Source: Diploptera punctata (taxonomy: Eukaryota > Arthropoda > Insecta > Blattodea > Blaberidae). From it: 64,000 nt of DNA. The stretch covers positions 2,389,501 through 2,453,500 of the forward strand of contig JASPKZ010002337.1 in NCBI GenBank assembly GCA_030220185.1. Reading direction: 5' to 3'. Of the stretch, positions 1-64,000 are shown in pieces; the stretch's first letter is position 1; each line of letters starts with the position of its first letter. Below the pieces are notes generated by a model. That model was not told the origin of the DNA. It saw only the letters and a list, made by a program, of their open reading frames with translations, and made no database searches. A program made the position numbers and the translations under genes.

Positions 1-970
1 ATGTATTTTTTTTTCAGCAGCTTTTTAAAATCTTAATCAGAAGTCAACAATATTAAATAGATATTAAAATATAATTTATGTAATTTATACCCCAGAAATA
101 ATGGCCAATGTACAGTGTGAAGTCAACAATAGTAAATAATAAATATTAAAATATAATTTACCTCCACCACCACCACCACTATGTATTGGAAATTGTGTCA
201 CTTCTCAAACATTCATTTTCCCTCTATGTCCGTCAGAGAAACATCCACTTTTATGGAAGCGTCCCCGACCAACTATATGGGAATTGTTCGATGGTGAACA
301 ACAACTTCCGGCTATCTGTAGGGATTTCCAACCCTCTTTAGCCCTTGTGATTTAAGTATTTCATGTAAACCACCAGTAATTTATATCCCAGCAACAATGA
401 CTGATCTGCAGCTGTTAAGTCAAATTGAAATTTCAACAGTGTTTCTGTAATACTTTAAAATAAGTTCAGTTAGTACTGGCAATAATTTAACTTGTTGTTG
501 GCTGTGTTTTACTAGTCTGAACCACACTGTATTTTTATTGGTATTATAACTGGGTTTTTACAACAATAACATGGCAATGTTAAGAAGGATAAGTTGTATG
601 CACTTTCAGAAGAATTCAAAATGGAATTTATCAAAATTGATTGAATCATTATTCAATGTTCCATCTGTGAATTAAATATTGCAATAAACTAAAGAACTAT
701 GAATTACCTCTTATGGACTCTATAAAGAAGAAAAAATTGGTGCAAAATTATATGTATATTATAAAAACTGAGTTCATGTAACTGGTTTAAACCTTAATCT
801 AATTGTTTCAGCAGCACCTTTTTTTTTCACCTTTTTGTATGTATTTTCAGAACTTTTTTTTCCCCCTTTTCACAATCGAAATTTGCACCTTAAAATCATC
901 TCCCTACTAATTATGTTAATTAAGGGTACATTTACAATCAGAAATAGAAAAAAAGGAATAGCAGATGGAC
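1..970. other. AT-rich stretch with no recognised gene
   Basis: No coding, RNA or clear repeat signal is visible apart from a short CAC trinucleotide run near 163-180 and several homopolymer T or A runs. The short open frames have no family resemblance and look like chance frames. Confidence 0.5.
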
Positions 971-974
971 GGAG

Positions 975-1425
975 AGTAATTGGCATGCTGAACTCGAAAG
1001 TGAACCGTCAAATATTACATTCTGAAATCTACTTGAAATTTCTTCCAGAGAAGGATTGTGATGTACAAAAGCCATATCAAAAAAAAAAAATGTCATTTTT
1101 AACTTCAAGGCACTAAAATCCAATGTCAAATCTCTCATTTAAACTATAGAAAAGTAAAACACCCAAATTGGTAAATTGGATAACCCTTACTACCTGCCAT
1201 TTGCACTGTGTCCTGCCTCACTCCACTCTACTCTTACTCAAGCAGGGAATCTATCTGCTCTGTACAGTGGGATACAATTGTTGGATTCTGGCTTTGACTT
1301 CTGTGCCTTGCAGTTAAAAAGGCAGATTTTTTTTGGACATGGTCTTGGTACATCACAATGCTTCTCTGGGAGAAATTTCAAGGTAGGTTTTGGCATGCAA
1401 TGGTTGACAGTTCCCTTGTAAGAAG
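975..1425. repeat. Inverted pair of an unclassified interspersed repeat
   Basis: The segment near 980-1130 is an imperfect reverse complement of 1250-1420: both contain a TTGAAATTTCTYCCAGAGAAG core followed by TTGTGATGTAC. A third copy of the core lies at about 44808-44900. Family not recognised; head-to-head inverted copies are a habit shared with the Penelope-like repeats in this window. Confidence 0.5.
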
Positions 1426-1548
1426 AAATAGGACAGTTTTAAGCTTTTATTTTTTGAAAAGAAAAATTAAGTGGTAAAGCTTAATATATTACAGTATGAT
1501 GTTTTTATTATTAATTTAACATTTCTCAATGAAAGATAAATTAAATTT

Positions 1549-1622
1549 GCCTCGGTAGCTCAGTTGGTAGAGCACTTGGCCCGGAAAGCCAAGGGTCCCG
1601 GGTTCGAGTCCCGGTCTAGGCG
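1549..1622 (+). tRNA. tRNA-like sequence in repeat unit (probably not a working tRNA)
   Basis: 74 nt with acceptor stem GCCTCGG/TCTAGGC (one mismatch), D arm GCTC...GAGC, and T arm with GGTTCGAGTCC (B box). The anticodon stem TTGGC/GCCAA encloses loop CCGGAAA, so the anticodon position reads GGA, but base 33 is C rather than the universal U. A standard tRNA-Ser would also have a long variable arm, which is absent. Best seen as an internal pol III promoter-bearing tRNA derivative. Confidence 0.6.
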
Positions 1623-1852
1623 AAAATTTTTCTCTTCAAATTTAATTTATCTTTCATTGAGAAATGTTAAATTAATATTAAAAACATCATTAGAAGCCTT
1701 ACTAGCTTATAAAGTAATGTTAAATTCCCAATAAATGTCTTCTTAACTAAGAAGCCACCATTTGCAAAGATAGAAGCAATGGTTTAAAAAGCATTTGGCG
1801 ATAGGGAATTACAACGTATATAAGAGAAAAATTTGCGTCTAGATCGTAACTT

Positions 1853-1926
1853 GCCTCGGTAGCTCAGTTGGTAGAGCACTTGGCCCGGAAAGCCAAGGGT
1901 CCCGGGTTCGAGTCCCGGTCTAGGCG
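1853..1926 (+). tRNA. tRNA-like sequence, second unit of array 1
   Basis: Identical in layout to the copy 304 bp upstream, with the same GGA anticodon position and C33. Its 5' flank has the normal unit lead (AAGAGAAAAATTTGCGTC...), unlike the first copy, which lacks it. Confidence 0.6.
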
Positions 1927-2025
1927 AAAATTTTTCTCTTCAAATTTAATATTACAGTATGTTATATTAAGCTTTACTGCTTAAAAATAATGTAAAATTA
2001 TTGTTAGAAATACTTTGAGTAGAAA

Positions 2026-2185
2026 TTGTCTGATGATGTTGTTAATAACATAAGCTATCTGCTTTTGGACGTAAGAGAATTGTATAAGTGGAAAGAAAGT
2101 TTAGCGGTTGTATTGGGTCTTGAATGGTGTAATGGACGGTACCCTAATTTGATTCCTGATTCAAGGATTCATTTTTCTAAGATAT
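2026..2185 (+). repeat. Diverged tRNA-cassette (type II)
   Basis: Shares GGACGTAAGRGAATTGTATA and the GAAAGAAA...GAATGGTGTAATG motif with cassettes at 8.0-8.5, 15.5 and 50.7-51.0 kb, and ends in TTCATTTTTCT like them. The tRNA-like core is decayed. Confidence 0.45.
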
Positions 2186-2680
2186 AAATTAAAATGTTTT
2201 ATACCTCACCTCATATCCAGTCTTCTAATTATACCGGTTTCAAAGCCTGGGGCAGCTTCATCTTCAGTAATTTCTTGTCGACTGATGTTAGGTCGATCAG
2301 AGAACTACTACTTCCTCTCTCTGTTGATGGACCAATGTACCCCCAGATCAAACCAGATCCCTGTGAATTTTGAAGTTCACAGTTTGGGAAAAGATCCATA
2401 TTCAAAAAAAAAAAAAACAAGAAAGAAAAACTTATGAACTTTGAAATTTCCAAGGATTCTGATTTGAACTGGAGGTTCATCAGTCCACCAATGGAGGGAG
2501 GAAGAAGCAGTTCTCCTGATTGACGTAACATCAGTTGACAAGAAATTACTGAATATGAAGCTGTTTATGTTTTGAAACTGGTATAATTAGAAGACTGGGA
2601 TATGAGGTGAGGTATAAAACATTTTAATTTTAACCTTAAATTAAACCTCATACTGATTTTTTCCTATAAAAGTTAAATTA
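2185..2680. mobile_element. Penelope-like element remnant with inverted arms
   Basis: Left arm (ATACCTCACCTCATATCCAG at 2202 onward) is mirrored by the right arm (CTGGGATATGAGGTGAGGTAT to about 2618). Between the arms the minus strand and then the plus strand carry pieces matching the conserved endonuclease tail seen in better copies at 59.3 and 60.5 kb (fragments equivalent to AATTTC-CAAGG...). The right end reads AAACCTCATACTGATTTTTTCC, a terminus shared by many elements here. Confidence 0.6.
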
Positions 2681-2786
2681 TTTTTTTAAAATTAATTTGA
2701 AATAGGAATGTGTTATGATAAATTTAAAAACAAAATGGTTTTAAGCTATTTGAAAAGGAATTGGGATGCCATCCTGCCCCACTTCA

Positions 2787-3905
2787 AGCACTGGTGGAAA
2801 TGCACATCAACCTAATTCTAGTAGAAATGATGATGATCATCATCCATGCAAGTATTAGGCTATGCGGCCTGTTATGGTCTCAAAGAGGAATTTTCCATCC
2901 AGCGCTTTTTTGGACGTCCCAGCGATCTTTTGCCTTGGGGGCAGTAATGAAGCATGGCTTTTGGAATTCTATGAGATGGCATTCATTGAAGATGGGCTTT
3001 CCAGTCATTCTGGTAGTTTTGTATGTGATGGAGAATGGGTTCTACATCCAACTCTTCAATAATTTCCTTATTCCTTTTATGGTCCCATTTTGTATAGCCT
3101 GCTGAATGGCGCATAAATCATATCTCATTTGCTGTTATTTGGCTTTTATCTCTTCTTTGTATTGTCCATGCTTCACTACCATATCTTAATACTTGTCTTG
3201 TGAGAACCTTATAAAGCCACAATCTTGTGTTCTTTTGTACTAAAGATGGTTTCATAATACTGTTAATTATCTTTGTTGTTTTTGTGAAATTTGTGATTAT
3301 CTTTAATATATCAGCTTCATCTTAAAATGTTAAATTGTAAATAATTAAATTCATTTACTCGTTCTAAAATTTCATCGTCCAAAACAATTTTGCTAGCAAT
3401 AGGGTATTTCCCACAAAAGACCATCATTTAGTTTTCTTTGTATTGATTTCCATGTTGTATCGATTTCCATGTTGTATCTTTTTGCAATTATATTAAAATT
3501 GTGTACAGAATACTGTAAATCTGTTTCTGTTGGAGCTATTAATACCAAATCATCTGCAAAAAGCAAGGAGTCTATTTTTTTGGTTTCTATTAATTTGAAT
3601 AGAACTGTGTCTCATCTGTCGCCCAATTTTGAAGTATTCTATCCATGTATATGATAAAGAGCAAGGGCGAGAGGCCACATCCTTGTCTTATGCCCTACTA
3701 ATTTCGGTCCATTCTGTTTGTGTGTAATTGATCCAAACTGAAATCAAATTTGTTTTATAGCTATTGTATACATTTAAAATATGCTGTTGTGGTAGATTGT
3801 TGTCAGCTAAAATTTTCAACAATATATTCCTACTGATTTTTTTGAAGTCCACAAAAGCTAAGTGTGTTTCTACATTGAACTCCCTGTGTTTTTAGAAATG
3901 AATAT
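2787..3905 (-). mobile_element. Degenerate non-LTR retrotransposon (LINE) fragment
   Basis: Read on the minus strand this is the middle and 3' part of a LINE reverse transcriptase: near 3560 the strand encodes an ADDLVL-like active site (the Y/FxDD box), and near 3140-3200 the SEAWTI...R segment typical of the region after the thumb. The 3' end (2810-2925) is nearly identical to 52293-52395. Many stops and shifts; a dead copy, lying immediately upstream of a receptor exon. Confidence 0.65.
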
Positions 3906-3937
3906 CTGAGACAACAATACTGGTACTTTGTTTGTAG

Positions 3938-4034
3938 GTGTGTTTGTGAGGTCTCTCTTATGGATAATCAATACGGAACTGATACCAGCAGTAACAACTC
4001 CAAAACCAGCGTAGCCTTCTGTGCAGTTACTTCA
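3938..4034 (+). CDS. GPR143-like exon (end of TM2 to start of TM3)
   Basis: Acceptor TTTGTAG ends at 3937 and donor GTGAGT starts at 4035. The first part reads, in the frame starting at 3940, VFVRSLLWI, comparable to the VIRSTVWLG stretch of human GPR143. The second part reads, in the frame starting at 3960, SNNSKTSVAFCAVTS, comparable to the AAFCVGSA region, with a possible N-glycosylation site (NNS) and the conserved TM3 Cys. The two frames differ by one missing base, so a break lies at about 3970-3995. The second frame ends in phase 0, matching the next exon. Confidence 0.75.
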
Positions 4035-7000
4035 GTGAGTATAAAATCTACATTGTTCCACTTTTTAACATAACTGATATTCAAATTACTACAGAATTTC
4101 CTCAATATACACATTTCTACACTTGATATTATTTAATGGATATTTTCTCTACTAACTGTAGGCTCAGTTTGAGCTTTTGGCATGGATTAAAATATCAATT
4201 CTGGAAATGCTTACTATTATGCATGACAGGGTCTCTTGACATCCCAATTCCTTTAAAAAAATGTTAAACTGAAAATATATAAAAGTATTATTCTACCAGT
4301 TATATTATATGGATGCGAAACATGGGCTCTTACTTTAAGGGAGGAAACGAGATTACAAGTATTTGAGAATAAAGTTCTTAAGAAAATTTTTGGACCAAAG
4401 AGAAATGAACAGACAGGTGAATGGAGAAAACTATTATTATTACATAAAACTTTCCTCATTAGAGGATTGCTACAAGGACAAAGTGATACAGAGAATTCAT
4501 TTTCAAAATCAATGAAATACATTGTGTAAATACATTAAAACATTTCAAATTGTAATTGAATTATATTCTATAAAGTAGAAATTTTGTAAAGATGGTTTCT
4601 TAAAATTGAAATTGATCCTCTAATGGCAGTAAAAAGTAAAGTGATCCCACAACAGGCCCGGAGGCCCTTGGGGTAGTAGGAGGTTAAGGCTCCCACTTTT
4701 TCTAGACAATCGGCACTTTATGTCAGCCAGGTTGTCAGCCCTGCATGACAGCCGCCTTTACCCCCAGAACAAGCGTCTGGTACTCATTTCCATTAGAGGC
4801 TGAGTCGACCCCAGGGCCATAGTGCCACCAGAAGGTTTGGGTCAGTTTAAAAATCCTGACCCCAACGGGACTTGAACCCTCGACCCTCCGGCTTGTAGCT
4901 CAGTGCCTTAACCACTACGCTACGGCATGCCCCCCCTCTAATGGCAGTGATGGCAATTTTAGAAAGATTCACTCTGTCCAAATCGAAGTGTACTATATGG
5001 CCTTTATAGGAAGCCAGATATAAGAACAGTTAAGTCTCGTAGATTACAATGGCAGGACATGTGGCACGCATGGAGAGTGAAAGACATGCATAGAAGCTTC
5101 TTGTAGGAAAACCAGAGGGAAAACACCCAGTTGGTAGAACAAGAATGAGGTGGGAGAATAACATTAATCATGATTTGAGGGAAGTAGAGTATACAGAAAT
5201 GATTGGAAAACATTAGCTCAGGATAGGAATGTATGGAGAGCTTATGTCCGTGCAGCCATGAACCTATGGGTTCGATAGTGCTAGTGAGTTAACTGTAGGC
5301 TCAGTACCTCAAACAACAATGTATCTGATACGAGAATGGTTTACACTGACCAGTGAAGAAGTAGTGATCATTAGCAAATTCCAAAAGAATAATGAGATTG
5401 TCTTCATCTTCTTCTAACAAGGATTAAACCTTATTGGTTTATACCGGCTCCAAGTATCAAAGTTGCTGTATCCATCTCTTTTGTGGACGTCACTGATCTC
5501 TTTTTCCTCCTCTCGGTTGATAGTTTAGACTTTTCCTAGGCAATCTGTTGGTATCCATTCTGCGGACATGTTCATACTACTTTCTCCAATACTAGTCAAA
5601 CTGAATATTTGTAGTTCTTTACGAATATCTTCACTTTGTTTTTTATCCATTAAAGTATATCCTGCCACAAATCGTAAATATTTAATTTCTGCTGCTTCTA
5701 TTCTTTTAATTGGCTGTTTATTTAGAGTCCATATTTCTGAGCCATACAATATTGCAGGCACAGCCGATAATTTATAAAATTTAAACGTGTTTCTTTTCTT
5801 ACTTTGTTTCTCAGTGTTCTTTTAAAGGTGCCACATAAATATTGAAATATTTGTAATTAATTATTTACGTATTTTTCTCTTTTACTATTGTACTCAATAA
5901 AATAATGTATTTCCTTAAAATTTTCAAAAGTTCTACTTACTAGCCAATAAATACTTTGATAAAACTCCTGTGTCCCGAAGAAAAAATTAACAAGATATGA
6001 GTATGTACTCATTTTTGTGCTTAATGGGTTTCAAGGGAGCCAAATAAAAAAAAAATTGTGGGAGTTAAAAAAAAAATGGGGACCTTTTAGGAAGGCCCTG
6101 AATTTAGATTTTGTCAATATGTGTGAAATTTTCCTCAGAGACCTGTTTAAGATCTGTTTTTGATTTAACCTTTTTTTTAAAAAGTTGGGATAAAAGCACT
6201 ATACTTTACTCTACTTGACTTTTTAAAAAAATAACACTATGAACTATTTTGATTGAAGTTTTATAGGAAAAATCACTATGAGGTTTAATTAAAGATTTAA
6301 ATTAAAATTATTTATACCTCACGTCATATCCAGTCTTCTAATTAAACTGGTTTCAAAACCTAGGTGGTTTCATCTTCAGTAATATCTTGACCAATGTTAT
6401 GTCATTAAGGAGAACTGTTTCTTATTCCATCTGTTGGTGGACCAATTAACCTCTGAATCAAATCAAATTTCCCAGGAATTTCAAAATTCATAAGTTTTCT
6501 TCCTTGGTTTTTTTTAATGTGGATTTTTTCCAAACTTTGACCTCTTTTGATTGTTCTATTTGTTTAATTAAACTGGCCTTTATTTCAATTAGATGTTTTT
6601 CGCTAAGTATTAGCAGGTACTGTTGAATTTACCACTACACCATGTTTGACATTTCTGGTTTTCAAATATCTTCTTGTTTTCCTATGTAACTTTTGTCACA
6701 ATGCATTTGATCTGGTATATTCCTGATTTGTTTTCTTCTCCAGTTTGATAATATGAGGTAATATTTATTTGGGAAAAATTGTATCACTTCATCTCATATC
6801 CTCTGCCATTTTGAATCTATATTTTTCTTTTAGATTTGAATCGTCTTATAATTGACTTCATAGAAATTAACACACTGAGGTATCATTTATTTAAGAAAAA
6901 TTGTATATTCTTACCTTATATCACATAAGGAGCCAGTTATTCAAGACAATATAACAATGGTCATGAAAGTACTGAGATGGAACTTAATTAGATCCTGAAA

Positions 7001-10000
7001 CTGGTCTAATAATGATATGAGGTGAAGTGATACATTTTTTTTTTAAACTATACTACATTAAGATAAATTAAAATGTTTCATACCTCTCCTCATAATTAAT
7101 CTTCTAAGTAGATCGTGATTTCAGGGTCTTGGCAACCTCATCTTCAGTACACTTTTGCTGACTGATGTTATATCCGATTGACATATCATCAGTTGGCATA
7201 AGTGTACTGAGGATGGGGTTGCCAAGACCCTGAAATCACGATCTACTTAGAAGATTAATTATGAGGAGAGGTATGAAACATTTTAATTTATCTTAAATTG
7301 AATCTCATAGTGATTGATTCCTATAAAAGTTCACTCTACTATATTATATATATCTCTATTTTATAATGAAACGTTTTGTTTGCAGGGCTGCATTCAGTAT
7401 TTCTACATGGCAACATGGTTCTGGACTCTATGTTATGCAATAGATATGAAAAGGATGTTAAAAGCACAAAGATTACATAGACCAGATAATGAGCATGTAA
7501 AGTGCTATCATTTCACATCCTGGTCAAGTCCTGCAGTATTTACAATTATTGGACTTGGAATTCTCTACATTCCTGATGCTAAGTGAGTTTATAATTAAAA
7601 AGTATCATTAAACGAGAGCAAAGCATTTATATATTTGAGCAACATTTCTAACATTTTTTTAAAATACAGAGTCACAAAGAAAAGTTTAACAAGATAAATA
7701 TTCATTTTTTGTAGAAAGTTAGAATTTTAATGACATCTCATAATTGGATGGCTTTATGCATCAACCGGCTATGTGCAATTATGTAAGATTCGAGAAAAAT
7801 ATGTTTAAAGTTTAAGTCAATTTTCACTATTTATTGTAGTGCCAAACTAACAATACTGGATATTGCAGTTATTTTCCTTGTTTGACAGTTATGCATCAAC
7901 AATCTAAGAGTGGGAACATTTGGAGATTGACTGCATGATGCAAAATTTAGAATAACATTTATGAAGATCTGGTTTCATAGCCATTTGTCGCAAAACATAA
8001 AATCTCTAATAGGACTGATGGTTTTATTTTAGAAAGAAAAATTACGTTTGAACCGGGCATCGAACCCCAGACCTCTGACTCTGTACATCAATGCAGTAAC
8101 CGTTATGCCATTCGAACTTCCGATAGGAACATCAAATTTCTTTCTACTTATACAATTAATTTTCCTTACATCCGAAGGCCGATAGCCATCGCTATCAACA
8201 ATGCTTTCTGACGACTTCTTTTCAAAGTATTTTTTATTGAGAATCTAAACATAAATTTTTAAGCGGTTAAAGTTACATATTTTGATGTTATATTTTAAAT
8301 TAACATGTTCCAGAATTGGTTATAGTTTTATTATAGAAAGAAAAATTACATTTGAACCAGGTGTCGAACCCCGGACCTCTGACTCCGTACGGTAACCGTT
8401 ACACCATTAGAACTTCTGATAGGAATGTCAAATTTCTTTCTACTTATACAATTAATTCTCCTTTCATCTGAAAGCCGATAACCATCGCTATCAACAATGC
8501 CATCTGACTGATGGTGTTTACATTTTTCTTTAATAATAAGGCTATATTTAAAGATTTGGCACTAAAAGTGTGCATAAACTTACTTCATGAGCCATTGCAA
8601 CAGATGGCATCAAAATCTATTTTTTTTAAAATGGCGCTTAGCCGGTTGATGCATAACACCATCCAATTGTACATTTCTTGAAGACTATAGTTTCAAAATA
8701 CTACATATCATTATCAATTCCTTCTAACTGTTGAACAGATGGTTGGTGATCATAAGAAAATAAATAGATTAAAAAAAAGATAAATGAAAGAACTCTTTCA
8801 GACAGATAAAGAAATTAGTAAAAAATTGAAGAAATTTAAATACCATCCTTTGGTATACAATAGGTTTCAAAAAATTATCAGCAATATAACATTAAATTAG
8901 CACCGAAAAATGATTATAGCCCAAAAAGATTAATTAAAACTAACAAAAATTAAAAGATTGGTGAATGCAACAAATCAGGGATTTTCAAATTGATTGCAAA
9001 GATTGTGAAAAAATAAATATGCATAGGAAAAACAAAAAAGGCACTTCAAAACTAGATTCAAAGAACACCTTAGAAATGTTAAAAATGAAAAAATAGATAA
9101 ATCTGCAATAGCTGCACATGAATGGTCAGAAAACAGAATTGAAACAAAGGCCAAGTTATGATTTAAATTAAAATTCTTTATACCTTACCTCATATTCACT
9201 CTTCTAAAGAACTCACACTTTGGTAGAAAATTCACATCCACAAAAATAAAAGGAAAATCATGAAAATTGAAATTCCCGGAGAAAGAGATTTAATTTGTAA
9301 GTTCATCAGTCAGCCAACAGAGTGTGCAGAAATTAACCTACAGGATCTCCAACTGCCAATTCAACAGTTAGAAGGAATTAATAATACATAGTGTATCAAA
9401 ACTATAGTCTTAAAGAAATTTACAATGAGATGAGTAGTTAACTTTCTAAAATGAACCTCACAGTGTCACTTCCTTTAAATATTAAGATATCAAATTTGTA
9501 TGCTTAATAGGTTTCTAAGAAGCTAAATAACCAATTTTATTTATTATGAGTTAGTTATTTTGACTCACCTCATATTTTTTTGATACTCTGCAAACTATAG
9601 TTTAGTCGTATCTATGTGACATTGTTGATGCATTCTAACTGTTGTGTTTGCGGTTCTGATCCTGTAGATTGATTTCTATTCCCTCTGTTGGCTAACCAAT
9701 TTGATTTGGAAGTTGTTCATCGGTCAATCAACAGAGGGAGTAGAAATCAACCTACAGGATGACAACTGCAAACACAACAGTTAGAATGCATTGACAATGT
9801 CGCATAGATGCGACAAAACTACAGTCTATAGAATATAAAAAAAATATGAGGTGAGTTAAAATAACTAACTCATATTTGAAAAAAAATTTTCGCCTAGACC
9901 GAGACTCGAACCTGGGACCTTTGGCTTGCCAGGCCAAATGCTCTACCAACTGAGCTACCGAGGCGAGTTACGATCTAGATGCAAATTTTTCTCTTATATA

Positions 10001-13000
10001 CGTTGTAATTCCCTCTCACCAAATGCTTTTGAAACCATTTGCAAAGATAGAAACAATGGTTTCAAAAGCATTTGGTGAGAGGGAATTACAACGTATATAA
10101 GAGAAAAATTTGCGTCTAGATCGTAACTCGCCTCGGTAGCTCAGTTGGTAGAGCATTTGGCCCAACAAGCCAAAGGTCCCGGGTTCGAGTCTCGGTCTAG
10201 GCAAAAATTTTTCTCTTCAAATATAATTTATCTTTCATTGAGAAATGTTAAATTAATAATAAAAACATCATTAGAAGCCTTACTAGCTTTATAAAAGTAA
10301 TGTTAAATTCCCAATAAATGTCTTCTTAACTAAGAAGCCGCCATTTGCAAAGATAGAAACAATGGTTTCAAAAGCATTTGGTGAGAGGGAATTACAACGT
10401 ATATAAGAGAAAAATTTGCGTCTAGATCGTAACTCGCCTCGGTAGCTCAGTTGGTAGAGCATTTGGCCCGGCAAGCCAAAGGTCCCGGGTTCAAGTCTCG
10501 GTCTAGGCGGAAATTTTTCTCTTCAAATATAATTTATCTTTCATTGAGAAATGTTAAATTAATAATAAAAACATAACTAACTCATAATAATTAAAAGAAA
10601 CCTCATAGTGTTATTTTCTACAAATACTAAATTAAACAAATTTTATATTGATTACTCAGTAATTTCAAGAATTACTAATGCAATTGTTTAAACATTTCAG
10701 TTGTCACACACTTACAACAATGTCTGGAATTCTTTTCCACATCTTGCCCAACTACTTATTTACATTTCTACCCTTGCTCATCATTATGGTAGCCAACCCT
10801 ATCTTATACTGCCTCTCATCACGAGATGTGGAACACAATATTGGGGTGACAAATAGGCAGTATACTCAACGAGAACGCAATGTAGTAGATGCTATAAGAT
10901 GGAAATTTTCATTATTTACGATTGTATTCTACATTTGTTGGCTCCCTAATCTCATCTGTGGTGTGTTAATATGGACACTATGGCTTAATCTACCTCGTGT
11001 TATTATTATAACACTCTGGTACTCTATGGTAACTATTCATTTTATTATTTATTATTTAACACGTTTAAAATGTATAAATCACCTTCCTGTGCCCAATATT
11101 AAGTTTTGATTCTCTTCCTCCATTCATCTCTATCCTTCCAGTCACCATTCTACAGACTCCTGTCCTTCATCAAATTCATAATTCCTTCTACCCATGTATT
11201 CTTAGGTCTCCCTCTTCTTTACCTCCTAAATAGCAATCTATCTTCTATCATTTTTTTCATCATCATCATAGTACATTCACAAATTTAGGCCATTTGTTGA
11301 CCTGTTTCGGCCTCAAGAGAAACACCATCCAAAAATAATTTTTTTCACATGTCCAAATCATTGTAATTGTTTATTTCCCTCAAACTGTATAATTGTTTAG
11401 TTAAAGTTAATTTTTTTCTCGGATAATACTGTTTCTGGATATATCTGCTCCTGTGGTAATGATGAAAAACTGTTGAACACCTTATTTTAGACTATCCATC
11501 TCATAGATATAAGCGATATATTCTATATATTCATTTAACTGAACGTAATCCAATAATTGGCATTTTAAAATGGAAATGTTGTTACACAGCATTTAAAACA
11601 TTTATAAATGCTGTTTTCACCACATTATAATTAATTTGATTGCTACTTACTTTAAAAGTTTTAATTTAATTTGTTCTTATTTTGCTCATTTGTTATTTTT
11701 GTTTCATTTATATTTTGTAATTTAGTCCACCGCTGTGGTCTCAAGGTAGTGTGCTGCCTTGTCACGCAGCGGGTCCAGGTTTGATCCCTGGTCGGGACAG
11801 TTTTCTGGGTGAGGTTTTTATTGGGGTTTTCCTCACCTGTAAAACAAATGTCAGGAAAACTTTAAGGCCCAAATGGTCCCTGAAATCATATGGCCATCGC
11901 AATCATCATCATTCATATTCATCTTAGATTAAGCTTAGGATTAGGGACTCTCCTGGCACACCACTATCATCATCATCCCCATCATATCATCAGGGCAACA
12001 TAACTCTGCCTTCCAGGTGGCCCAACCTCAGAAGTGGGTTACAAGTACACCAAATGATAAATGACAATATATGAATTAAAGTGTTTAATATATCTATTAT
12101 CTTATGACTAGTCTTAAAGATGCCAAAATGGACCATGCACAACTTTTCCTATACAATACAAACATTTATTAGATATATTTGAAGAGAAAAATTTTCGCCT
12201 AGACCGGGACTCGAACCCGGGACCCTTGGCTTTCCGGGCCAAGTGCTCTACCAACTGAGCTACCGAGGCGAGTTACGATCTAGACGCAAATTTTTCTCTT
12301 ATGTACGTTGTAATTCCCTCGCGCCAAATGCTTGAAACCATAGCTTCTATCTTTGCAAATGGCGGCTTCTTAGTTAAGAAGACATTTATTGGGAATTTAA
12401 CACTACTTTATAGCCAGTAGGGCTTCTATTGACGATTTTATTATTAATTTAACACTTCTCATTGAAGGATAAATTATATTTGAAGAGAAAAATTTTCGCC
12501 TAGACCGGGACTCGAACCCGGGACCCTTGGCTTTCCGGGCCAAGTGCTCTACCAACTGAGCTACAAATATAATTTATCCTTCAATGAGAAGTGTTAAATT
12601 AATAATAAAATCGTCAATAGAAGCCCTACTGGCTATAAAGTAGTGTTAAATTCCCAATAAATGTCTTCTTAACTAAGAAGCCGCCATTTGCAAAGATAGA
12701 AGCTATGGTTTCAAGCATTTGGCGCGAGGGAATTACAACGTACATAAGAGAAAAATTTGCGTCTAGATCGTAACTCGCCTCGGTAGCTCAGTTGGTAGAG
12801 CACTTGGCCCGGAAAGCCAAGGGTCCCGGGTTCGAGTCCCGGTCTAGGCGAAAATTTTTCTCTTCAAATATAATTTATCCTTCAATGAGAAGTGTTAAAT
12901 TAATAATAAAATCGTCAATTTATTAGATATATTATTCCATCTTTAATATAAACAAAAACAATTATATTTAACATACTGTCCACTGCTGTGGTCTTGAGGT

Positions 13001-14404
13001 AGCGTGCTGCCTTGTCACGCAGTGGGCCCAGGTTCGATCCCCGGTCGGGACAGTTTTTCTGGGTGAGGTTTTTATTGGGGTTTTTCCTCACCTGTAAGAC
13101 AAGTGTCAGGAAAACTTTAAGGCCCAAACGGTCCCCAAAATGATATGGCAATCGCAATCATCATCATTCATATTCATCTAGATTAAGCTTAGGATTAGGG
13201 ACTCTCCTGGCGCACTACTATCATCATCATCATGACCCATCATATCATCGGGGCAATGTAATCCTGCCTTCCAGGCGCCCCAACCTCAGAAGTGGGTTAC
13301 AAGTATGCCATGCCAGAAGAGAACATGCCAGGAATGTCGAAAAGACAACCTGGGGCATTTGCAAAAAAAAAAAATATTTAACATACTAATCAACTAAATC
13401 ATATATAAAATTAATGCTAATTACAATAAATAATTTTAAAAATACAATAGAAAATAACATTAAGAGGTTTATTTAATAATTAAGATTTTTGGTCTGTATA
13501 TTCTTACCTCTTATCGTTGTTTTTATTGAACATATGTTCAACAAAAACAACCATAAGAGGTAAGAATAAACAGACCAAATATTTCAATTATTACAATAAA
13601 TAAGTTTGGTCTGCCAACAGCTTACCTCATATTTGGTTGTTTTCTTGTAAGACATGTTTAAAACAAAGCAACTTTGCTTCATCTTGAGTTGATGCAGACC
13701 CTCAGTCTGCAACAACTGAAGATGGAGATAGATGCTTTGAAACATGTCTTACAAGAAACAACCAAATATGAGGTAAGATGATGGCAGACCAAACTTATTA
13801 GGTAGATATTGTAATGATATTGTGAAAAGAAAAATTAATGTCTGAACCAGGAATTGAACCATGGACCTCTCCTTCTCTGTAGGAGTGTGCAGTCCACTAC
13901 ATTCTAGACCTGGCACAAACATTAACAATTGTTTCCACATATACAAATCTATAATTCTCGTTTTGTCCGCTACCAGGTAGGTGTCACTACCATCGCCAAT
14001 GGCCGGCTTCATTTAGAAGTATCTATGTTTGAGAACTTTACACCACCACTTTTGTAAGCATCAATGTTATTTAACATTCTCATAATGTCACTTCCTATTG
14101 TATGTTCAAATAAGTTAATTACAATTTTATAAAATATCAGCTTCTATTTGTCATTGCAAAAACATAATACTAATGTAATTATGTTGTGTTACCTTTCAGG
14201 CAGTGATGAATCCTCTGCAAGCTTTCTTAAATTGTTTTTTTATATAGAAAATGGACCAGTAGACAAGATATTATACTTCCAAGGTTGCCGTTCTTTCACC
14301 AGAAACATCGTGAACCAAGTCCATCCACTGGTGAGAATACACCACTGCTACAAACACAAGATTTCAACCCTGCAACAAGTATCAACGGGTATTCTTCAAA
14401 TTAA
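3938..14404 (+). CDS. GPR143-like G-protein-coupled receptor gene, 3' four exons
   Basis: Gene-level entry. Four exons at 3938-4034, 7386-7582, 10701-11028 and 14200-14404 all have AG/GT borders and compatible phases (0 after the first, 2 after the second, 0 after the third). Joined, they cover TM2/3 through TM7 and a tail of about 50 residues. Landmarks matching vertebrate GPR143 (OA1): an AFC motif before TM3, a TM3 ending FWTLCYAID, a Cys in the second outer loop, LPLLIIMVANPILY in TM5, ICWLPNLI in TM6, and NPLQAFLN in TM7. Known vertebrate members sit in melanosome and lysosome membranes and respond to L-DOPA; the role in this organism is unknown. TM1 and the start codon are not seen and probably lie left of the window. 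Two one-base frame breaks (first and last exon) could be assembly errors or decay. The introns are filled with transposons. Confidence 0.85.
4215..5290 (+). mobile_element. LINE 3' fragment, split by a SINE
   Basis: Plus-strand copy of the family best preserved at 19.4-20.0 kb: near 4300 it encodes a YGCETWALTLREET-like stretch, then FGPKRNEQTGEW; the second half from about 4950 encodes the GRPRMRWENN-like zone and ends near TGAACCTATGGGTTCGATAGTG, the family's 3' end. A SINE with a 14-bp target duplication splits it at 4631-4934. Full of stops. Confidence 0.7.
4631..4934 (-). mobile_element. tRNA-derived SINE family A, copy 1
   Basis: Flanked by a 14-bp direct repeat CCTCTAATGGCAGT (4617-4630 and 4935-4948), the target-site duplication in the host LINE. 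The minus strand starts with a tRNA-like head: A-box region GCGTAGTGGTTAAGGCACTG and B box GGTTCAAGTCC, then a body shared with copies at 19.1 and 33.4 kb, ending near GGGATCACTTTACTTTTT. Confidence 0.85.
5425..5830 (-). mobile_element. LINE fragment, C-terminal reverse-transcriptase region
   Basis: The minus strand encodes LYGSEIWTLNKQPIKRIEAA followed by KYLRFVAGYTLMDKK, the post-RT segment of an R1/jockey- or CR1-like LINE ORF2. It is similar to the stretch at the 3' end of the better copy at 31.9 kb (YGSEVWTL...AGYTLLDHK). Truncated at both ends. Confidence 0.7.
6258..7060. mobile_element. Penelope-like element remnant
   Basis: Begins TATAGGAAAAATCACTATGAGG, the terminal motif of this subfamily, followed by an arm with ACCTCACGTCATATCCAG and the minus-strand endonuclease tail (CCCAGGAATTTCAAAATTCATA at about 6470). 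A matching right arm (CTGAAACTGGTCTAATAATG...ATGAGGTGAAGTGATAC) lies at 6995-7035. The middle is scrambled. Confidence 0.55.
7108..7150 (-). ncRNA. Hammerhead-ribozyme-like motif (left arm)
   Basis: Minus strand: stem I GUA/UAC, core CUGAAGA (7141-7147), stem II around GGUUGCCAAGACC, GAAA, short stem III AUC-AC-GAU, then AUC as the expected cleavage triplet. The order fits a type I hammerhead. Positions 10.1/11.1 are U and U rather than the usual G-C pair. Hammerheads are established in terminal repeats of Penelope-like elements; activity here is inferred. Confidence 0.55.
7204..7246 (+). ncRNA. Hammerhead-ribozyme-like motif (right arm)
   Basis: Stem I GUA (7204-7206) with UAC (7244-7246); core CUGAGGA (7207-7213); stem II GGG...CCC; GAAA (7232-7235); stem III AUC-AC-GAU; cleavage triplet AUC ending at 7243. 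It mirrors the left-arm motif with one core difference (N7 G instead of A), which is allowed. Confidence 0.55.
7386..7582 (+). CDS. GPR143-like exon (TM3, inner loop 2, TM4)
   Basis: Acceptor TTTGCAG ends at 7385 and donor GTGAGT starts at 7583. The exon opens in phase 0 (GCIQYFYMATWFWTLCYAID) and covers TM3, the loop KRMLKAQRLHRPDNEH, and TM4 (SSPAVFTIIGLGILYI), ending PDA plus two bases of a split Asn codon. It corresponds to the human segment with FWWLFCYAVD and LLCVEGAAMLYYP. No frame defect. Confidence 0.9.
7746..8664. mobile_element. TIR transposon (MITE-like) inserted in the Penelope-like element
   Basis: Ends are about 27-bp imperfect inverted repeats: GGATGGCTTTATGCATCAAC at the left and the reverse complement of GTTGATGCATAACACCATCC at the right. 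AATT flanks both sides, and removing the insert restores the Penelope arm CTCATAATTGTACATTTC as seen uninterrupted at 59145. No transposase. It hosts a tRNA-cassette array. Confidence 0.7.
8023..8505 (-). mobile_element. Type II tRNA-cassette array (two copies)
   Basis: Two minus-strand copies about 300 bp apart (cores at about 8040-8130 and 8345-8420), each with a tRNA-like B box (GGTTCGATGCCCGGTTC in copy 1), an A-box-like TGGCATAACGGTTACTG and a flank AGAAAGAAAAATT. Bounded by a 10-bp direct repeat GACTGATGGT (8013-8022, 8506-8515), a likely target duplication inside the TIR transposon. Same plan as the 304-bp arrays but strongly diverged in sequence. Confidence 0.6.
8955..9390 (+). pseudogene. 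GIY-YIG endonuclease remnant of a Penelope-like element
   Basis: Across frame breaks the strand encodes SGIFKL, then YIGKTKKALQ (the YIG half of GIY-YIG), FKEHLRNVKN, then IDKSAIAAHEWSEN, and downstream a KFISQPTE-like stretch. This order and the AHxW...H spacing fit the C-terminal GIY-YIG endonuclease typical of Penelope-like retroelements, which nicks the target DNA. Stops (for example within YIG's upstream lead) make it non-functional. Confidence 0.65.
9891..9964 (-). tRNA. tRNA-like sequence (GGC anticodon position)
   Basis: Same 74-nt fold as array 1. The loop is CTGGCAA, so this copy keeps U33 and reads GGC (Ala) at the anticodon position. The acceptor lacks the G3:U70 pair that marks tRNA-Ala, so alanine identity is unlikely. 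Confidence 0.6.
10130..10203 (+). tRNA. tRNA-like sequence (loop CCAACAA)
   Basis: Same fold; anticodon position AAC with C33, and the 3' end mutated (GGCA for GGCG). A degenerate copy. Confidence 0.5.
10436..10509 (+). tRNA. tRNA-like sequence (loop CCGGCAA)
   Basis: Same fold; anticodon position GGC with C33, B box GGTTCAAGTCT. It lies 306 bp after the previous copy. Confidence 0.5.
10701..11028 (+). CDS. GPR143-like exon (outer loop 2, TM5, TM6, start of TM7)
   Basis: Acceptor ACATTTCAG ends at 10700; donor GTAACT starts at 11029. The exon's first base completes an Asn codon, then a Cys follows, matching the conserved second-outer-loop Cys. TM5 has LPLLIIMVANPILY, inner loop 3 has RQYTQRERNVVDAIRWKF (compare YTENERRM in human), and TM6 has FYICWLPNLICGVLIW. 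It ends TLWYSM in phase 0. No frame defect over 109 codons. Confidence 0.92.
11105..11345 (-). mobile_element. LINE 3'-end fragments in receptor intron
   Basis: 11108-11240 is a minus-strand copy of the 3' end also found at 44500-44640 (plus strand there). 11258-11335 repeats the CATCATCATAGTACATTCAC...CGGCCTCAAGAGAAACACC piece seen at 31690-31765. Confidence 0.65.
11728..12055 (+). mobile_element. tRNA-derived SINE family B, copy 1
   Basis: Starts CCACCGCTGTGGTCTCAAGG, with B box GGTTTGATCCC and a body CTGGGTGAGGTTTTTATTGG shared by copies at 12972, 45133 and 53425. It ends with CAT-rich and GCAACATAACTCTGCC-type tail sequence. Confidence 0.75.
12196..12269 (-). tRNA. tRNA-like sequence, array 3
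   Basis: Same as the array 1 copies: loop CCGGAAA (GGA position, C33), perfect T arm with GGTTCGAGTCC. Confidence 0.6.
12497..12564 (-). pseudogene. Truncated tRNA-like sequence at inversion point
   Basis: Minus-strand copy lacking its first six bases: it ends at GTAGCTCAG where the sequence switches directly to the inverted unit. The truncation marks the strand-switch point of the array. Confidence 0.6.
12777..12850 (+). tRNA. tRNA-like sequence, array 3 right arm
   Basis: Full 74-nt copy, sequence-identical in the anticodon arm to the left-arm copy. Confidence 0.6.
12972..13315 (+). mobile_element. tRNA-derived SINE family B, copy 2
   Basis: TCCACTGCTGTGGTCTTGAGG head, B box GGTTCGATCCC, same body as copy 1, CAT-rich 3' part, and the ending CCAACCTCAGAAGTGGGTTAC shared with copy 1. 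Confidence 0.75.
13475..13800. mobile_element. Two adjacent palindromic Penelope-like remnants
   Basis: 13483-13590 is an inverted repeat around TGAACATATGTTCA; 13605-13800 is a second one (TTTGGTCTGCCA...CATATTTGG mirrored at 13752-13798). Both use the ACCTCATAT/ATGAGGTAAG arm ends. The second contains CATCTTGAGTTGATG and a CTGAAGA core (13725-13731) without a clean downstream GAAAC arrangement. Confidence 0.55.
13815..14010 (-). repeat. Type II tRNA-cassette, single degenerate copy
   Basis: GAAAAGAAAAATTAATGTCTGAACC flank, B-box-like GGTTCAATTCCTGG on the minus strand, and the CACATATACAAATC tail that aligns with the cassettes at 8.0 and 50.7 kb. Confidence 0.45.
14200..14404 (+). CDS. GPR143-like terminal exon (TM7 and tail)
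   Basis: Acceptor ACCTTTCAG ends at 14199. Starts AVMNPLQAFLNCF in phase 0, matching the human NPAQGFLLSLAFYGW region. The literal frame hits TAG just after a run of seven T (14235-14241). One fewer T would continue through YRKWTSRQDIIL into a tail ending NPATSINGYSSN with TAA at 14402-14404. The tail contains ENTPLL, fitting the acidic dileucine sorting motif [DE]xxxL[LI]; dileucine sorting to lysosome-related organelles is known for GPR143. A homopolymer sequencing error is the simplest reading, but real loss is possible. Confidence 0.8.
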
Positions 14405-14464
14405 CAAGTTGTTAAAATTTTTCACATTACCCAATGATAATTAAATTTAAATTATTTATTAGGA

Positions 14465-14470
14465 AATAAA
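14465..14470 (+). promoter_or_regulatory. Candidate polyadenylation signal
   Basis: AATAAA about 60 bp after the inferred receptor stop codon. In AT-rich DNA such hexamers are common, so this is only positional support. Confidence 0.4.
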
Positions 14471-14641
14471 TGCACAGTTAAATGTTACTACTACAAAAAT
14501 TTAATAATGTATGATTTAAAAAAAGTAGTAGTGGTAAGACAAAAATAATTTTACTAATTTGGTTAAATACTCTAAAATATGTTTTAGAAGCCAGGTACAT
14601 ATATTTATAAAACTGATAGGAATTCACATTATCAGGTATCT

Positions 14642-15235
14642 TATTAAATAAATTTAATTAAATCTTTTCACCTCACCTCATATAAACTTTGTATTTTACT
14701 TAGGATCAGTTTGAAAGGAAATTTCATTTATCTTCACCAAACAATCCAGGCTTGAGATTAAATTTGGGAACAAAAATTTACAATTTATACATGAGTTGGA
14801 TAAAATGTTTTTACATTTCACCTCATAAAGTTCCACGTTTTCATTATACCAGTTAAAAAGGCCATATTCTTTCATCTTCAGTCAACTACTCAAAACAGAT
14901 TAGAGTTTGATTGAAGATGAAGGCAAATAGTCTTTGAAACCGGTATCATGGAACTTTGAGGTGAGATGTAAAAACATTTTATCCAACTCATTTATAAATT
15001 AAAAATTACATTATAGTGTTACTTCCCACTGTAATTTTGATTACATTAGGGAAATTTATACCTAACTTGGATTTGAACCAATTTATCAATCAGTGAGAAG
15101 TCATAAATTTAATATCAAACATCTAATTAGGCTTGAGATATTTATTGGCTGACAGTAAAGGAAATTTCTTTTGAAACTAGTGCCAAGAAAAATAGCTTAT
15201 ATGAGGTGAGATCTAATTTATTTAATTTACATCTA
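14642..15235. mobile_element. Penelope-like element with a second one nested inside
   Basis: Outer arms: 14660-14760 (CACCTCACCTCATATAAAC) and 15110-15225 (ATATGAGGTGAGATC). The inner element at 14791-15052 has its own arms (TTGGATAAAATGTTTTTACA mirrored at 14966-14990) and is flanked by the 9-bp repeat AATTTATAC (14782-14790, 15053-15061). The inner element resembles the one at 57.3 kb. Confidence 0.65.
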
Positions 15236-15469
15236 TGAATACTTAGATATACATATTTCCATAAATACACCATATCCAAAAAAGATTGTACTTTTCACAA
15301 GAAATATTCTTGGTTTTCTTGATAAGATATGACAATCTTTTTAAATAAAAAAATAAAAGATAATGTATCAAAGTGTTACCTACTTTACAAAGACTCAATA
15401 TGTGCAACCCTTCTGATGCACCTAGTTATATAGTCGACTTCTATTAAGAAGTACTTTTATTGAGAATTT

Positions 15470-15660
15470 ATACATTATAAGTAATGTAGTTCCAGCTGTT
15501 GGACTTCAGAAGATACAGAATTGTGTAAGAGGAAAGAATTGTTGACATTCGTATTGGAGTTCGAATGGTGCAATAGTTATCATGCTGGTGCATATAGATA
15601 GAGATCCAGGGTTTGGGTTCCAGTTAGAAAGTTAATTTTTCTTTCTAAAATAAAAATTCT
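15470..15660 (+). repeat. Type II tRNA-cassette, degenerate copy
   Basis: GAATTGTGTAAGAGGAAAGAATTGTTGACATTCGT...TCGAATGGTGCAATAG followed by a weak B box (GGTTTGGGTTCCAGTT) and TTAATTTTTCTTTCT, in the same order as in the 50.8-kb copy. Confidence 0.45.
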
Positions 15661-15989
15661 GCCCAGGACTGTAAAAATGTTAAATATAATATCAAAAAGA
15701 GAATATTTTCTTCTAGAAGATGTATATACTAATATTTGTTAAAATACACATGAAATCTTCCCAGAAATTTGACTGTGTTCAGCTACAGTGATTCAACTAC
15801 CAAGTCAAATATTGAGATAGTCCACACATGACTATTCTAATTTAGCAAAAATGATCCAAGTAGCAGCTGCAAACTGCTATCTAAGTTAAATGAAGCACCA
15901 TCTCCGTATCTTGATGGTGAATATATTTAAAATTAATCAATTACAGGCATAGATGATTAATGTATTTTTTATGTTTTTATTTCATTTAA

Positions 15990-16610
15990 TTGGCTATGGA
16001 GTCCTTGCAAATGTTTCAGAAAACAGACTATCCATACTTGAATGTTGAATTTCACTCCACAAGCATGTTGATATATCCTCAGTAGGAAGTATGCCATTCC
16101 CTCTCATTGAATTAAGTTCTTCAGCAGAACTTGGAGAATCAAGGAATGTTGCATCGTCAGCACTGTCAGAATGTTCATCCAACTTTATCAACACTTCTCA
16201 TATTACTTGTGCAGTTGATTTGCTGAATGGAGGAATGATATCATTATTCTGTATTTGAGCGACATCTAGAAAAGGGCAGTGCAATCTACCTCTGATGTTT
16301 CCATTACTGTTCAAAGGCTGAACTATACACATACAACGACAGTATGACAACCACCTTCCTCTCCAGTAATTCAGCTATCGGTGACACATATCTATGTCCA
16401 TGTGATGGATCTTGTAACCCATTGCACCCAATACCTCTTCACCCAACATCTGGAGTCCATTTACTTATTGATTTGTAGGTTTAGTTCTACCCCAGTTTAC
16501 TGTCCACCGCATAAACTTCATTAAACTCTATAAGCATGAGTGATCGTCTGCATATTGGTTAATCAAAGCCAAACAAACTTTTTCCTTCACTGCTTGCAGT
16601 ACAATACTAA
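15990..16610 (-). pseudogene. Unrecognised degenerate coding-like segment
   Basis: The minus strand is unusually codon-like for this AT-rich window: a 66-codon open stretch (LDEHSDSADDATFLDSPSSA then ISTCLWSEIQHSSMDSLF) preceded, in frame but with stops, by RLHCPFLDVAQIQNNDI, LGEEVLGAMGYKIHHMDIDM and LQAVKEKVCLALINQYADDH. It could be a decayed processed copy of a cellular gene. I do not recognise the family. Confidence 0.35.
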
Positions 16611-16664
16611 TTAAATTAATTAAATCTGGTACTTGTGAAAAAAGATACTAATAAAGTAAATTGT

Positions 16665-17110
16665 GCAAGGAAGGCAATTAGATCCCTGAATAGTCTTTTA
16701 TGGGATAGAAATCTGACCAGAAAAACAAAAAAGAGATTATACAGACAATAATAGAAAGTATACGTACATATGGATCAGAAAGCTAGACAATAAATTAAAG
16801 GATGCAGAAAAGAATCTTGGCAACAGAAATGGATGGATTATGGAGAAGTATGAGAATATCCAGGCTATAACATATTAGAAATACATATATTAGACAAGAA
16901 ATAGATGCGTAAGAAACTGTTATTGATAGGATAACAAAGAGAGCTTTACATAGGTGTGAACATGTATAACAGATGTCGGATGAAGTGGCCTAAACAGGTG
17001 TTAGATTAGGTGGTACCAAGCAGAAGGAAGAAGGAGAGAAGTAGAACATGGTATGAGGGAATATATGATGCCATAATGAAGTGGAAAGCCTGTATTAAGT
17101 ATTTAAATTA
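16665..17110 (+). mobile_element. LINE C-terminal fragment
   Basis: Reads (with stops) NCARKAIRSLNSLLWDRNLT, then TYGSES, RILATEMDGLWRSMRISRL and RNTYIRQEI, the same post-RT block as at 33.0 kb (LLATEIDYWRRASRISRKDK). Confidence 0.65.
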
Positions 17111-17129
17111 ATCACTTTCCCAACCTGCA

Positions 17130-17215
17130 TGCAGTTTTATTTAAGAAAGAAAAAGTAATGCTCCAGGGTTTAAATCCTGGTTCAAACATTGATTTTCTTT
17201 CTTAAATATAATTAA
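17130..17215. repeat. Fused inverted tRNA-cassette ends
   Basis: TTTAAGAAAGAAAAAGTAATG... and ...GATTTTCTTTCTTAAA form inverted flanks around a short B-box-like core GGTTTAAATCCTGGTTC, a minimal type II cassette. Confidence 0.45.
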
Positions 17216-17224
17216 TGTATATTT

Positions 17225-17735
17225 TATTTTAGGAAGTAATATTTTGAGGTTCTTTTAATTATATTATTTTGAGTCTGTTTATCTTACCTCAATATTAATG
17301 TTGATTTGTTCTTGAACATGTTTCGATTGGATATCAATTATCTTCAGCATATTGGCCAGAAACATGTTCAAGAACAAATCAACATTAACATTGAGGTAAG
17401 ATAACAAAACCAAAATAATATAATAATTAATGTAATTTAAAATCAGTTTCAATAAAAATTACAATGGGAAGTAACATTATGAGGTAAATTACAATTTACA
17501 TAAATGAATCAGATAATATTTTTATAATATTAATGTGAGTTTTTAACATCTTACCTTGTAATTTGGTTGTGTTCTTGACAACATGTTTCAATATTCATGC
17601 AAATTATCAACGTTCAGAAAATATGCACCCATATTGAAACATGATATAAAGAACACAACCAAATTATAAGATAAGATGTTCAACATTAATATTAAAAAGA
17701 ACCTCATAATGTCATTTCATATTGAAATTTATTAT
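17225..17735. mobile_element. Two palindromic Penelope-like remnants in tandem
   Basis: Element 1 arms 17270-17320 / 17365-17420 (CTTACCTCAATATTAATGTT mirrored); element 2 arms 17535-17605 / 17630-17690. Each ends with terminal-type sequence (GGAAGTAACATTATGAGG at 17467; AACCTCATAATGTCATTTC at 17700). Confidence 0.6.
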
Positions 17736-17754
17736 TATTATTTATTTGAATTAA

Positions 17755-18770
17755 AATCAGTCGTTTACCTATATATTTGAAGTTATTAGTTTAATTGGGG
17801 GTTGAAATAATTATGAATTAGTGTAATTTTGGTGCTTGATCACGATTACTAAATATCATCCTATTGATATATCTGAAGACGAAGGTAACTAGCTTCTAAA
17901 ACATATTTCAATTTATTCAACAAATTTCATTGTAGTATAAGTTATTATAATTGAAGACCTGATAACTGGTGTAAATTTTTTAACCTTTTAATTGGCAAGA
18001 AATATACAATGGAAAAACATGGAATATTATAATGAAATCAACGGTTAAAGTTTTGCTATGTTTTGTTCAAATGTTAGCATTAAGTTTTCTCAATTCTTTA
18101 TTATTGTAAAATTCCTTGCTTTCCCCATAGTCTTCAATTATCATAATAATTTATTTCAAGAATAATTTTCTTGTTCAATGTTTGTGAGATATCAATATCA
18201 CGATAAAAAGTTTGAAGTTCGTTATTTTATGGTCTGGAATTTTAGTAAATGTAAAAAAATGCTTAGATCTATTTTATATTATATAAATTATATATCAGTA
18301 TATCAAAATTTGTTGATTCTGGTATTCAAACTGTCTGTAAAAGATATTTCAGATCAAAACTTGTTTTAGATGTCCCTCCAAAAGAGTCAGTTAGGCCAAT
18401 CCTAAAAATTTAACTCCGTTGTCGTCCACTATCAATGGACTCACATTGCTCTTTGTGATAATCGTATCTAAAATATGTCTGAGATATTTTCAATTTAATT
18501 TAGTTTTCATAATTATTAATTAAAGGCTGCTTTGATTCTTTTCTATTTTCTATTTCAACCTTATATCTTAACAAGACAAAATCTTTGCATCAGATTAATT
18601 TTGACAAGATGATGGATCCCTTGGAATGTTGGTTACCTCCTTAAAAACAATATATATGTTTATTATAAGAGTGTTTGATACAGGTAGGAAATAAATTCCA
18701 ATCTAATATCCCTGTTGTGACTTAAATAAACCTTGAAAAAAGCTAATGATTAGCTATCCCAAGAGACTAC
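17755..18770. other. AT-rich stretch; one decayed ribozyme-like core
   Basis: No gene recognised. At 17873-17879 a CUGAAGA core is followed by a GAAG...CUUC stem, but the expected GAAA is AAAA, so it looks like a decayed Penelope-arm hammerhead. The rest shows no family resemblance. Confidence 0.4.
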
Positions 18771-19062
18771 ATTTTGGAATAGGATAGATTTATTTAGTCT
18801 GGTGAAGTTAAGCCCATGTGGCCTTCTCTTCCACTCACCAGGACAAACATATGTTACATTTAAACACAAAAAATTACAATAACAATATATACTAAACAAT
18901 TAATTATCTGGTCAACTGAACAATAATGAAAATAATGTCTAAATAACACAATAAAATTAAATACAATTCAAATTAAACTAATGGAATAATGTATACTCAA
19001 AGGAATAACAACTCAAATCTACTAAACATAAAAAGAAAAGAAAGAAATATACAAAGAAAGTA

Positions 19063-19343
19063 GAAGTAAAGTAAAGTGATCCCACTATAGGCCTCAGGAG
19101 GCCCTTGGGATAGTGGGAGGTTACAGCTCCCACTTTTCTGGACAATCGACACCTCATGTCGGCCGGGTTGTCAGCCCTGCATGACGGCCGCCTTTACCCC
19201 CAGAACAAGCATCTGGTACTCATTTCCGTTAGAGGTTGAGTCGATCCCAGGGTCATAGTGCTGCCAGAAGATTTGGGTCAGTTTAAAAATCCTGACCCCA
19301 CTGGGACTTGAACCCTTGACCTATCGGCTTGTAGCGCAGTGCC
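19063..19343 (-). mobile_element. tRNA-derived SINE family A, copy 2
   Basis: Flanked by the 12-bp direct repeat ACAAAGAAAGTA (19051-19062 and 19344-19355). Same body as copy 1. The tRNA head is 5'-truncated: the minus strand starts at GGCACTGCGCTACAAGCCG. Confidence 0.85.
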
Positions 19344-19442
19344 ACAAAGAAAGTAATAAACTCTAATGAACTAATCTATTGCTTATATATAAGACATTAG
19401 ATAAATATATTGACAAATCATAATACAATTTTTATTAAATAA

Positions 19443-20035
19443 TACTTACTTACTCACTGGCACTATCGAACCCGTAGGTTCATGGCCGCACGGACATAAG
19501 CTCTCCATACATCCCTATCCTGAGCTAATGCTTTCCAATCAATCCCTGTATAATCTACTTCCCTCAAATCATAGTTAATGTTGTTCTCCCACCTCATTCT
19601 TGGTCTACCAACTGGGCGTTTTCCTTCTGGCTTTCCTACAAGAAGTTTCCATGCACGTCTTTCATTCCCCATACGCGCAACATGTCCTGCCCATCGCAGT
19701 CTACGGGACTTAACTGTTCTTATTATATCTGGCTTCCTATAAAGACCATGTAGTTCATTGTTAAGTAGTCTTCTCCATTCACCTGTCTGTTCATCTCTCT
19801 TTGGTCCAAAAATTTTCCTAAGAACTTTATTCTCAAATACTCGTAATCTCCTTTCCTCCCTTAAAGTAAGAGTCCATGTTTTGCACCCATATAATATAAC
19901 TGGTAGAATAATAGTTTTATATATTTTCTGCTTAACGTTTTTTGAAAGGAGTTGGGACATCAAAAGTCTCTGCAATGCATAATAGCATGCATTTCCAGAA
20001 TTGAGCCTATGTTTAATTTCTTTGTAAAGAAGAAA
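19443..20035 (-). mobile_element. LINE 3' end, best-preserved copy of an abundant family
   Basis: 170 open codons on the minus strand (19463-19975): KIYKTIILPVILYGCKTWTL, LRVFENKVLRKIFGPKRDE, RLRWAGHVARMGNERRAWKL and GRPRMRWENNINYDLREVD, ending shortly before TACGGGTTCGATAGTGCCAG. This is the C-terminal tail of a non-LTR element's ORF2, downstream of the RT. Decayed copies occur at 4.2, 30.7, 31.2, 44.9-46.4 and 51.4 kb. Confidence 0.85.
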
Positions 20036-20317
20036 TTATTAATAGTTAAGAGTAATATTAGTGAGATGTTTCTGTTAATAATTGTATTTTCAATTTGTTT
20101 CTGAAAGATGGAACCTACCAAATGCAAATTGTGTAATATATCAAAGTATAAACATCTGTTTTTTTATGATTAAATAAAATGAAGCAAAAGAAAGGAAATG
20201 GTAACTTATATTGTCAAATATCCAAGTATTGGGGCAGTGCATAGGGCAAGGCTCTCCACAGAACAGTGTATAAGGTGAGATAAATAATGACTCATTTAAA
20301 TTTTATTATTTTATATA

Positions 20318-20486
20318 CAGGATGTGGCTTAAGTCAGTTAACCACTGCATATAATTGCAAGGAAAAAATCAGAAGTGTTTGAGATTATATTCTGAAGGTC
20401 CTGTATTCACACCCCAGTTTCAACCAATCTGATTTATTCTCTTTTGCAACCATGTGCAGTGGTAAACTGACTTATGCTGCAGCCTG
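20318..20486. mobile_element. Short TIR transposon (MITE) related to the 54-kb element
   Basis: TA-flanked. CAGGATGTGGCTTAAGTCAG at the left pairs imperfectly with the reverse complement of CTGACTTATGCTGCAGCCTG at the right. The interior GAAGGTCCTGTATTCACACCCC matches, in reverse complement, the segment at 54090-54115 inside the larger transposase-bearing relative. Confidence 0.7.
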
Positions 20487-20549
20487 TACATTGATAACCT
20501 CGTAGTATTACCTCTCACGGTAATTTTATTAAATGTTTAAAATGTTTAA

Positions 20550-21280
20550 GGGCACCCAGTAGGCCTACTTATTTGGGTTTAAAAAATCAATATTTTTTCT
20601 TTTTGCTTAAAAAAATCCAGGAAAGTCTACTTTACTGATGTGTAATATTATTTTGTCAATTTTGGACATTTAAACCCATAAAATTGATTTTTTAAAAATG
20701 GTGTCTCTGTGTTCTGCTAATGTGATTTTTTTTTTCATTTTCTCAGAACTTGTATTTTTTCATAATTTGGTACACTTTTCTCTGAAACTATGAAAGATAG
20801 GAGAATAATTTTTGGCATGGATATGCAGTTTAAAGAGTTCAATAATGATAAGGTTAATTTATCTTTGCGCTATTGATAGTATTTGAAATAAAAAAAATTG
20901 TATGCAAAATTAACAAAAAAAATTTGGTTATCAAATTAAAAAAATAAATAAATCGCAATCTATATCTGAACACAGGCAAACCTTATTATTGTCAAATGAA
21001 TTATGGACAATTAAATTTTGGAAACAAGTGGATAAGTAGTTCTTGAGAAAATTGTACAAAGACAATACTTTTAAGAAGTTGGATTTTTTATTTTCATTTT
21101 TTTGTATTTTAAATTACTCGTGAAGAAATATGTCTAAAAAGTAATCAGAGTGCCATTATGTTCAGGAAGACTTATTTAAATAGTGACATAATTTTCTAAC
21201 TTAAGAATAAATTGGAAAAATTATTTTTGTATGTTGTATATTTTTAAACCAAATTGCAAGTAAATTAGTGCCACATGCCC
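20550..21280. mobile_element. TTAA-flanked MITE (piggyBac-like candidate)
   Basis: TTAA at 20546-20549 and 21281-21284 immediately flank inverted termini GGGCA...TGCCC. The interior is AT-rich and non-coding. TTAA duplication is the hallmark of piggyBac insertion; the short terminal match makes the assignment tentative. Confidence 0.5.
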
Positions 21281-21574
21281 TTAAGACTAGTTTTGTACAA
21301 ATTTTTTTATTAAATTGTGTTTATCAAAAAACTTATATGGCATGATGATTTTGAATTTAATTGAAGTGAGTGTATGTGTTATCCATGCAGTTTAATATAA
21401 GCCATTTGAATGCTTTGTATTTGTCGATAAAAAAATAATTTTTTTATAATAAAGATCATAGTAATTTTTTCTTTGCCCAATGGCCTTATTTTTAGATCTT
21501 CTAGTCATTAAGAATCTTGCTTACAAGTAATCAAATGGCAGGAGAGAATACCAGAAATGATGTAATGGCAACCT

Positions 21575-21965
21575 GGTGGCACTGACAAAAAAAAATTGAA
21601 ATTCTTGGGGAAAAGGAATCGATTTGGAGGTTCATTGGTACACCAACAGAGGGAGGAAGAATAGGCCTACAGGAATACCAACCATCAAATCAGCAGTCAG
21701 ATGCCATTCATAGTTAAATATGGGAAATAACATTGAGGTTAATTCATGAATCAATGAGTCATTTTTTACAAGTGTTCATCTTTGCTAGGTTTACCGTACA
21801 AGCCACATGGCCTAAAATGAATTTTTTCATGATGATGAACATTGAGGTTAATTCATGAATCAATGAGTCATTTTTTACAAGTGTTTAAGAAAGCATAAAC
21901 TATAAGGTAAGATGAAAAAATTACTCATTCATGAATCAGATGCCAGATGAAAATTAGAAAGAAAA
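21575..21965 (+). mobile_element. Penelope-like remnant with internal direct repeat
   Basis: GAAATTCTTGGGGAAAAGGAATCG and CCAACAGAGGGAGGAAGAATAGG match the endonuclease-tail/3' region of other copies. A 47-bp segment starting AACATTGAGGTTAATTCATG occurs twice (about 21728 and 21838). Confidence 0.5.
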
Positions 21966-22086
21966 AAAAAATTCCGGGAAAATATACATGAGGTGGAGTG
22001 TACAAATCTTGTTCATTTAATGACTGTTAGAGAACAATTTATGAGGATTCTATGCCGCCATCATAAATTTAGAAAAAACACAGAAT

Positions 22087-22285
22087 TTACTGTTTTTATT
22101 ATTAATTTCATACATCTCAATGATGAATAAATCATATTTGAAGAGAAAAATTATACACTCAGACCGGGACTTGAACCCGGGACCCTTGGTTCTCTAGAAC
22201 AAGTGATCTACCACCTGAGGAAGTACCGATCTAAACGCAATTTTTTTTCTATATACGTTGTAATTCCTACCCACCAAATGCTATG
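22087..22285 (-). repeat. Diverged tRNA-unit, single copy
   Basis: Aligns with the 304-bp unit: TTTTTATTATTAATTTCATAC, AAGAGAAAAATTATACACTC, a tRNA-like core on the minus strand (B box GGTTCAAGTCC at about 22170), then TATATACGTTGTAATTCC. A 9-bp repeat CAGAATTTA may flank it (about 22079 and 22299). The D-arm region is damaged. Confidence 0.5.
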
Positions 22286-22572
22286 AAGCCAGAATTTATT
22301 CTTGCAGTATGTTAGTAATTACCTGAGATATATGTATACATTGATTTCCACCCCCCCCCCCAAAAAAAGTGAAAAATGCCTTAAAATAAAGTGAGAAGTT
22401 AAGCTCAAATTAACCTAAACTCAGCATATTTGCAATGTAAAATATGTATTAAGTCATTGCTCAGATAGCATAACCAACTTATCATTAAAACCCACTTGTT
22501 AGCAGGTGAATGCTAAACTAATCTGGTGTACTAACTATACCATTTTCTTACACTAACTTATTTAATATTTAA

Positions 22573-22690
22573 AGGAAGTGACACTATGAGGTTTATTTTA
22601 ATAACGTAAGTTAGAAAATACATGACTCACCTCAAATTTGTAGTTTATTGAAGACCCTGGATTTCGACACTTTATGCATCATTGTCAATT
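22573..22690. mobile_element. Solo arm of a Penelope-like element
   Basis: GGAAGTGACACTATGAGGTT terminus followed by GACTCACCTCAAATTTGTAG and TCATTGTCAATTCTAAC, aligned with the left arm at 59087-59220. The matching right half is not found nearby. Confidence 0.55.
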
Positions 22691-23930
22691 CTAACTCAAC
22701 ATGAGGAGAGTTGTGTATTTTTCAACTCGTTATTTAACATTAATTTTGTCTGTCTAATGCTAACTTGTCCATTTTCTCACCCTAACTTGCCCACTAACAT
22801 AGGTGGACACTTGGGATGTGAACAAACATACTGGCAGTTGGCTCTAGTAGGAACATGTGTTATCACTTGGCAAACACAATGCTAAAAGTCATTTGTTCTC
22901 CGATCAAATTTTCATTGGTGGTATGGTGGCATATGGAGGCAAATTTACAAGGGGACACAAATGGGGAGAACTGAGAGGTTAAAAACCATGGGAGTATAGA
23001 GATAAATGGAAGCTTGGCATCAACCTTCCAAAAGGACACGGTAAGATGATAAGGACTATATAAATACATCCAAGAACCTTTATTGTACCACTGTACAGAA
23101 TATATATTATATAAAAAACATCCTGGTGAAGATTTGTAGTTGCATTTTCTATTGTGCACATCCGTACACTCGTGTTTCTGAACACAACACTGTTATTGTA
23201 CCATTTAATAACACTATATATAATGAATATTTCAACTATGTCACCTTCACTCCTTTTACACACAGATTCAAATAGAACTGTAGTCAGTTGCAATAGAGTC
23301 CTTCCACAACATGACTACAGATCTAATTCAAGAAGATCAGAAATTTTAATAACTGGTCCCTTTGGATGATGAACCCCCCCTTTTTTTTTAGTTGCAACAA
23401 TATTTTTTTTATAACAATCTAAGTTAGGAATTGAATACAACAAATGAAATCTACTTTATAGTACGAGGGGAAAAAGGAAATGTGGAAAAAATGTTTACTA
23501 AATTCTGCACTTAAAAAGCAAAACTGTGAGAATAAATTATTTTAAGACATGAATAAAACTGAAATTTTTGTATTTTTCAATATGAAATGTGAGAACACAA
23601 ATGTAGTAACAATATATACAGCTAAGTTGAAAAACTTACTTCATAAAAGTAACAACTGGATTATCAGATCTATTTAGATTAAAAATATCCTGGGCCATAT
23701 TATATACATACTTATATGGAAAATAGTATAAATTTTGTTTACATACAATTAGGGCAGATCACATATTTAAAACACAAAAAATACCATGTATTTTAAATGT
23801 GAATTCTATTTAGTCTTAATTGCAAGGTTTTATTTCACTGACATAAAACAGTTTAAAATCACTTTACTTATATTTAATTAAAACAATTCTTAAAAATTGT
23901 TGACATATTCATAAATTAATTGTGGGAAAT
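22690..23930. other. Unassigned AT-rich stretch
   Basis: Several short overlapping open frames exist on both strands (22.9-23.4 kb), but none resembles a known family, and base use equals the background. No tRNA-like or terminal-repeat signature seen. Confidence 0.4.
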
Positions 23931-24141
23931 AACTACTTATTTTAGGAATTCTCACTATGAGGTATATGGGAAATAACATTGTGAGGTTCTTCAATTAATA
24001 GAATAAGTCGTGTCTTACCTCATGTTTTTCAAGCATGAGAACTGTAGTTTTCAAGAGGTATCCTTTCCATCTTCAGCCAATATGAAGATATAGATGAAAA
24101 TTCAGCAGTCATGATGTTCATATTTAAAGAGAAAAATTATA

Positions 24142-24215
24142 CGCTCAGACCAGGACTTGAACCCGGGACCCTTTGTTTTCTAGTCCAAGTGCTCTACCAT
24201 TTGAGCTACCTGAGC
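24142..24215 (-). tRNA. tRNA-like sequence in diverged unit
   Basis: Acceptor GCTCAGG, D arm GCTC...GAGC, T arm GGTTCAAGTCC. Loop CTAGAAA keeps U33 and reads AGA at the anticodon position, but the anticodon stem has mismatches. A different subfamily from arrays 1-4, yet the same unit plan (304-bp spacing to the next copy, AAGAGAAAAATT flank). Confidence 0.5.
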
Positions 24216-24443
24216 AAGTACCGATCTAAACGCAAATATTTCTCTATATACGTTGAAATTCCCGCCCCAAATGCTTTGAAGCCTTTGCTTCTATCTTTGC
24301 AAATGGCGGCTCCTATATTAAGAAGACATATTTGGGAATTATACATTACATTATAAATGCCAGTACGGCTATTTTCGATGTTTTTATTATTAATTTCATA
24401 CATCTCAATGATGGATAAATCATATTTAAAGAGAAAAATTATA

Positions 24444-24518
24444 CGCTCAGAACCGGGACTTGAACCCGGGACCCTTGGTTTTCTAGTCCAAGTGCTCTAC
24501 CATTTGAGCTACCTGAGC
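24444..24518 (-). tRNA. tRNA-like sequence, second diverged unit
   Basis: Nearly identical to the copy 303 bp to the left, with one extra base near the 3' acceptor side (GAACC for GACC). Both units share the tail GAAATTCCCGCCCCAAATGC. Confidence 0.5.
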
Positions 24519-24834
24519 AAGTACCGATCTAAACGCAAATCTTTCTCTATATACGTTGAAATTCCCGCCCCAAATGCTTTGAAGCCTTTGCTTCTATCTT
24601 TGCAAATGGCGGCTCCTATATTAAGAAGACATATTTGGGAATTATACATTACATTATAAATGCCAGTACGGCTATTTTCGATGTTTTTATTATTAATTTC
24701 ATACATCTCAATGATGGATGTTGCCTGAGGATGGGAGGGAAACCTCTTGAAAATTGCAGTTCCTGTGCTTGAAGAACACAAAGTATGAGGTAAGATACAA
24801 CTCATTTTATTAATAGCTGATATAACTTAGCCAA

Positions 24835-25030
24835 GAAGGCCAATGTATAGAGGCCTTTTTATTAAGGCTTGCAGTTCTTTTACAAGCCTGAAAATCTTGA
24901 GACATGAAACACATGGCTTAAACTCTCTCTCAGAGGACTTGTCCCCTGGATTTATCCATCCTAAAAATCAATTGACCCCAGTTGAGTTTGAATGCATAAC
25001 TTTTGAACTTTTTCTTTAGCAGGTGACTAA
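24835..25030 (-). mobile_element. SINE family C, truncated copy
   Basis: The minus strand reads GGGGTCAATTGATTTTTAGG, GGGGACAAGTCCTCTGAGAG, GATTTTCAGGCTTGTAAAAG and AAAGGCCTC, matching the bodies at 27.5 and 42.2 kb. The tRNA head lacks a clear A box here. Confidence 0.6.
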
Positions 25031-25720
25031 AATTAAGTTGAAGTTTTGGCCTCCTCAACAATTTTTCTCCATCTGGATCTATTCTGAATACAGACTGGCC
25101 AATTTCCATTTTTAATATCTCTTTTATAACATCATCCTGCCATCTGTTTTTTGGGCGTCCAGCTGTTCTGGTGCATATTGGTTTCCATTTGTATATTCTT
25201 CTTACAAGCTTGTCTTCTTGCATTCTATTTATATGTCCAAATCAGTGCAGTCTTTGAGCTTTAATGTGGTTTATCACATTTTTATTTTGTATTAGATTAT
25301 TTAATTCAGGGTTCATTCTTATTTGCCATGCTTTCTCTAATGGTCCAAAAATTCTCCGTAAGATCTTCCTTTCAAAGATTAATAGTTTTTGTTTATCAGA
25401 CTCCTTCAGTACCCATGTTTCACAGCCATAAGTTACAATTAGTCTTAATACTGTATTGTACAGTTTAACTTTAGTTAATCTAGTTTACTTTTAGATAGTA
25501 TTCTATTTGTATAGTAAGCTTTATTGCCTAAAGAAATTCTTTCACTAATTTCTTCCTCTATATAATTTTTTCCATTTACAGTTGAATCAAGATATTTGTA
25601 TGATTTTACTTCTTCTATATTTGTATCATCGATGTTCAGAATACTTATTTTTTCATTTATTGTTGTACTTTTGAACTAGAGACATTAGATATTAAGAAAT
25701 TCCACGATCCCCTTATTTTT
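25030..25720 (-). mobile_element. LINE C-terminal fragment
   Basis: The minus strand encodes LKAQRLHXFGHINRMQEDKL-type sequence, then GRPKNRWQDDVIKEI, KILRRIFGPLEKAWQIRMNP and YGCETWVLKESDKQ upstream, with stops. Post-RT part of ORF2; a family distinct from that at 19.4 kb. Confidence 0.7.
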
Positions 25721-25939
25721 CCATAAATCTGCTTAAAATTATACTGGATAACACAGAGAAAGGCCCGAAAAGAAGCAGCACCTAAATTCAGACTGGAAAT
25801 AACAGAACACAATTGGTATTCGTTATATGAAACCAATAAATGTGGTACCCTGCAACAATCCAGAAAACATCATAGATAGTCAGCATCTACTTCACTATCC
25901 AACATTAAACTACGCTGCACAATGTGCTAACAACCTAAC

Positions 25940-27420
25940 TTCTTCTTCTTCATTCATACAAGTCTTAGGCCTAGAGGCCTGTTACAATCTCACTGATGAA
26001 TTTTGTATCCAGTGCTAGATCTCTTCCCTGTTGGGACAATAACGCAGCATGGCTTTGGGAACTCTATCTGAATTCATTCGTCGCAAATGATTCATCCAGT
26101 TATTCTGGTATTCATGTATGTATTTAATGATTGGTTCTAAGCGTAGTTCCTTCAAGACATCATCATTGCGTTTGTAATCCCACGTGATGTATCCTGCTGT
26201 ATTTCTCATGAATCTCATTTCACTAGAAGTTATCCTGCTCTCCTCTCCTTTCCTCAAGTCCATATCTCACTGCCGTAGCAAAGTGCAGATCTTGCTAAGG
26301 TTTTGTATTCCATATTTTTGTATCTCTCTGGACTAGTGAAGGTTTCATTACTGAATTTATTATTCCCATGGTTTAATTAAAATTAATAATTTTATTTGAT
26401 GTCTACTTCATCCAAATATGTTAATGTGTATCCAAGATAGGTAAATTAATTTACTCCTTCCAGTATTTTTTTAATCTATACAGATTTTGCTATGTATAGG
26501 GTATTTTCCATGAAAAGCCGTATTGTTTTTCTCTGTATTTTTTCATGTTATATTTGATGGCTATTTTGTTAAAATTATACACTGAATATTGTAATTTGTC
26601 CTCCAAGTGTACCACTAATGCTATATCCTCTACAAAAATTTATGTATTTAATTTCGTATTTCCATTCAGTATTGAATATGTCCATGACATTGTTCTCTCC
26701 ATTCTCTACCTCTATTATATATATATATGATAAATAAAAGTGGCAATAAAAGGCATCCTGTCCCTGCGCTGTAGCAGAGTGATTAAGGTAGGATGCTTTT
26801 GTCAGAGCTTTGGGACTTGTGCTGTTCGAGTCTCCATGGGGGAAGAAATTTTCTCATGGAATTTCTGCCAGCATGGGACCAGTGTCCACCCAGCATCGTG
26901 AGGCATTTGGGTAGCTACAATAAGTAGTGGCTCCAGGTTGAGAAAAACCAGCAATAACAGCTGAGGGACCCAATATGCTAACCACATGTCACCACTACAC
27001 TGGCTGGATGATCATCTACCTCTGTGATGAACACACATGGGTGTGAGCAGCTGGCTGGTAAGCTAAGAGCCTTCTAGGCCTGTTGCATCATGGATTATAG
27101 TATATAGAAGGCATCCTTGTCTCACTTATGTATGAATTTCCTACCATTGTGATAGTTTATTGCCACATGTTACTGCAATTAAAGTACATTTTTAAAGGTT
27201 ATTATAAATTTAATATAATTTGTTGTGGAACCTGGTCTGTGGCTAATAGTTTTAACAGCTTGTTTCTATGTACTCTATCATAAGCCTTTTCAAAATCTAA
27301 AAAAGCGATACAAGTTTCCATATTAAATTCCCTTTATTTTTCTATTAATAATTTTAATGAAAAGTACCCATCAAAACAAGATCTTCCTTTGTGAAAACTT
27401 AACAAGACAGTATACTGGGA
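25940..27420 (-). mobile_element. LINE fragment with nested SINE
   Basis: The minus strand encodes ESRITSSEMRFMRNTAGYIT and HEYQNNWMNHLRRM (25.95-26.27 kb), then degenerate RT pieces to 26.76 kb, and resumes at about 27.11 kb with CFDGYFSLKLL...AYDRVHRNKLLKLLA-like coding. The SINE at 26762-27108 interrupts it, leaving an AAGGCATCCT repeat on both sides. Confidence 0.65.
26762..27108 (+). mobile_element. SINE family D, copy 1
   Basis: tRNA-like head GCTGTAGCAGAGTGATTAAGG and B box GTTCGAGTCTCC, then body CATGGAATTTCTGCCAGCATG and CTACAATAAGTAGTGGCTCC. AAGGCATCCT (about 26750 and 27110) flanks it as a target duplication in the LINE. Copies at 41.94 (+), 58.64 (-) and 63.1 kb (-). Confidence 0.8.
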
Positions 27421-27485
27421 AGCCAGAGAGAAGGTGAAATACCATCAATCTCTGTCATTGGATAAATAAATAACAGAGAGAAAGT

Positions 27486-27845
27486 GTAATCGGCTGCGGT
27501 TATGCTCCTTACCTCTGGTCATGGGTTCAAACCCGGCTGGGGTCAATGGATTTTTTTAGGATGGAAAAATCCAGGGAGCAAGTCCTCCAGGAGGGACTTT
27601 AAAATGTGGGTCCCGAGTCTGAAGATTTTTCAGGCTCGTAAAATATCCTTAAGCCTGACTGAAAAGGCCTCTAAGCAAAATTTACCGAATTTTCCCGTCA
27701 TAGTACTACCTTGGTTTCCTAGATGTCAGTATGAGGCGGAACGCTGTCTACGGACCACTCAAAAATGACATCTATACGAAAACAAGTGTAACTAAATTAG
27801 TATGGTTCAAATTCTTCCCTGTAGGGGGAGAGCGCCTAAATCTCT
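27486..27845 (+). mobile_element. SINE family C, copy with tRNA head
   Basis: Head TCGGCTGCGGTTATGCTCC with B box GGTTCAAACCC, body GGGAGCAAGTCCTCCAGGAG and AAGATTTTTCAGGCTCGTAA. The closest relative, at 42.23 kb, shares the same order to the 3' end (GTAGGGGGAGAGC...). Confidence 0.75.
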
Positions 27846-27849
27846 GTAA

Positions 27850-28380
27850 AGGGAAAACATGGACTTACAAGAAGAGGAAGTGTGTGATTTGTAAAATATG
27901 TCAAAATCAATGGAATAGAACCCAGCTATTCAGATTAAGACTAAAAGAATATTTGAAATACATTACCTTTTAGGTTTTTAATTTATGATACGCTATATGT
28001 ATATATAAGATAATTTATGCTTCAGCTATTATTAAGTTAAACAATTTACTTTTAACACTAAAAACATCCTAAACAGACTTTTCCTATTAACCACAAAAAT
28101 CTATTATTAATATTATCGAAATCTGACACCCTCAAAAATTAAAATACAATGAGCTTGCCACAGTTTTGCACAATTTGCACCCCCTCGTACATATGTAACA
28201 ACAATTTATTAGAAGGCAGGAGACAATTATCAACCCAAGAAAATACTAGAAGAGAAGGTGTCATTTCGTTGTCTAAACTGTAATATCATGGCACTTTTCA
28301 GAGAATTAAGGAAACTACACAATTATGGAAAAATGACAGCAAACAAGCATAAAACTTCTCTCCTCTTTTCAATAAAAACA
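27850..28380. other. No recognised feature
   Basis: AT-rich sequence between SINE C and tRNA-unit array 4. No motif, gene or terminal repeat seen. Confidence 0.4.
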
Positions 28381-28416
28381 ACATACCTTTTCATTATATT
28401 TGAAGAGAAAAATTCT

Positions 28417-28490
28417 CGCCTAGACCGGGACTCGAACCCGGGACCCTTGGCTTTCCGGGCCAAGTGCTCTACCAACTGAGCTACCAAGGC
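28417..28490 (-). tRNA. tRNA-like sequence, array 4 unit 1
   Basis: 74 nt, loop CCGGAAA, acceptor GCCTTGG (C-to-T change relative to array 3). Confidence 0.6.
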
Positions 28491-28720
28491 GAGTTACGAT
28501 CTAGACGCAAATTTTTCTCTTATGTACGTAATTGTAATTCCCTCGCGCCAAATGCTTGAAACCATAGCTTCTATCTTTGCAAATGGCGGCTTCTTAGTTA
28601 AGAAGACATTTATTGGGAATTTAACACTACTTTATAGCCAGTAGGGCTTCTATTGACGATTTTATTATTAATTTAACACTTCTCATAGAAGGATAAATTA
28701 TATTTGAAGAGAAAAATTCT

Positions 28721-28794
28721 CGCCTAGACCGGGACTCGAACCCGGGACCCTTGGCTTTCCGGGCCAAGTGCTCTACCAACTGAGCTACCAAGGC
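28721..28794 (-). tRNA. tRNA-like sequence, array 4 unit 2
   Basis: Identical to unit 1, 304 bp downstream. Confidence 0.6.
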
Positions 28795-29024
28795 GAGTTA
28801 CGATCTAGACGCAAATTTTTCTCTTATGTACGTAATTGTAATTCCCTCGCGCCAAATGCTTGAAACCATAGCTTCTATCTTTGCAAATGGCGGCTTCTTA
28901 GTTAAGAAGACATTTATTGGGAATTTAACACTACTTTATAGCCAGTAGGGCTTCTATTGACGATTTTATTATTAATTTAACACTTCTCATAGAAGGATAA
29001 ATTATATTTGAAGAGAAAAATTCT

Positions 29025-29087
29025 CGCCTAGACCGGGACTCGAACCCGGGACCCTTGGCTTCCCGGGTTCGAGTCCCGGTCTAGGCG
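29025..29087. repeat. Palindromic fusion of two tRNA T-arm halves
   Basis: The 3' half of a minus tRNA-like copy runs directly into the 3' half of a plus copy at the centre of the large inverted repeat (CCTTGGCTTCCCGGGTTCG). The two acceptor 3' ends lie at the outer edges. It is the strand-switch point of the array. Confidence 0.75.
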
Positions 29088-29317
29088 AGAATTTTTCTCT
29101 TCAAATATAATTTATCCTTCTATGAGAAGTGTTAAATTAATAATAAAATCGTCAATAGAAGCCCTACTGGCTATAAAGTAGTGTTAAATTCCCAATAAAT
29201 GTCTTCTTAACTAAGAAGCCGCCATTTGCAAAGATAGAAGCTATGGTTTCAAGCATTTGGCGCGAGGGAATTACAATTACGTACATAAGAGAAAAATTTG
29301 CGTCTAGATCGTAACTC

Positions 29318-29391
29318 GCCTTGGTAGCTCAGTTGGTAGAGCACTTGGCCCGGAAAGCCAAGGGTCCCGGGTTCGAGTCCCGGTCTAGGCG
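29318..29391 (+). tRNA. tRNA-like sequence, array 4 right arm
   Basis: Full copy, same sequence as units 1 and 2, opposite strand. Confidence 0.6.
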
Positions 29392-29654
29392 AGAATTTTT
29401 CTCTTCAAATATAATTTATCCTTCTATGAGAAGTGTTAAATTAATAATAAAATCGTCAATACCTTTTCATTACTCAAATAAACAATCAAGTTGAATGAAA
29501 CAACATGGAAACAGAAGAACTTAAAAAAAATGTGCTTTACTAAATTCACATTTTAATTGAGGTAAAAAAATTGGGGTAATTTAAAAGTTTAAGTTACATC
29601 TTTGATCAGCAGAAAAAGGTATGTAAGTGAAAATAGTGAATTTTTCAGGAGAAA

Positions 29655-30370
29655 TAACATACAATAGGATGTAACATTATGAGGTCCTTCTTAATAAATA
29701 AGGTGAATCTGTTACATCTTACTGCATAAAAAGTTGAGTTATTTTGGGCATGTTTCAATATGCCTGCATATATCATCTTCAGCTTGTACGAACTATTGAA
29801 TTTTACGCTGTTGGCCCTGGATGTCGATTCTCAGTCCATTTTCTGGTGGACCAAAGAACTTGCAAAATAAGTCCCTCTCCCCAGGAATTTCAAAATTCAT
29901 GATTTATACATCCAGAAGAACAGGGATAGAATCATGACTTATGAAATTCCCGGGAAGAGGGATTTGATCTATAAACTCTTCGGTCCACAAAAGATGGAAT
30001 GGGAGTCAACATCCAGGGCCAACAACATAAAATTCAACAGTCTGGAAAAGTTTAACTAATACATGTAGGAAATAACACCATGAGGTTTCTTTTCATTATT
30101 AATGAGTTGGTTATTTTGAGGGAGCAGAAATAAACTTACACAAAATGGACAACCGCAAAGCAAGAGTTGGAATGCATCAACAATGTCGCACAAAAGAGAC
30201 AAAACTAGGTCTGCTTAAAAAAAAAAAATGAGGTGAGTCAAAATAACCAACTCAATAATAGACTGGACAAGCTGAAGATGATACCCAGGCATGTTGAATG
30301 TCCAAAAGAACTCAACTTTTTATGAGGCAAGATGTAACAGATTCACCTTATTTATTTTTCAGAAGAAGAC
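29655..30370. mobile_element. Penelope-like element with a nested second copy
   Basis: Left terminus GGATGTAACATTATGAGG; outer arms 29690-29790 and 30263-30360 (AACTTTTTATGAGGCAAGATG). The interior holds endonuclease-tail sequence in both orientations (AATTCCCGGGAAGAGGG). A second element begins at about 30066 (TAGGAAATAACACCATGAGG) and ends near 30262. The left-arm minus strand has CUGAAGA (29770-29776) followed by a stem and GAAACATGCC. Confidence 0.6.
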
Positions 30371-30659
30371 TTTTTTATTAATTTTCAACAGAACTGATAT
30401 GTAAAATGGCAATACAAGTATTATCATTCACCTACCAGAATGGCATCATTTCAGATTTCATTTATGTGCTTAGACCATAACATATTCACCAACTTATAAA
30501 TTAAATGTAATATCAAAATCACAATTTTTACTTATGTGCTTTTCTTGCCAACCAAAGATTTATTTAAATTAGTACATGGAATCAAAGGGCTGCTTCAAGT
30601 AGGATAAATTAGAATATTTTTAAACCTCTTTACTTTTAAAGCTCTGCTAAAAATTTCTA

Positions 30660-31460
30660 CATAAAAGGTTACTAACTTACTGGGCACTATCGAACCCATA
30701 GTTCATGGTAGCATGGACATAATATCTCCATACATCCTTATCCTGAGCTGTTTTCCACTCATTCCTTGAATAAATAATCCACTTCCCCCAAATCATAGTT
30801 TATGTTATTCTCCCAGCTCATTCCATTCTTGGCCTACCTATTGGGTACTTTCCTTCTGGTTTTCTTACAAGGAGCTTCCATGCTCCTCTTCATTCTACAT
30901 CATATTTTGTTAAAGATATTTTGAAAATAAATAAAAACTCAATGTTTCTGATTTCAAAATAGAGATTGTTGGACAATTAATTCTGAACCGGATGGGGTTA
31001 AGGGAATGGATTTTGGAGATATGATTGGGTTCAGTTGAGGGGACAAAGACTAGTGGAGAACTTTAGAGATTGCAGTATTGAAGCTACGGATTCCTTCCAT
31101 AATCCGTATAATTGGTTAATAATATCACATTCAAAATTTTCCTTTTTTTGTAACATTAACTCTCATACATCCCCATCTTCAGCTAATGTTTCCTAGTCGT
31201 TCCCTGTATATTTCCACCTCCTTCAAATCATGGTTAACATTATTCTACCAAATCATTCTTGGCATATCTAATGGGTGCATTCCCTCTGGTTTTCCTACAA
31301 GAAGTTTCTATGTGTCTCTTTCAATCACAATCCATATTACAAGTTCTACCTATCGCAGTCTATGAGATTCAACTGTTCTTATATTTATTTATTATTCCGG
31401 CTTTTACAATGAATATACATTTTTCCAGTACCCATGTTCACAGTTAACTACACATTTGAT
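30660..31460 (-). mobile_element. Two decayed LINE 3' ends (19.4-kb family)
   Basis: 30667-30900 repeats the GGCACTATCGAACCCATAG...CATGGACATAA 3' end; 31145-31455 repeats the TCATACATCCC...GGTTTTCCTACAAGAAG part. Both are heavily mutated minus-strand copies. Confidence 0.6.
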
Positions 31461-31494
31461 TCAACACATTTTTCCATTCTTGTCTGTTCATCCA

Positions 31495-31700
31495 TATATC
31501 TTCTTCTATTTCTCATTCCCTCTTAGTTTCATTGATTCCCTGAATCCATGTAATATTTGGTCTACCCTTCTTTTTTCTTCCCTGTGGTTCCCAATCCATG
31601 ATTATCTTAGGTAGTCTTCCTTCTTCCATCCTTCCGTACCAATTTAATTGTGTCTTCTTTATAAAATCTAATATTGAATATTGTATCATCATCATCATCA
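31495..31700 (-). mobile_element. LINE 3' end with CAT microsatellite
   Basis: The minus strand encodes LNWYGRMEEGRLPKIIMDWE and GRKKKGRPNITWIQGINETK, matching the 3' end at 44.45-44.64 kb. The N-side is followed by a (ATC)n tract at 31684-31703. Confidence 0.65.
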
Positions 31701-31719
31701 TCATAGTACATTCACGAAT

Positions 31720-33000
31720 TTAGGCCATTTGTTGACCTGTTTCGGCCTCAAGAGAAACACCATCCAGAAGTCTTTTGAGTGGACGTCCTGGTCTTCTTCT
31801 TCCTGCAGGTTGATATCTTAACATTAGTTTGGGTATTCTGTGATCTTCCATTCGATGAACATGTTGTATCCATCTTGACTTATAATCAGAAATTTTGTTT
31901 TCTAAAGATTCCATGTGTAATTCTTCTAAGATGTCTTCATTTTTTTGTGATCTAGTAGTGTGTATCCTGCAGTCCTCCGAAGATATCTCATTTCAGCAGA
32001 TCTAAGTCTCTGTATATCCTTCTGTTTCAACGTCCATACTTCGCTACCATACAAAAGAGTTGGAAGAGCCAGTGTTTTATACACTTTCAGTCTTGAATGC
32101 TTTTGGACTAACTGTGGCTTGAAGATAGAATTTATTAACCCTAAAATTCTTAAAAATTTATATATTTTTGCATTTACATCCTTTTCTTCTTCATATGAGA
32201 TATTGCATCCTAGATATGTAAAATTATTCACCTGCTCCAAAATTTTATTGTCCAGTACAATTTTACTTCTGACAGGATTTACACCTTGAAATGCCATAAT
32301 TTTTGTTTTTTCTGTAGATATCTTTAATCCATATTCTTCTGTAATTTTGTTAAGTTCATACAGACCTTTCTGTAAATTATCTTTGGAATTTGCTATTATT
32401 ATTTGGTCATCTGCAAACAATAGGGTGTTTAATTTTCTATTTTCTGACATTCTTATTCCAAATTTATATGTTTTGTTCCAGCAACATATTACTTCATTGA
32501 TATAAATTGCAAAGAGTGTTGGGGATAGGGGGCAGCCTTGTCTCACACCACGATTTATAATTCCTTCTTCAGAACATCCGTTATTTAATTTAATCTTCAT
32601 GGTGTTGTCTTTGTAAATATTTTGTATGTTCTGCCGAAGTAAATTTGGTATATTTCTGCCTTCCAATATATTTAAGAGTTTTGATCTCTTGACTGTGTCG
32701 AATGCTTTTTCAAAATCTATGAAAGCAAAATGTGTTTCTAAGTTGAATTCTCTTCTTTTTTCAAGCAATAGTTTAACAGAAAATGCTGAATCAATACAAG
32801 ATCGTCCTTTCCTAAATCCATTTTGACATTCCATAAGGAATTTTTCACTGAAACTTTTCAATTTCCATTTAAAATGTCTGCATAAATTTTGTAGCATGTG
32901 TTTAACAAACTGATTCCCCTATAGTTGTCCATTTTTCTCTTGTCTCCTTTCTTGAACAGGGGTATAACAATGCTTGTCTTCCATTCTTGAATATTGTACC
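31720..33000 (-). mobile_element. LINE with the best-preserved reverse transcriptase
   Basis: The minus-strand reading frame 31926-32897 (323 codons) contains RT blocks in order: NGFRKGRSCIDSAF, FAFIDFEKAFDTV, VRQGCPLSPTLFAIY, TLLFADDQIIIANS (the FADD catalytic box), KTKIMAF, NFTYLGCNISY, and the tail LYGSEVWTLKQKDIQRLRSA. In another frame, 32880-32990 encodes the preceding block IVIPLFKKGDKRKMDNYRGI, so one frame break separates them. The 3' end 31720-31920 encodes IQHVHRMEDHRIPKLMLRYQ and GRRRPGRPLKR. No endonuclease domain is left (5' truncation). Clade not assigned. Confidence 0.85.
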
Positions 33001-33405
33001 TGCATTTTTTCTTTTATATATGAATTTCGGATTTTATCCTTCCTGGATATTCTTGAAGCACGTCTCCAGTAGTCTATTTCAGTGGCGAGTAATTTTTTTT
33101 TCATTTGTGCATTTAAAGCCCACACATCAGCTCCATAGGTAATAATGCTTCTGATTATTGTATTAAAAATAGTTTTTTTTGTTTCTTTGAAGATATGTTT
33201 GTCCCATACTATTCCATTTAGGGCAGATATAGCATACTTTCCTATATTGATCCTGTTTCTTGTTTTCCATCTTTAATAATTTTAATTCCCAAATACTTAT
33301 ATTCTTCAGTGTATTTAATTGTCCCTAAATTTTCTTCTAGTATTAAATCTTGTGGAAGATCCCCTATTGTCATATATCTAGATTTATCCATATTGTTCTT
33401 ATAAC
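33000..33405 (-). mobile_element. Second LINE fragment abutting the RT copy
   Basis: The minus strand encodes EEYKYLGIKIIKDGKQETG, then MWALNAQMKKKLLATEIDYW and RRASRISRKDKIRNSYIKEK, the post-RT region of a different LINE. Its 3' side is cut off at about 33000 where the RT-bearing copy begins. Confidence 0.65.
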
Positions 33406-33410
33406 ATAAA

Positions 33411-33680
33411 GGTAAAGTGATCCCACTACAGGCCCAGGAGGCCCTTCGGGTAGTAGGAGGTTTAAGGCTCCCACTTTTCTGGACAATCCACACTTGATGT
33501 CAGCCCTGCGTGATGGCTGCCTTTACCCCCAGAACAAGCATCTGGTACTCATTTCCATTAGAGACTGAGTCAACCCCAGGGACATGGTGTCGCCAGAAGG
33601 TTTGGGTCAGTTTAAAAATCCTGTTAAAATAATGTTAACCCTCGACCTTCCAGCTTGTAGCACAGTGGCTTAACCACTTT
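33411..33680 (-). mobile_element. SINE family A, copy 3
   Basis: Same body as at 4.6 and 19.1 kb (GTAAAGTGATCCCACTACAG at the left end). Part of the B-box region is replaced by TTAAAATAATGTTAACC. Confidence 0.7.
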
Positions 33681-33714
33681 TTTAAACATGAAATACAAAA
33701 ATAATTTTAAAATT

Positions 33715-33900
33715 GTTAGGAAGTAACATTATGAGGTTTAATTTAATAATTGAGTTTGTATTTTTTAACATTCTTACCTCATATGTTTGTTTTGTTCAAC
33801 AATAAGCTTTGAAACGATCATCCAACAAAACAAACATATGAAGTAAGAATGTTAAAAAATACAAACTCAATTATTAAATTAGAAAAATAATGTTAAACAT
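33715..33900. mobile_element. Minimal palindromic Penelope-like remnant
   Basis: Terminus AGGAAGTAACATTATGAGG; arms 33740-33800 and 33825-33885 (TAACATTCTTACCTCATATG mirrored) with a loop of about 25 nt containing GCTTTGAAACG. Confidence 0.6.
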
Positions 33901-33904
33901 AAAA

Positions 33905-36085
33905 ATTTGGAAGTTATAGATTAAAAGTATTTAACCCTTAAATTGGCGAAATAATAATTTCTCGTGTCGGTTATTTAAATTTTTCAGACTGTAATGAAAA
34001 CAGAATCATGTAAAACTGTAAGTTATTACTAGACCCCAGATTTGTACGCAAAATAAAATACTAAACATGCATGAAAACTGTATAAAATACACATCGTAAA
34101 TATGCAAGAACAGATTGTAATAAAATCAAATAAACTATTTGCTTTGTGGGTAATTTTAGTTTACTCTTGGCTGTACAGTAGAAAAGGAATGTTTTCATGA
34201 GGTTTTTTTGTGTGAAGCTCCTTCGTCTGTCATTCAAGAAGGGTTTATACAATAAAAATATCCTTTCTAAATCACATGATGTCACAGGAGCATGTGAAAA
34301 ACACTACAGTTCTTCTTCAGTGAAATCCTCTTCGGTTACAGTTTTTTCACTATCACCAGAGAGCATTTTGCTAATTTGACAAAATCTATTGTAACCAGAA
34401 TTTTTATTTAATACTTCACTAAGCTTATTAAATGTGATTTTAGCAATATTGTAATATTATTTCTCAAGGCCCACAGGTATTCCCCCTCTTACACAGATGT
34501 AAAAATATACACGTTATGCTTATATCCAATGGATTGCAGAGACTTCATTAATTTAAATAAATATTAATCAATAATTAATTAATTACCAGTAATTAGCTGA
34601 AGGGCTCTAGTTATTATTGTACATTATTGTGTAATTTCTACTCATTTGTTTTTCAATTGTTTTATAAACAATGATAAATAAATGAAATTAATGTATCTTA
34701 TATAGGATACATTGTCAATTTAAGGGTTAAGGAAATCTACTTAAATAAAAGAATATAGTGCCTGAAAAATATTATAAGTTAACATTATCATAATTAATAG
34801 TGCTCTATATTTCATTTAATTATCTTTAATACTTCAATAAATTAAGGATACAGGGGAAAAAAACAGGTAATATCTGTCCAGCCTTAGAAAGACACTTCAG
34901 GAAAATAAATGGGCGGGTAATCTAGGAAGCACGTGACTGCTGCAGTTACTGTGATTTGTTCATGACCAAAGCACAGTTCAGCGGAAGCGAAAAAATAGAT
35001 CATGTACTCGATTAATATAATTACATATTTAAAGCTATATATGTCAACTATAGTTGATCAGAAAACAGTATATAGGCCTGCCTACATATTTCTTCGAAGG
35101 TCAGAGACTAACTAAAAATTTGCATTTGTTTGAAACTGAATGATTCTTGAGAAGAAGTTGAATGTCAGTTACAAATATGGCAGCTGTCGGGTAGTTTATG
35201 TTAACTCGGTTATTTTAATTAAAGGTTTGATTTGAATTAATTTGTTTAAAATTAACAATTATAATTTAATTACTTTTCGACATACCACTGTAAATTTTAA
35301 TACAACCTGCAACATTAAAAATTGAAACAATTGTTGTGCATTAAATTTATCAGTTTGTAACGAACAGCTGACAGAGCTCGTCTGCATTCCTACATGAAGT
35401 AATGCATTCGGAAATTAAATGTCAAAGTGTGCATCTTACGTTGGACAGAGAATAGTTACTTTTTCATGAAATCCGGAAAATGAATTTAATATTTAAAGGA
35501 AGTTAGAGTGTTGAAACCATGATCTGCAATAATACTACAAATGTAAGGCGAGTCATAAATTAATCTAACTCATAATAACTAGAAAATGGGCTTTTAATAT
35601 TGTATAACATTTCTGCTTCCAGATCTATTTCACACTTTAAAAAATAGTCCTTTCCGCTGAGAATCTAATGGCACCTCAAAAACCCCTTCATAAAAATAAG
35701 ATACATACCCGGTGCTTTTCATGTACTTTTCAAATATAAAGGTTTAAAAATATTCTAAAATATAAGCACTGCAAAGTACCTTTTTTTTTTTGGGTTCGTT
35801 AACATTTTAAGTTATAATTCTCAAAATAATTTATCTACATTTCCACACATTAAACTTCCCCTGCAAGCTAAAATAAAATTGTAGAATATTGGTTCAATGA
35901 TATTTATTTTTATATAATTAAATAATATAAAATATTTAATTAATGAAAATTATTTGTTCAATTTATTGTGTGTTTTGGAGGCAGATAATAATAAACACCA
36001 ACTAGATGCTTATTTTTAAATTAATGGTGATTTCTGAAATCAGTATATTTCCTATTCCTTCCTTCAACATTCTACCTAATCAAAA
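33905..36085. other. Longest stretch without recognised repeats
   Basis: About 2.2 kb of AT-rich DNA with no terminal repeats, tRNA-like boxes or coding resemblance. 34.88-35.45 kb is slightly richer in C and G and contains CACGTGAC and GGGCGG words, so an unannotated promoter or non-coding exon is possible, but I see nothing decisive. Confidence 0.4.
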
Positions 36086-36089
36086 TTTG

Positions 36090-36420
36090 TAGGAAGTAAA
36101 ATTATGAGGTGTTAGTAATTAAATATTATTATTACACCGCATCTCATATATAATTTTCTTTTTTAAGAACAAGTTTTGGATAAACTAATAATCCTCCATC
36201 TTCAGTTTGTACTTGACTACTGTTTTGTCGTAGGTAATTCAATGTTTTCTCCTCCATCTGTTTGTAGATTGATGAACCTCCAAATCAGATCAAATTCTCT
36301 AGGAATTTTAAAATTGATTAATTGAATAGTTGCCCCAAAAAGAGATCTATCCCACAAACTACAAATTGTTAGGAAAACTAAAAAAAAAATGTATAATATT
36401 CATGTTGAGGCTATTACCTT
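36090..36420 (-). mobile_element. Penelope-like element, left part
   Basis: AGGAAGTAAAATTATGAGGTG terminus, arm ACACCGCATCTCATATATAA, CATCTTCAGTTTG, then minus-strand endonuclease tail (CTAGGAATTTTAAAATTG). The corresponding right part lies at 39395-39695, so later insertions, including the mariner element and LINE DNA, separate the halves. Confidence 0.6.
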
Positions 36421-36434
36421 TATTATATCATATA

Positions 36435-37756
36435 CGAGGGCGGATCGGAAAGTAACGCACAATAATTTTTTTCTGCCTTGGTATTGCAGCTAGAATGTTG
36501 AAATTTCACAGAGATATAGTTTGAAGTTTTCACTACAGATGGTATTTTTTTCTCAGGTGCACCTCTTGCGAGAGAAGCTTGAACTATGCAACAAAGATGG
36601 CGCGCATGCTACAGTCGTCCACCTGTGAGGAACAGAGAAGTGTTGTTCGATTTTTGTGGGCCAAAGGGCATAAACCCAGTGAAATTCACAGGGACATGCG
36701 TGGCGTGTATGGGGATGATTGTATGGACCGTAGCAATGTCTCCAGGTGGTGCACATTCTTCCAAGAGGGACGCGTGAACCTTAGTGATTCGCCACGCTCT
36801 GGCCGGCCGACAACAGCAGCAATCCCGCAGAATGTCAGAGGCATTGAGGCGGCAATTCTGAACGACCGGCGTGTGCAACTGCGAGCCTTATCGCAGAAGT
36901 TCAACATTTCCTATGGTGCAGTGTACGATATTGTTCATGAAAATTTGAAATTCCGTAAAGTTAGTGCTCGCTGGGTGCCTAAGAACCTGACAGACGACCA
37001 CAAGGGCCAGCGAATGATGGCAAGCTTGGACCACTTAACGCGGTACACACCGCACAAGGACATGACTTTCTGGAAGGAATCGTCACAGGTGATGAGTCGT
37101 GGGCATACCACTACACGCCCGAAACAAAGCAGGCATCAATGGAGTGGAAACATGCTGGTTCCCCAGTAAAGAAAAAATTCAAAGTGACTCAATCTGCCAG
37201 GAAAGTGCTTGTGACAGTGTTCTGGGATATGCATGGTGTTTTATTGGTGGACTTTGCTGAACACGGGACCACTGTGAATGCTGCGGCCTACATTAAAACT
37301 TTGGTGAAGTTGCGTCGTGCCATTAGTGACAAACGTCACAACATTAACGTTAAACTTCTTCATGACAATGCTCGCCCCCATGTTGCTGCTGTCGTTCGTC
37401 AGAAAATCGCCGAATTTGGTTGGGAGGTGCTCCAGCATCCACCATACAGTCCGGATCTTGCACCATCGGACTTTCATCTGTTTGGTCCCATGAAGAAATT
37501 CCTGGCCGGCAAACGCTTTGAGACAGATGTGGAAGTGAAATCAGCAGTGTGCAGATGGCTACACTCCAACCAAATGGACTTCTACGAACAGGGCATATTG
37601 AAACTGGTAACACGATGGGAAAAATGTGTTGAGAAAGTTGGTGATTATGTCGAAAAGTAGGTAAAAGATGTAAGTTCATTTGTGATTTTTTTCCTTTTTT
37701 TTACTATTAAACTTTTTAAAAAAAATTATTGTGTGTTACTTTGCGATCCGCCCTCG
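36435..37756 (+). mobile_element. mariner transposon, nearly complete
   Basis: TA on both sides (36433-36434, 37757-37758). Terminal inverted repeats of about 38 bp begin CGAGGGCGGATCG and differ at about two positions. Length 1,322 bp, typical of mariner. One transposase gene with a single frame break. Confidence 0.95.
36579..37660 (+). pseudogene. mariner transposase (DD34D), one frame break
   Basis: Cuts and pastes the surrounding element as a dimer bound to its inverted repeats. The N-terminus has the paired helix-turn-helix region (EEQRSVVRFLWAKGHKPSEI and later RALSQKFNISYGAVYDI) and the linker motif WVPKNL. The catalytic triad is complete: Asp in GDESW (37091), Asp in HDNARPH (37364), Asp in YSPDLAPSD (37469), with exactly 34 residues between the last two. 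The span from the ATG to TAG is 1,082 nt, one base short of a whole number of codons; the break lies at about 37050-37070, just before GDESW. With the break, no full product of about 360 residues can be made. No other disabling change is visible, so the copy is fairly young. Confidence 0.92.
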
Positions 37757-37759
37757 TAT

Positions 37760-38280
37760 ATTTTAATCTCTCATCCTATTGGAATTATATACAGCCAATT
37801 TGAATGCAAAATAACAATTTAATACACAATTGAGTGCAAAAGTGATCTATCTCTATAGAGTGGAAAAATGATCTAACACATATTTAACTAAAAATGCTAT
37901 AATAAGAAATAGAAAATACATATTGAACACTAATTCAGTTAGAAAATTTTCTACATTAATCAGTTTTCAGTATTTATTTTCCATTTAATGTTATTTTGTT
38001 ACATTCTTTGCATCTTTCTTATTTTCACTCAATTTCTCTAAGGTTCTAATTAGAATTCATGGAACTGTGGTGGAATGAATTTGCACATGTACAGTAATTG
38101 TTTTTCTACACTGCTATTAATGACTTGACTATTTTATTACATATAGATCACTATTCGCTTGAAAACCAATTTTAAAAAATAAATAAGATATGGAAGAGAG
38201 TATGGAAATTTTACATGCACCATGCCAGGATACTCACCGGATAGATCATTAATCCACTGAAAACTCAACTTTTGAATTTT
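37760..38280. other. No recognised feature
   Basis: AT-rich sequence right of the mariner. No gene or repeat end identified. Confidence 0.35.
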
Positions 38281-38629
38281 TGTGGGTTATATCTTTTTTT
38301 GGGGGCAACTATTCAATTATTCTTTTTTTTCAAATGTAGATCTTTTCCCAAACTATGAACTTGCCTTGAGGCAAAAATTAATTAAGAAAATGGAAAAAGC
38401 CTAAAGAATACTCCATCATGTCTCACATATGTGCTAACAAAGGAACAATTCTTCATAGAAGAAATACATCAAGGCCTGCTTCTATCTACATGGAACTAAT
38501 GCAAGAAGTTAACCAGAAGAAAAAAAAAAAATGGCTGGATTTCTTCTCCATGGAAGTGATGATCTTACTCAACAGACACCATCACAAGATTTGCCAGACA
38601 GAGAAATACCAGAAGAAAAGTGCAAGTGC

Positions 38630-39295
38630 AAACCATCATCATCATCGGCTTGATGGTCCTTTTAGTTTGACCCTAGCCTCCCTCATAACAAACATCCATT
38701 CTCTTCGGTCAGTGGCCTTATTTCTCCAATTTGTTATGTCAATCTTCTATAGGTCCACCTGTACATCGTCCATCCATCGTAACCTAGGCTCCATCCAGCT
38801 TAGCATTTTATATCATCCTGGACAAACATGTCTCGTTCATTCTGCAAACATGGCCCAACCATTTGATAGTCTAATTTTAATATCTATAACTATATCGTTA
38901 TCTTTATATATGTCATATATTTCCTGGTTAGTTCTTATTCTCCAGGTACCCTTATCCTTAATTGGACCATATATTTTTCTTAAGATCTTTCTCTCCCAGG
39001 TGGTAAGTCTTGTAGCAGTTCTTTCTGATATGGTCCAGGATTCACTGTCATACACTACAACAGGTTTAATAATTGTTCTATATATTCTTATTTTAATTTT
39101 CTTAGATACATATTTAGATAATATAATTTTGTTCAGAGATCTTAAACATCGGTTACCTGCTGCTAGTTTTTCTTTTATTTCAGTTAATATATCATTATTT
39201 CTGGATATCATGGATCCTAGGTATTTAAAATTCTGTACTTCTTCATATGTCGCTCCATTTAATATTCTGTTAAAGTGGATCAAAATGTGACCGAT
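38630..39295 (-). mobile_element. LINE C-terminal fragment
   Basis: Minus-strand frame 38837-39334 encodes FKYLGSMISRNNDILTEIKE, NRCLRSLNKIILSKYVSKK, SESWTISERTATRLTTWERK and ILRKIYGPIKDKGTWRIRTN; 38640-38830 continues with the GHILR-like 3' end. The start of the ORF is at or beyond the truncation. Confidence 0.75.
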
Positions 39296-39394
39296 ATCAT
39301 GTAATGTGGTGCAAAAAAAAAAAAGTAAATTCACTTACAGACTTCTGTAAAACTTAAAAGTGAACAAGAAACATCCACATTGTGTGGTATCTTC

Positions 39395-39700
39395 CCTTTT
39401 ATTATAAAAAGGTAAAGAACCCACAATTTGGGAAAATATCTACATTAAAAAAAAAAAGGAGCAATTAACGAATTTTAAAATTGCTAGGAAATGTGATTTG
39501 ATTTATAGGGTTCATCAGTCTACCGATAGATGGAAGAGTAAACATTGAATAATCAATCACAAAATAATAGTTGAATACAAAGTGAAGATGGAGTATTATT
39601 AGTTCCTCCACAACTGGTCTTAAAAAGAAGACTAAATATAAGGTACGGTGTAATTTTAACAATAATAAATTCAACCTGATTTTGATTATGGCTGTTACTT
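39395..39700 (+). mobile_element. Penelope-like element, right part
   Basis: Plus-strand endonuclease tail (TTGCTAGGAAATGTGATTTG), GTGAAGATGGAG, arm AAATATAAGGTACGGTGTAA, terminus AACCTGATTTTGATTATG. Counterpart of 36090-36420. Confidence 0.55.
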
Positions 39701-39781
39701 CAAAAATAGAATAAAGAAAAAGGAAGTACGTATAATGCCCCCACAAAACATTACCATCTTCAAGTTGTCAGATTGCTGATT

Positions 39782-39880
39782 ACAGCAAACTCCCGATTGT
39801 CCGTGTTAATCGGGACTGAGATATGCACGGAAAATCGAAAATGAATAATCCAATTAAGTTATTTGGCGCCGTGGAAGTAG
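39782..39880. repeat. Single end of a Tigger-like DNA transposon
   Basis: CAGCAAACTCCCGATTGTCC followed by TAATCGGGACTGAGAT resembles the terminal inverted repeat style of Tigger/pogo elements. The partner end is not found. Confidence 0.35.
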
Positions 39881-40065
39881 ATCAGAAATTTATTTACCAA
39901 CTTTAACATTACTTACTTACAACAAATATTCATAAAATGATATATTAAATGTATTTAGGTGTGAGTCGTAATTACCATTAATTTATTTTACTCGTAAATA
40001 TGAAAAAAAAGTGGGACCATTTCCTGTCATGATCACTCTGGTTACAACTGTTATTCAAAATGGCC

Positions 40066-40185
40066 GTGGTAACCAGTGATAACTACACTGTTAACCACCC
40101 ATAACCAGTGATAACACAAATAATCAGTGATAACCATACTAGTTACTACCGATAACCACACTACTAACAAGCGATTAACCCAGCC
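40066..40185. repeat. Degenerate minisatellite
   Basis: Imperfect tandem array built on AACCAGTGATAAC with variable spacers (TACACTGTTAACCACCC, ACAAATAATCAGTGATAACC, and so on), at least five copies. Confidence 0.65.
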
Positions 40186-40659
40186 ACAGCATATCTGTGG
40201 TTTCAACAATAAAGCTCTGCCGATAACAGTTCTGTAACAACAAACTTTCAGTGACCCACACAATGGAAATTTCTGAAATTGTATTGTATTCTCAGAATGT
40301 TGGTTGGTACCATTAAACGCATTAGGGGAGGGGGTTGTGCTAGTTTATAAGCACCGTTCACAGTAGCATGTTTAAAAATAAAGAATTTTTTCATAACAAT
40401 ACAAAATACAGTAAAAAGATTCATGCCTGGATAATCTACAAACTGGGCAATATGCATATGGATAATTGGGAGTTTGCTATACCATTATATTTCTCCAAGG
40501 CACAGGATTATTAGCAAATATCAACACATGCCAACTCGAAAATTTTAGTCTTCAGGAATCAAGGGGGAAAAAAAAAATTCAACATTCTAGCATTATTGTA
40601 AACAATAAACAAATTTCTCAATGTTTTTTTTACATTTACATTAAAGGACAAATTAATAT

Positions 40660-40750
40660 TTAAGAGAAAAATGTAAGGCTAAACAGGGATTTGAACCCAA
40701 GATCTCTGGTTTTCCATACCAATAAGCTATCTAGGCTCCTGATTTAGATA
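40660..40750 (-). repeat. Degenerate tRNA-cassette
   Basis: AAGAGAAAAATGTAAGGCTAAAC flank and, on the minus strand, B box GGTTCAAATCC with an anticodon-arm-like GGTATGGAAAACC. Aligns with the tRNA-unit core. Confidence 0.45.
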
Positions 40751-41016
40751 GAAAAGGATAAACAGAAAAAAACTGCAATTTCAAGTAACTTGTCCTACAA
40801 TCTAGATATGAAAGAAAACATTTAAAACCTATAAGAATCAAATGAATCATGAATTCTTCTTACTTCATATATCTATGTTTAACACAGAACTGCAGTAAAA
40901 AACTGTTAAAAAACATAGATATATGGGGTAAGAAGAATTCATGATTAATTTGATTCTTATTAATTAAATAAAAATAAAACAGTTTTATTTGATTTTCATA
41001 TTTATTATATAATTCA

Positions 41017-41053
41017 GTGACAGCTGTTTCAGTACACTGTACCTTCTTCAGAC
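41017..41053 (-). ncRNA. Hammerhead-ribozyme-like motif (left arm)
   Basis: Minus strand: GU + CUGAAGA (41045-41051) + stem II AG(G)UAC/GUACU + GAAA + stem III ACAGCUGU + C, that is a GUC cleavage triplet (41019-41021) + AC. Mirror image of the right-arm motif. Confidence 0.6.
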
Positions 41054-41129
41054 ATGTTAACAAATTATGAATTGTGTTCCAACTGATCTAAGCAACAGAT
41101 CAGTTGGAACACAATTCATAATTTAACAT

Positions 41130-41166
41130 GTCTGAAGAAGGTACAGTGTACTGAAACAGCTGTCAC
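41130..41166 (+). ncRNA. Hammerhead-ribozyme-like motif (right arm)
   Basis: Core CUGAAGA (41132-41138); stem II pairs AG and UAC with GUA and CU around loop AGU; GAAA (41153-41156); palindromic stem III ACAGCUGU (41156-41163); cleavage C at 41164. Stem I is short (GU/AC). Here positions 10.1/11.1 are an A-U pair. A palindromic stem III allows dimeric ribozymes. Confidence 0.65.
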
Positions 41167-41937
41167 TGAATTATATAATAAATATGAAAATCAAATAAAA
41201 CTACGTTTTATTTTTATTTAATTAATAAATATGGATTTTCATCAAGTAAACACCAACTCAATTGATAATTTGATTCTTATTAAGAAAACCTCATAATGTA
41301 AAAATTCCCAAATTTATTATATTAAATTAATAACCAATATTCTACAATTTACATAATTAAAATGTTACATTCAAACAACTGAACATTAAACAAGAAACTT
41401 GAATACAAAATTTATTTCATAGAAAAGTAACTTCACATTTTATTGTAGAATGAGGAAACTTATTTGATTATAGAAATTGATAGGAAATAACTCTATGAGG
41501 TAATTTACTAAGAGATTGGATGGGAAATATATACCTCACCTCATATTTTGTTTTTCAGACCTGGGCATGTTTCAGTGAAACATTCTCACAATTAGAATCT
41601 GACAGAAGAGTTGACTGATGATGTCTTATATATTCTTTCTCCCTGGTGGTGGGAGAAAAGGATTTAATCATGAGGTTAACACAATAGTCAGATTTTTATA
41701 GTGAGCGGCATATATGATTGCCAATGAGCTGTACCAATAGAAAATGTGCACACTGTGACCACATTTACAGTCTCTATCACCCACCCTCTCTCTTGCTTTG
41801 TCTCTATCAATATGTCTACCATTACATCTATTTTCTTACCTCTCAAGGTAAAGTCCCACAAACTCAAATAAATATAAAAGAAATAAATCTTAGCTTGAAA
41901 TAAAAAAAAAATACATACAATCTCAAACTGCATTTAT

Positions 41938-42190
41938 AGAAATTCCATGGGGACTTGAACCAGCAGATGTCCATGGAATTTCAGCCAGTATGGGACTGGT
42001 GCCTATCCAACATGGTGAGGAATTTGGATAGCTGCAATAAGCAATGGCTCCAGATTGAGAAAACCAGCTCTAACGGCTGAGGGACAAAACATGCCGACTA
42101 TGTATCACCCCTATATTGAGAGATGATCTCACATTTGGATGTGGACCAGCAGCTAAGAGCTTTCTAGGCCTGATGCGCCATGGAGTTTTA
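41938..42190 (+). mobile_element. SINE family D, copy 2
   Basis: GGAATTTCAGCCAGTATGGG and GCTGCAATAAGCAATGGCTC body, lacking the 5' tRNA head; ends CTAGGCCTGATGCGCCATGG. Confidence 0.7.
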
Positions 42191-42227
42191 TTACTGACTC
42201 ATCAAACAGACAAATATCAGTTCCATG

Positions 42228-42590
42228 TGATCTAGTGGTTATGTTCCTTGCCACTAGCTTGGAAGATCGCGCATTCAAATCTGGTTGAGGTCGATTTTTA
42301 GGGTGGAAAAATCCAAGGGACAAGCTCTCTGGGAGGGACTTTAAGCTGTGGGACCCGAGTCTTAAAGATTTTTCTGGCTCATAAAAAACAGCAAGTCTGA
42401 ATAAAATGACCTCTATGCAAAATTTAACTGACCTTCATCCATCCAAGTAATACTTTGGTTGCCTACTAGATGTCTCATAGAGGCAATGTGCTATCCACAT
42501 GTCACTTGACATCTGTAGATAAATAAGAGTACCTAAATTAGTTTGGTTAAGAAGTGTCCGCTAGGGAGCACCCTTGTCTCCATGTTGAAT
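42228..42590 (+). mobile_element. SINE family C, copy 3
   Basis: ATCTAGTGGTTATGTTCC head (A box), B-box region ATTCAAATCTGG, body GGGACAAGCTCTCTGGGAGG, and a 3' part with TAGGGAGCACCCTTGTCTCC. Confidence 0.7.
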
Positions 42591-42785
42591 GTATGGGGTA
42601 TATACAAATACTTATTTCCTCCACTGTAGATAATAAATTATAAAAGTCTTAAAAATATAAGTAAATTATTAATTTCTCAGTTACTACTGCACCTAAAAAT
42701 CATGATATTTTAAAAGGTATGAAAGAAGAAATTACCTGTTTCCATTCAAGACCACACACTGTGAAAGAAAATAGTAATAGTACAG

Positions 42786-42803
42786 TGTGTGTGTGTGTGT
42801 GAG
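42786..42803. repeat. (GT)n microsatellite
   Basis: Short perfect GT tract at the edge of an inverted repeat. Confidence 0.8.
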
Positions 42804-43994
42804 CAGGACCAACACTACCAATAAGAAATTGTTACAAATAGAAAACTAATAAAGTTATTGTAATTTCATTTGTAGCAAAACATAAACTCAACAAGTTTTA
42901 TGGTGACAACAATGAAATTACGTAAATTTTCATGTTTAATCAATGTGTTGTTTTTGATTTCTTCCAACAAGATGAAGCTCCCCCACATTATGTAAGGAAA
43001 CTATGCTCAGGATTTTTAAGCTGTGAAAAAAATTGACTCTAACCAGGTTTGAACCCATGAACCTCGAAACCAGAGGTGCACATGTGAAAATTTACTGATT
43101 ACTATACAAACTTGTTGAGTTTATGTTTTGCAACAAACTGCATTGCAATAAATTTGTTAGTTTCTGTTTTATAACAGTTTGTTATTGGTAGTGATGGTCC
43201 CAGACACCCTGTATTATTTTTAATGAAAGGCATGAATTGTACAGCAACGAGTTGCTTAGTCTCAAATGGGCAACAATGAGAGAGAGAACAAGGAAGAGAA
43301 TGGCAGGTGGATCTCTCCCAGCTCCTCCTCTTTGGCCATCGCACATGCCACAAGAAAGCCGAGGACGTTTCACTGAAACATGTCGAGACGAGAAAACAAT
43401 TCTCAATCTCTTTATATTTCCAATTCAATCTCTTAAACTTATTTGATTTTTAAAATAGATTGAAAATTAAAAAAAAACATTCTGAGTAAATTCATTTTGT
43501 TAATAAATGTGATCATTTCTCCTAACACCATACTCAATTTAATTAGCTATTTTCTAAAATAAATTTAAATGTTATAAACTCACTTCCTCTCCTCTTATGC
43601 CATTTATCATTTAAATTATAAGTGAAAAGACATGAAACAAAAAATTGTATACATCCAACATACCAATTCAGAATATATATAAAAACAATCAAGTCTGGAG
43701 ACACTATACTACTGTTTAAAAAATTAATTTAGTGTAATGTACAATATTTTCCATATACAAGGCTCAAGACTTATCACGTTTATAGTAAGTACAGAATTGC
43801 GCAGTAAATACAGCTAATAATTTTTGTTTTATGTCGAATGACAGCCACTATCATATAATGAAACAAGTGGAAACAACAACAGAATATAAGGGATTAAATT
43901 ATTTATTCTACACTGCAGGTTATTTCAACATTTTAAAAATAATGATTTTATAATAATTGCCTTATTTATAAATCAATAGTAACAACTTTCACAT

Positions 43995-44280
43995 GGAAAA
44001 AATCACTATGAGGTTTAATTTAAGAATTAAATTAATATTTTTAATACCTCACCTCATATCCTTTATTATTCAAGACTGCAGTTTCAGAGCTATATCTCCA
44101 ACATCTCTCGTCGACTGGTGTTATGTCGTTTCTTGGCAAAAGAAGAAAACTGCCAAGATACAACATAATACCGGTCGACAAGAGGCTACTGATGATGGAG
44201 ATATAGCTCTGAAACTGCAGTCTAGAAGAATAAAGGACATGAGGTGAGGCATTAAAAATATTAATTTAATTCTTCAATAG
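43995..44280. mobile_element. Penelope-like element, TAGGAAAAATCAC subfamily
   Basis: GGAAAAAATCACTATGAGGT terminus; arms 44018-44105 and 44185-44278 mirrored (AATATTTTTAATACCTCACC). The right arm carries a canonical hammerhead-like motif; the left arm has lost the core. Confidence 0.75.
44184..44227 (+). ncRNA. Hammerhead-ribozyme-like motif, most canonical core
   Basis: Stem I CUA/UAG; core CUGAUGA (44189-44195); hairpin with GAG...CUC; GAAA (44211-44214); stem III ACUGCAGU, a perfect palindrome; cleavage triplet GUC ending at 44222. The left arm of the same element (minus strand, about 44090-44105) lacks CUGAUGA through a small deletion, so only one arm could be active. Confidence 0.65.
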
Positions 44281-44289
44281 TAACAAGTT

Positions 44290-44690
44290 TATTGACCTAT
44301 GGAGCAGAAATGTGGACTATGAATGCCAAATTAAAGACAAAATTTCAATCTACAGAAATGGATTTTTTAAGATGATCTGCACGATGCTCTAAATTAGAAA
44401 GGATCAAAAACAATATCATCCAAGAAAAAATGTAGAATTTGTGGGAAGTAAACAATTACAATGGTTTGGACATGTGAAGAGGATGAATGAAGATAGACTG
44501 CCAGTTAGGAGTTTGAAGTGGGTTCCAAATGAGAGAAAAAGAAGAGGGAGACCTAAGAAGACATGAATAGAGGGAATTATGAATTTGATGAAGGACAGGG
44601 GACTGAAGGACTGGAAAGATGAATAGAGGAAAAGAATCAAAAGTTAATATTGGGCACAGGAAGATGTACACATTTAAAACCTTTTGAATA
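44290..44690 (+). mobile_element. LINE 3' end
   Basis: Encodes VINLLTYGAEMWTMNAKLKT, EMDFLRRSARCSKLERIKNN, then (shifted) VPNERKRRGRPKKT and IMNLMKDRGLKDWK, ending KVNIGHRKMYT. Decayed. Confidence 0.7.
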
Positions 44691-45132
44691 ATAAATCATA
44701 ACTGTATTAAGGACATGTGTGTGATGAAAACTTACATTATACCTTGAAATTCTTTCTGTATAAATACATAATCCACTTTTAATCACATTACAAAAATGAA
44801 ATTTATACTAGATGGATTTCAGTGTCTTGCATTTAAAAACAGCAAATAATTTCTTGGACTTTGTACCTCACAATGCTCCTCTGGGAGAAATTTCAAGAGA
44901 ATATTTGAATGTAAAGTTTTAAGGAAAAAATTTTGGGAGTAAAGAGAGACAAACAGACAGCTGAATGGAGAAGACTACATAACAGCAAGCTATATGACTT
45001 TATGCAAAACCGAATATAATAAGAACAGTTAAGTATTATGCATTACAGGGACTCTTTGTCATCCTAACTTCTCTCAAAAAAGTTAAATTGAATATATATA
45101 AAACTCTTATTCTTCCAATTATATAACATGAG

Positions 45133-45440
45133 TCCACCGCTGTGGTCTCAAGGTAGCATGCTGCCTTGTCATGCAGCAGGCCCAGGTTCGATCCCCGGTC
45201 AGGGCAGTTTTTCTGGGTGAGGTTTTTATCGGGATTTTTCCTCACCTGTAAGACAAATGTCAGGAAAACTTTCAGGCCCAAATGGTCCCCGAAATCATAT
45301 GGCCATCATCATCATCCTTCACCGGTGTGGAAAGCAACGGGAAGCTACCACACCTACACAATTCCCTAGTAAAACTGCAAGCATAGCATGAAAATGCTAT
45401 GATTGCTGTGAAGGACCTACCTTCAGGCAGAATTACTATG
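45133..45440 (+). mobile_element. SINE family B, copy 3
   Basis: CCACCGCTGTGGTCTCAAGG head, B box GGTTCGATCCC, the shared body, then a 3' part (CACCGGTGTGGAAAGCAACG) different from copies 1 and 2. Confidence 0.75.
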
Positions 45441-45959
45441 GATGGATATAAGGGAGGAGAAAAGATTATGAGTATTTGCAAATAATATTCTTAGGAAATT
45501 TTTTAGACCAATGAGATGAACAGACAGGTGAATGGAGAAGACTACATAAGTGAGTTACACGATCTTTATAGAAAATCAGATATAATAAAAACAGTTAAGC
45601 CTTGTGGACTGTGATGAGCAGGACATGTGGCACAAATGGGAAATTAAAAAGGGCATGGAATCTTCTTGTAGGAAAACCAGAGAGAAAATGCCCAATTGGG
45701 AGATGAAGAATGAGGTGGGAGAATAACAACCATGATGAGGAAAGTAGATTATACAAGGAATGATCGAAAAACATTAGCTGACAATAGGGTTGTATGGAGA
45801 GTTTATGTCTGCATAGCCATAAACATATGGGTTTGATGGATGCAATGGGTAGGAAATGTGGCATGAATTGGAAATGAAAGAGGAGCATAGAAACTCCTTG
45901 TAGGAAAACCAGAGAGAGAGTGCCCAGCAGATAGAGCTAGAATGAGATGGAAGAATAAT

Positions 45960-46240
45960 TATTCAATTGATTTGGCATTTACTTGAAGAAAATCAATTTT
46001 TATAAATATAAATAAAAATTAAAGTGTTATATGATTTTCATATTTATTAAAATACAAATTCATAACAGCTGTTTCAGTACTTTGTACCCTCTTCAGATGA
46101 ATTTTATCATGAATACAAATGAATTTTGTACTGGATTTTTATATATAATAACAAAATTCATTTGTAATCATGATAAAATTCGTCTGAAGAAGGTACAAAA
46201 TACTGAAACATCATATAAAACTAAGTTTTATTTATATTAC
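45960..46240. mobile_element. Palindromic Penelope-like element in a LINE, 11-bp target duplication
   Basis: 281-bp insert between two copies of GGAAGAATAAT (45949-45959, 46241-46251); the LINE sequence reads on across it. Arms resemble the element at 40964. The left arm (minus) keeps CUGAAGA...GAAAC-AGCU-GUU; the right arm has CUGAAGA...GAAAC but has lost the stem III/cleavage segment. Confidence 0.8.
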
Positions 46241-46554
46241 GGAAGAATAATATTAACCATGTATTGAAGGAGGTATTATACAAGGGATGATTAGAAAACA
46301 TTAGATTAGTATAGGGATATATGAAGAGCTTATGTCCATGCAGCAATGTACCTCCAGGTTCGATAGTGCCACTGAATTATTTTTACTAAAACATGGTAAA
46401 AGATGATAAATAGTTGCTCAAACATGTCAAATCATGGTGCAAAACAAAATATTTTTTTTATTTCACTTTGTATTGATTGGTTTTTCTGAAAAATGTAACT
46501 AATTTTCAATTTAAGGGTTAATTAAATTGTATGGTATACCATAATTACGCATGT

Positions 46555-47308
46555 ATAGGCCGCATCCAAGTTTTGCGATAATAAATTGGGGAAAAAATAT
46601 TTCTTATATTTTCACTAAGAAGCAGTGCAAAAGACAGAAGTAGGCCTACACCATTTTTAAATCTGCCAATGTTGTAAATCCCAAAGCTTCTGTTGCCGGC
46701 TATGTAACAGTACATTCGGGCTGCGGCTCAGTCATTAACACAAGGGTAAAAGGGACGGTCAGTTGGTAGGTACGGTATTCATTGTCATTCCTGTTCACTG
46801 TATGTAAACATAGGTCATAGCAGAGCAAGTTATACCCTCCAAATTCAAGCTACAAGTGGTGCACTATGCATCAGAACACGGAAATAGGACAGCAGGAAGA
46901 AACTTTGATGTGGATGAAAAAATGTGCGACTTGGATCCAAACAAAACACGCACTTGAAAACACATCACAACATCAACAACTTTTCCGCAGAAAGAAAGCG
47001 AAATATCCACAGTTAGAAAGAGTTCTCCTGGATTACGTACGGAAAACAAGGGCAGACGGATTTTCTGTATCTGTCGAAATGATACAGTTTGAAGGCCTTA
47101 AGATAGCCAAGAATATGGAAATCCCCTGCAATGAATTTAAGGCAAGTTATGGCTGGGCAAGATGATTTATGACACGTCACGACCTTGTAATTTGGAATTG
47201 TTCTAAAATGAAGCACTTTTTCTAGTTATTTCATATATAAGCCACACCCTAATTTTGAAATTTACATTTTATGTAAAAAAGTGCAGCCTATACATGCGTA
47301 AATGCGGT
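46555..47308 (+). mobile_element. pogo/Tigger-related DNA transposon, internally deleted
   Basis: Terminal inverted repeats: ACGCATGTATAGGCCGCA at the left, and the right end GTGCAGCCTATACATGCGT reads ACGCATGTATAGGCTGCAC in reverse complement. The interior keeps only the DNA-binding part of a transposase, followed almost directly by the right end, so the catalytic region is missing. Confidence 0.75.
46825..47210 (+). pseudogene. BrkDBD plus CENP-B-type DNA-binding domain fragment
   Basis: A first frame encodes SKFKLQVVHYASEHGNRTAG then RNFDVDEK, typical of the N-terminal Brinker/psq-like domain of pogo-class transposases. After a shift near 46920 the frame 46866-47165 encodes KKAKYPQLERVLLDYV, FSVSVEMIQFEGLKIAK and FKASYGWARRFMTRHDL, the CENP-B-type second helix-turn-helix. 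The DDE nuclease is absent. An isolated host-domesticated gene is unlikely because the inverted repeats are still in place. Confidence 0.75.
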
Positions 47309-47649
47309 ACATGGTGACGAACTAAACATGGGGGTTGCTAGAGCCTATTTTTAATTTTGAGTTTCTGGTAAATCCCACTTCTAATAGTCAGATTTCACTG
47401 ATTTTTGAAGAACAACTTTCTCTGTTTATTTCAATAGCACATACCGAGGTTTGTTGTGAAACATCGAAAATAGTTACCACTAAGGCAACTTTTAAATTTT
47501 CATTTTAGATGAACTACTACACCTAATGGTCCAATTTTGCAGGTAAACAAACTCGGCATTACTTTTTCAATTGATCTCTAATGGTCAGATTTTAATTTAG
47601 ATGAACTCTTATCAGAAGTTCGATTTTGTAAGTAAATGAACTCGATCTT

Positions 47650-47877
47650 CTCTTCTTTTTCTTCCTTCCAAGTATTAGGCCAAGGCCTGTTACGACCCTA
47701 TAGAAAATGTTCCCTCCAGCGTTTCATAGGACGGCCTTGTGATCTTCGTCCTCTTGGTATATAATTATAAATAGCTTTGGGGATCCGATTTGAACTCATT
47801 CTTTCAAGATGGTGTTTCCAATTTAGTTGGTACTGTTTAATATATTCCAAAATTGGCGTAGTCTTCAATTCTTTTAA
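47650..47877 (-). mobile_element. Short LINE 3' end with 12-bp target duplication
   Basis: 228-bp insert flanked by GAACTCGATCTT (47638-47649, 47878-47889). The minus strand encodes LKTTPILEYIKQYQLNWKHH-type sequence, GRRSQGRPMKRWRE and ends in an A-rich tail AAGAAAAAGAAGAGAA. A clear example of severe 5' truncation. Confidence 0.8.
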
Positions 47878-47889
47878 GAACTCGATCTT

Positions 47890-48245
47890 ACTTTTATTAA
47901 TTAATTGCTATGTGCAGTCATGCCCTGTAGTAAGCCTCAATATAGCACTGCAGATTTTTTGTGATAGTTCCAGAATTACAGATGAGTTTTCTAACAGTAT
48001 TTTTATATTTCTGTTTCCAAATTTTTCAATTAAATTGGAATTGTAACTATCTTTAAATTTTTCCTTTATAATTCTTTTAATTGATTCATAAGAAAATGTA
48101 TTTGTTACTTTCTGCTTAATTTTACCCCTTTTTACGAGTACATCAGCTCTTTCATTCTCCCTTGTATTCCACAATGGGCTGGAATCCATTGTAAGACTAT
48201 ATGTTTACCAAGTTTGTTAATAGTCTAAATCATGTTTTGTATTTC
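47890..48245 (-). mobile_element. LINE fragment, RNase H domain
   Basis: The minus strand encodes LQWIPAHCGIQG, then (shifted) NERADVLVKRGK, KEKFKDSYNSNLIEKFG and SAILRLTTGHDCT. The PAHCGI...NERAD order is the C-terminal half of a retrotransposon RNase H. Confidence 0.75.
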
Positions 48246-48314
48246 TAATATTTTTCCCATATTTGGATATATGGTTAATACTATGGCCTGAATTGGGAAT
48301 GACAAATGATAAAA

Positions 48315-48926
48315 CAGTAAAACCTGTCTTAGCCAGAACCTTTATAAGAAGGAAACCTGTAGAGATGGAAAAAATCTCCAGAACGGTACGATTTTATATG
48401 TAAAATCATCCTGTATAAGCAGGAAACCTTCATAATGCAGAAACGGAATGGTTTTTAAACTACCAATAGTTAATTTTTACCTCAGTAAGACGGAAAATTA
48501 TTCTTAAGCACGTTCTAATTACAGTATTAATGACCATATGTGAAAATTCTGCATGACACTTTCTGCATTATATCGTTTTACCTTCTTGTGTTGCCATTGT
48601 ATTGCAGGGATACCCTTGCTTATGTATGACAGCGGGGAATCCCTCGATTTTCCTTGCCTGCTTATGTTATCTGCGAGGGAGTTAGGAAACTCTTCAGTCT
48701 TCCTGTAGTTGTTTTGTATTGCTGTGAAACTGAGCTATGTTACATACACTATTTTATCTGTATTTCAGTCAATACGTTATGTCTTTAAAACGTGCATGTA
48801 AAAAACCCTTACACAGCGTGAGAAAATTCAAGCTTGTAATTTGGGAACCCTTTATAAGAAGGAAAACTGCCAAGACGGAAATATATTTAAGGAACCGTCA
48901 TGTTCCTTCATAGACAGGTTTTACTG
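48315..48926. mobile_element. Tigger/pogo-like MITE
   Basis: Terminal inverted repeat CAGTAAAACCTGTCT at 48315-48329 and its exact reverse complement at 48912-48926; the interior repeats the pattern CTTTATAAGAAGGAAACC/GGAAAACTGCC. The termini resemble those of the Tigger element at 55.0-57.2 kb (CAGTAAAACTTG). No coding sequence. Confidence 0.75.
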
Positions 48927-48929
48927 TCA

Positions 48930-49685
48930 TTCTAAAATAATATTAATGGAATTATAACAACTCTTATATTCTGATTGTTATTAACTCACTTGTATCATAT
49001 ACTGTCCACCCCTAAATCCTCAATTTTATAACCACCATTAATTAAATTAAGACTTTAAATTATGATTTCCTAAAAATGTTGGGCATAAAAAAATACACAT
49101 TCCATTCCAGATGGAAGAAAAATCACATATGTACAACACAAGATGAAAACAAGAAAAGATGATAAGTGGACCACAATGTCAAAGAGTAAAGAACATTTTA
49201 TCACCTATACAGAAAAATTTTAACAAAGATATTCAATGAAATAATTCAACTTATACAGATGGGGAAAAAATACATTTGCATACATTCAGTTTATTTACAT
49301 CAATACTTTTATCTTTTTTAAGTTGGCACCTAGGCAACAAATTCTCTCTCATTCACACAGGAAGATCATATGTCGAGTCTTAATTCAGGCATTCTACATA
49401 ATTTGTCTATTGTGCACAGTTTTGAGATAACCTTGCTCTTAATCAACAGTGGAAAATTTTGAAACTACCAACTTAAAAAAAGAAAGTCCACCGTATAGAA
49501 ACTATGCAAATTAAGTAAATTCTTCAGTAAGTTACATTTATGGTCAGATTTTGCTGGTTTACAGAATATATTTTCCTTTTGTTAATTAAATTTTATGCGA
49601 GAAAATGAATATGACACTTGCTAGAGCAATTGCTTAAATTTTGGTTTTCAGGCAAATTTCCACTTATAACGATCAGATTTCACTG
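48930..49685. other. No recognised feature
   Basis: AT-rich, no coding or repeat signature identified. Confidence 0.4.
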
Positions 49686-49980
49686 ATTTTTGGGAATGCC
49701 TTTCATACCTCACCTCATATCCAATCTTCTAAGTAGACCGTGGTTTCAAAGCCTTGGTGGCTTCATCTTCAGTATTTTCTTGTCGACTGATGTTATGTCG
49801 ATCAGAAGAGCTACTTTTTCTTCCCTATGTTGGTGGACCGATAATCCTCCGGATCTAGTCGGAATCCACGAGAATTTCGAACTTAGAAGACTGGATATGA
49901 GGTGAGGTATGAGCATTTTAATTATCTTAAATTAAACCTCATAATGATTTTTTTTCCTATAAAAGTTCAATGCCTTTCAT
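49686..49980. mobile_element. Penelope-like element, compact
   Basis: Arms 49708-49790 and 49880-49915 (CATACCTCACCTCATATCCA mirrored by GGATATGAGGTGAGGTATG), right end AAACCTCATAATGATTTTTTTTCC. Flanks share AATGCCTTTCAT (49693-49704 and 49970-49981), a likely 12-bp target duplication. Confidence 0.75.
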
Positions 49981-50156
49981 GTTTTATTTAAATAGCATAT
50001 ACTGAGTTTTGTTGCAAAAAATAAAAAATTGTGGCCATTAGAATAATTTTTAAATTTTTTCTTCTACTACTAATTGTCTGATTTTGCTGCTCTTTTTTTA
50101 AATTTATTGCTATATGACGAGTCTGTTTCTAAAAAAATGAGGCTACTAGAGCAATG

Positions 50157-50159
<3 letters not shown>

Positions 50160-50193
<34 letters not shown>
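50160..50193. repeat. (AT)n microsatellite
   Basis: Perfect alternating AT tract of about 30 bp. Confidence 0.9.
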
Positions 50194-50195
<2 letters not shown>

Positions 50196-50649
50196 GGTGG
50201 TTCTTATTTATGCTTGAGCAAAAATAAAATATTAGACCTACAAAAAAATCAAGCAATTCTTTTTATTAATGTTGAAACCGGTCATGAATTTTACATTTTT
50301 CCTACATTCTCTTGGTAAATCTTCAATGTTTTCTAGGTTCTAAAGGCTATGATCCACTTCAATTTTGTCTACATATGTTCATACAAGGTTATGATCAGAA
50401 CTGTGCACCAGCAACAAACAATTTTAACAAGATTATCATTAATCTCCCAAACCTAATTTTACACAATATATAGATACAATATCGAGGAAAGGGATCCCAC
50501 AACCATTCCTTTTACCCTACAAATTATAACAAATAAAATAATACCACAATATCCAAGTCAACTCCTTGATATAACAAAAAGATTTATTACTCGTGAAATA
50601 AGCAATTTTTCAAAAATCATAACCTCACACATCATTTAAATGAAAGCAA

Positions 50650-50985
50650 TTTTTTAAATTTTTTGTAAAGAAAAAGCTTGAACTGGGAATCAAACCCTGG
50701 ATCTCTGACTCTGTTAATCAGCGTGCAATCAAGACTTGATACAACCACTAAATTTTCTTTACACTTATACAATTCTCTTTGAATACTTTAAATAGAAGTC
50801 ATCTGATGGCGTTGTTGATAGCAAGAGCTAGCTACCTTTGGACGTAAGGGAATTGTATAGGTGGAAAGAAAATTTAGCAGTTGTATCGAGTCTTGAATGG
50901 TGTAATGATTACATGCAAAGTCAGAAATCCAGGGTTTCATTCCCGGTTCAAGCATTAATTTTTCTATTCAAAAAATAAATCTATC
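50650..50985. repeat. Inverted pair of type II tRNA-cassettes
   Basis: Left half minus (TTGAACTGGGAATCAAACCC), right half plus (GGGTTTCATTCCCGGTTCAA), mirrored around about 50800. Each has the AAAGAAAAAG/TTTTTCT flank and the TATACAATTC/GAATTGTATA tail. Same head-to-head plan as arrays 3 and 4. Confidence 0.6.
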
Positions 50986-50999
50986 CTGGACTGGAATAC

Positions 51000-51650
51000 C
51001 TTAAACTAAATACAATATCAAAATAGGTAAGCTATTTGTTTAACAATATTAGAATCTTAGAGTGAGCATTCCTGGATACTACATTAGAATTATACCTAAA
51101 CAGACAATATCAGGGGTCAAATTTTACTGTTAACTTTTATTTCAAAAATGTTTTGTTTGAATTTTTACTTTTCATAAAATAAGAAATATAAGTTAAAAAA
51201 AATTTATTCGAAAAACTTTTAAAGCAAATTTTTTTCTGTAACTGTTATTTAAAACACAAATTTGTAAAAAGCTTTAAAAAAATATCACAATTAAAACTTT
51301 TTTTTTCAATTTATAATTCAAAGCAATTAATATTTTTAAAAAAGTAAATCAACCATAAAACTATACTTGTAATTGTTCAGCCAATGATTCATTGAAAAAG
51401 AGTTCCTGTATTGCCTAATAGTATACATTTCCAGATTTGAGGCTATATTTAATTTCTTTTTTTGCGCCCTCATTCCTGTTTCTAATTATTATTCCAAGAT
51501 ATCAGACTATAAATCAAAGTTCTATTGAATTTGCAATATAACCATTAACAGTAATAGTGACCAAAAATACTCTTAATTCTCAAGAACAAAAAATGAGAAC
51601 GATAATTAGTTAAAGCAACTTAATATTACATTGAAATAATATATCCAGGC
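51000..51650. other. AT-rich stretch with one small LINE scrap
   Basis: 51405-51465 is a minus-strand piece of the 19.4-kb LINE family (TGCCTAATAGTATACATTTCC...TTTAATTTC). Nothing else recognised. Confidence 0.45.
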
Positions 51651-51935
51651 AATGCAAGAATTCAATGAATGAATGAGTTATATCTTACCTCATATTTTAT
51701 GTTTTTTAAACACGGGAACTGCAGTTTTCAAGAGGAGTACCTCTTATCTTCAGCCGACATTATGACTACTGGATTTTCGTTGGAATTTTCATCTGGTAAT
51801 CATAATGTTGGCTGAACATAAGAGGGACTTCCCTTGAAAACTGCAGTTCCTGTGTTTTAAAAAAAACAAAATATGAGGTAAGACAGATGCGACTCATTCA
51901 TTCATTGAATTAAGAACTTTATAATGTTATATCCG
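51645..51935. mobile_element. Palindromic Penelope-like element
   Basis: Arms 51662-51760 and 51800-51910 (CTTACCTCATATTTTATG mirrored by AAAATATGAGGTAAG). The right end AACTTTATAATGTTATATCC is a diverged terminus. The left arm has an intact hammerhead-like core; the right arm has CUGAACA, a core G8-to-C change. Confidence 0.7.
51713..51757 (-). ncRNA. Hammerhead-ribozyme-like motif
   Basis: Minus strand: CUGAAGA (51747-51753), stem II AGAGG-UACU-CCUCU, GAAA, palindromic stem III AACUGCAGUU, and UUC as cleavage triplet. Stem I is weak. Confidence 0.5.
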
Positions 51936-52009
51936 ATATATTTAACTATGAAGAAATGCAAGAATTACCATATTTTGTTAGTCACAATTAATAAATACTA
52001 TTATTTTGA

Positions 52010-52115
52010 AAAAAAAATTAATGCCTGAATCGGGATTTAAACTTGAAACCTTTAGCACGGGTTCACATCCCGATTCAGGTGTTAATTTTTCTTTACAAAA
52101 TAATACTTGCCATCA
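52010..52115. repeat. Fused inverted tRNA-cassette ends
   Basis: GAAAAAAAAATTAATGCCTGAATCGGGA mirrors TCCCGATTCAGGTGTTAATTTTTC around a short core, a minimal palindromic cassette like that at 17130. Confidence 0.5.
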
Positions 52116-52292
52116 TTGTGAATATTAAAATTTAAATTAATACATCAAATTAAAAAAATACTATTTATAAGTTGGAGGTAATGAATTTTGAAATATTTGC
52201 TTATTTGGTACAATGAGATTTAAGTAAAACAATCCATACAGCCATGACACAAGATGTAGGTGCAGAGTTGTCTACATGTAATATCTCACATC

Positions 52293-52395
52293 ACTTCACA
52301 TCATCATCATGTACGTATTAGGCCATGTGGCCTGTTACGGTCTCAAAGAGGAATTTTCCATCCAGCGCTTTTTTGGACGTCCCAGCATCTTTCAT
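52293..52395 (-). mobile_element. LINE 3'-end scrap
   Basis: About 90 bp nearly identical to 2835-2925 (CCTGTTACGGTCTCAAAGAG, CATCCAGCGCTTTTTTGGAC), preceded by the same CAT-rich start. Confidence 0.7.
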
Positions 52396-52399
52396 ATAA

Positions 52400-53420
52400 G
52401 ACATTTATTTTCAATATTGCAAGTTAAACACTCATATATTTAGAAAACACTATAAAAATTATATATTTTTTACTAATGTGGATAATTAAAACCAAACAAA
52501 TATAATATCTGGTAAATGGATAAAAATGAATGAAACTCAAGCTATGAACATGATATTTTTATTTGGGTTTTTAAATTAAGATTTCTATAGAAATCACAAG
52601 ATGTCTTAATATTAATAAAATTCATAATAAAATTCCATTGAGGAGAATAGTCATAAGTTAAATACTAAAATCAATAAATACCTTGGAGGTGCCATCATAC
52701 TCAACCAAGTTAAAGTTTTTAAACTGTAGGCCTTTCACATACTGACTTCCACCTTCAGCACACATCCTGCTGAAATTAGCAGTTGGTTTCTGAAAAGCCT
52801 AGAGTTTTAAAAATTTCAAACTAGTTGAGTACGACATCTGTCAAGGTATTTATTCATTTTGATATTTCACTTTCAGATATTTTAAATTAAAAAGGCACAT
52901 TTTGGATTCTGAAGCACTTTACTGAATTCTTTTCCCCATAAGTATGGTTTTAATGTTTTTAAGTTTGTACATCCATAAATTGCCACAAAAATACTACACA
53001 GTCCCTACTACCTCAAACTTTGGTTGAAATACTTCAGTATATATTATCTACACTCAAGTTATGGACTATTGCAGAACTCGCATATAAAAAAATCACAATT
53101 AGCTTTACAAGAGGCATAAGTATGCAATGAATTAGTGTCATCAGCTACAGCTGGGTACATGTAATGAAGAATGAATGAAGTTTGTATTAAATACAAAAAT
53201 AAGTAATTAAAATTTTGTGATTTTTAAAGAAATATTTCTTTATACAGTTCCTAAACTCTTAACACAATGTCTATTCCTCGCAAGAATTTTCGTGTTGCAA
53301 GTCCTTACCGTTGCATACTGATCATAAGAATTCCCATGTTTCACACAGAATGGCTTTTTATGCTATCTGTTAAGATAATCCTGTCTTTTTGACTTGGTGA
53401 CTATTTAAGATTATCATCAA
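52400..53420. other. Unassigned stretch with one imperfect palindrome
   Basis: 52672-52730 and 52795-52854 form an imperfect inverted repeat (AATAAATACCTTGGAGGTGC mirrored by a GACATCTGTCAAGGTATTTATT end). It may be a diverged Penelope-like arm pair; no core motif seen. The rest is featureless. Confidence 0.4.
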
Positions 53421-53424
53421 TTAT

Positions 53425-53575
53425 GATTGTGATGGCCATATGATGTTCGGGGACCGTTTTGGCCTGGAAAAACCCAATAAAAACCTCACCCAGCAAACTA
53501 TCCCGACTGGGGATCGAACCTGGGCCCGCTGCGTGACAAGGCAGCACACTACCTCGAGACCACAGCGGTGGACCC
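53425..53575 (-). mobile_element. SINE family B, truncated copy
   Basis: Minus strand: CCACCGCTGTGGTCTCGAGG head, B box GGTTCGATCCC, then the body to ACGGTCCCCGAACATCATAT. The 3' half is missing. Confidence 0.75.
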
Positions 53576-54047
53576 ATTAAATAAAATATTAAGTAATGTA
53601 ATGTTGTCTTAATTAAATCACCATTCTTAAACTGAGAAATGAAAGCATATAACAAACACGAATACACAATGTAGACTGGATTTGGTTTAACAACCGTTAA
53701 CTTACATTTCATCATGTTATTGGATACAGCAATGATTGTACACGTGATATAAGCTCAATGGAATATTTCAAAAGAAGAAAATTGAAAAATATGGGTGTGC
53801 ATCACACAAAGATGTGTAATTTACTTATTTCTATCGTAGTAATAGCTTTAGCTTCTCAATATTAATTTAATGACTATTTGTATGTATAGCTATAATATGG
53901 GGTAGACTATATTTTTTAAATAAATTTTGGTAGTCCTTACATACCATTATTCACCCTTGAAACATTCCAATGCCAGCTGTTGTTATTACAAAACCCAACA
54001 TCCTCTCTGTCACTCAGTGTGGGAAAAAAAGCAACTGCTCATAAATA

Positions 54048-54749
54048 CAGAGTGGAGCATTAGTTAACCAAAAAATCAGATAGGTTGAAAGTGGGGTTTG
54101 AATATGGGACCTTCAGAACATAATCTCAATCGCTACTGCTTGAGGTAATTTGCTAACTAGGGAATACATCTTGTTCACTATCATGTCTATTAAACAACTT
54201 CAAATATATTGTAAATAATAATTATATTTTAGATATACCATGTAATAATTTTGTTTATAGTAATTTAGATGTAAGAATAATTTGTGTTTTTTTTTATCCT
54301 GGTTGAGTGATAAACATGTCACTAAGGCCTTAACTCTGCCAGGTAAAATAAAACAACTGCACTATGGATTGAACATCCCTGCATTTTTTGATGACCATAT
54401 TCAAGAGTGGATTGGAAGGCGTGGTAAAATTGATTGGCCACCTAGATCACCAGATGTCATGCCATGTGACTTTTCAATGTGGGGAATTTTGAAGGACAAA
54501 GTTTTCAGTACAAAACCACTAAACCTGCAACATCTACAGGATTTAACAGGAATTTGAAAACACTTTTGGTAATAATGGGAAATTGTGTGATAACATCTGC
54601 AAATCAGTGTTTAAAAAAATGTCATAAATGCTTAAACAACAAATGAGGTTACTTTGAAAAATTTTTGTAATTGTTTTTTGTATAGATGTTGTAGGCTACA
54701 GAAAATAATATATTTGCATTTTCGGTTAACTGACTTATGCTGCACCCTG
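54048..54749 (+). mobile_element. Tc1/mariner-superfamily element, internally deleted
   Basis: TA-flanked; the right end TCGGTTAACTGACTTATGC...CCTG mirrors the decayed left end CAGAGTGGAGCATTAGTTAACC. Only the C-terminal transposase part remains. Its left interior is shared with the MITE at 20.3 kb. Confidence 0.7.
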
Positions 54750-55250
54750 TATACTAGCATTTTTAGTGATAGTGAGATCAAGAGCAACTCAAGTTACATT
54801 GTTTCAAATAAAAAGATAAGTCGCTAAAAGGAATAACAACCGATAAAACCACAAGAATGAAAGCTTTCACAAAATTAATTAAGTGAAAAACAAACAGTTA
54901 ATCCCATTAAAAAAAATTAAATAACTTAATGAAACCATTTCTAATACAGTAAAACTTGCTCAAAGCAGAATTGCATGGGACCAATTTTTTTTCCGCATTA
55001 GACAAAATTCCGCATTATAAAAAAACTAAAATTTATTAACAATCTAAGATAACAGAGTACTGCACATTTTTTTACGTACCTTGGATTAATTGTAGTTCCG
55101 CTGCTGCTTTGAAAAGTGAATATAGTATGTATGAGAGACTTCAACGGTAATGTGCGAAAAAACAGTCCCGTTTCGTCAGCGTTAAAAATGTCTCTTACAC
55201 TCATATCCAAAAATTAAAGTATGCAGTTTTGCTCACTAACTACATTTTTT
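54231..55250. repeat. Tandem duplication, copy 1
   Basis: 1,020-bp unit directly repeated at 55251-56262. The copies appear identical apart from two short indels (CTGCTGCTTTG versus CTGCTGTTG; CCAAAAATT versus CCAAAATT). The unit runs from inside the Tc1-like element into the Tigger element, so it is unrelated to transposon boundaries. Confidence 0.9.
54282..54557 (+). pseudogene. Tc1/mariner-superfamily transposase C-terminus
   Basis: 91-codon open frame with GRRGKIDWPPRSPDVMPCDF and SMWGILKDKVFSTKPLN. The WPPRSPD...CDF block holds the third catalytic Asp of the DDE/D nuclease in this superfamily. The first two Asp are missing. The upstream DNA-binding part is also lacking. Confidence 0.75.
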
Positions 55251-56262
55251 AGATATACCATGTAATAATTTTGTTTATAGTAATTTAGATGTAAGAATAA
55301 TTTGTGTTTTTTTTTATCCTGGTTGAGTGATAAACATGTCACTAAGGCCTTAACTCTGCCAGGTAAAATAAAACAACTGCACTATGGATTGAACATCCCT
55401 GCATTTTTTGATGACCATATTCAAGAGTGGATTGGAAGGCGTGGTAAAATTGATTGGCCACCTAGATCACCAGATGTCATGCCATGTGACTTTTCAATGT
55501 GGGGAATTTTGAAGGACAAAGTTTTCAGTACAAAACCACTAAACCTGCAACATCTACAGGATTTAACAGGAATTTGAAAACACTTTTGGTAATAATGGGA
55601 AATTGTGTGATAACATCTGCAAATCAGTGTTTAAAAAAATGTCATAAATGCTTAAACAACAAATGAGGTTACTTTGAAAAATTTTTGTAATTGTTTTTTG
55701 TATAGATGTTGTAGGCTACAGAAAATAATATATTTGCATTTTCGGTTAACTGACTTATGCTGCACCCTGTATACTAGCATTTTTAGTGATAGTGAGATCA
55801 AGAGCAACTCAAGTTACATTGTTTCAAATAAAAAGATAAGTCGCTAAAAGGAATAACAACCGATAAAACCACAAGAATGAAAGCTTTCACAAAATTAATT
55901 AAGTGAAAAACAAACAGTTAATCCCATTAAAAAAAATTAAATAACTTAATGAAACCATTTCTAATACAGTAAAACTTGCTCAAAGCAGAATTGCATGGGA
56001 CCAATTTTTTTTCCGCATTAGACAAAATTCCGCATTATAAAAAAACTAAAATTTATTAACAATCTAAGATAACAGAGTACTGCACATTTTTTTACGTACC
56101 TTGGATTAATTGTAGTTCCGCTGCTGTTGAAAAGTGAATATAGTATGTATGAGAGACTTCAACGGTAATGTGCGAAAAAACAGTCCCGTTTCGTCAGCGT
56201 TAAAAATGTCTCTTACACTCATATCCAAAATTAAAGTATGCAGTTTTGCTCACTAACTACAT
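55251..56262. repeat. Tandem duplication, copy 2
   Basis: Second copy of the unit described at 54231. Its right end continues uninterrupted into the rest of the Tigger element (CATCCACATCC...), so copy 2 is probably the original context for the Tigger side and copy 1 for the Tc1-like side. Confidence 0.9.
55302..55577 (+). pseudogene. Duplicate of the Tc1/mariner transposase C-terminus
   Basis: Identical at protein level to the frame at 54282-54557, 1,020 bp downstream. Created by the tandem duplication rather than by a second insertion. Confidence 0.8.
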
Positions 56263-56877
56263 TTTCATCCACATCCTTTGATTCCTCTCAAATTTCATTC
56301 CACACTACATTGTGTCGTCTTTTAAAACTGTCCAGCCAACCTGAAGATGCCTTGAAATCGTTATTCCCTAGGGATTTAGCAAAAGCTGGAGCTTGACTTT
56401 GGAGCGTCGGTCCGAAAATTTGGAGATTTATCTTCAATCACTTTCACTTTTTCATTTAATGAGAATGATACATAAGTTTTAGCCATTTTTATTCCATAAA
56501 TTCAGAACGTTACCTGTGAAAGATCGGTCTCAGAACTTTAACTAATTTAAGATTTTACAGTGCAATGGTTATTTGTAAGACAGGTACAGTATCTGTATTT
56601 CACATAACAGGTGTGCAGTGAGGCTGAAAGAAAATTTCGTGTACAGGTCTACTTCACCCGGTGACAAGAATCATTCCTTATCTTTTTTTTTGGCCTAACG
56701 GGAATTCAATGAAGTGAAAACTAATTTTTTTCTCCCTCTGTCTTTACGCTTTATAATTTTTTTCATGAATTGTGTAGAAATATTGTTCCGTTTCCGTGCT
56801 GGACACATTCCGTTTTATACAAAATAAATACACGTAAAATTACTACTATTTCGCCGGGACCAATAAATTTGTTCACA

Positions 56878-57184
56878 GCCAAAGACAAAAAATGGAATAT
56901 TTTAGTAAAGAAGCCAGATATTATTCCAGAATTTCCACGTAAAACTACAGTAGCAACATTTAGACTGCTTACAGAACATGACTATTTAGCCAAACATTTA
57001 TATAAAATAGGAATCTACACGAATCCAAATTGTCCTCTATGCAATAAAGACGAAGAAATGAATGAAGAACACCTACAAACCTGTGAAGTATTACCTGTTG
57101 GATCCACAATAGAGAAATATTGGAGAGCAAGAACGCTAATGGCTTCGGTGCCAAGGCCCAGCATTTGAAAACAACAACAACAAC
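56878..57184 (+). mobile_element. LINE 3' end nested in Tigger, 15-bp target duplication
   Basis: 307-bp insert between two copies of ATAAATTTGTTCACA (56863-56877, 57185-57199). Encodes KPDIIPEFPRKTTVATFRLL, TEHDYLAKHLYKIGIYTNPN and CPLCNKDEEMNEEHLQTCE, the region after RNase H with a CCHC-like CPLC...H...C cluster typical of I/R1-like LINE ORF2 ends. It finishes in a (AAC)n tail. Confidence 0.9.
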
Positions 57185-57261
57185 ATAAATTTGTTCACAT
57201 TGGACAGATTTCCACATTATTCACGTTCCAGATTGAACAAGTTTTACTGTAGTATCAAACT

Positions 57262-57475
57262 TCTTTATCCCATTAATGAATGAGTTGGAGAAAATGTTTT
57301 AACATCTCACCTCATAAAGTTGCGTGTCTTCACAATTTGACAGAAGATGGAAGTAATACTATAATTTTGAAATCGGTATTGTGAAGACACGCAACTTTAT
57401 GAGGTGAGATGTTAAAACATTTTCTCCAACTCATTCATTAATGTAAATACCTCATAGTGTTTCCTCCCACTGTAA
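57262..57475. mobile_element. Palindromic Penelope-like element
   Basis: Arms 57264-57330 and 57375-57442 are perfect or nearly perfect reverse complements (TTAACATCTCACCTCATAAAG), right end ACCTCATAGTGTTTCCTCCC. Loop of about 45 nt. Close to the inner element at 14791. Confidence 0.75.
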
Positions 57476-57484
57476 TTTTAATTA

Positions 57485-57755
57485 AATTCTTTATCCCATG
57501 TTTTATGGATTTTGCCAGTGATTACATTTTTGACTGAGTTGATAGAAGTTTAGTTCCCATTGCATATTGAGGTGGCTTTTAGCTCATTTACCTGCCTTCT
57601 CTTTGCCTTTAATCCCAACATGAGCAGGAATCCATTGGAATTCAATAATTGTCTTTAAGACTTCTAGTTATGTTAATAATCTTGATTCTGTAGAGTGGAG
57701 TTTACTGTCTATTGATATTGTTTGAATGGCAGCCTTTGAGGCTTTATGCAAATAC
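57485..57755 (-). mobile_element. LINE fragment, RNase H domain
   Basis: The minus strand encodes KASKAAIQTISIDSKLHSTE, then IIEFQWIPAHVGIKGKEKAG, with stops. The DSKAAIQ...PAHVGI...E order is retrotransposon RNase H. Confidence 0.7.
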
Positions 57756-57759
57756 TAAA

Positions 57760-58620
57760 ACACACCGGTAAAATGTAGCCTTCTGGAGTGAGGAATTTTT
57801 AAGTTGACACTTCAGAATCCAGAATTCAATGTAAAAAGATAATAATGTATCCAATTATATTAAAAAAATTGTATTTACACTTGGAGAATATATTGAAGAA
57901 TGTTCATAAATTAAAAAGAATATATTTTTAATCTCTTGAAACATTTTTCAGAATATTTAAAAAAATATATATATTATTAGAGAAAGTAGAAAACGAAATT
58001 CTTCTGTAAAAGGATTTTTTCCCTGTTTTTTGCCTTCCAGGCTGTCCCTCAATAGGGAGAGATTTCAAAATAAAAATTGAATCAATTGAAAAAAGTTAAT
58101 TATTTAAATATCACATAAATATCCAATCAAATTATTAGTGTTTTCATTTACAATTCAGTATAAAAACAAAGTTAAAGGCCATACGCCAAATTATTATCAA
58201 TTCATAGTTCTAGCCCAAAGGGCAGACTTTTAAAAATCAAATAAAAATTTTAATAATTATTATGCACTTTGTAATTAATTATATATCACTACTTCTTCGT
58301 TCCTTTCTAGCACCGGTAATGTAGGATTGTTAAATGTTATTAATATTCCATTAATTTTTAGAATCTTTCAGCATATCTAATCATTCTACAGAATACAATG
58401 TAGTTATACACAATAGTATGTCATATAAGACCCTTTGTACTAGGTATAAAATTCTTAAACTCACTAAATACTGGAGACACAATTGTAAAAATTGGTATCT
58501 CTTTGAATTAAGACGTTAAAACAAAATTTCACAACAGTCACTGAGTGACAAATTTATTAGTGCAGTATATTGTCATCTGGAATGGGATAGAAGATAAAAT
58601 GGTAGACACTGTGGCCAACC
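57760..58620. other. No recognised feature
   Basis: AT-rich, no coding resemblance or repeat ends identified. Confidence 0.4.
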
Positions 58621-58629
58621 AAATCCACA

Positions 58630-58850
58630 ATTACAGAGTTGAATAATCATCCAGCCAGTATAGGAGAGACATGCGGTCAAGGATGTTGGTTCCACAAACC
58701 ATTACACCTAATTTTCTCTACCTGGAGCCGCTACTTATTGTAGCCACCCAAATTCTTTACAATACAGAATGGACATGATCCCATATTGGTCAAAATTTCA
58801 CGAGATAATTTCTTCTTCCATGGGGACTCAAACCACATTTAATGTCTCCA
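58630..58850 (-). mobile_element. SINE family D, copy 3
   Basis: Minus strand: GTCCCCATGGAAGAAGAAAT, TGTAAAGAATTTGGGTGGCT and CAATAAGTAGCGGCTCCAGG, in the same order as copy 1. The tRNA head is not recognisable. Confidence 0.65.
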
Positions 58851-59086
58851 TCCAACAGATGAATCACTATCAACAGTACCACATGCCTTCTTAACATATG
58901 TACTGTGAAAAGGTTTGCATTTTAATCCAGGATTCTGGTGCACAATCTAGTGATTACAAATTGTATACCACCTCTCCTGGACCTAAGATTGAAAAATTTG
59001 CAATAAAATAAAATAATTTAATTAAAAGAACCTCAAAATATTACTTGCTAAAATAAAACATTAAATAAAGTAACTTAATAATTAAA

Positions 59087-59715
59087 GGAAGTGACACCAT
59101 GGGGTTTATTTTAATTAACAGAAAGTTAGAATTTTAACAATTCACCTCATAATTGTAGATTTCTTGAAGATTATAGTTTCGATACACTACATATCATTAT
59201 CAACTCCTCCTAACTGTTAGAAGGAACTGATAATGATATATAAGTGTTGAATCGGCAGTTGGCGATCTTGTAGGTTGATTTCTGTTCCTCTAACGTGCTC
59301 TTTCAATCTTTTATTTAAGTTCCAAGAAATGTTAAAAATGGAGAAATAGAAAATCTGCAGTAGCTTCACATGCATGGTCAGAAAAACACAGAATCAAAAC
59401 TAAGGCCAAATTATTGAAACAATTAGATAAATCTAAAGAACTCACTATCTGAGAGAAAATTTACATCCACAAACAATGAATTTTGAAATTCCTGGGAAAA
59501 AAGAAAATAATTTGATTTGGCAGTTCATCAGTCAGCCAGCAGAGGGAGCAGAAATCAACCTACAAGATCGCCAACCACTAATTCAACAGTTGGATAGCAT
59601 TGAAAATGGCAAGAAATTGCTAAAACCATGGTCTGCAAGAAAATCAATAATATGAGGTGAGTAAGGGAAAGAAACAACTCATAATAATTAAAATAAACCT
59701 CATAGTGTTACTTCC
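59087..59715 (+). mobile_element. Penelope-like element with both termini
   Basis: GGAAGTGACACCATGGGGTTTATTTTAATT at the left and AATAAACCTCATAGTGTTACTTCC at the right; inverted arms of about 130 bp (TCACCTCATAATTGTAG...). The interior holds a plus-strand endonuclease remnant. It best defines the full boundaries of this subfamily. Confidence 0.8.
59320..59560 (+). pseudogene. GIY-YIG endonuclease C-terminal remnant
   Basis: After one small gap the strand encodes KNGEIE, SAVASHAWSEKHRIKTKAKL then LKQL, and further on MNFEIPGKK and FISQPAEGAEINLQD. The AHxWSEKHRI block is the last conserved part of the Penelope-like GIY-YIG nuclease. The N-terminal YIG half is not in this copy. Confidence 0.7.
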
Positions 59716-60051
59716 TTTAAAAATTAAATAAATAAAAAAAATTAACAATTAAAATTTTCAACCCTGCCATGTACTGAACTTGCATCTGCTATTCAAGAAG
59801 TAGGCATGCTATCGCCTAAGCCAGCACAGTGGACTAAACCTCATAGTATTACATCTTAACAATTACCCAATACAATACATCAATTCAATTTCTTTGATAT
59901 TACCAACGTTTAAGTGTGGCAGTACTTGTTTTTCGACTACAGAGGGAATTATATAACATATATGAGTAGCATTTCATAATATGATCACCAGTTCACTCAA
60001 TATTTATGATTAAACACAACAACAAAGATATATAAAATATATGTAGCTAGG

Positions 60052-60312
60052 AGATAACACTATGAGGTTTATTTAAATTAAATTGTTTTTTGACTTGCTT
60101 CATATTTCTTGATTTTTATGCAGAACCAGGTTTCATCACTGAATTTGTGGCATTGTCGATGCATCACAACTACCGTCTTGTGGTTGTCAACCACAAGACA
60201 GTATTGTGATGCATCGACAATGTCGCGAATTCAATGATGAAACCTGGTTCTGCATAAAAATCAAGAAATATAAGGTGAGCCAAAAAACAACTAAAATTTC
60301 ATTAAAGATATA
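60052..60312. mobile_element. Palindromic Penelope-like element
   Basis: Terminus TAGGAGATAACACTATGAGG; arms 60088-60184 and 60186-60288 mirror almost perfectly (CTTGATTTTTATGCAGAACC) around CAACCACAAGACG. The GAAACC...GGTTC stem-III-like part is present but a CUGANGA core is not. Confidence 0.75.
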
Positions 60313-60411
60313 TAACTTAATAATTAAGTTATTTGGTCTGTACATTCTAACCTCTTCTGGTTGTTTTCATTGAACATATGTTTCAAGGCTTGTTAGCCCT
60401 ATCTTCAGCTT

Positions 60412-60679
60412 TTACAGACTGATTTTTCTCAAGTTGTCGCCCTGATTCTTGACTCCTGCTCCCTCTTCCTGTGATCCAATGAACTTGCTAATTAGGTTCC
60501 TTTCCCCGGGAATTTCAAAATTCATAATTCTCTCCTTGTTCTTCTGCATATAGATTTTTTCCCATATGGTAAGTGCATCTGTGTTTTCTAACTGTTTTAA
60601 TGATTTTGTGTTTACATCTATTTTGTGTTTTTCTGACCAAACATCAGCAACTACTGCAGATTTTTCTACTTCCCCCTTT
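60412..60679 (-). pseudogene. Penelope-like GIY-YIG endonuclease tail, open
   Basis: About 89 codons without a stop: GEVEKSAVVADVWSEKHKID, TKSLKQLENTDALTIWEKIY, KERIMNFEIPGERNLISKFI and a natural end GVKNQGDNLRKISL followed by TAA (60412-60414). This is the longest intact piece of the endonuclease in the window. The expected His of AHxW is replaced by Asp (ADVW). The hammerhead-like core begins only four bases after the stop codon. Confidence 0.75.
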
Positions 60680-60847
60680 TATGTAACACAACTGAACTCA
60701 CCAAATGGGAAAAAATCTACATACAGAGAATTATGAATTTCAAAATTCCTGGGGAAAGGAATCTAATTAGCAAGTTCATTGGACCACATGAAGAGGAAGC
60801 AGGAGTCAAGAATCAGGGCTGACAACTTGAGAAAAATCACACTGTAA

Positions 60848-60888
60848 TAGCTGAAGATGGGGCTAACAACCTTGAAACATATGTTCAA
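60848..60888 (+). ncRNA. Hammerhead-ribozyme-like motif (right arm)
   Basis: CUGAAGA (60851-60857), stem II with GG...CC around GGCUAACAA, GAAA (60874-60877), palindromic stem III ACAUAUGU, cleavage triplet GUU. The left arm carries the mirror motif with core at 60403-60409 (minus). A GUU triplet and a U-U at 10.1/11.1 make this a weaker candidate. Confidence 0.45.
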
Positions 60889-60974
60889 AGAAAACAACCA
60901 GAAGATATTATACACAGACCAAATAATTTAATTAATAAGTAAACCTCTTAATGTCACTTCCTTCCTATTATATT

Positions 60975-61790
60975 TTTAAAATATATAACTGAACTTAAGT
61001 TCAGCAGAGTTAAAGATTTTTTAATTCCTCACTGAATGTGATGCTAAATCTTATTATTGCTATAAGTTTGCTGCCTTGAGCAACCTCCTCATTTTTCAAT
61101 GTCAGCATGAGATATGTATACATGAAACAACTCTACAACCCGTAAAATTAAATAACAAAAGAAATTATTCACCACAGCCTGAATCTAATTTTCTATATTT
61201 ATACTGATATTCCATTATATTACTTGGCATTTCTCAGTTTTTCTACAGTACATTCATAAATATACCACACTTGCTTTCTTGGGAGAACATAAAAAATATA
61301 ACAAAGGGGGGGAAAACAAATTTTAACACACGCAGACATACTCATATTCATTCTTCCACCACAATTAATATCTGATTTAATTTCTCAATACATCTTAACC
61401 TATACTCCCCATTTTTTGTATCTGCTTTATAACATTATTAAAAAATTGGAGAGGTAAGTATCAACTGCAGTTCGATGTGAAAAATCCGCAGAATTGGACC
61501 TTTTTTTTTTGTCTCATAATTATCTACAACATCTTTTAACGATGTATTTCTATGGATTAAATTTATGCTTTAGCTTACTTCCCATTTAGTACAAAGAATT
61601 TTTCTCTCATGTTAATCAACAATTTCGGTATTATCAACTGAACCTTGAGAAATGTAGATCAATCCAAGATTTCTCTTGCGATTACACTGACATAAAATTA
61701 TGCACCAACTACTCACAAACCATTAAAGGGATTTTGCTTTGCGAAGCATCTTCAAAGAACGACAAAGCATGGAGTCAGAATGAGAAATAC
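60975..61790. other. No recognised feature
   Basis: AT-rich; no repeat ends or coding resemblance identified. It lies downstream (on the minus strand) of the reading frame at 61929-62288, so it could contain its 3' UTR or an intron. Confidence 0.4.
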
Positions 61791-61928
61791 ACCACAAATA
61801 AACGAAGGGGTGCACTCATCTGAAAGCGTCCCAACTCTCGAGTGACGCCAGCAGACGCCGATGGCACACGTTGCAAAGTCTGTAACTTGGTTGAGGAATC
61901 CGGGCAGCGCTGTTAGCGCATCGCTGCA

Positions 61929-62288
61929 CTATATGAATCTCGGAGGGCCGGTGTGGTAAGGGCCCGAACCCATGTGTCCTGGGGAAGGTCGATGGTGGGA
62001 ATATGGTGGCGGTGGTCCAGGGCCACCGAGGTATCGATGGTAGCCTCCGGTAGGCAAAGGGTGGGACAGAAGAGGATGGACGGGGTGCGGGGGAGGAGGA
62101 GAAAGTGGGTTATGGAGATGACTCGTTCCATCTCCAAGATCCAGTTCCAGCTCTTGTTGCTCCTGAAGTTGCAACTGGCCAAATGAAGCAGTTGCCATTG
62201 CAACATCAGGCATTATGTCGGAGAGGTGGCCATCGCTGCAAGAGCTGCTCTCCGGCTGCAAGCAAATGTTTATCTTTGCTTCAGACAT
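61929..62288 (-). CDS. Pro/His-rich 119-residue reading frame, unknown (possible first coding exon)
   Basis: Starts MSEAKINICLQPESSSCSDG with A at -3 (GAAAATGT). The first third is acidic/Ser-rich, then QLQLQEQQELELDLGDG, then a low-complexity Pro/His/Gly part (LSPPPPHPVHPLLSHP and GGPGPPPPYSHHRPSP) ending TGPPRFI with TAG. GC content is much higher than the surroundings, in a local GC-rich patch at about 61790-62270, as expected for a coding exon or CpG-rich 5' region. It may be a complete small protein or a 5' exon whose donor lies before the stop. Such composition is common at N-termini of transcription regulators, but I do not recognise a family. Confidence 0.55.
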   Translation of the reverse strand: MSEAKINICLQPESSSCSDGHLSDIMPDVAMATASFGQLQLQEQQELELDLGDGTSHLHNPLSPPPPHPVHPLLSHPLPTGGYHRYLGGPGPPPPYSHHRPSPGHMGSGPYHTGPPRFI

Positions 62289-62419
62289 TTTCAAATAATA
62301 ATGAAAGAGAAAATGTGCAAGAAATAGGGAGAAAAGCTGAAATAAAAGTAAATGATAAAACCAAAATTCATGCCATAAAAGACACAGCAATAGACATAGA
62401 AGACCTTAGCCTATCAGCC

Positions 62420-62830
62420 ACCCACTAGCCCACATTCACATGTGTCAATCATAGTAATGGAAAATATTCAGCCAACATATGAATTACACGTCGGATTCAC
62501 CAGCATTTATAACTGGTTTTTCAACCAGGATCCACTAATTATTGTGTGTGTATGAGTTATGTCACCCACTACACTTTACATGCTTTGGGTTCCATGGTGG
62601 GTGGATAGAGGCATTAATGTGGTGTATTTTTCTATTTTCAATTTATATACCGCTTTGGCAGACCACTTTAAACAGATGATATATACTTTTATTGTGTACA
62701 GAGAGGAGTGTAAGATGAGTGTATGTTTGTGTATTGTAAAATGCATTGTATGAGACATGATGATGAAAAGAAGAGAAAAGGTGAAACCCAGTGCCAGCAT
62801 GTAGCTTATTCCTATTGAAAAGCTTAACAT
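62420..62830. other. No recognised feature
   Basis: Upstream of the minus-strand frame at 61929-62288; could contain its promoter or 5' UTR. No clear TATA or initiator could be singled out. Confidence 0.35.
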
Positions 62831-62832
62831 CC

Positions 62833-63085
62833 TCATCCGATGGACGAATCGCTATCAACAGCACCATATGCCTTCTCAACATATGTACTGCTGAGGGGTT
62901 TGCAATTTAATGCAGGAATTTTAGCAGTTAAAAATTGTACACAACCACCTGTACCTGCCCCCGAGATTGAAAATTTTGAAACTAAATTATTTAACAATTA
63001 AAATTTCCAACCTCGCCGGGTATTGAACCCAGGCATGCTAGTCAGGAAGCATGCATACTACCACTTGAGCCAACATGACAGGCCT
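62833..63085 (-). mobile_element. SINE family E, copy with tRNA head
   Basis: Minus strand: TTGGCTCAAGTGGTAGTATG (A box), B box GGTTCAATACCC, then body to GGTGCTGTTGATAGCGATTC. The same order occurs in the split copy at 58.86-59.84 kb. Confidence 0.7.
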
Positions 63086-63089
63086 CCAC

Positions 63090-63370
63090 TACCCAATTTC
63101 TCAAGATGCTGGGGACACTAGTTCTATACGCTGGCAGAAATCCAAGAGAAAATAATCTTGGCACATGGCAAGAAGGCAAGAATGCTTGCCCAAGGTGCAT
63201 GTACAAGGGGGGGGGGAGAGTGACATGTGGTCAAATGTCAGGTTTACCAGGATCCACTACTTATTGTAGTTACCCAAATGCCTTATGATCCTTGAGGCAT
63301 TAGATACACTGCCAGAATTGCATGAAAAAATATCTTGCCCCATGGGCTCTTAATTAGCATTGGTCTCCAC
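63090..63370 (-). mobile_element. SINE family D, copy 4
   Basis: Minus strand: CCATGGGGCAAGATATTTTT, AAGGCATTTGGGTAACTACA and ATAAGTAGTGGATCCTGG. It lies directly beside SINE E in the same arrangement as at 58.6-59.0 kb, so the two may form one compound repeat. Confidence 0.6.
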
Positions 63371-63639
63371 CAAAGTCTTAGATTGTTTGACCATGATATA
63401 TGCACAAGTTGTGTAAACAACTGTGAAAAATTTTAGACTATCACAATATTTTTTTCCAATTCCTATGATAGTAATTATATTGCTCATGCATGAAAATTGA
63501 AAAAGCTGCTAAACTATGCTCAAATGGAAATATGCATAAATAGAAAACAAATATGAATTGGTAAATACATTAAAATATTGTAATCAATGGTAAAGAGAAC
63601 AATTTATCCAAGAACCCTGAATGGCTCAGTACGACAGAA

Positions 63640-63730
63640 TATCAGTCTAATTAGAAGATGGTGAAGTGAACATTATTTATTTTGAATTAAAACTATACCA
63701 CATAGCGATATTTCCTATAATAGTTCAATT
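63640..63730 (+). mobile_element. Penelope-like right arm, degenerate
   Basis: TCTAATTAGAAGATGGTGAAGTG...AACTATACCACATAGCGATATTTCCTATAATAGTTC aligns with the right ends at 2600-2680 and 7255-7325. Confidence 0.45.
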
Positions 63731-63839
63731 GATTACTACAATAGTTTAGTTGTGTTAATTTAATTATTTTGATCATATTAATACCTCTAACTTCTTATTA
63801 ATTTAATAAATAATGCTATAATTGTGTGAGATCTAACAT

Positions 63840-64000
63840 GTCTTCTTAATGTAGAAGCCATTCATTGTGTATTTGTGAATGATATTACATTGGATTGGAG
63901 TGGGACCAAGAGAGTAAGGTAAGGGGAAAATTTGTGCTTGGATGGAAAGAAAACCTGAATTTGCTCAATGGTCAGAGCATCAGCATGTAAAGCTGAGGTT
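63840..64000 (+). repeat. tRNA-unit cut by the window edge (GTA anticodon)
   Basis: GTCTTCTTAATGTAGAAGCC and a later GGGGAAAATTTGTGCTTGG align with the unit lead of arrays 1-4. The tRNA-like start has D arm GCTC...GAGC and anticodon arm CAGC-ATGTAAA-GCTG, with T at position 33 and GTA (Tyr) at the anticodon position. The T arm is beyond the window. Confidence 0.5.

Follow-up and report, generated by a model that had tools for sequence, protein, structure and literature searches.

Penelope-like elements (PLEs) of the Penelope/Poseidon type, which carry a reverse transcriptase (RT) together with GIY-YIG, are described as forming tandem copies next to which a pLTR lies in inverted orientation; one of the inverted repeats may carry a tail, and target duplications occur (PMC3846280). 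Published PLEs carry a hammerhead. The protein of an anole PLE cuts and extends both strands, starting at two sites that bound the tail; in vitro, the start is reported not to be homologous to the cut DNA, and the start sites are alike for both strands (PMC11167929). How PLEs insert is debated, with self-priming on one side and priming from both target strands on the other. Animal retrozymes are made up of units of about 300 bp that bear a hammerhead and are repeated in tandem, and they may depend on PLEs (PMC7229834, PMC7761336, PMC8969392). A tRNA-like part is found in the LTRs of Helenus, a TRIM with a PBS, a PPT and duplications of 4-5 bp (PMC10886601). Short nonautonomous Penelope elements are mentioned in butterflies, in passages that do not speak of a tRNA-bearing multimer structure (PMC6685494), and among the papers listed by searches of openly available full text, no title or displayed abstract presents a tRNA-bearing multimer of PLE type.

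The repeat studied here, a 304-bp unit bearing a tRNA-like sequence, forms arrays in the genome of Diploptera punctata. These arrays very probably represent a non-autonomous retroelement moved by Penelope-type machinery, with a multimeric or circular 304-nt RNA as the template and two-strand priming at two fixed sites; the PLE protein as the mover, the order of the steps and the making of the RNA are elements that we infer. The unit being short and non-coding, a whole array is readable, and the arrays record the outcome of insertion cleanly. Features shared with PLEs are tandem or partial tandem copies, head-to-head inverted ends, a short tail on one side, variable target duplications (here 8-17 bp) and two adjacent RNA start sites (PMC3846280, PMC11167929). 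Published PLEs also cut and extend both target strands (PMC11167929), as is proposed here from array structure. Unlike PLEs, the unit is devoid of an open frame, bears a tRNA and has no hammerhead that could be found, and its start sites are mixed in every scored head-to-head array, whereas the papers call the tail optional (PMC3846280). It departs from the anole element (PMC11167929) in the overlap between target and start site and in the strict use of one site of each kind.

Metazoan non-LTR retrozymes resemble the unit in having non-coding units of ~300 bp, low GC content, dimers to multimers, duplications of >4 bp and a suggested reliance on PLEs (PMC7229834, PMC8969392); compared from DNA alone, the unit differs from them in bearing a tRNA instead of a detectable type I hammerhead. 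The tRNA-derived SINEs are likewise non-coding, with a tRNA-like part and target duplications, but the unit forms multimers, has two alternative start sites and head-to-head blocks, and lacks a fixed A-rich or simple 3' tail. Multimers that bear tRNAs would arise by a route other than that of classical SINEs, and tRNA and SINE annotation may misread them. Helenus is a non-autonomous retroelement as well, with a tRNA-like sequence inside a short repeat (PMC10886601). The unit arrays, in contrast, have head-to-head blocks, no LTR plan and duplications of 12-17 bp in 28 of 29 cases; a Helenus-like LTR element was rejected, as duplication length and plan are both wrong.

Arrays of the unit in the window

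The window, by which we mean the whole 64,000-nucleotide stretch analysed, comprises positions 2389501-2453500 of its contig in a 3.12-Gb assembly and has 33% GC. The unit, U, was cut from 28416-28719 on the minus strand. Positions along its 304 bp are written u1-u304, u1 coming next after the tRNA, and all sites are compared in these coordinates. BLAST of U against the window returned arrays A, B, C and D, array E and the truncated copy F (Table 1). The window also contains RT fragments, transposase fragments and a GPR143-like exon with a Pfam Ocular_alb match. Two stretches, 7314-7586 (recognised by eye) and 10663-11109 (by Pfam Ocular_alb), are probable exons of a GPR143-like receptor gene, which contains or adjoins arrays B and C. 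A further family of dispersed repeats, whose start looks tRNA-like, occurs at 11725-12047, 12978-13305, 45116-45321 and 53466-53577 and is probably an ordinary SINE. A direct tandem duplication of 1.02 kb, 99.6% identical, occupies 54224-56265.

Table 1. Unit-bearing features of the window and their flanking direct repeats
Feature	Position	Strand	Remarks
Array D, minus block	28397..29060	-	2.18 units; outer end at site 1 (about u19)
Array D, plus block	29061..29458	+	1.31 units; outer end at site 2 (about u66)
Array D, target duplication, left copy	28383..28396		14 bp
Array D, target duplication, right copy	29459..29472		14 bp
tRNA-like sequence, array D	28416..28491	-	ARAGORN; Rfam 55.5 bits
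tRNA-like sequence, array D	28720..28795	-	ARAGORN; Rfam 55.5 bits
tRNA-like sequence, array D	29317..29392	+	ARAGORN; Rfam 55.5 bits
Hairpin between start sites, one copy in array D	29108..29139	+	predicted; folds, pair counts
Array A	1499..1948		reversed relative to D, site 2 end on left; duplications 1486-1498 / 1949-1961 (13 bp)
Array B	9875..10572		inside palindromic repeat; duplications 9861-9874 / 10573-10586 (14 bp)
Array C	12180..12917		duplications 12164-12179 / 12918-12933 (16 bp)
Array E	24119..24716	-	about two units, one orientation, ~17% diverged from D; inside palindromic repeat; 6-bp repeat 24113-24118 / 24717-24722
Copy F	22090..22289	-	<1 unit, 3' end near site 2; 9-bp repeat 22081-22089 / 22290-22298

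The tRNA-like sequence is called by ARAGORN, and its complete copies in A-D score 50.9-55.5 bits against the Rfam tRNA model (gathering score 29). A hairpin between the two start sites is predicted in the folds of all five units tried. Among nine sequences, changes on both sides occur in 5 of the 22 pairs of the tRNA fold (shuffles were as high for pairs in 11/500 and for cells in 0/500); among six sequences, the tail hairpin has two-sided changes in 3 of 12 pairs (57/500 shuffles reach 3 pairs and 0/500 reach 5 cells), and both tests overstate certainty because the compared sequences are related. Frames in the unit copies are short, no longer than 100 aa in E and of 59-88 aa where they cross the edges of D, with no long frame of the unit's own, and a frame with RT and GIY-YIG, a feature of PLE membership, is absent from the unit. 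A protein search using one unit frame returned no candidate sharing three words, and pattern scans of viral contig and genome contig collections gave 0 matches. Rfam models revealed no hammerhead or other known ribozyme in the unit, and the CTGANGA core is absent inside arrays A-E. Matches to mir-607 and similar Rfam families at 29011-29101 are explained by the inverted junction of D. Directly 3' of the tRNA, TTTTT is found at u4-8 in 13/13 aligned window copies. We take this to be a likely pol III terminator, which raises the question of how a multimeric RNA arises. The leader before the tRNA (u199-230) is an imperfect inverted copy, at 78-84%, of the 3' part of the tRNA plus trailer (u275-u14), and this likeness is possibly the relic of an old inverted junction.

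Read with the longer end at right, each of arrays A-D consists of a minus block from about u14-21, a single inversion, and a plus block to about u64-68. In a gapless register, one minus and one plus block account for 738/738 bases of C, 1062/1062 of D and 449/450 of A. The register failed for B (372/698 bases) because of an indel in the unit, and the two-block plan of this array was taken from BLAST and junction reading. The inversion point varies among arrays, and in A the two blocks measure 0.17 and 1.31 units. The outer repeats were equalled or beaten at random pairs of places in 1 (A), 2 (B), 0 (C), 0 (D), 11 (F) and 261 (E) of 1500 trials each, so that the 6-bp repeat of E is not significant alone. 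In the case of B and E, related palindromic repeats elsewhere in the window are uninterrupted at the join and hold the duplicated bases once.

A sequence-only reading of this window had listed four arrays sharing a tRNA-bearing unit of about 304 bp, with differing numbers and orientations of units and a direct repeat bounding each array as a whole. ARAGORN and Rfam (50.9-55.5 bits), BLAST, and repeats of 13, 14, 16 and 14 bp in A, B, C and D, beyond chance, bear these points out, although array E had been missed. The comparison with empty sites that it proposed agrees with insertion for B and E; for A, C, D and F, an uninterrupted relative of the insertion site was sought in the window and none was found.

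Among positions covered at least twice per array, 1/139 vary in A, 11/232 in B, 1/304 in C, 0/304 in D and 3/295 in E, while full units from different arrays differ by 1.0-17.9%. The near-identity of units within an array would fit repeated copying of one sequence, with a circle and a young homogeneous tandem source serving alike.

Outer ends and junctions in the genome-wide sample

A genome search with the unit found at least 39 distinct places besides the window among the matches listed (300 matches; 40 of 1192 candidates scored), and all 39 were fetched. Because these loci are the places among the matches listed, D-like arrays are over-represented in the sample, arrays having been picked by likeness to D or E and not at random. 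The 39 loci hold 56 unit stretches of at least 60 bp, comprising 29 head-to-head arrays with a duplication of at least 8 bp, 7 one-orientation copies with a duplication, and 20 stretches without one; the last include the complex loci L026, L034 and L040, and L042, mixed by inspection, was left uncounted. In all 29 head-to-head arrays, the outer ends fall at u14-22 on one side and at u59-68 on the opposite side, with duplications of 12-17 bp in 28 and of 8 bp in L011. The E subfamily (~17% diverged) was sampled at 20 loci, giving 20 stretches: 4 counted, one with its start cut (L079, uncounted), and 15 without a duplication of at least 8 bp, in most cases because the array reaches the edge of the fetched piece. 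The 4 complete head-to-head arrays of this subfamily all end at u22-24 and u64-67 and have duplications of 11-13 bp. Outer ends visible by BLAST alone in its uncounted stretches lie at u24 (L067), u19 (L076), u31 (L077), u22 (L078), u33 and u71 (L081) and u27 (L084).

Taken together with A-D, 37/37 scored head-to-head arrays (4 + 29 + 4, duplication at least 8 bp) have one end at u14-24 (site 1) and the other at u59-68 (site 2). Two site-1 or two site-2 ends occur in 0/37, and the sites are 45-50 nt apart in the unit. About 35 of the 37 are independent, as L010/L011 and L065/L074 each look like one insertion on two contigs. The 7 one-orientation copies with a duplication (two of the repeats being only 8 bp) have their outer 3' end at site 1 in 6 cases and at site 2 in 1, with the other end elsewhere; copy F is a further site-2 case and array E a site-1 case. 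Single or partial-unit copies of about 0.6-1.1 units exist (L013, L023, L024 and L042), and the longest array has 13.5 units (L009). Three one-orientation arrays, E, L043 and L045, are near a whole number of units, with both ends near site 1. The duplications look AT-rich, in a region that is itself 67% AT. An assembly artefact is an unlikely source of the arrays, because no duplication of the flanks is seen and a separate target duplication accompanies most arrays; long palindromic arrays may still be mis-sized.

The sample corrects the sequence-only reading in part. Start and end points had been held to differ within the unit and are instead two fixed sites in 37/37 scored arrays, and single-unit insertions, said to be absent, are represented by F, L013, L023, L024 and L042, at about or below one unit. 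In the genome search that it had proposed, the multimers it described recur but the outer ends are fixed. Its view of the multimer as inserted in one event, by a machinery making target duplications of about 14 bp, is supported, with duplications of about 13 bp. Its statement that this is no ordinary SINE also holds, given the two end sites and the want of an A-rich or simple 3' tail.

Twin priming by LINEs also yields head-to-head blocks and duplications of similar length, and it combines one fixed start with one free start. A tRNA-derived SINE moved by a LINE, with the inversions made by twin priming on a multimeric transcript, would be in keeping with the good tRNA scores and with a LINE-type RT fragment inside the window. 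We consider this origin improbable, since both outer starts are fixed in all 37 scored arrays and no A-rich or simple tail marks the array ends. A second alternative places the origin at the DNA level, in circular DNA, rolling-circle products or a DNA transposon with long inverted repeats, which would suit multimers of one monomer sequence and the MITE-looking palindromic repeats of the window. Capture at breaks is not known to make duplications of 12-17 bp, and this length is unusual for a DNA transposase. With duplications of this length, and with outer ends that represent two phases of one strand rather than terminal inverted repeats, a DNA-level origin is most improbable.

At 8/8 ends of A-D, target and unit overlap by 2-6 bases; the sum of 25 compares with a mean of 3.65 for random 14-mers of the window, 0/100000 being as high, with ambiguous bases scored as overlap in data and control alike. 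At the inversions, 33 junctions were read and 30 kept by an anchor rule. The overlap is 0-6 bases in 23 of these and 13 bases in 1, and the remaining 6 contain 1-12 unassigned bases. The cDNA 5' ends at the inversions are scattered round the unit, yet 9/60 fall within 4 nt of u1, the 3' edge of the tRNA (1.78 expected, binomial P 7e-5), in an interval picked after inspecting the end positions and with one of the nine ends (L013, 13-base overlap) ambiguous. A cDNA stop at the 5' edge of the tRNA (u229) was rejected, with 3 seen against 2.17 expected, which is not significant. The excess at u1 could reflect either RNA 5' ends made by tRNA 3' processing or RT stopping there, and it hints at tRNA processing. 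Several tRNAs remain uncut within the arrays; the template thus often retained them, which speaks against a simple processing story.

These junctions also bear on self-priming, which has been proposed for rotifer PLEs with palindromes at inverted junctions (PMC3846280). Here, PLE machinery would move the element, and the inverted block would come from a cDNA that folds back and copies itself, or from an antisense template, as the near-palindromic form of the arrays might suggest. Under fold-back, nothing would explain why the second outer end always lies at the other start site or why the blocks of A are so unequal. The junctions, moreover, link different unit positions with few shared bases (0-6 in 23/30), and we regard fold-back as unlikely to hold. 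Two-strand priming with one site per strand fits better than fold-back, because both start sites are used once each in every scored head-to-head array.

Proposed route of insertion and resident PLEs

Under priming from both target strands by Penelope-type machinery, the template would be RNA of the 304-nt unit in the tRNA sense, either multimeric or circular. Both target strands would be cut, about 13 bp apart, by a PLE reverse transcriptase/endonuclease, and the two free 3' ends would prime cDNA at two fixed places of the RNA, about u14-24 and u59-68, flanking the conserved hairpin, aided at both by 2-6 nt of pairing. Both cDNAs would extend toward the RNA 5' end, through anything from part of a unit to many units, and would then join in the middle, usually at 0-6 shared bases, to leave a head-to-head multimer, a one-sided 'tail' and a target duplication. 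Circular or rolling copying is possible.

Judged by its structure, the proposal that the element works like a PLE appears well supported, and the PLE plan (PMC3846280, PMC11167929) matches where the sequence-only reading knew of no described family. The unit is not an autonomous PLE member, because it has no frame, no hammerhead and no proven shared ends; the most fitting class for it is that of non-autonomous elements of PLE type, here carrying a tRNA module. Neither the strict pairing of two start sites nor the excess of stops at the tRNA edge is covered by the descriptions found. As a compact RNA substrate for biochemistry, the unit has two fixed ends that make the copying mechanism testable. 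More tentatively, and with the odds against it, the tRNA might stand in for the hammerhead that PLEs and retrozymes have: host tRNA enzymes, namely RNase Z acting at the 3' edge and perhaps RNase P, would trim a multimeric or circular RNA to give the template, while the PLE enzyme would act as an asymmetric pair with each target strand tied to its own start site. If true, a Penelope-type retroelement would have taken over a host RNA-processing signal as its processing module. Counting against the PLE reading are the failure to find, among the resident PLE fragments checked, a sequence that shares the start region of the unit, the lack of a hammerhead, the departures from the in vitro behaviour of the anole PLE (PMC11167929), the choice of arrays by likeness to D or E, and the uncounted, unanchored ends at u27-33 (L077, L081 and L084).

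GIY-YIG domains of PLE type are plentiful in the genome. A search for them gave 45024 first-look candidates, among which 150/150 scored pass the cut-off, and RT and GIY-YIG lie in one frame at L048 and L049. In a downstream check of 12 GIY-YIG loci, the unit was absent at 9, formed separate head-to-head arrays nearby at L054 and L056, and at L048 appeared as an ambiguous pair of fragments before and after the frame. Five upstream pieces of PLE loci contain unit fragments in L061 and L062 and none in L060, L063 and L064. The L048 pair had prompted the idea that resident PLEs have this unit as their end repeat. The idea was not borne out: for L048 no duplication of >8 bp was found, and with 9/12 loci and 3/5 upstream pieces free of it, the unit does not in general serve these PLEs as an end repeat. 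Among the resident PLE pieces that were fetched, most of them 3' parts, none showed a hammerhead. One resident copy, L062/L053, has a 13-bp duplication (uncontrolled for chance) and a 177-bp inverted end repeat with one side about 38 nt longer, and it appears to show the same plan as the unit arrays.

A similar lopsidedness is found in the window itself, among MITE-like palindromic repeats of 130-360 bp (for instance 17258-17424, 51659-51911 and 57271-57443). Of 17 such palindromes, 9 extend 32-45 bp past the inverted repeat at one end, against -16 to +1 at the opposite end, with a direct repeat that is sometimes common by chance (up to 9/60 controls); 4 have no repeat and 4 others misfit. Several share TATGAGGTRAG / CCTCATAGTGTTA-type motifs with the sequence that follows PLE frames. 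Because these motifs are common to both, the palindromes can be read as PLE derivatives, and the 9 lopsided ones with a direct repeat may be such derivatives rather than DNA transposons.
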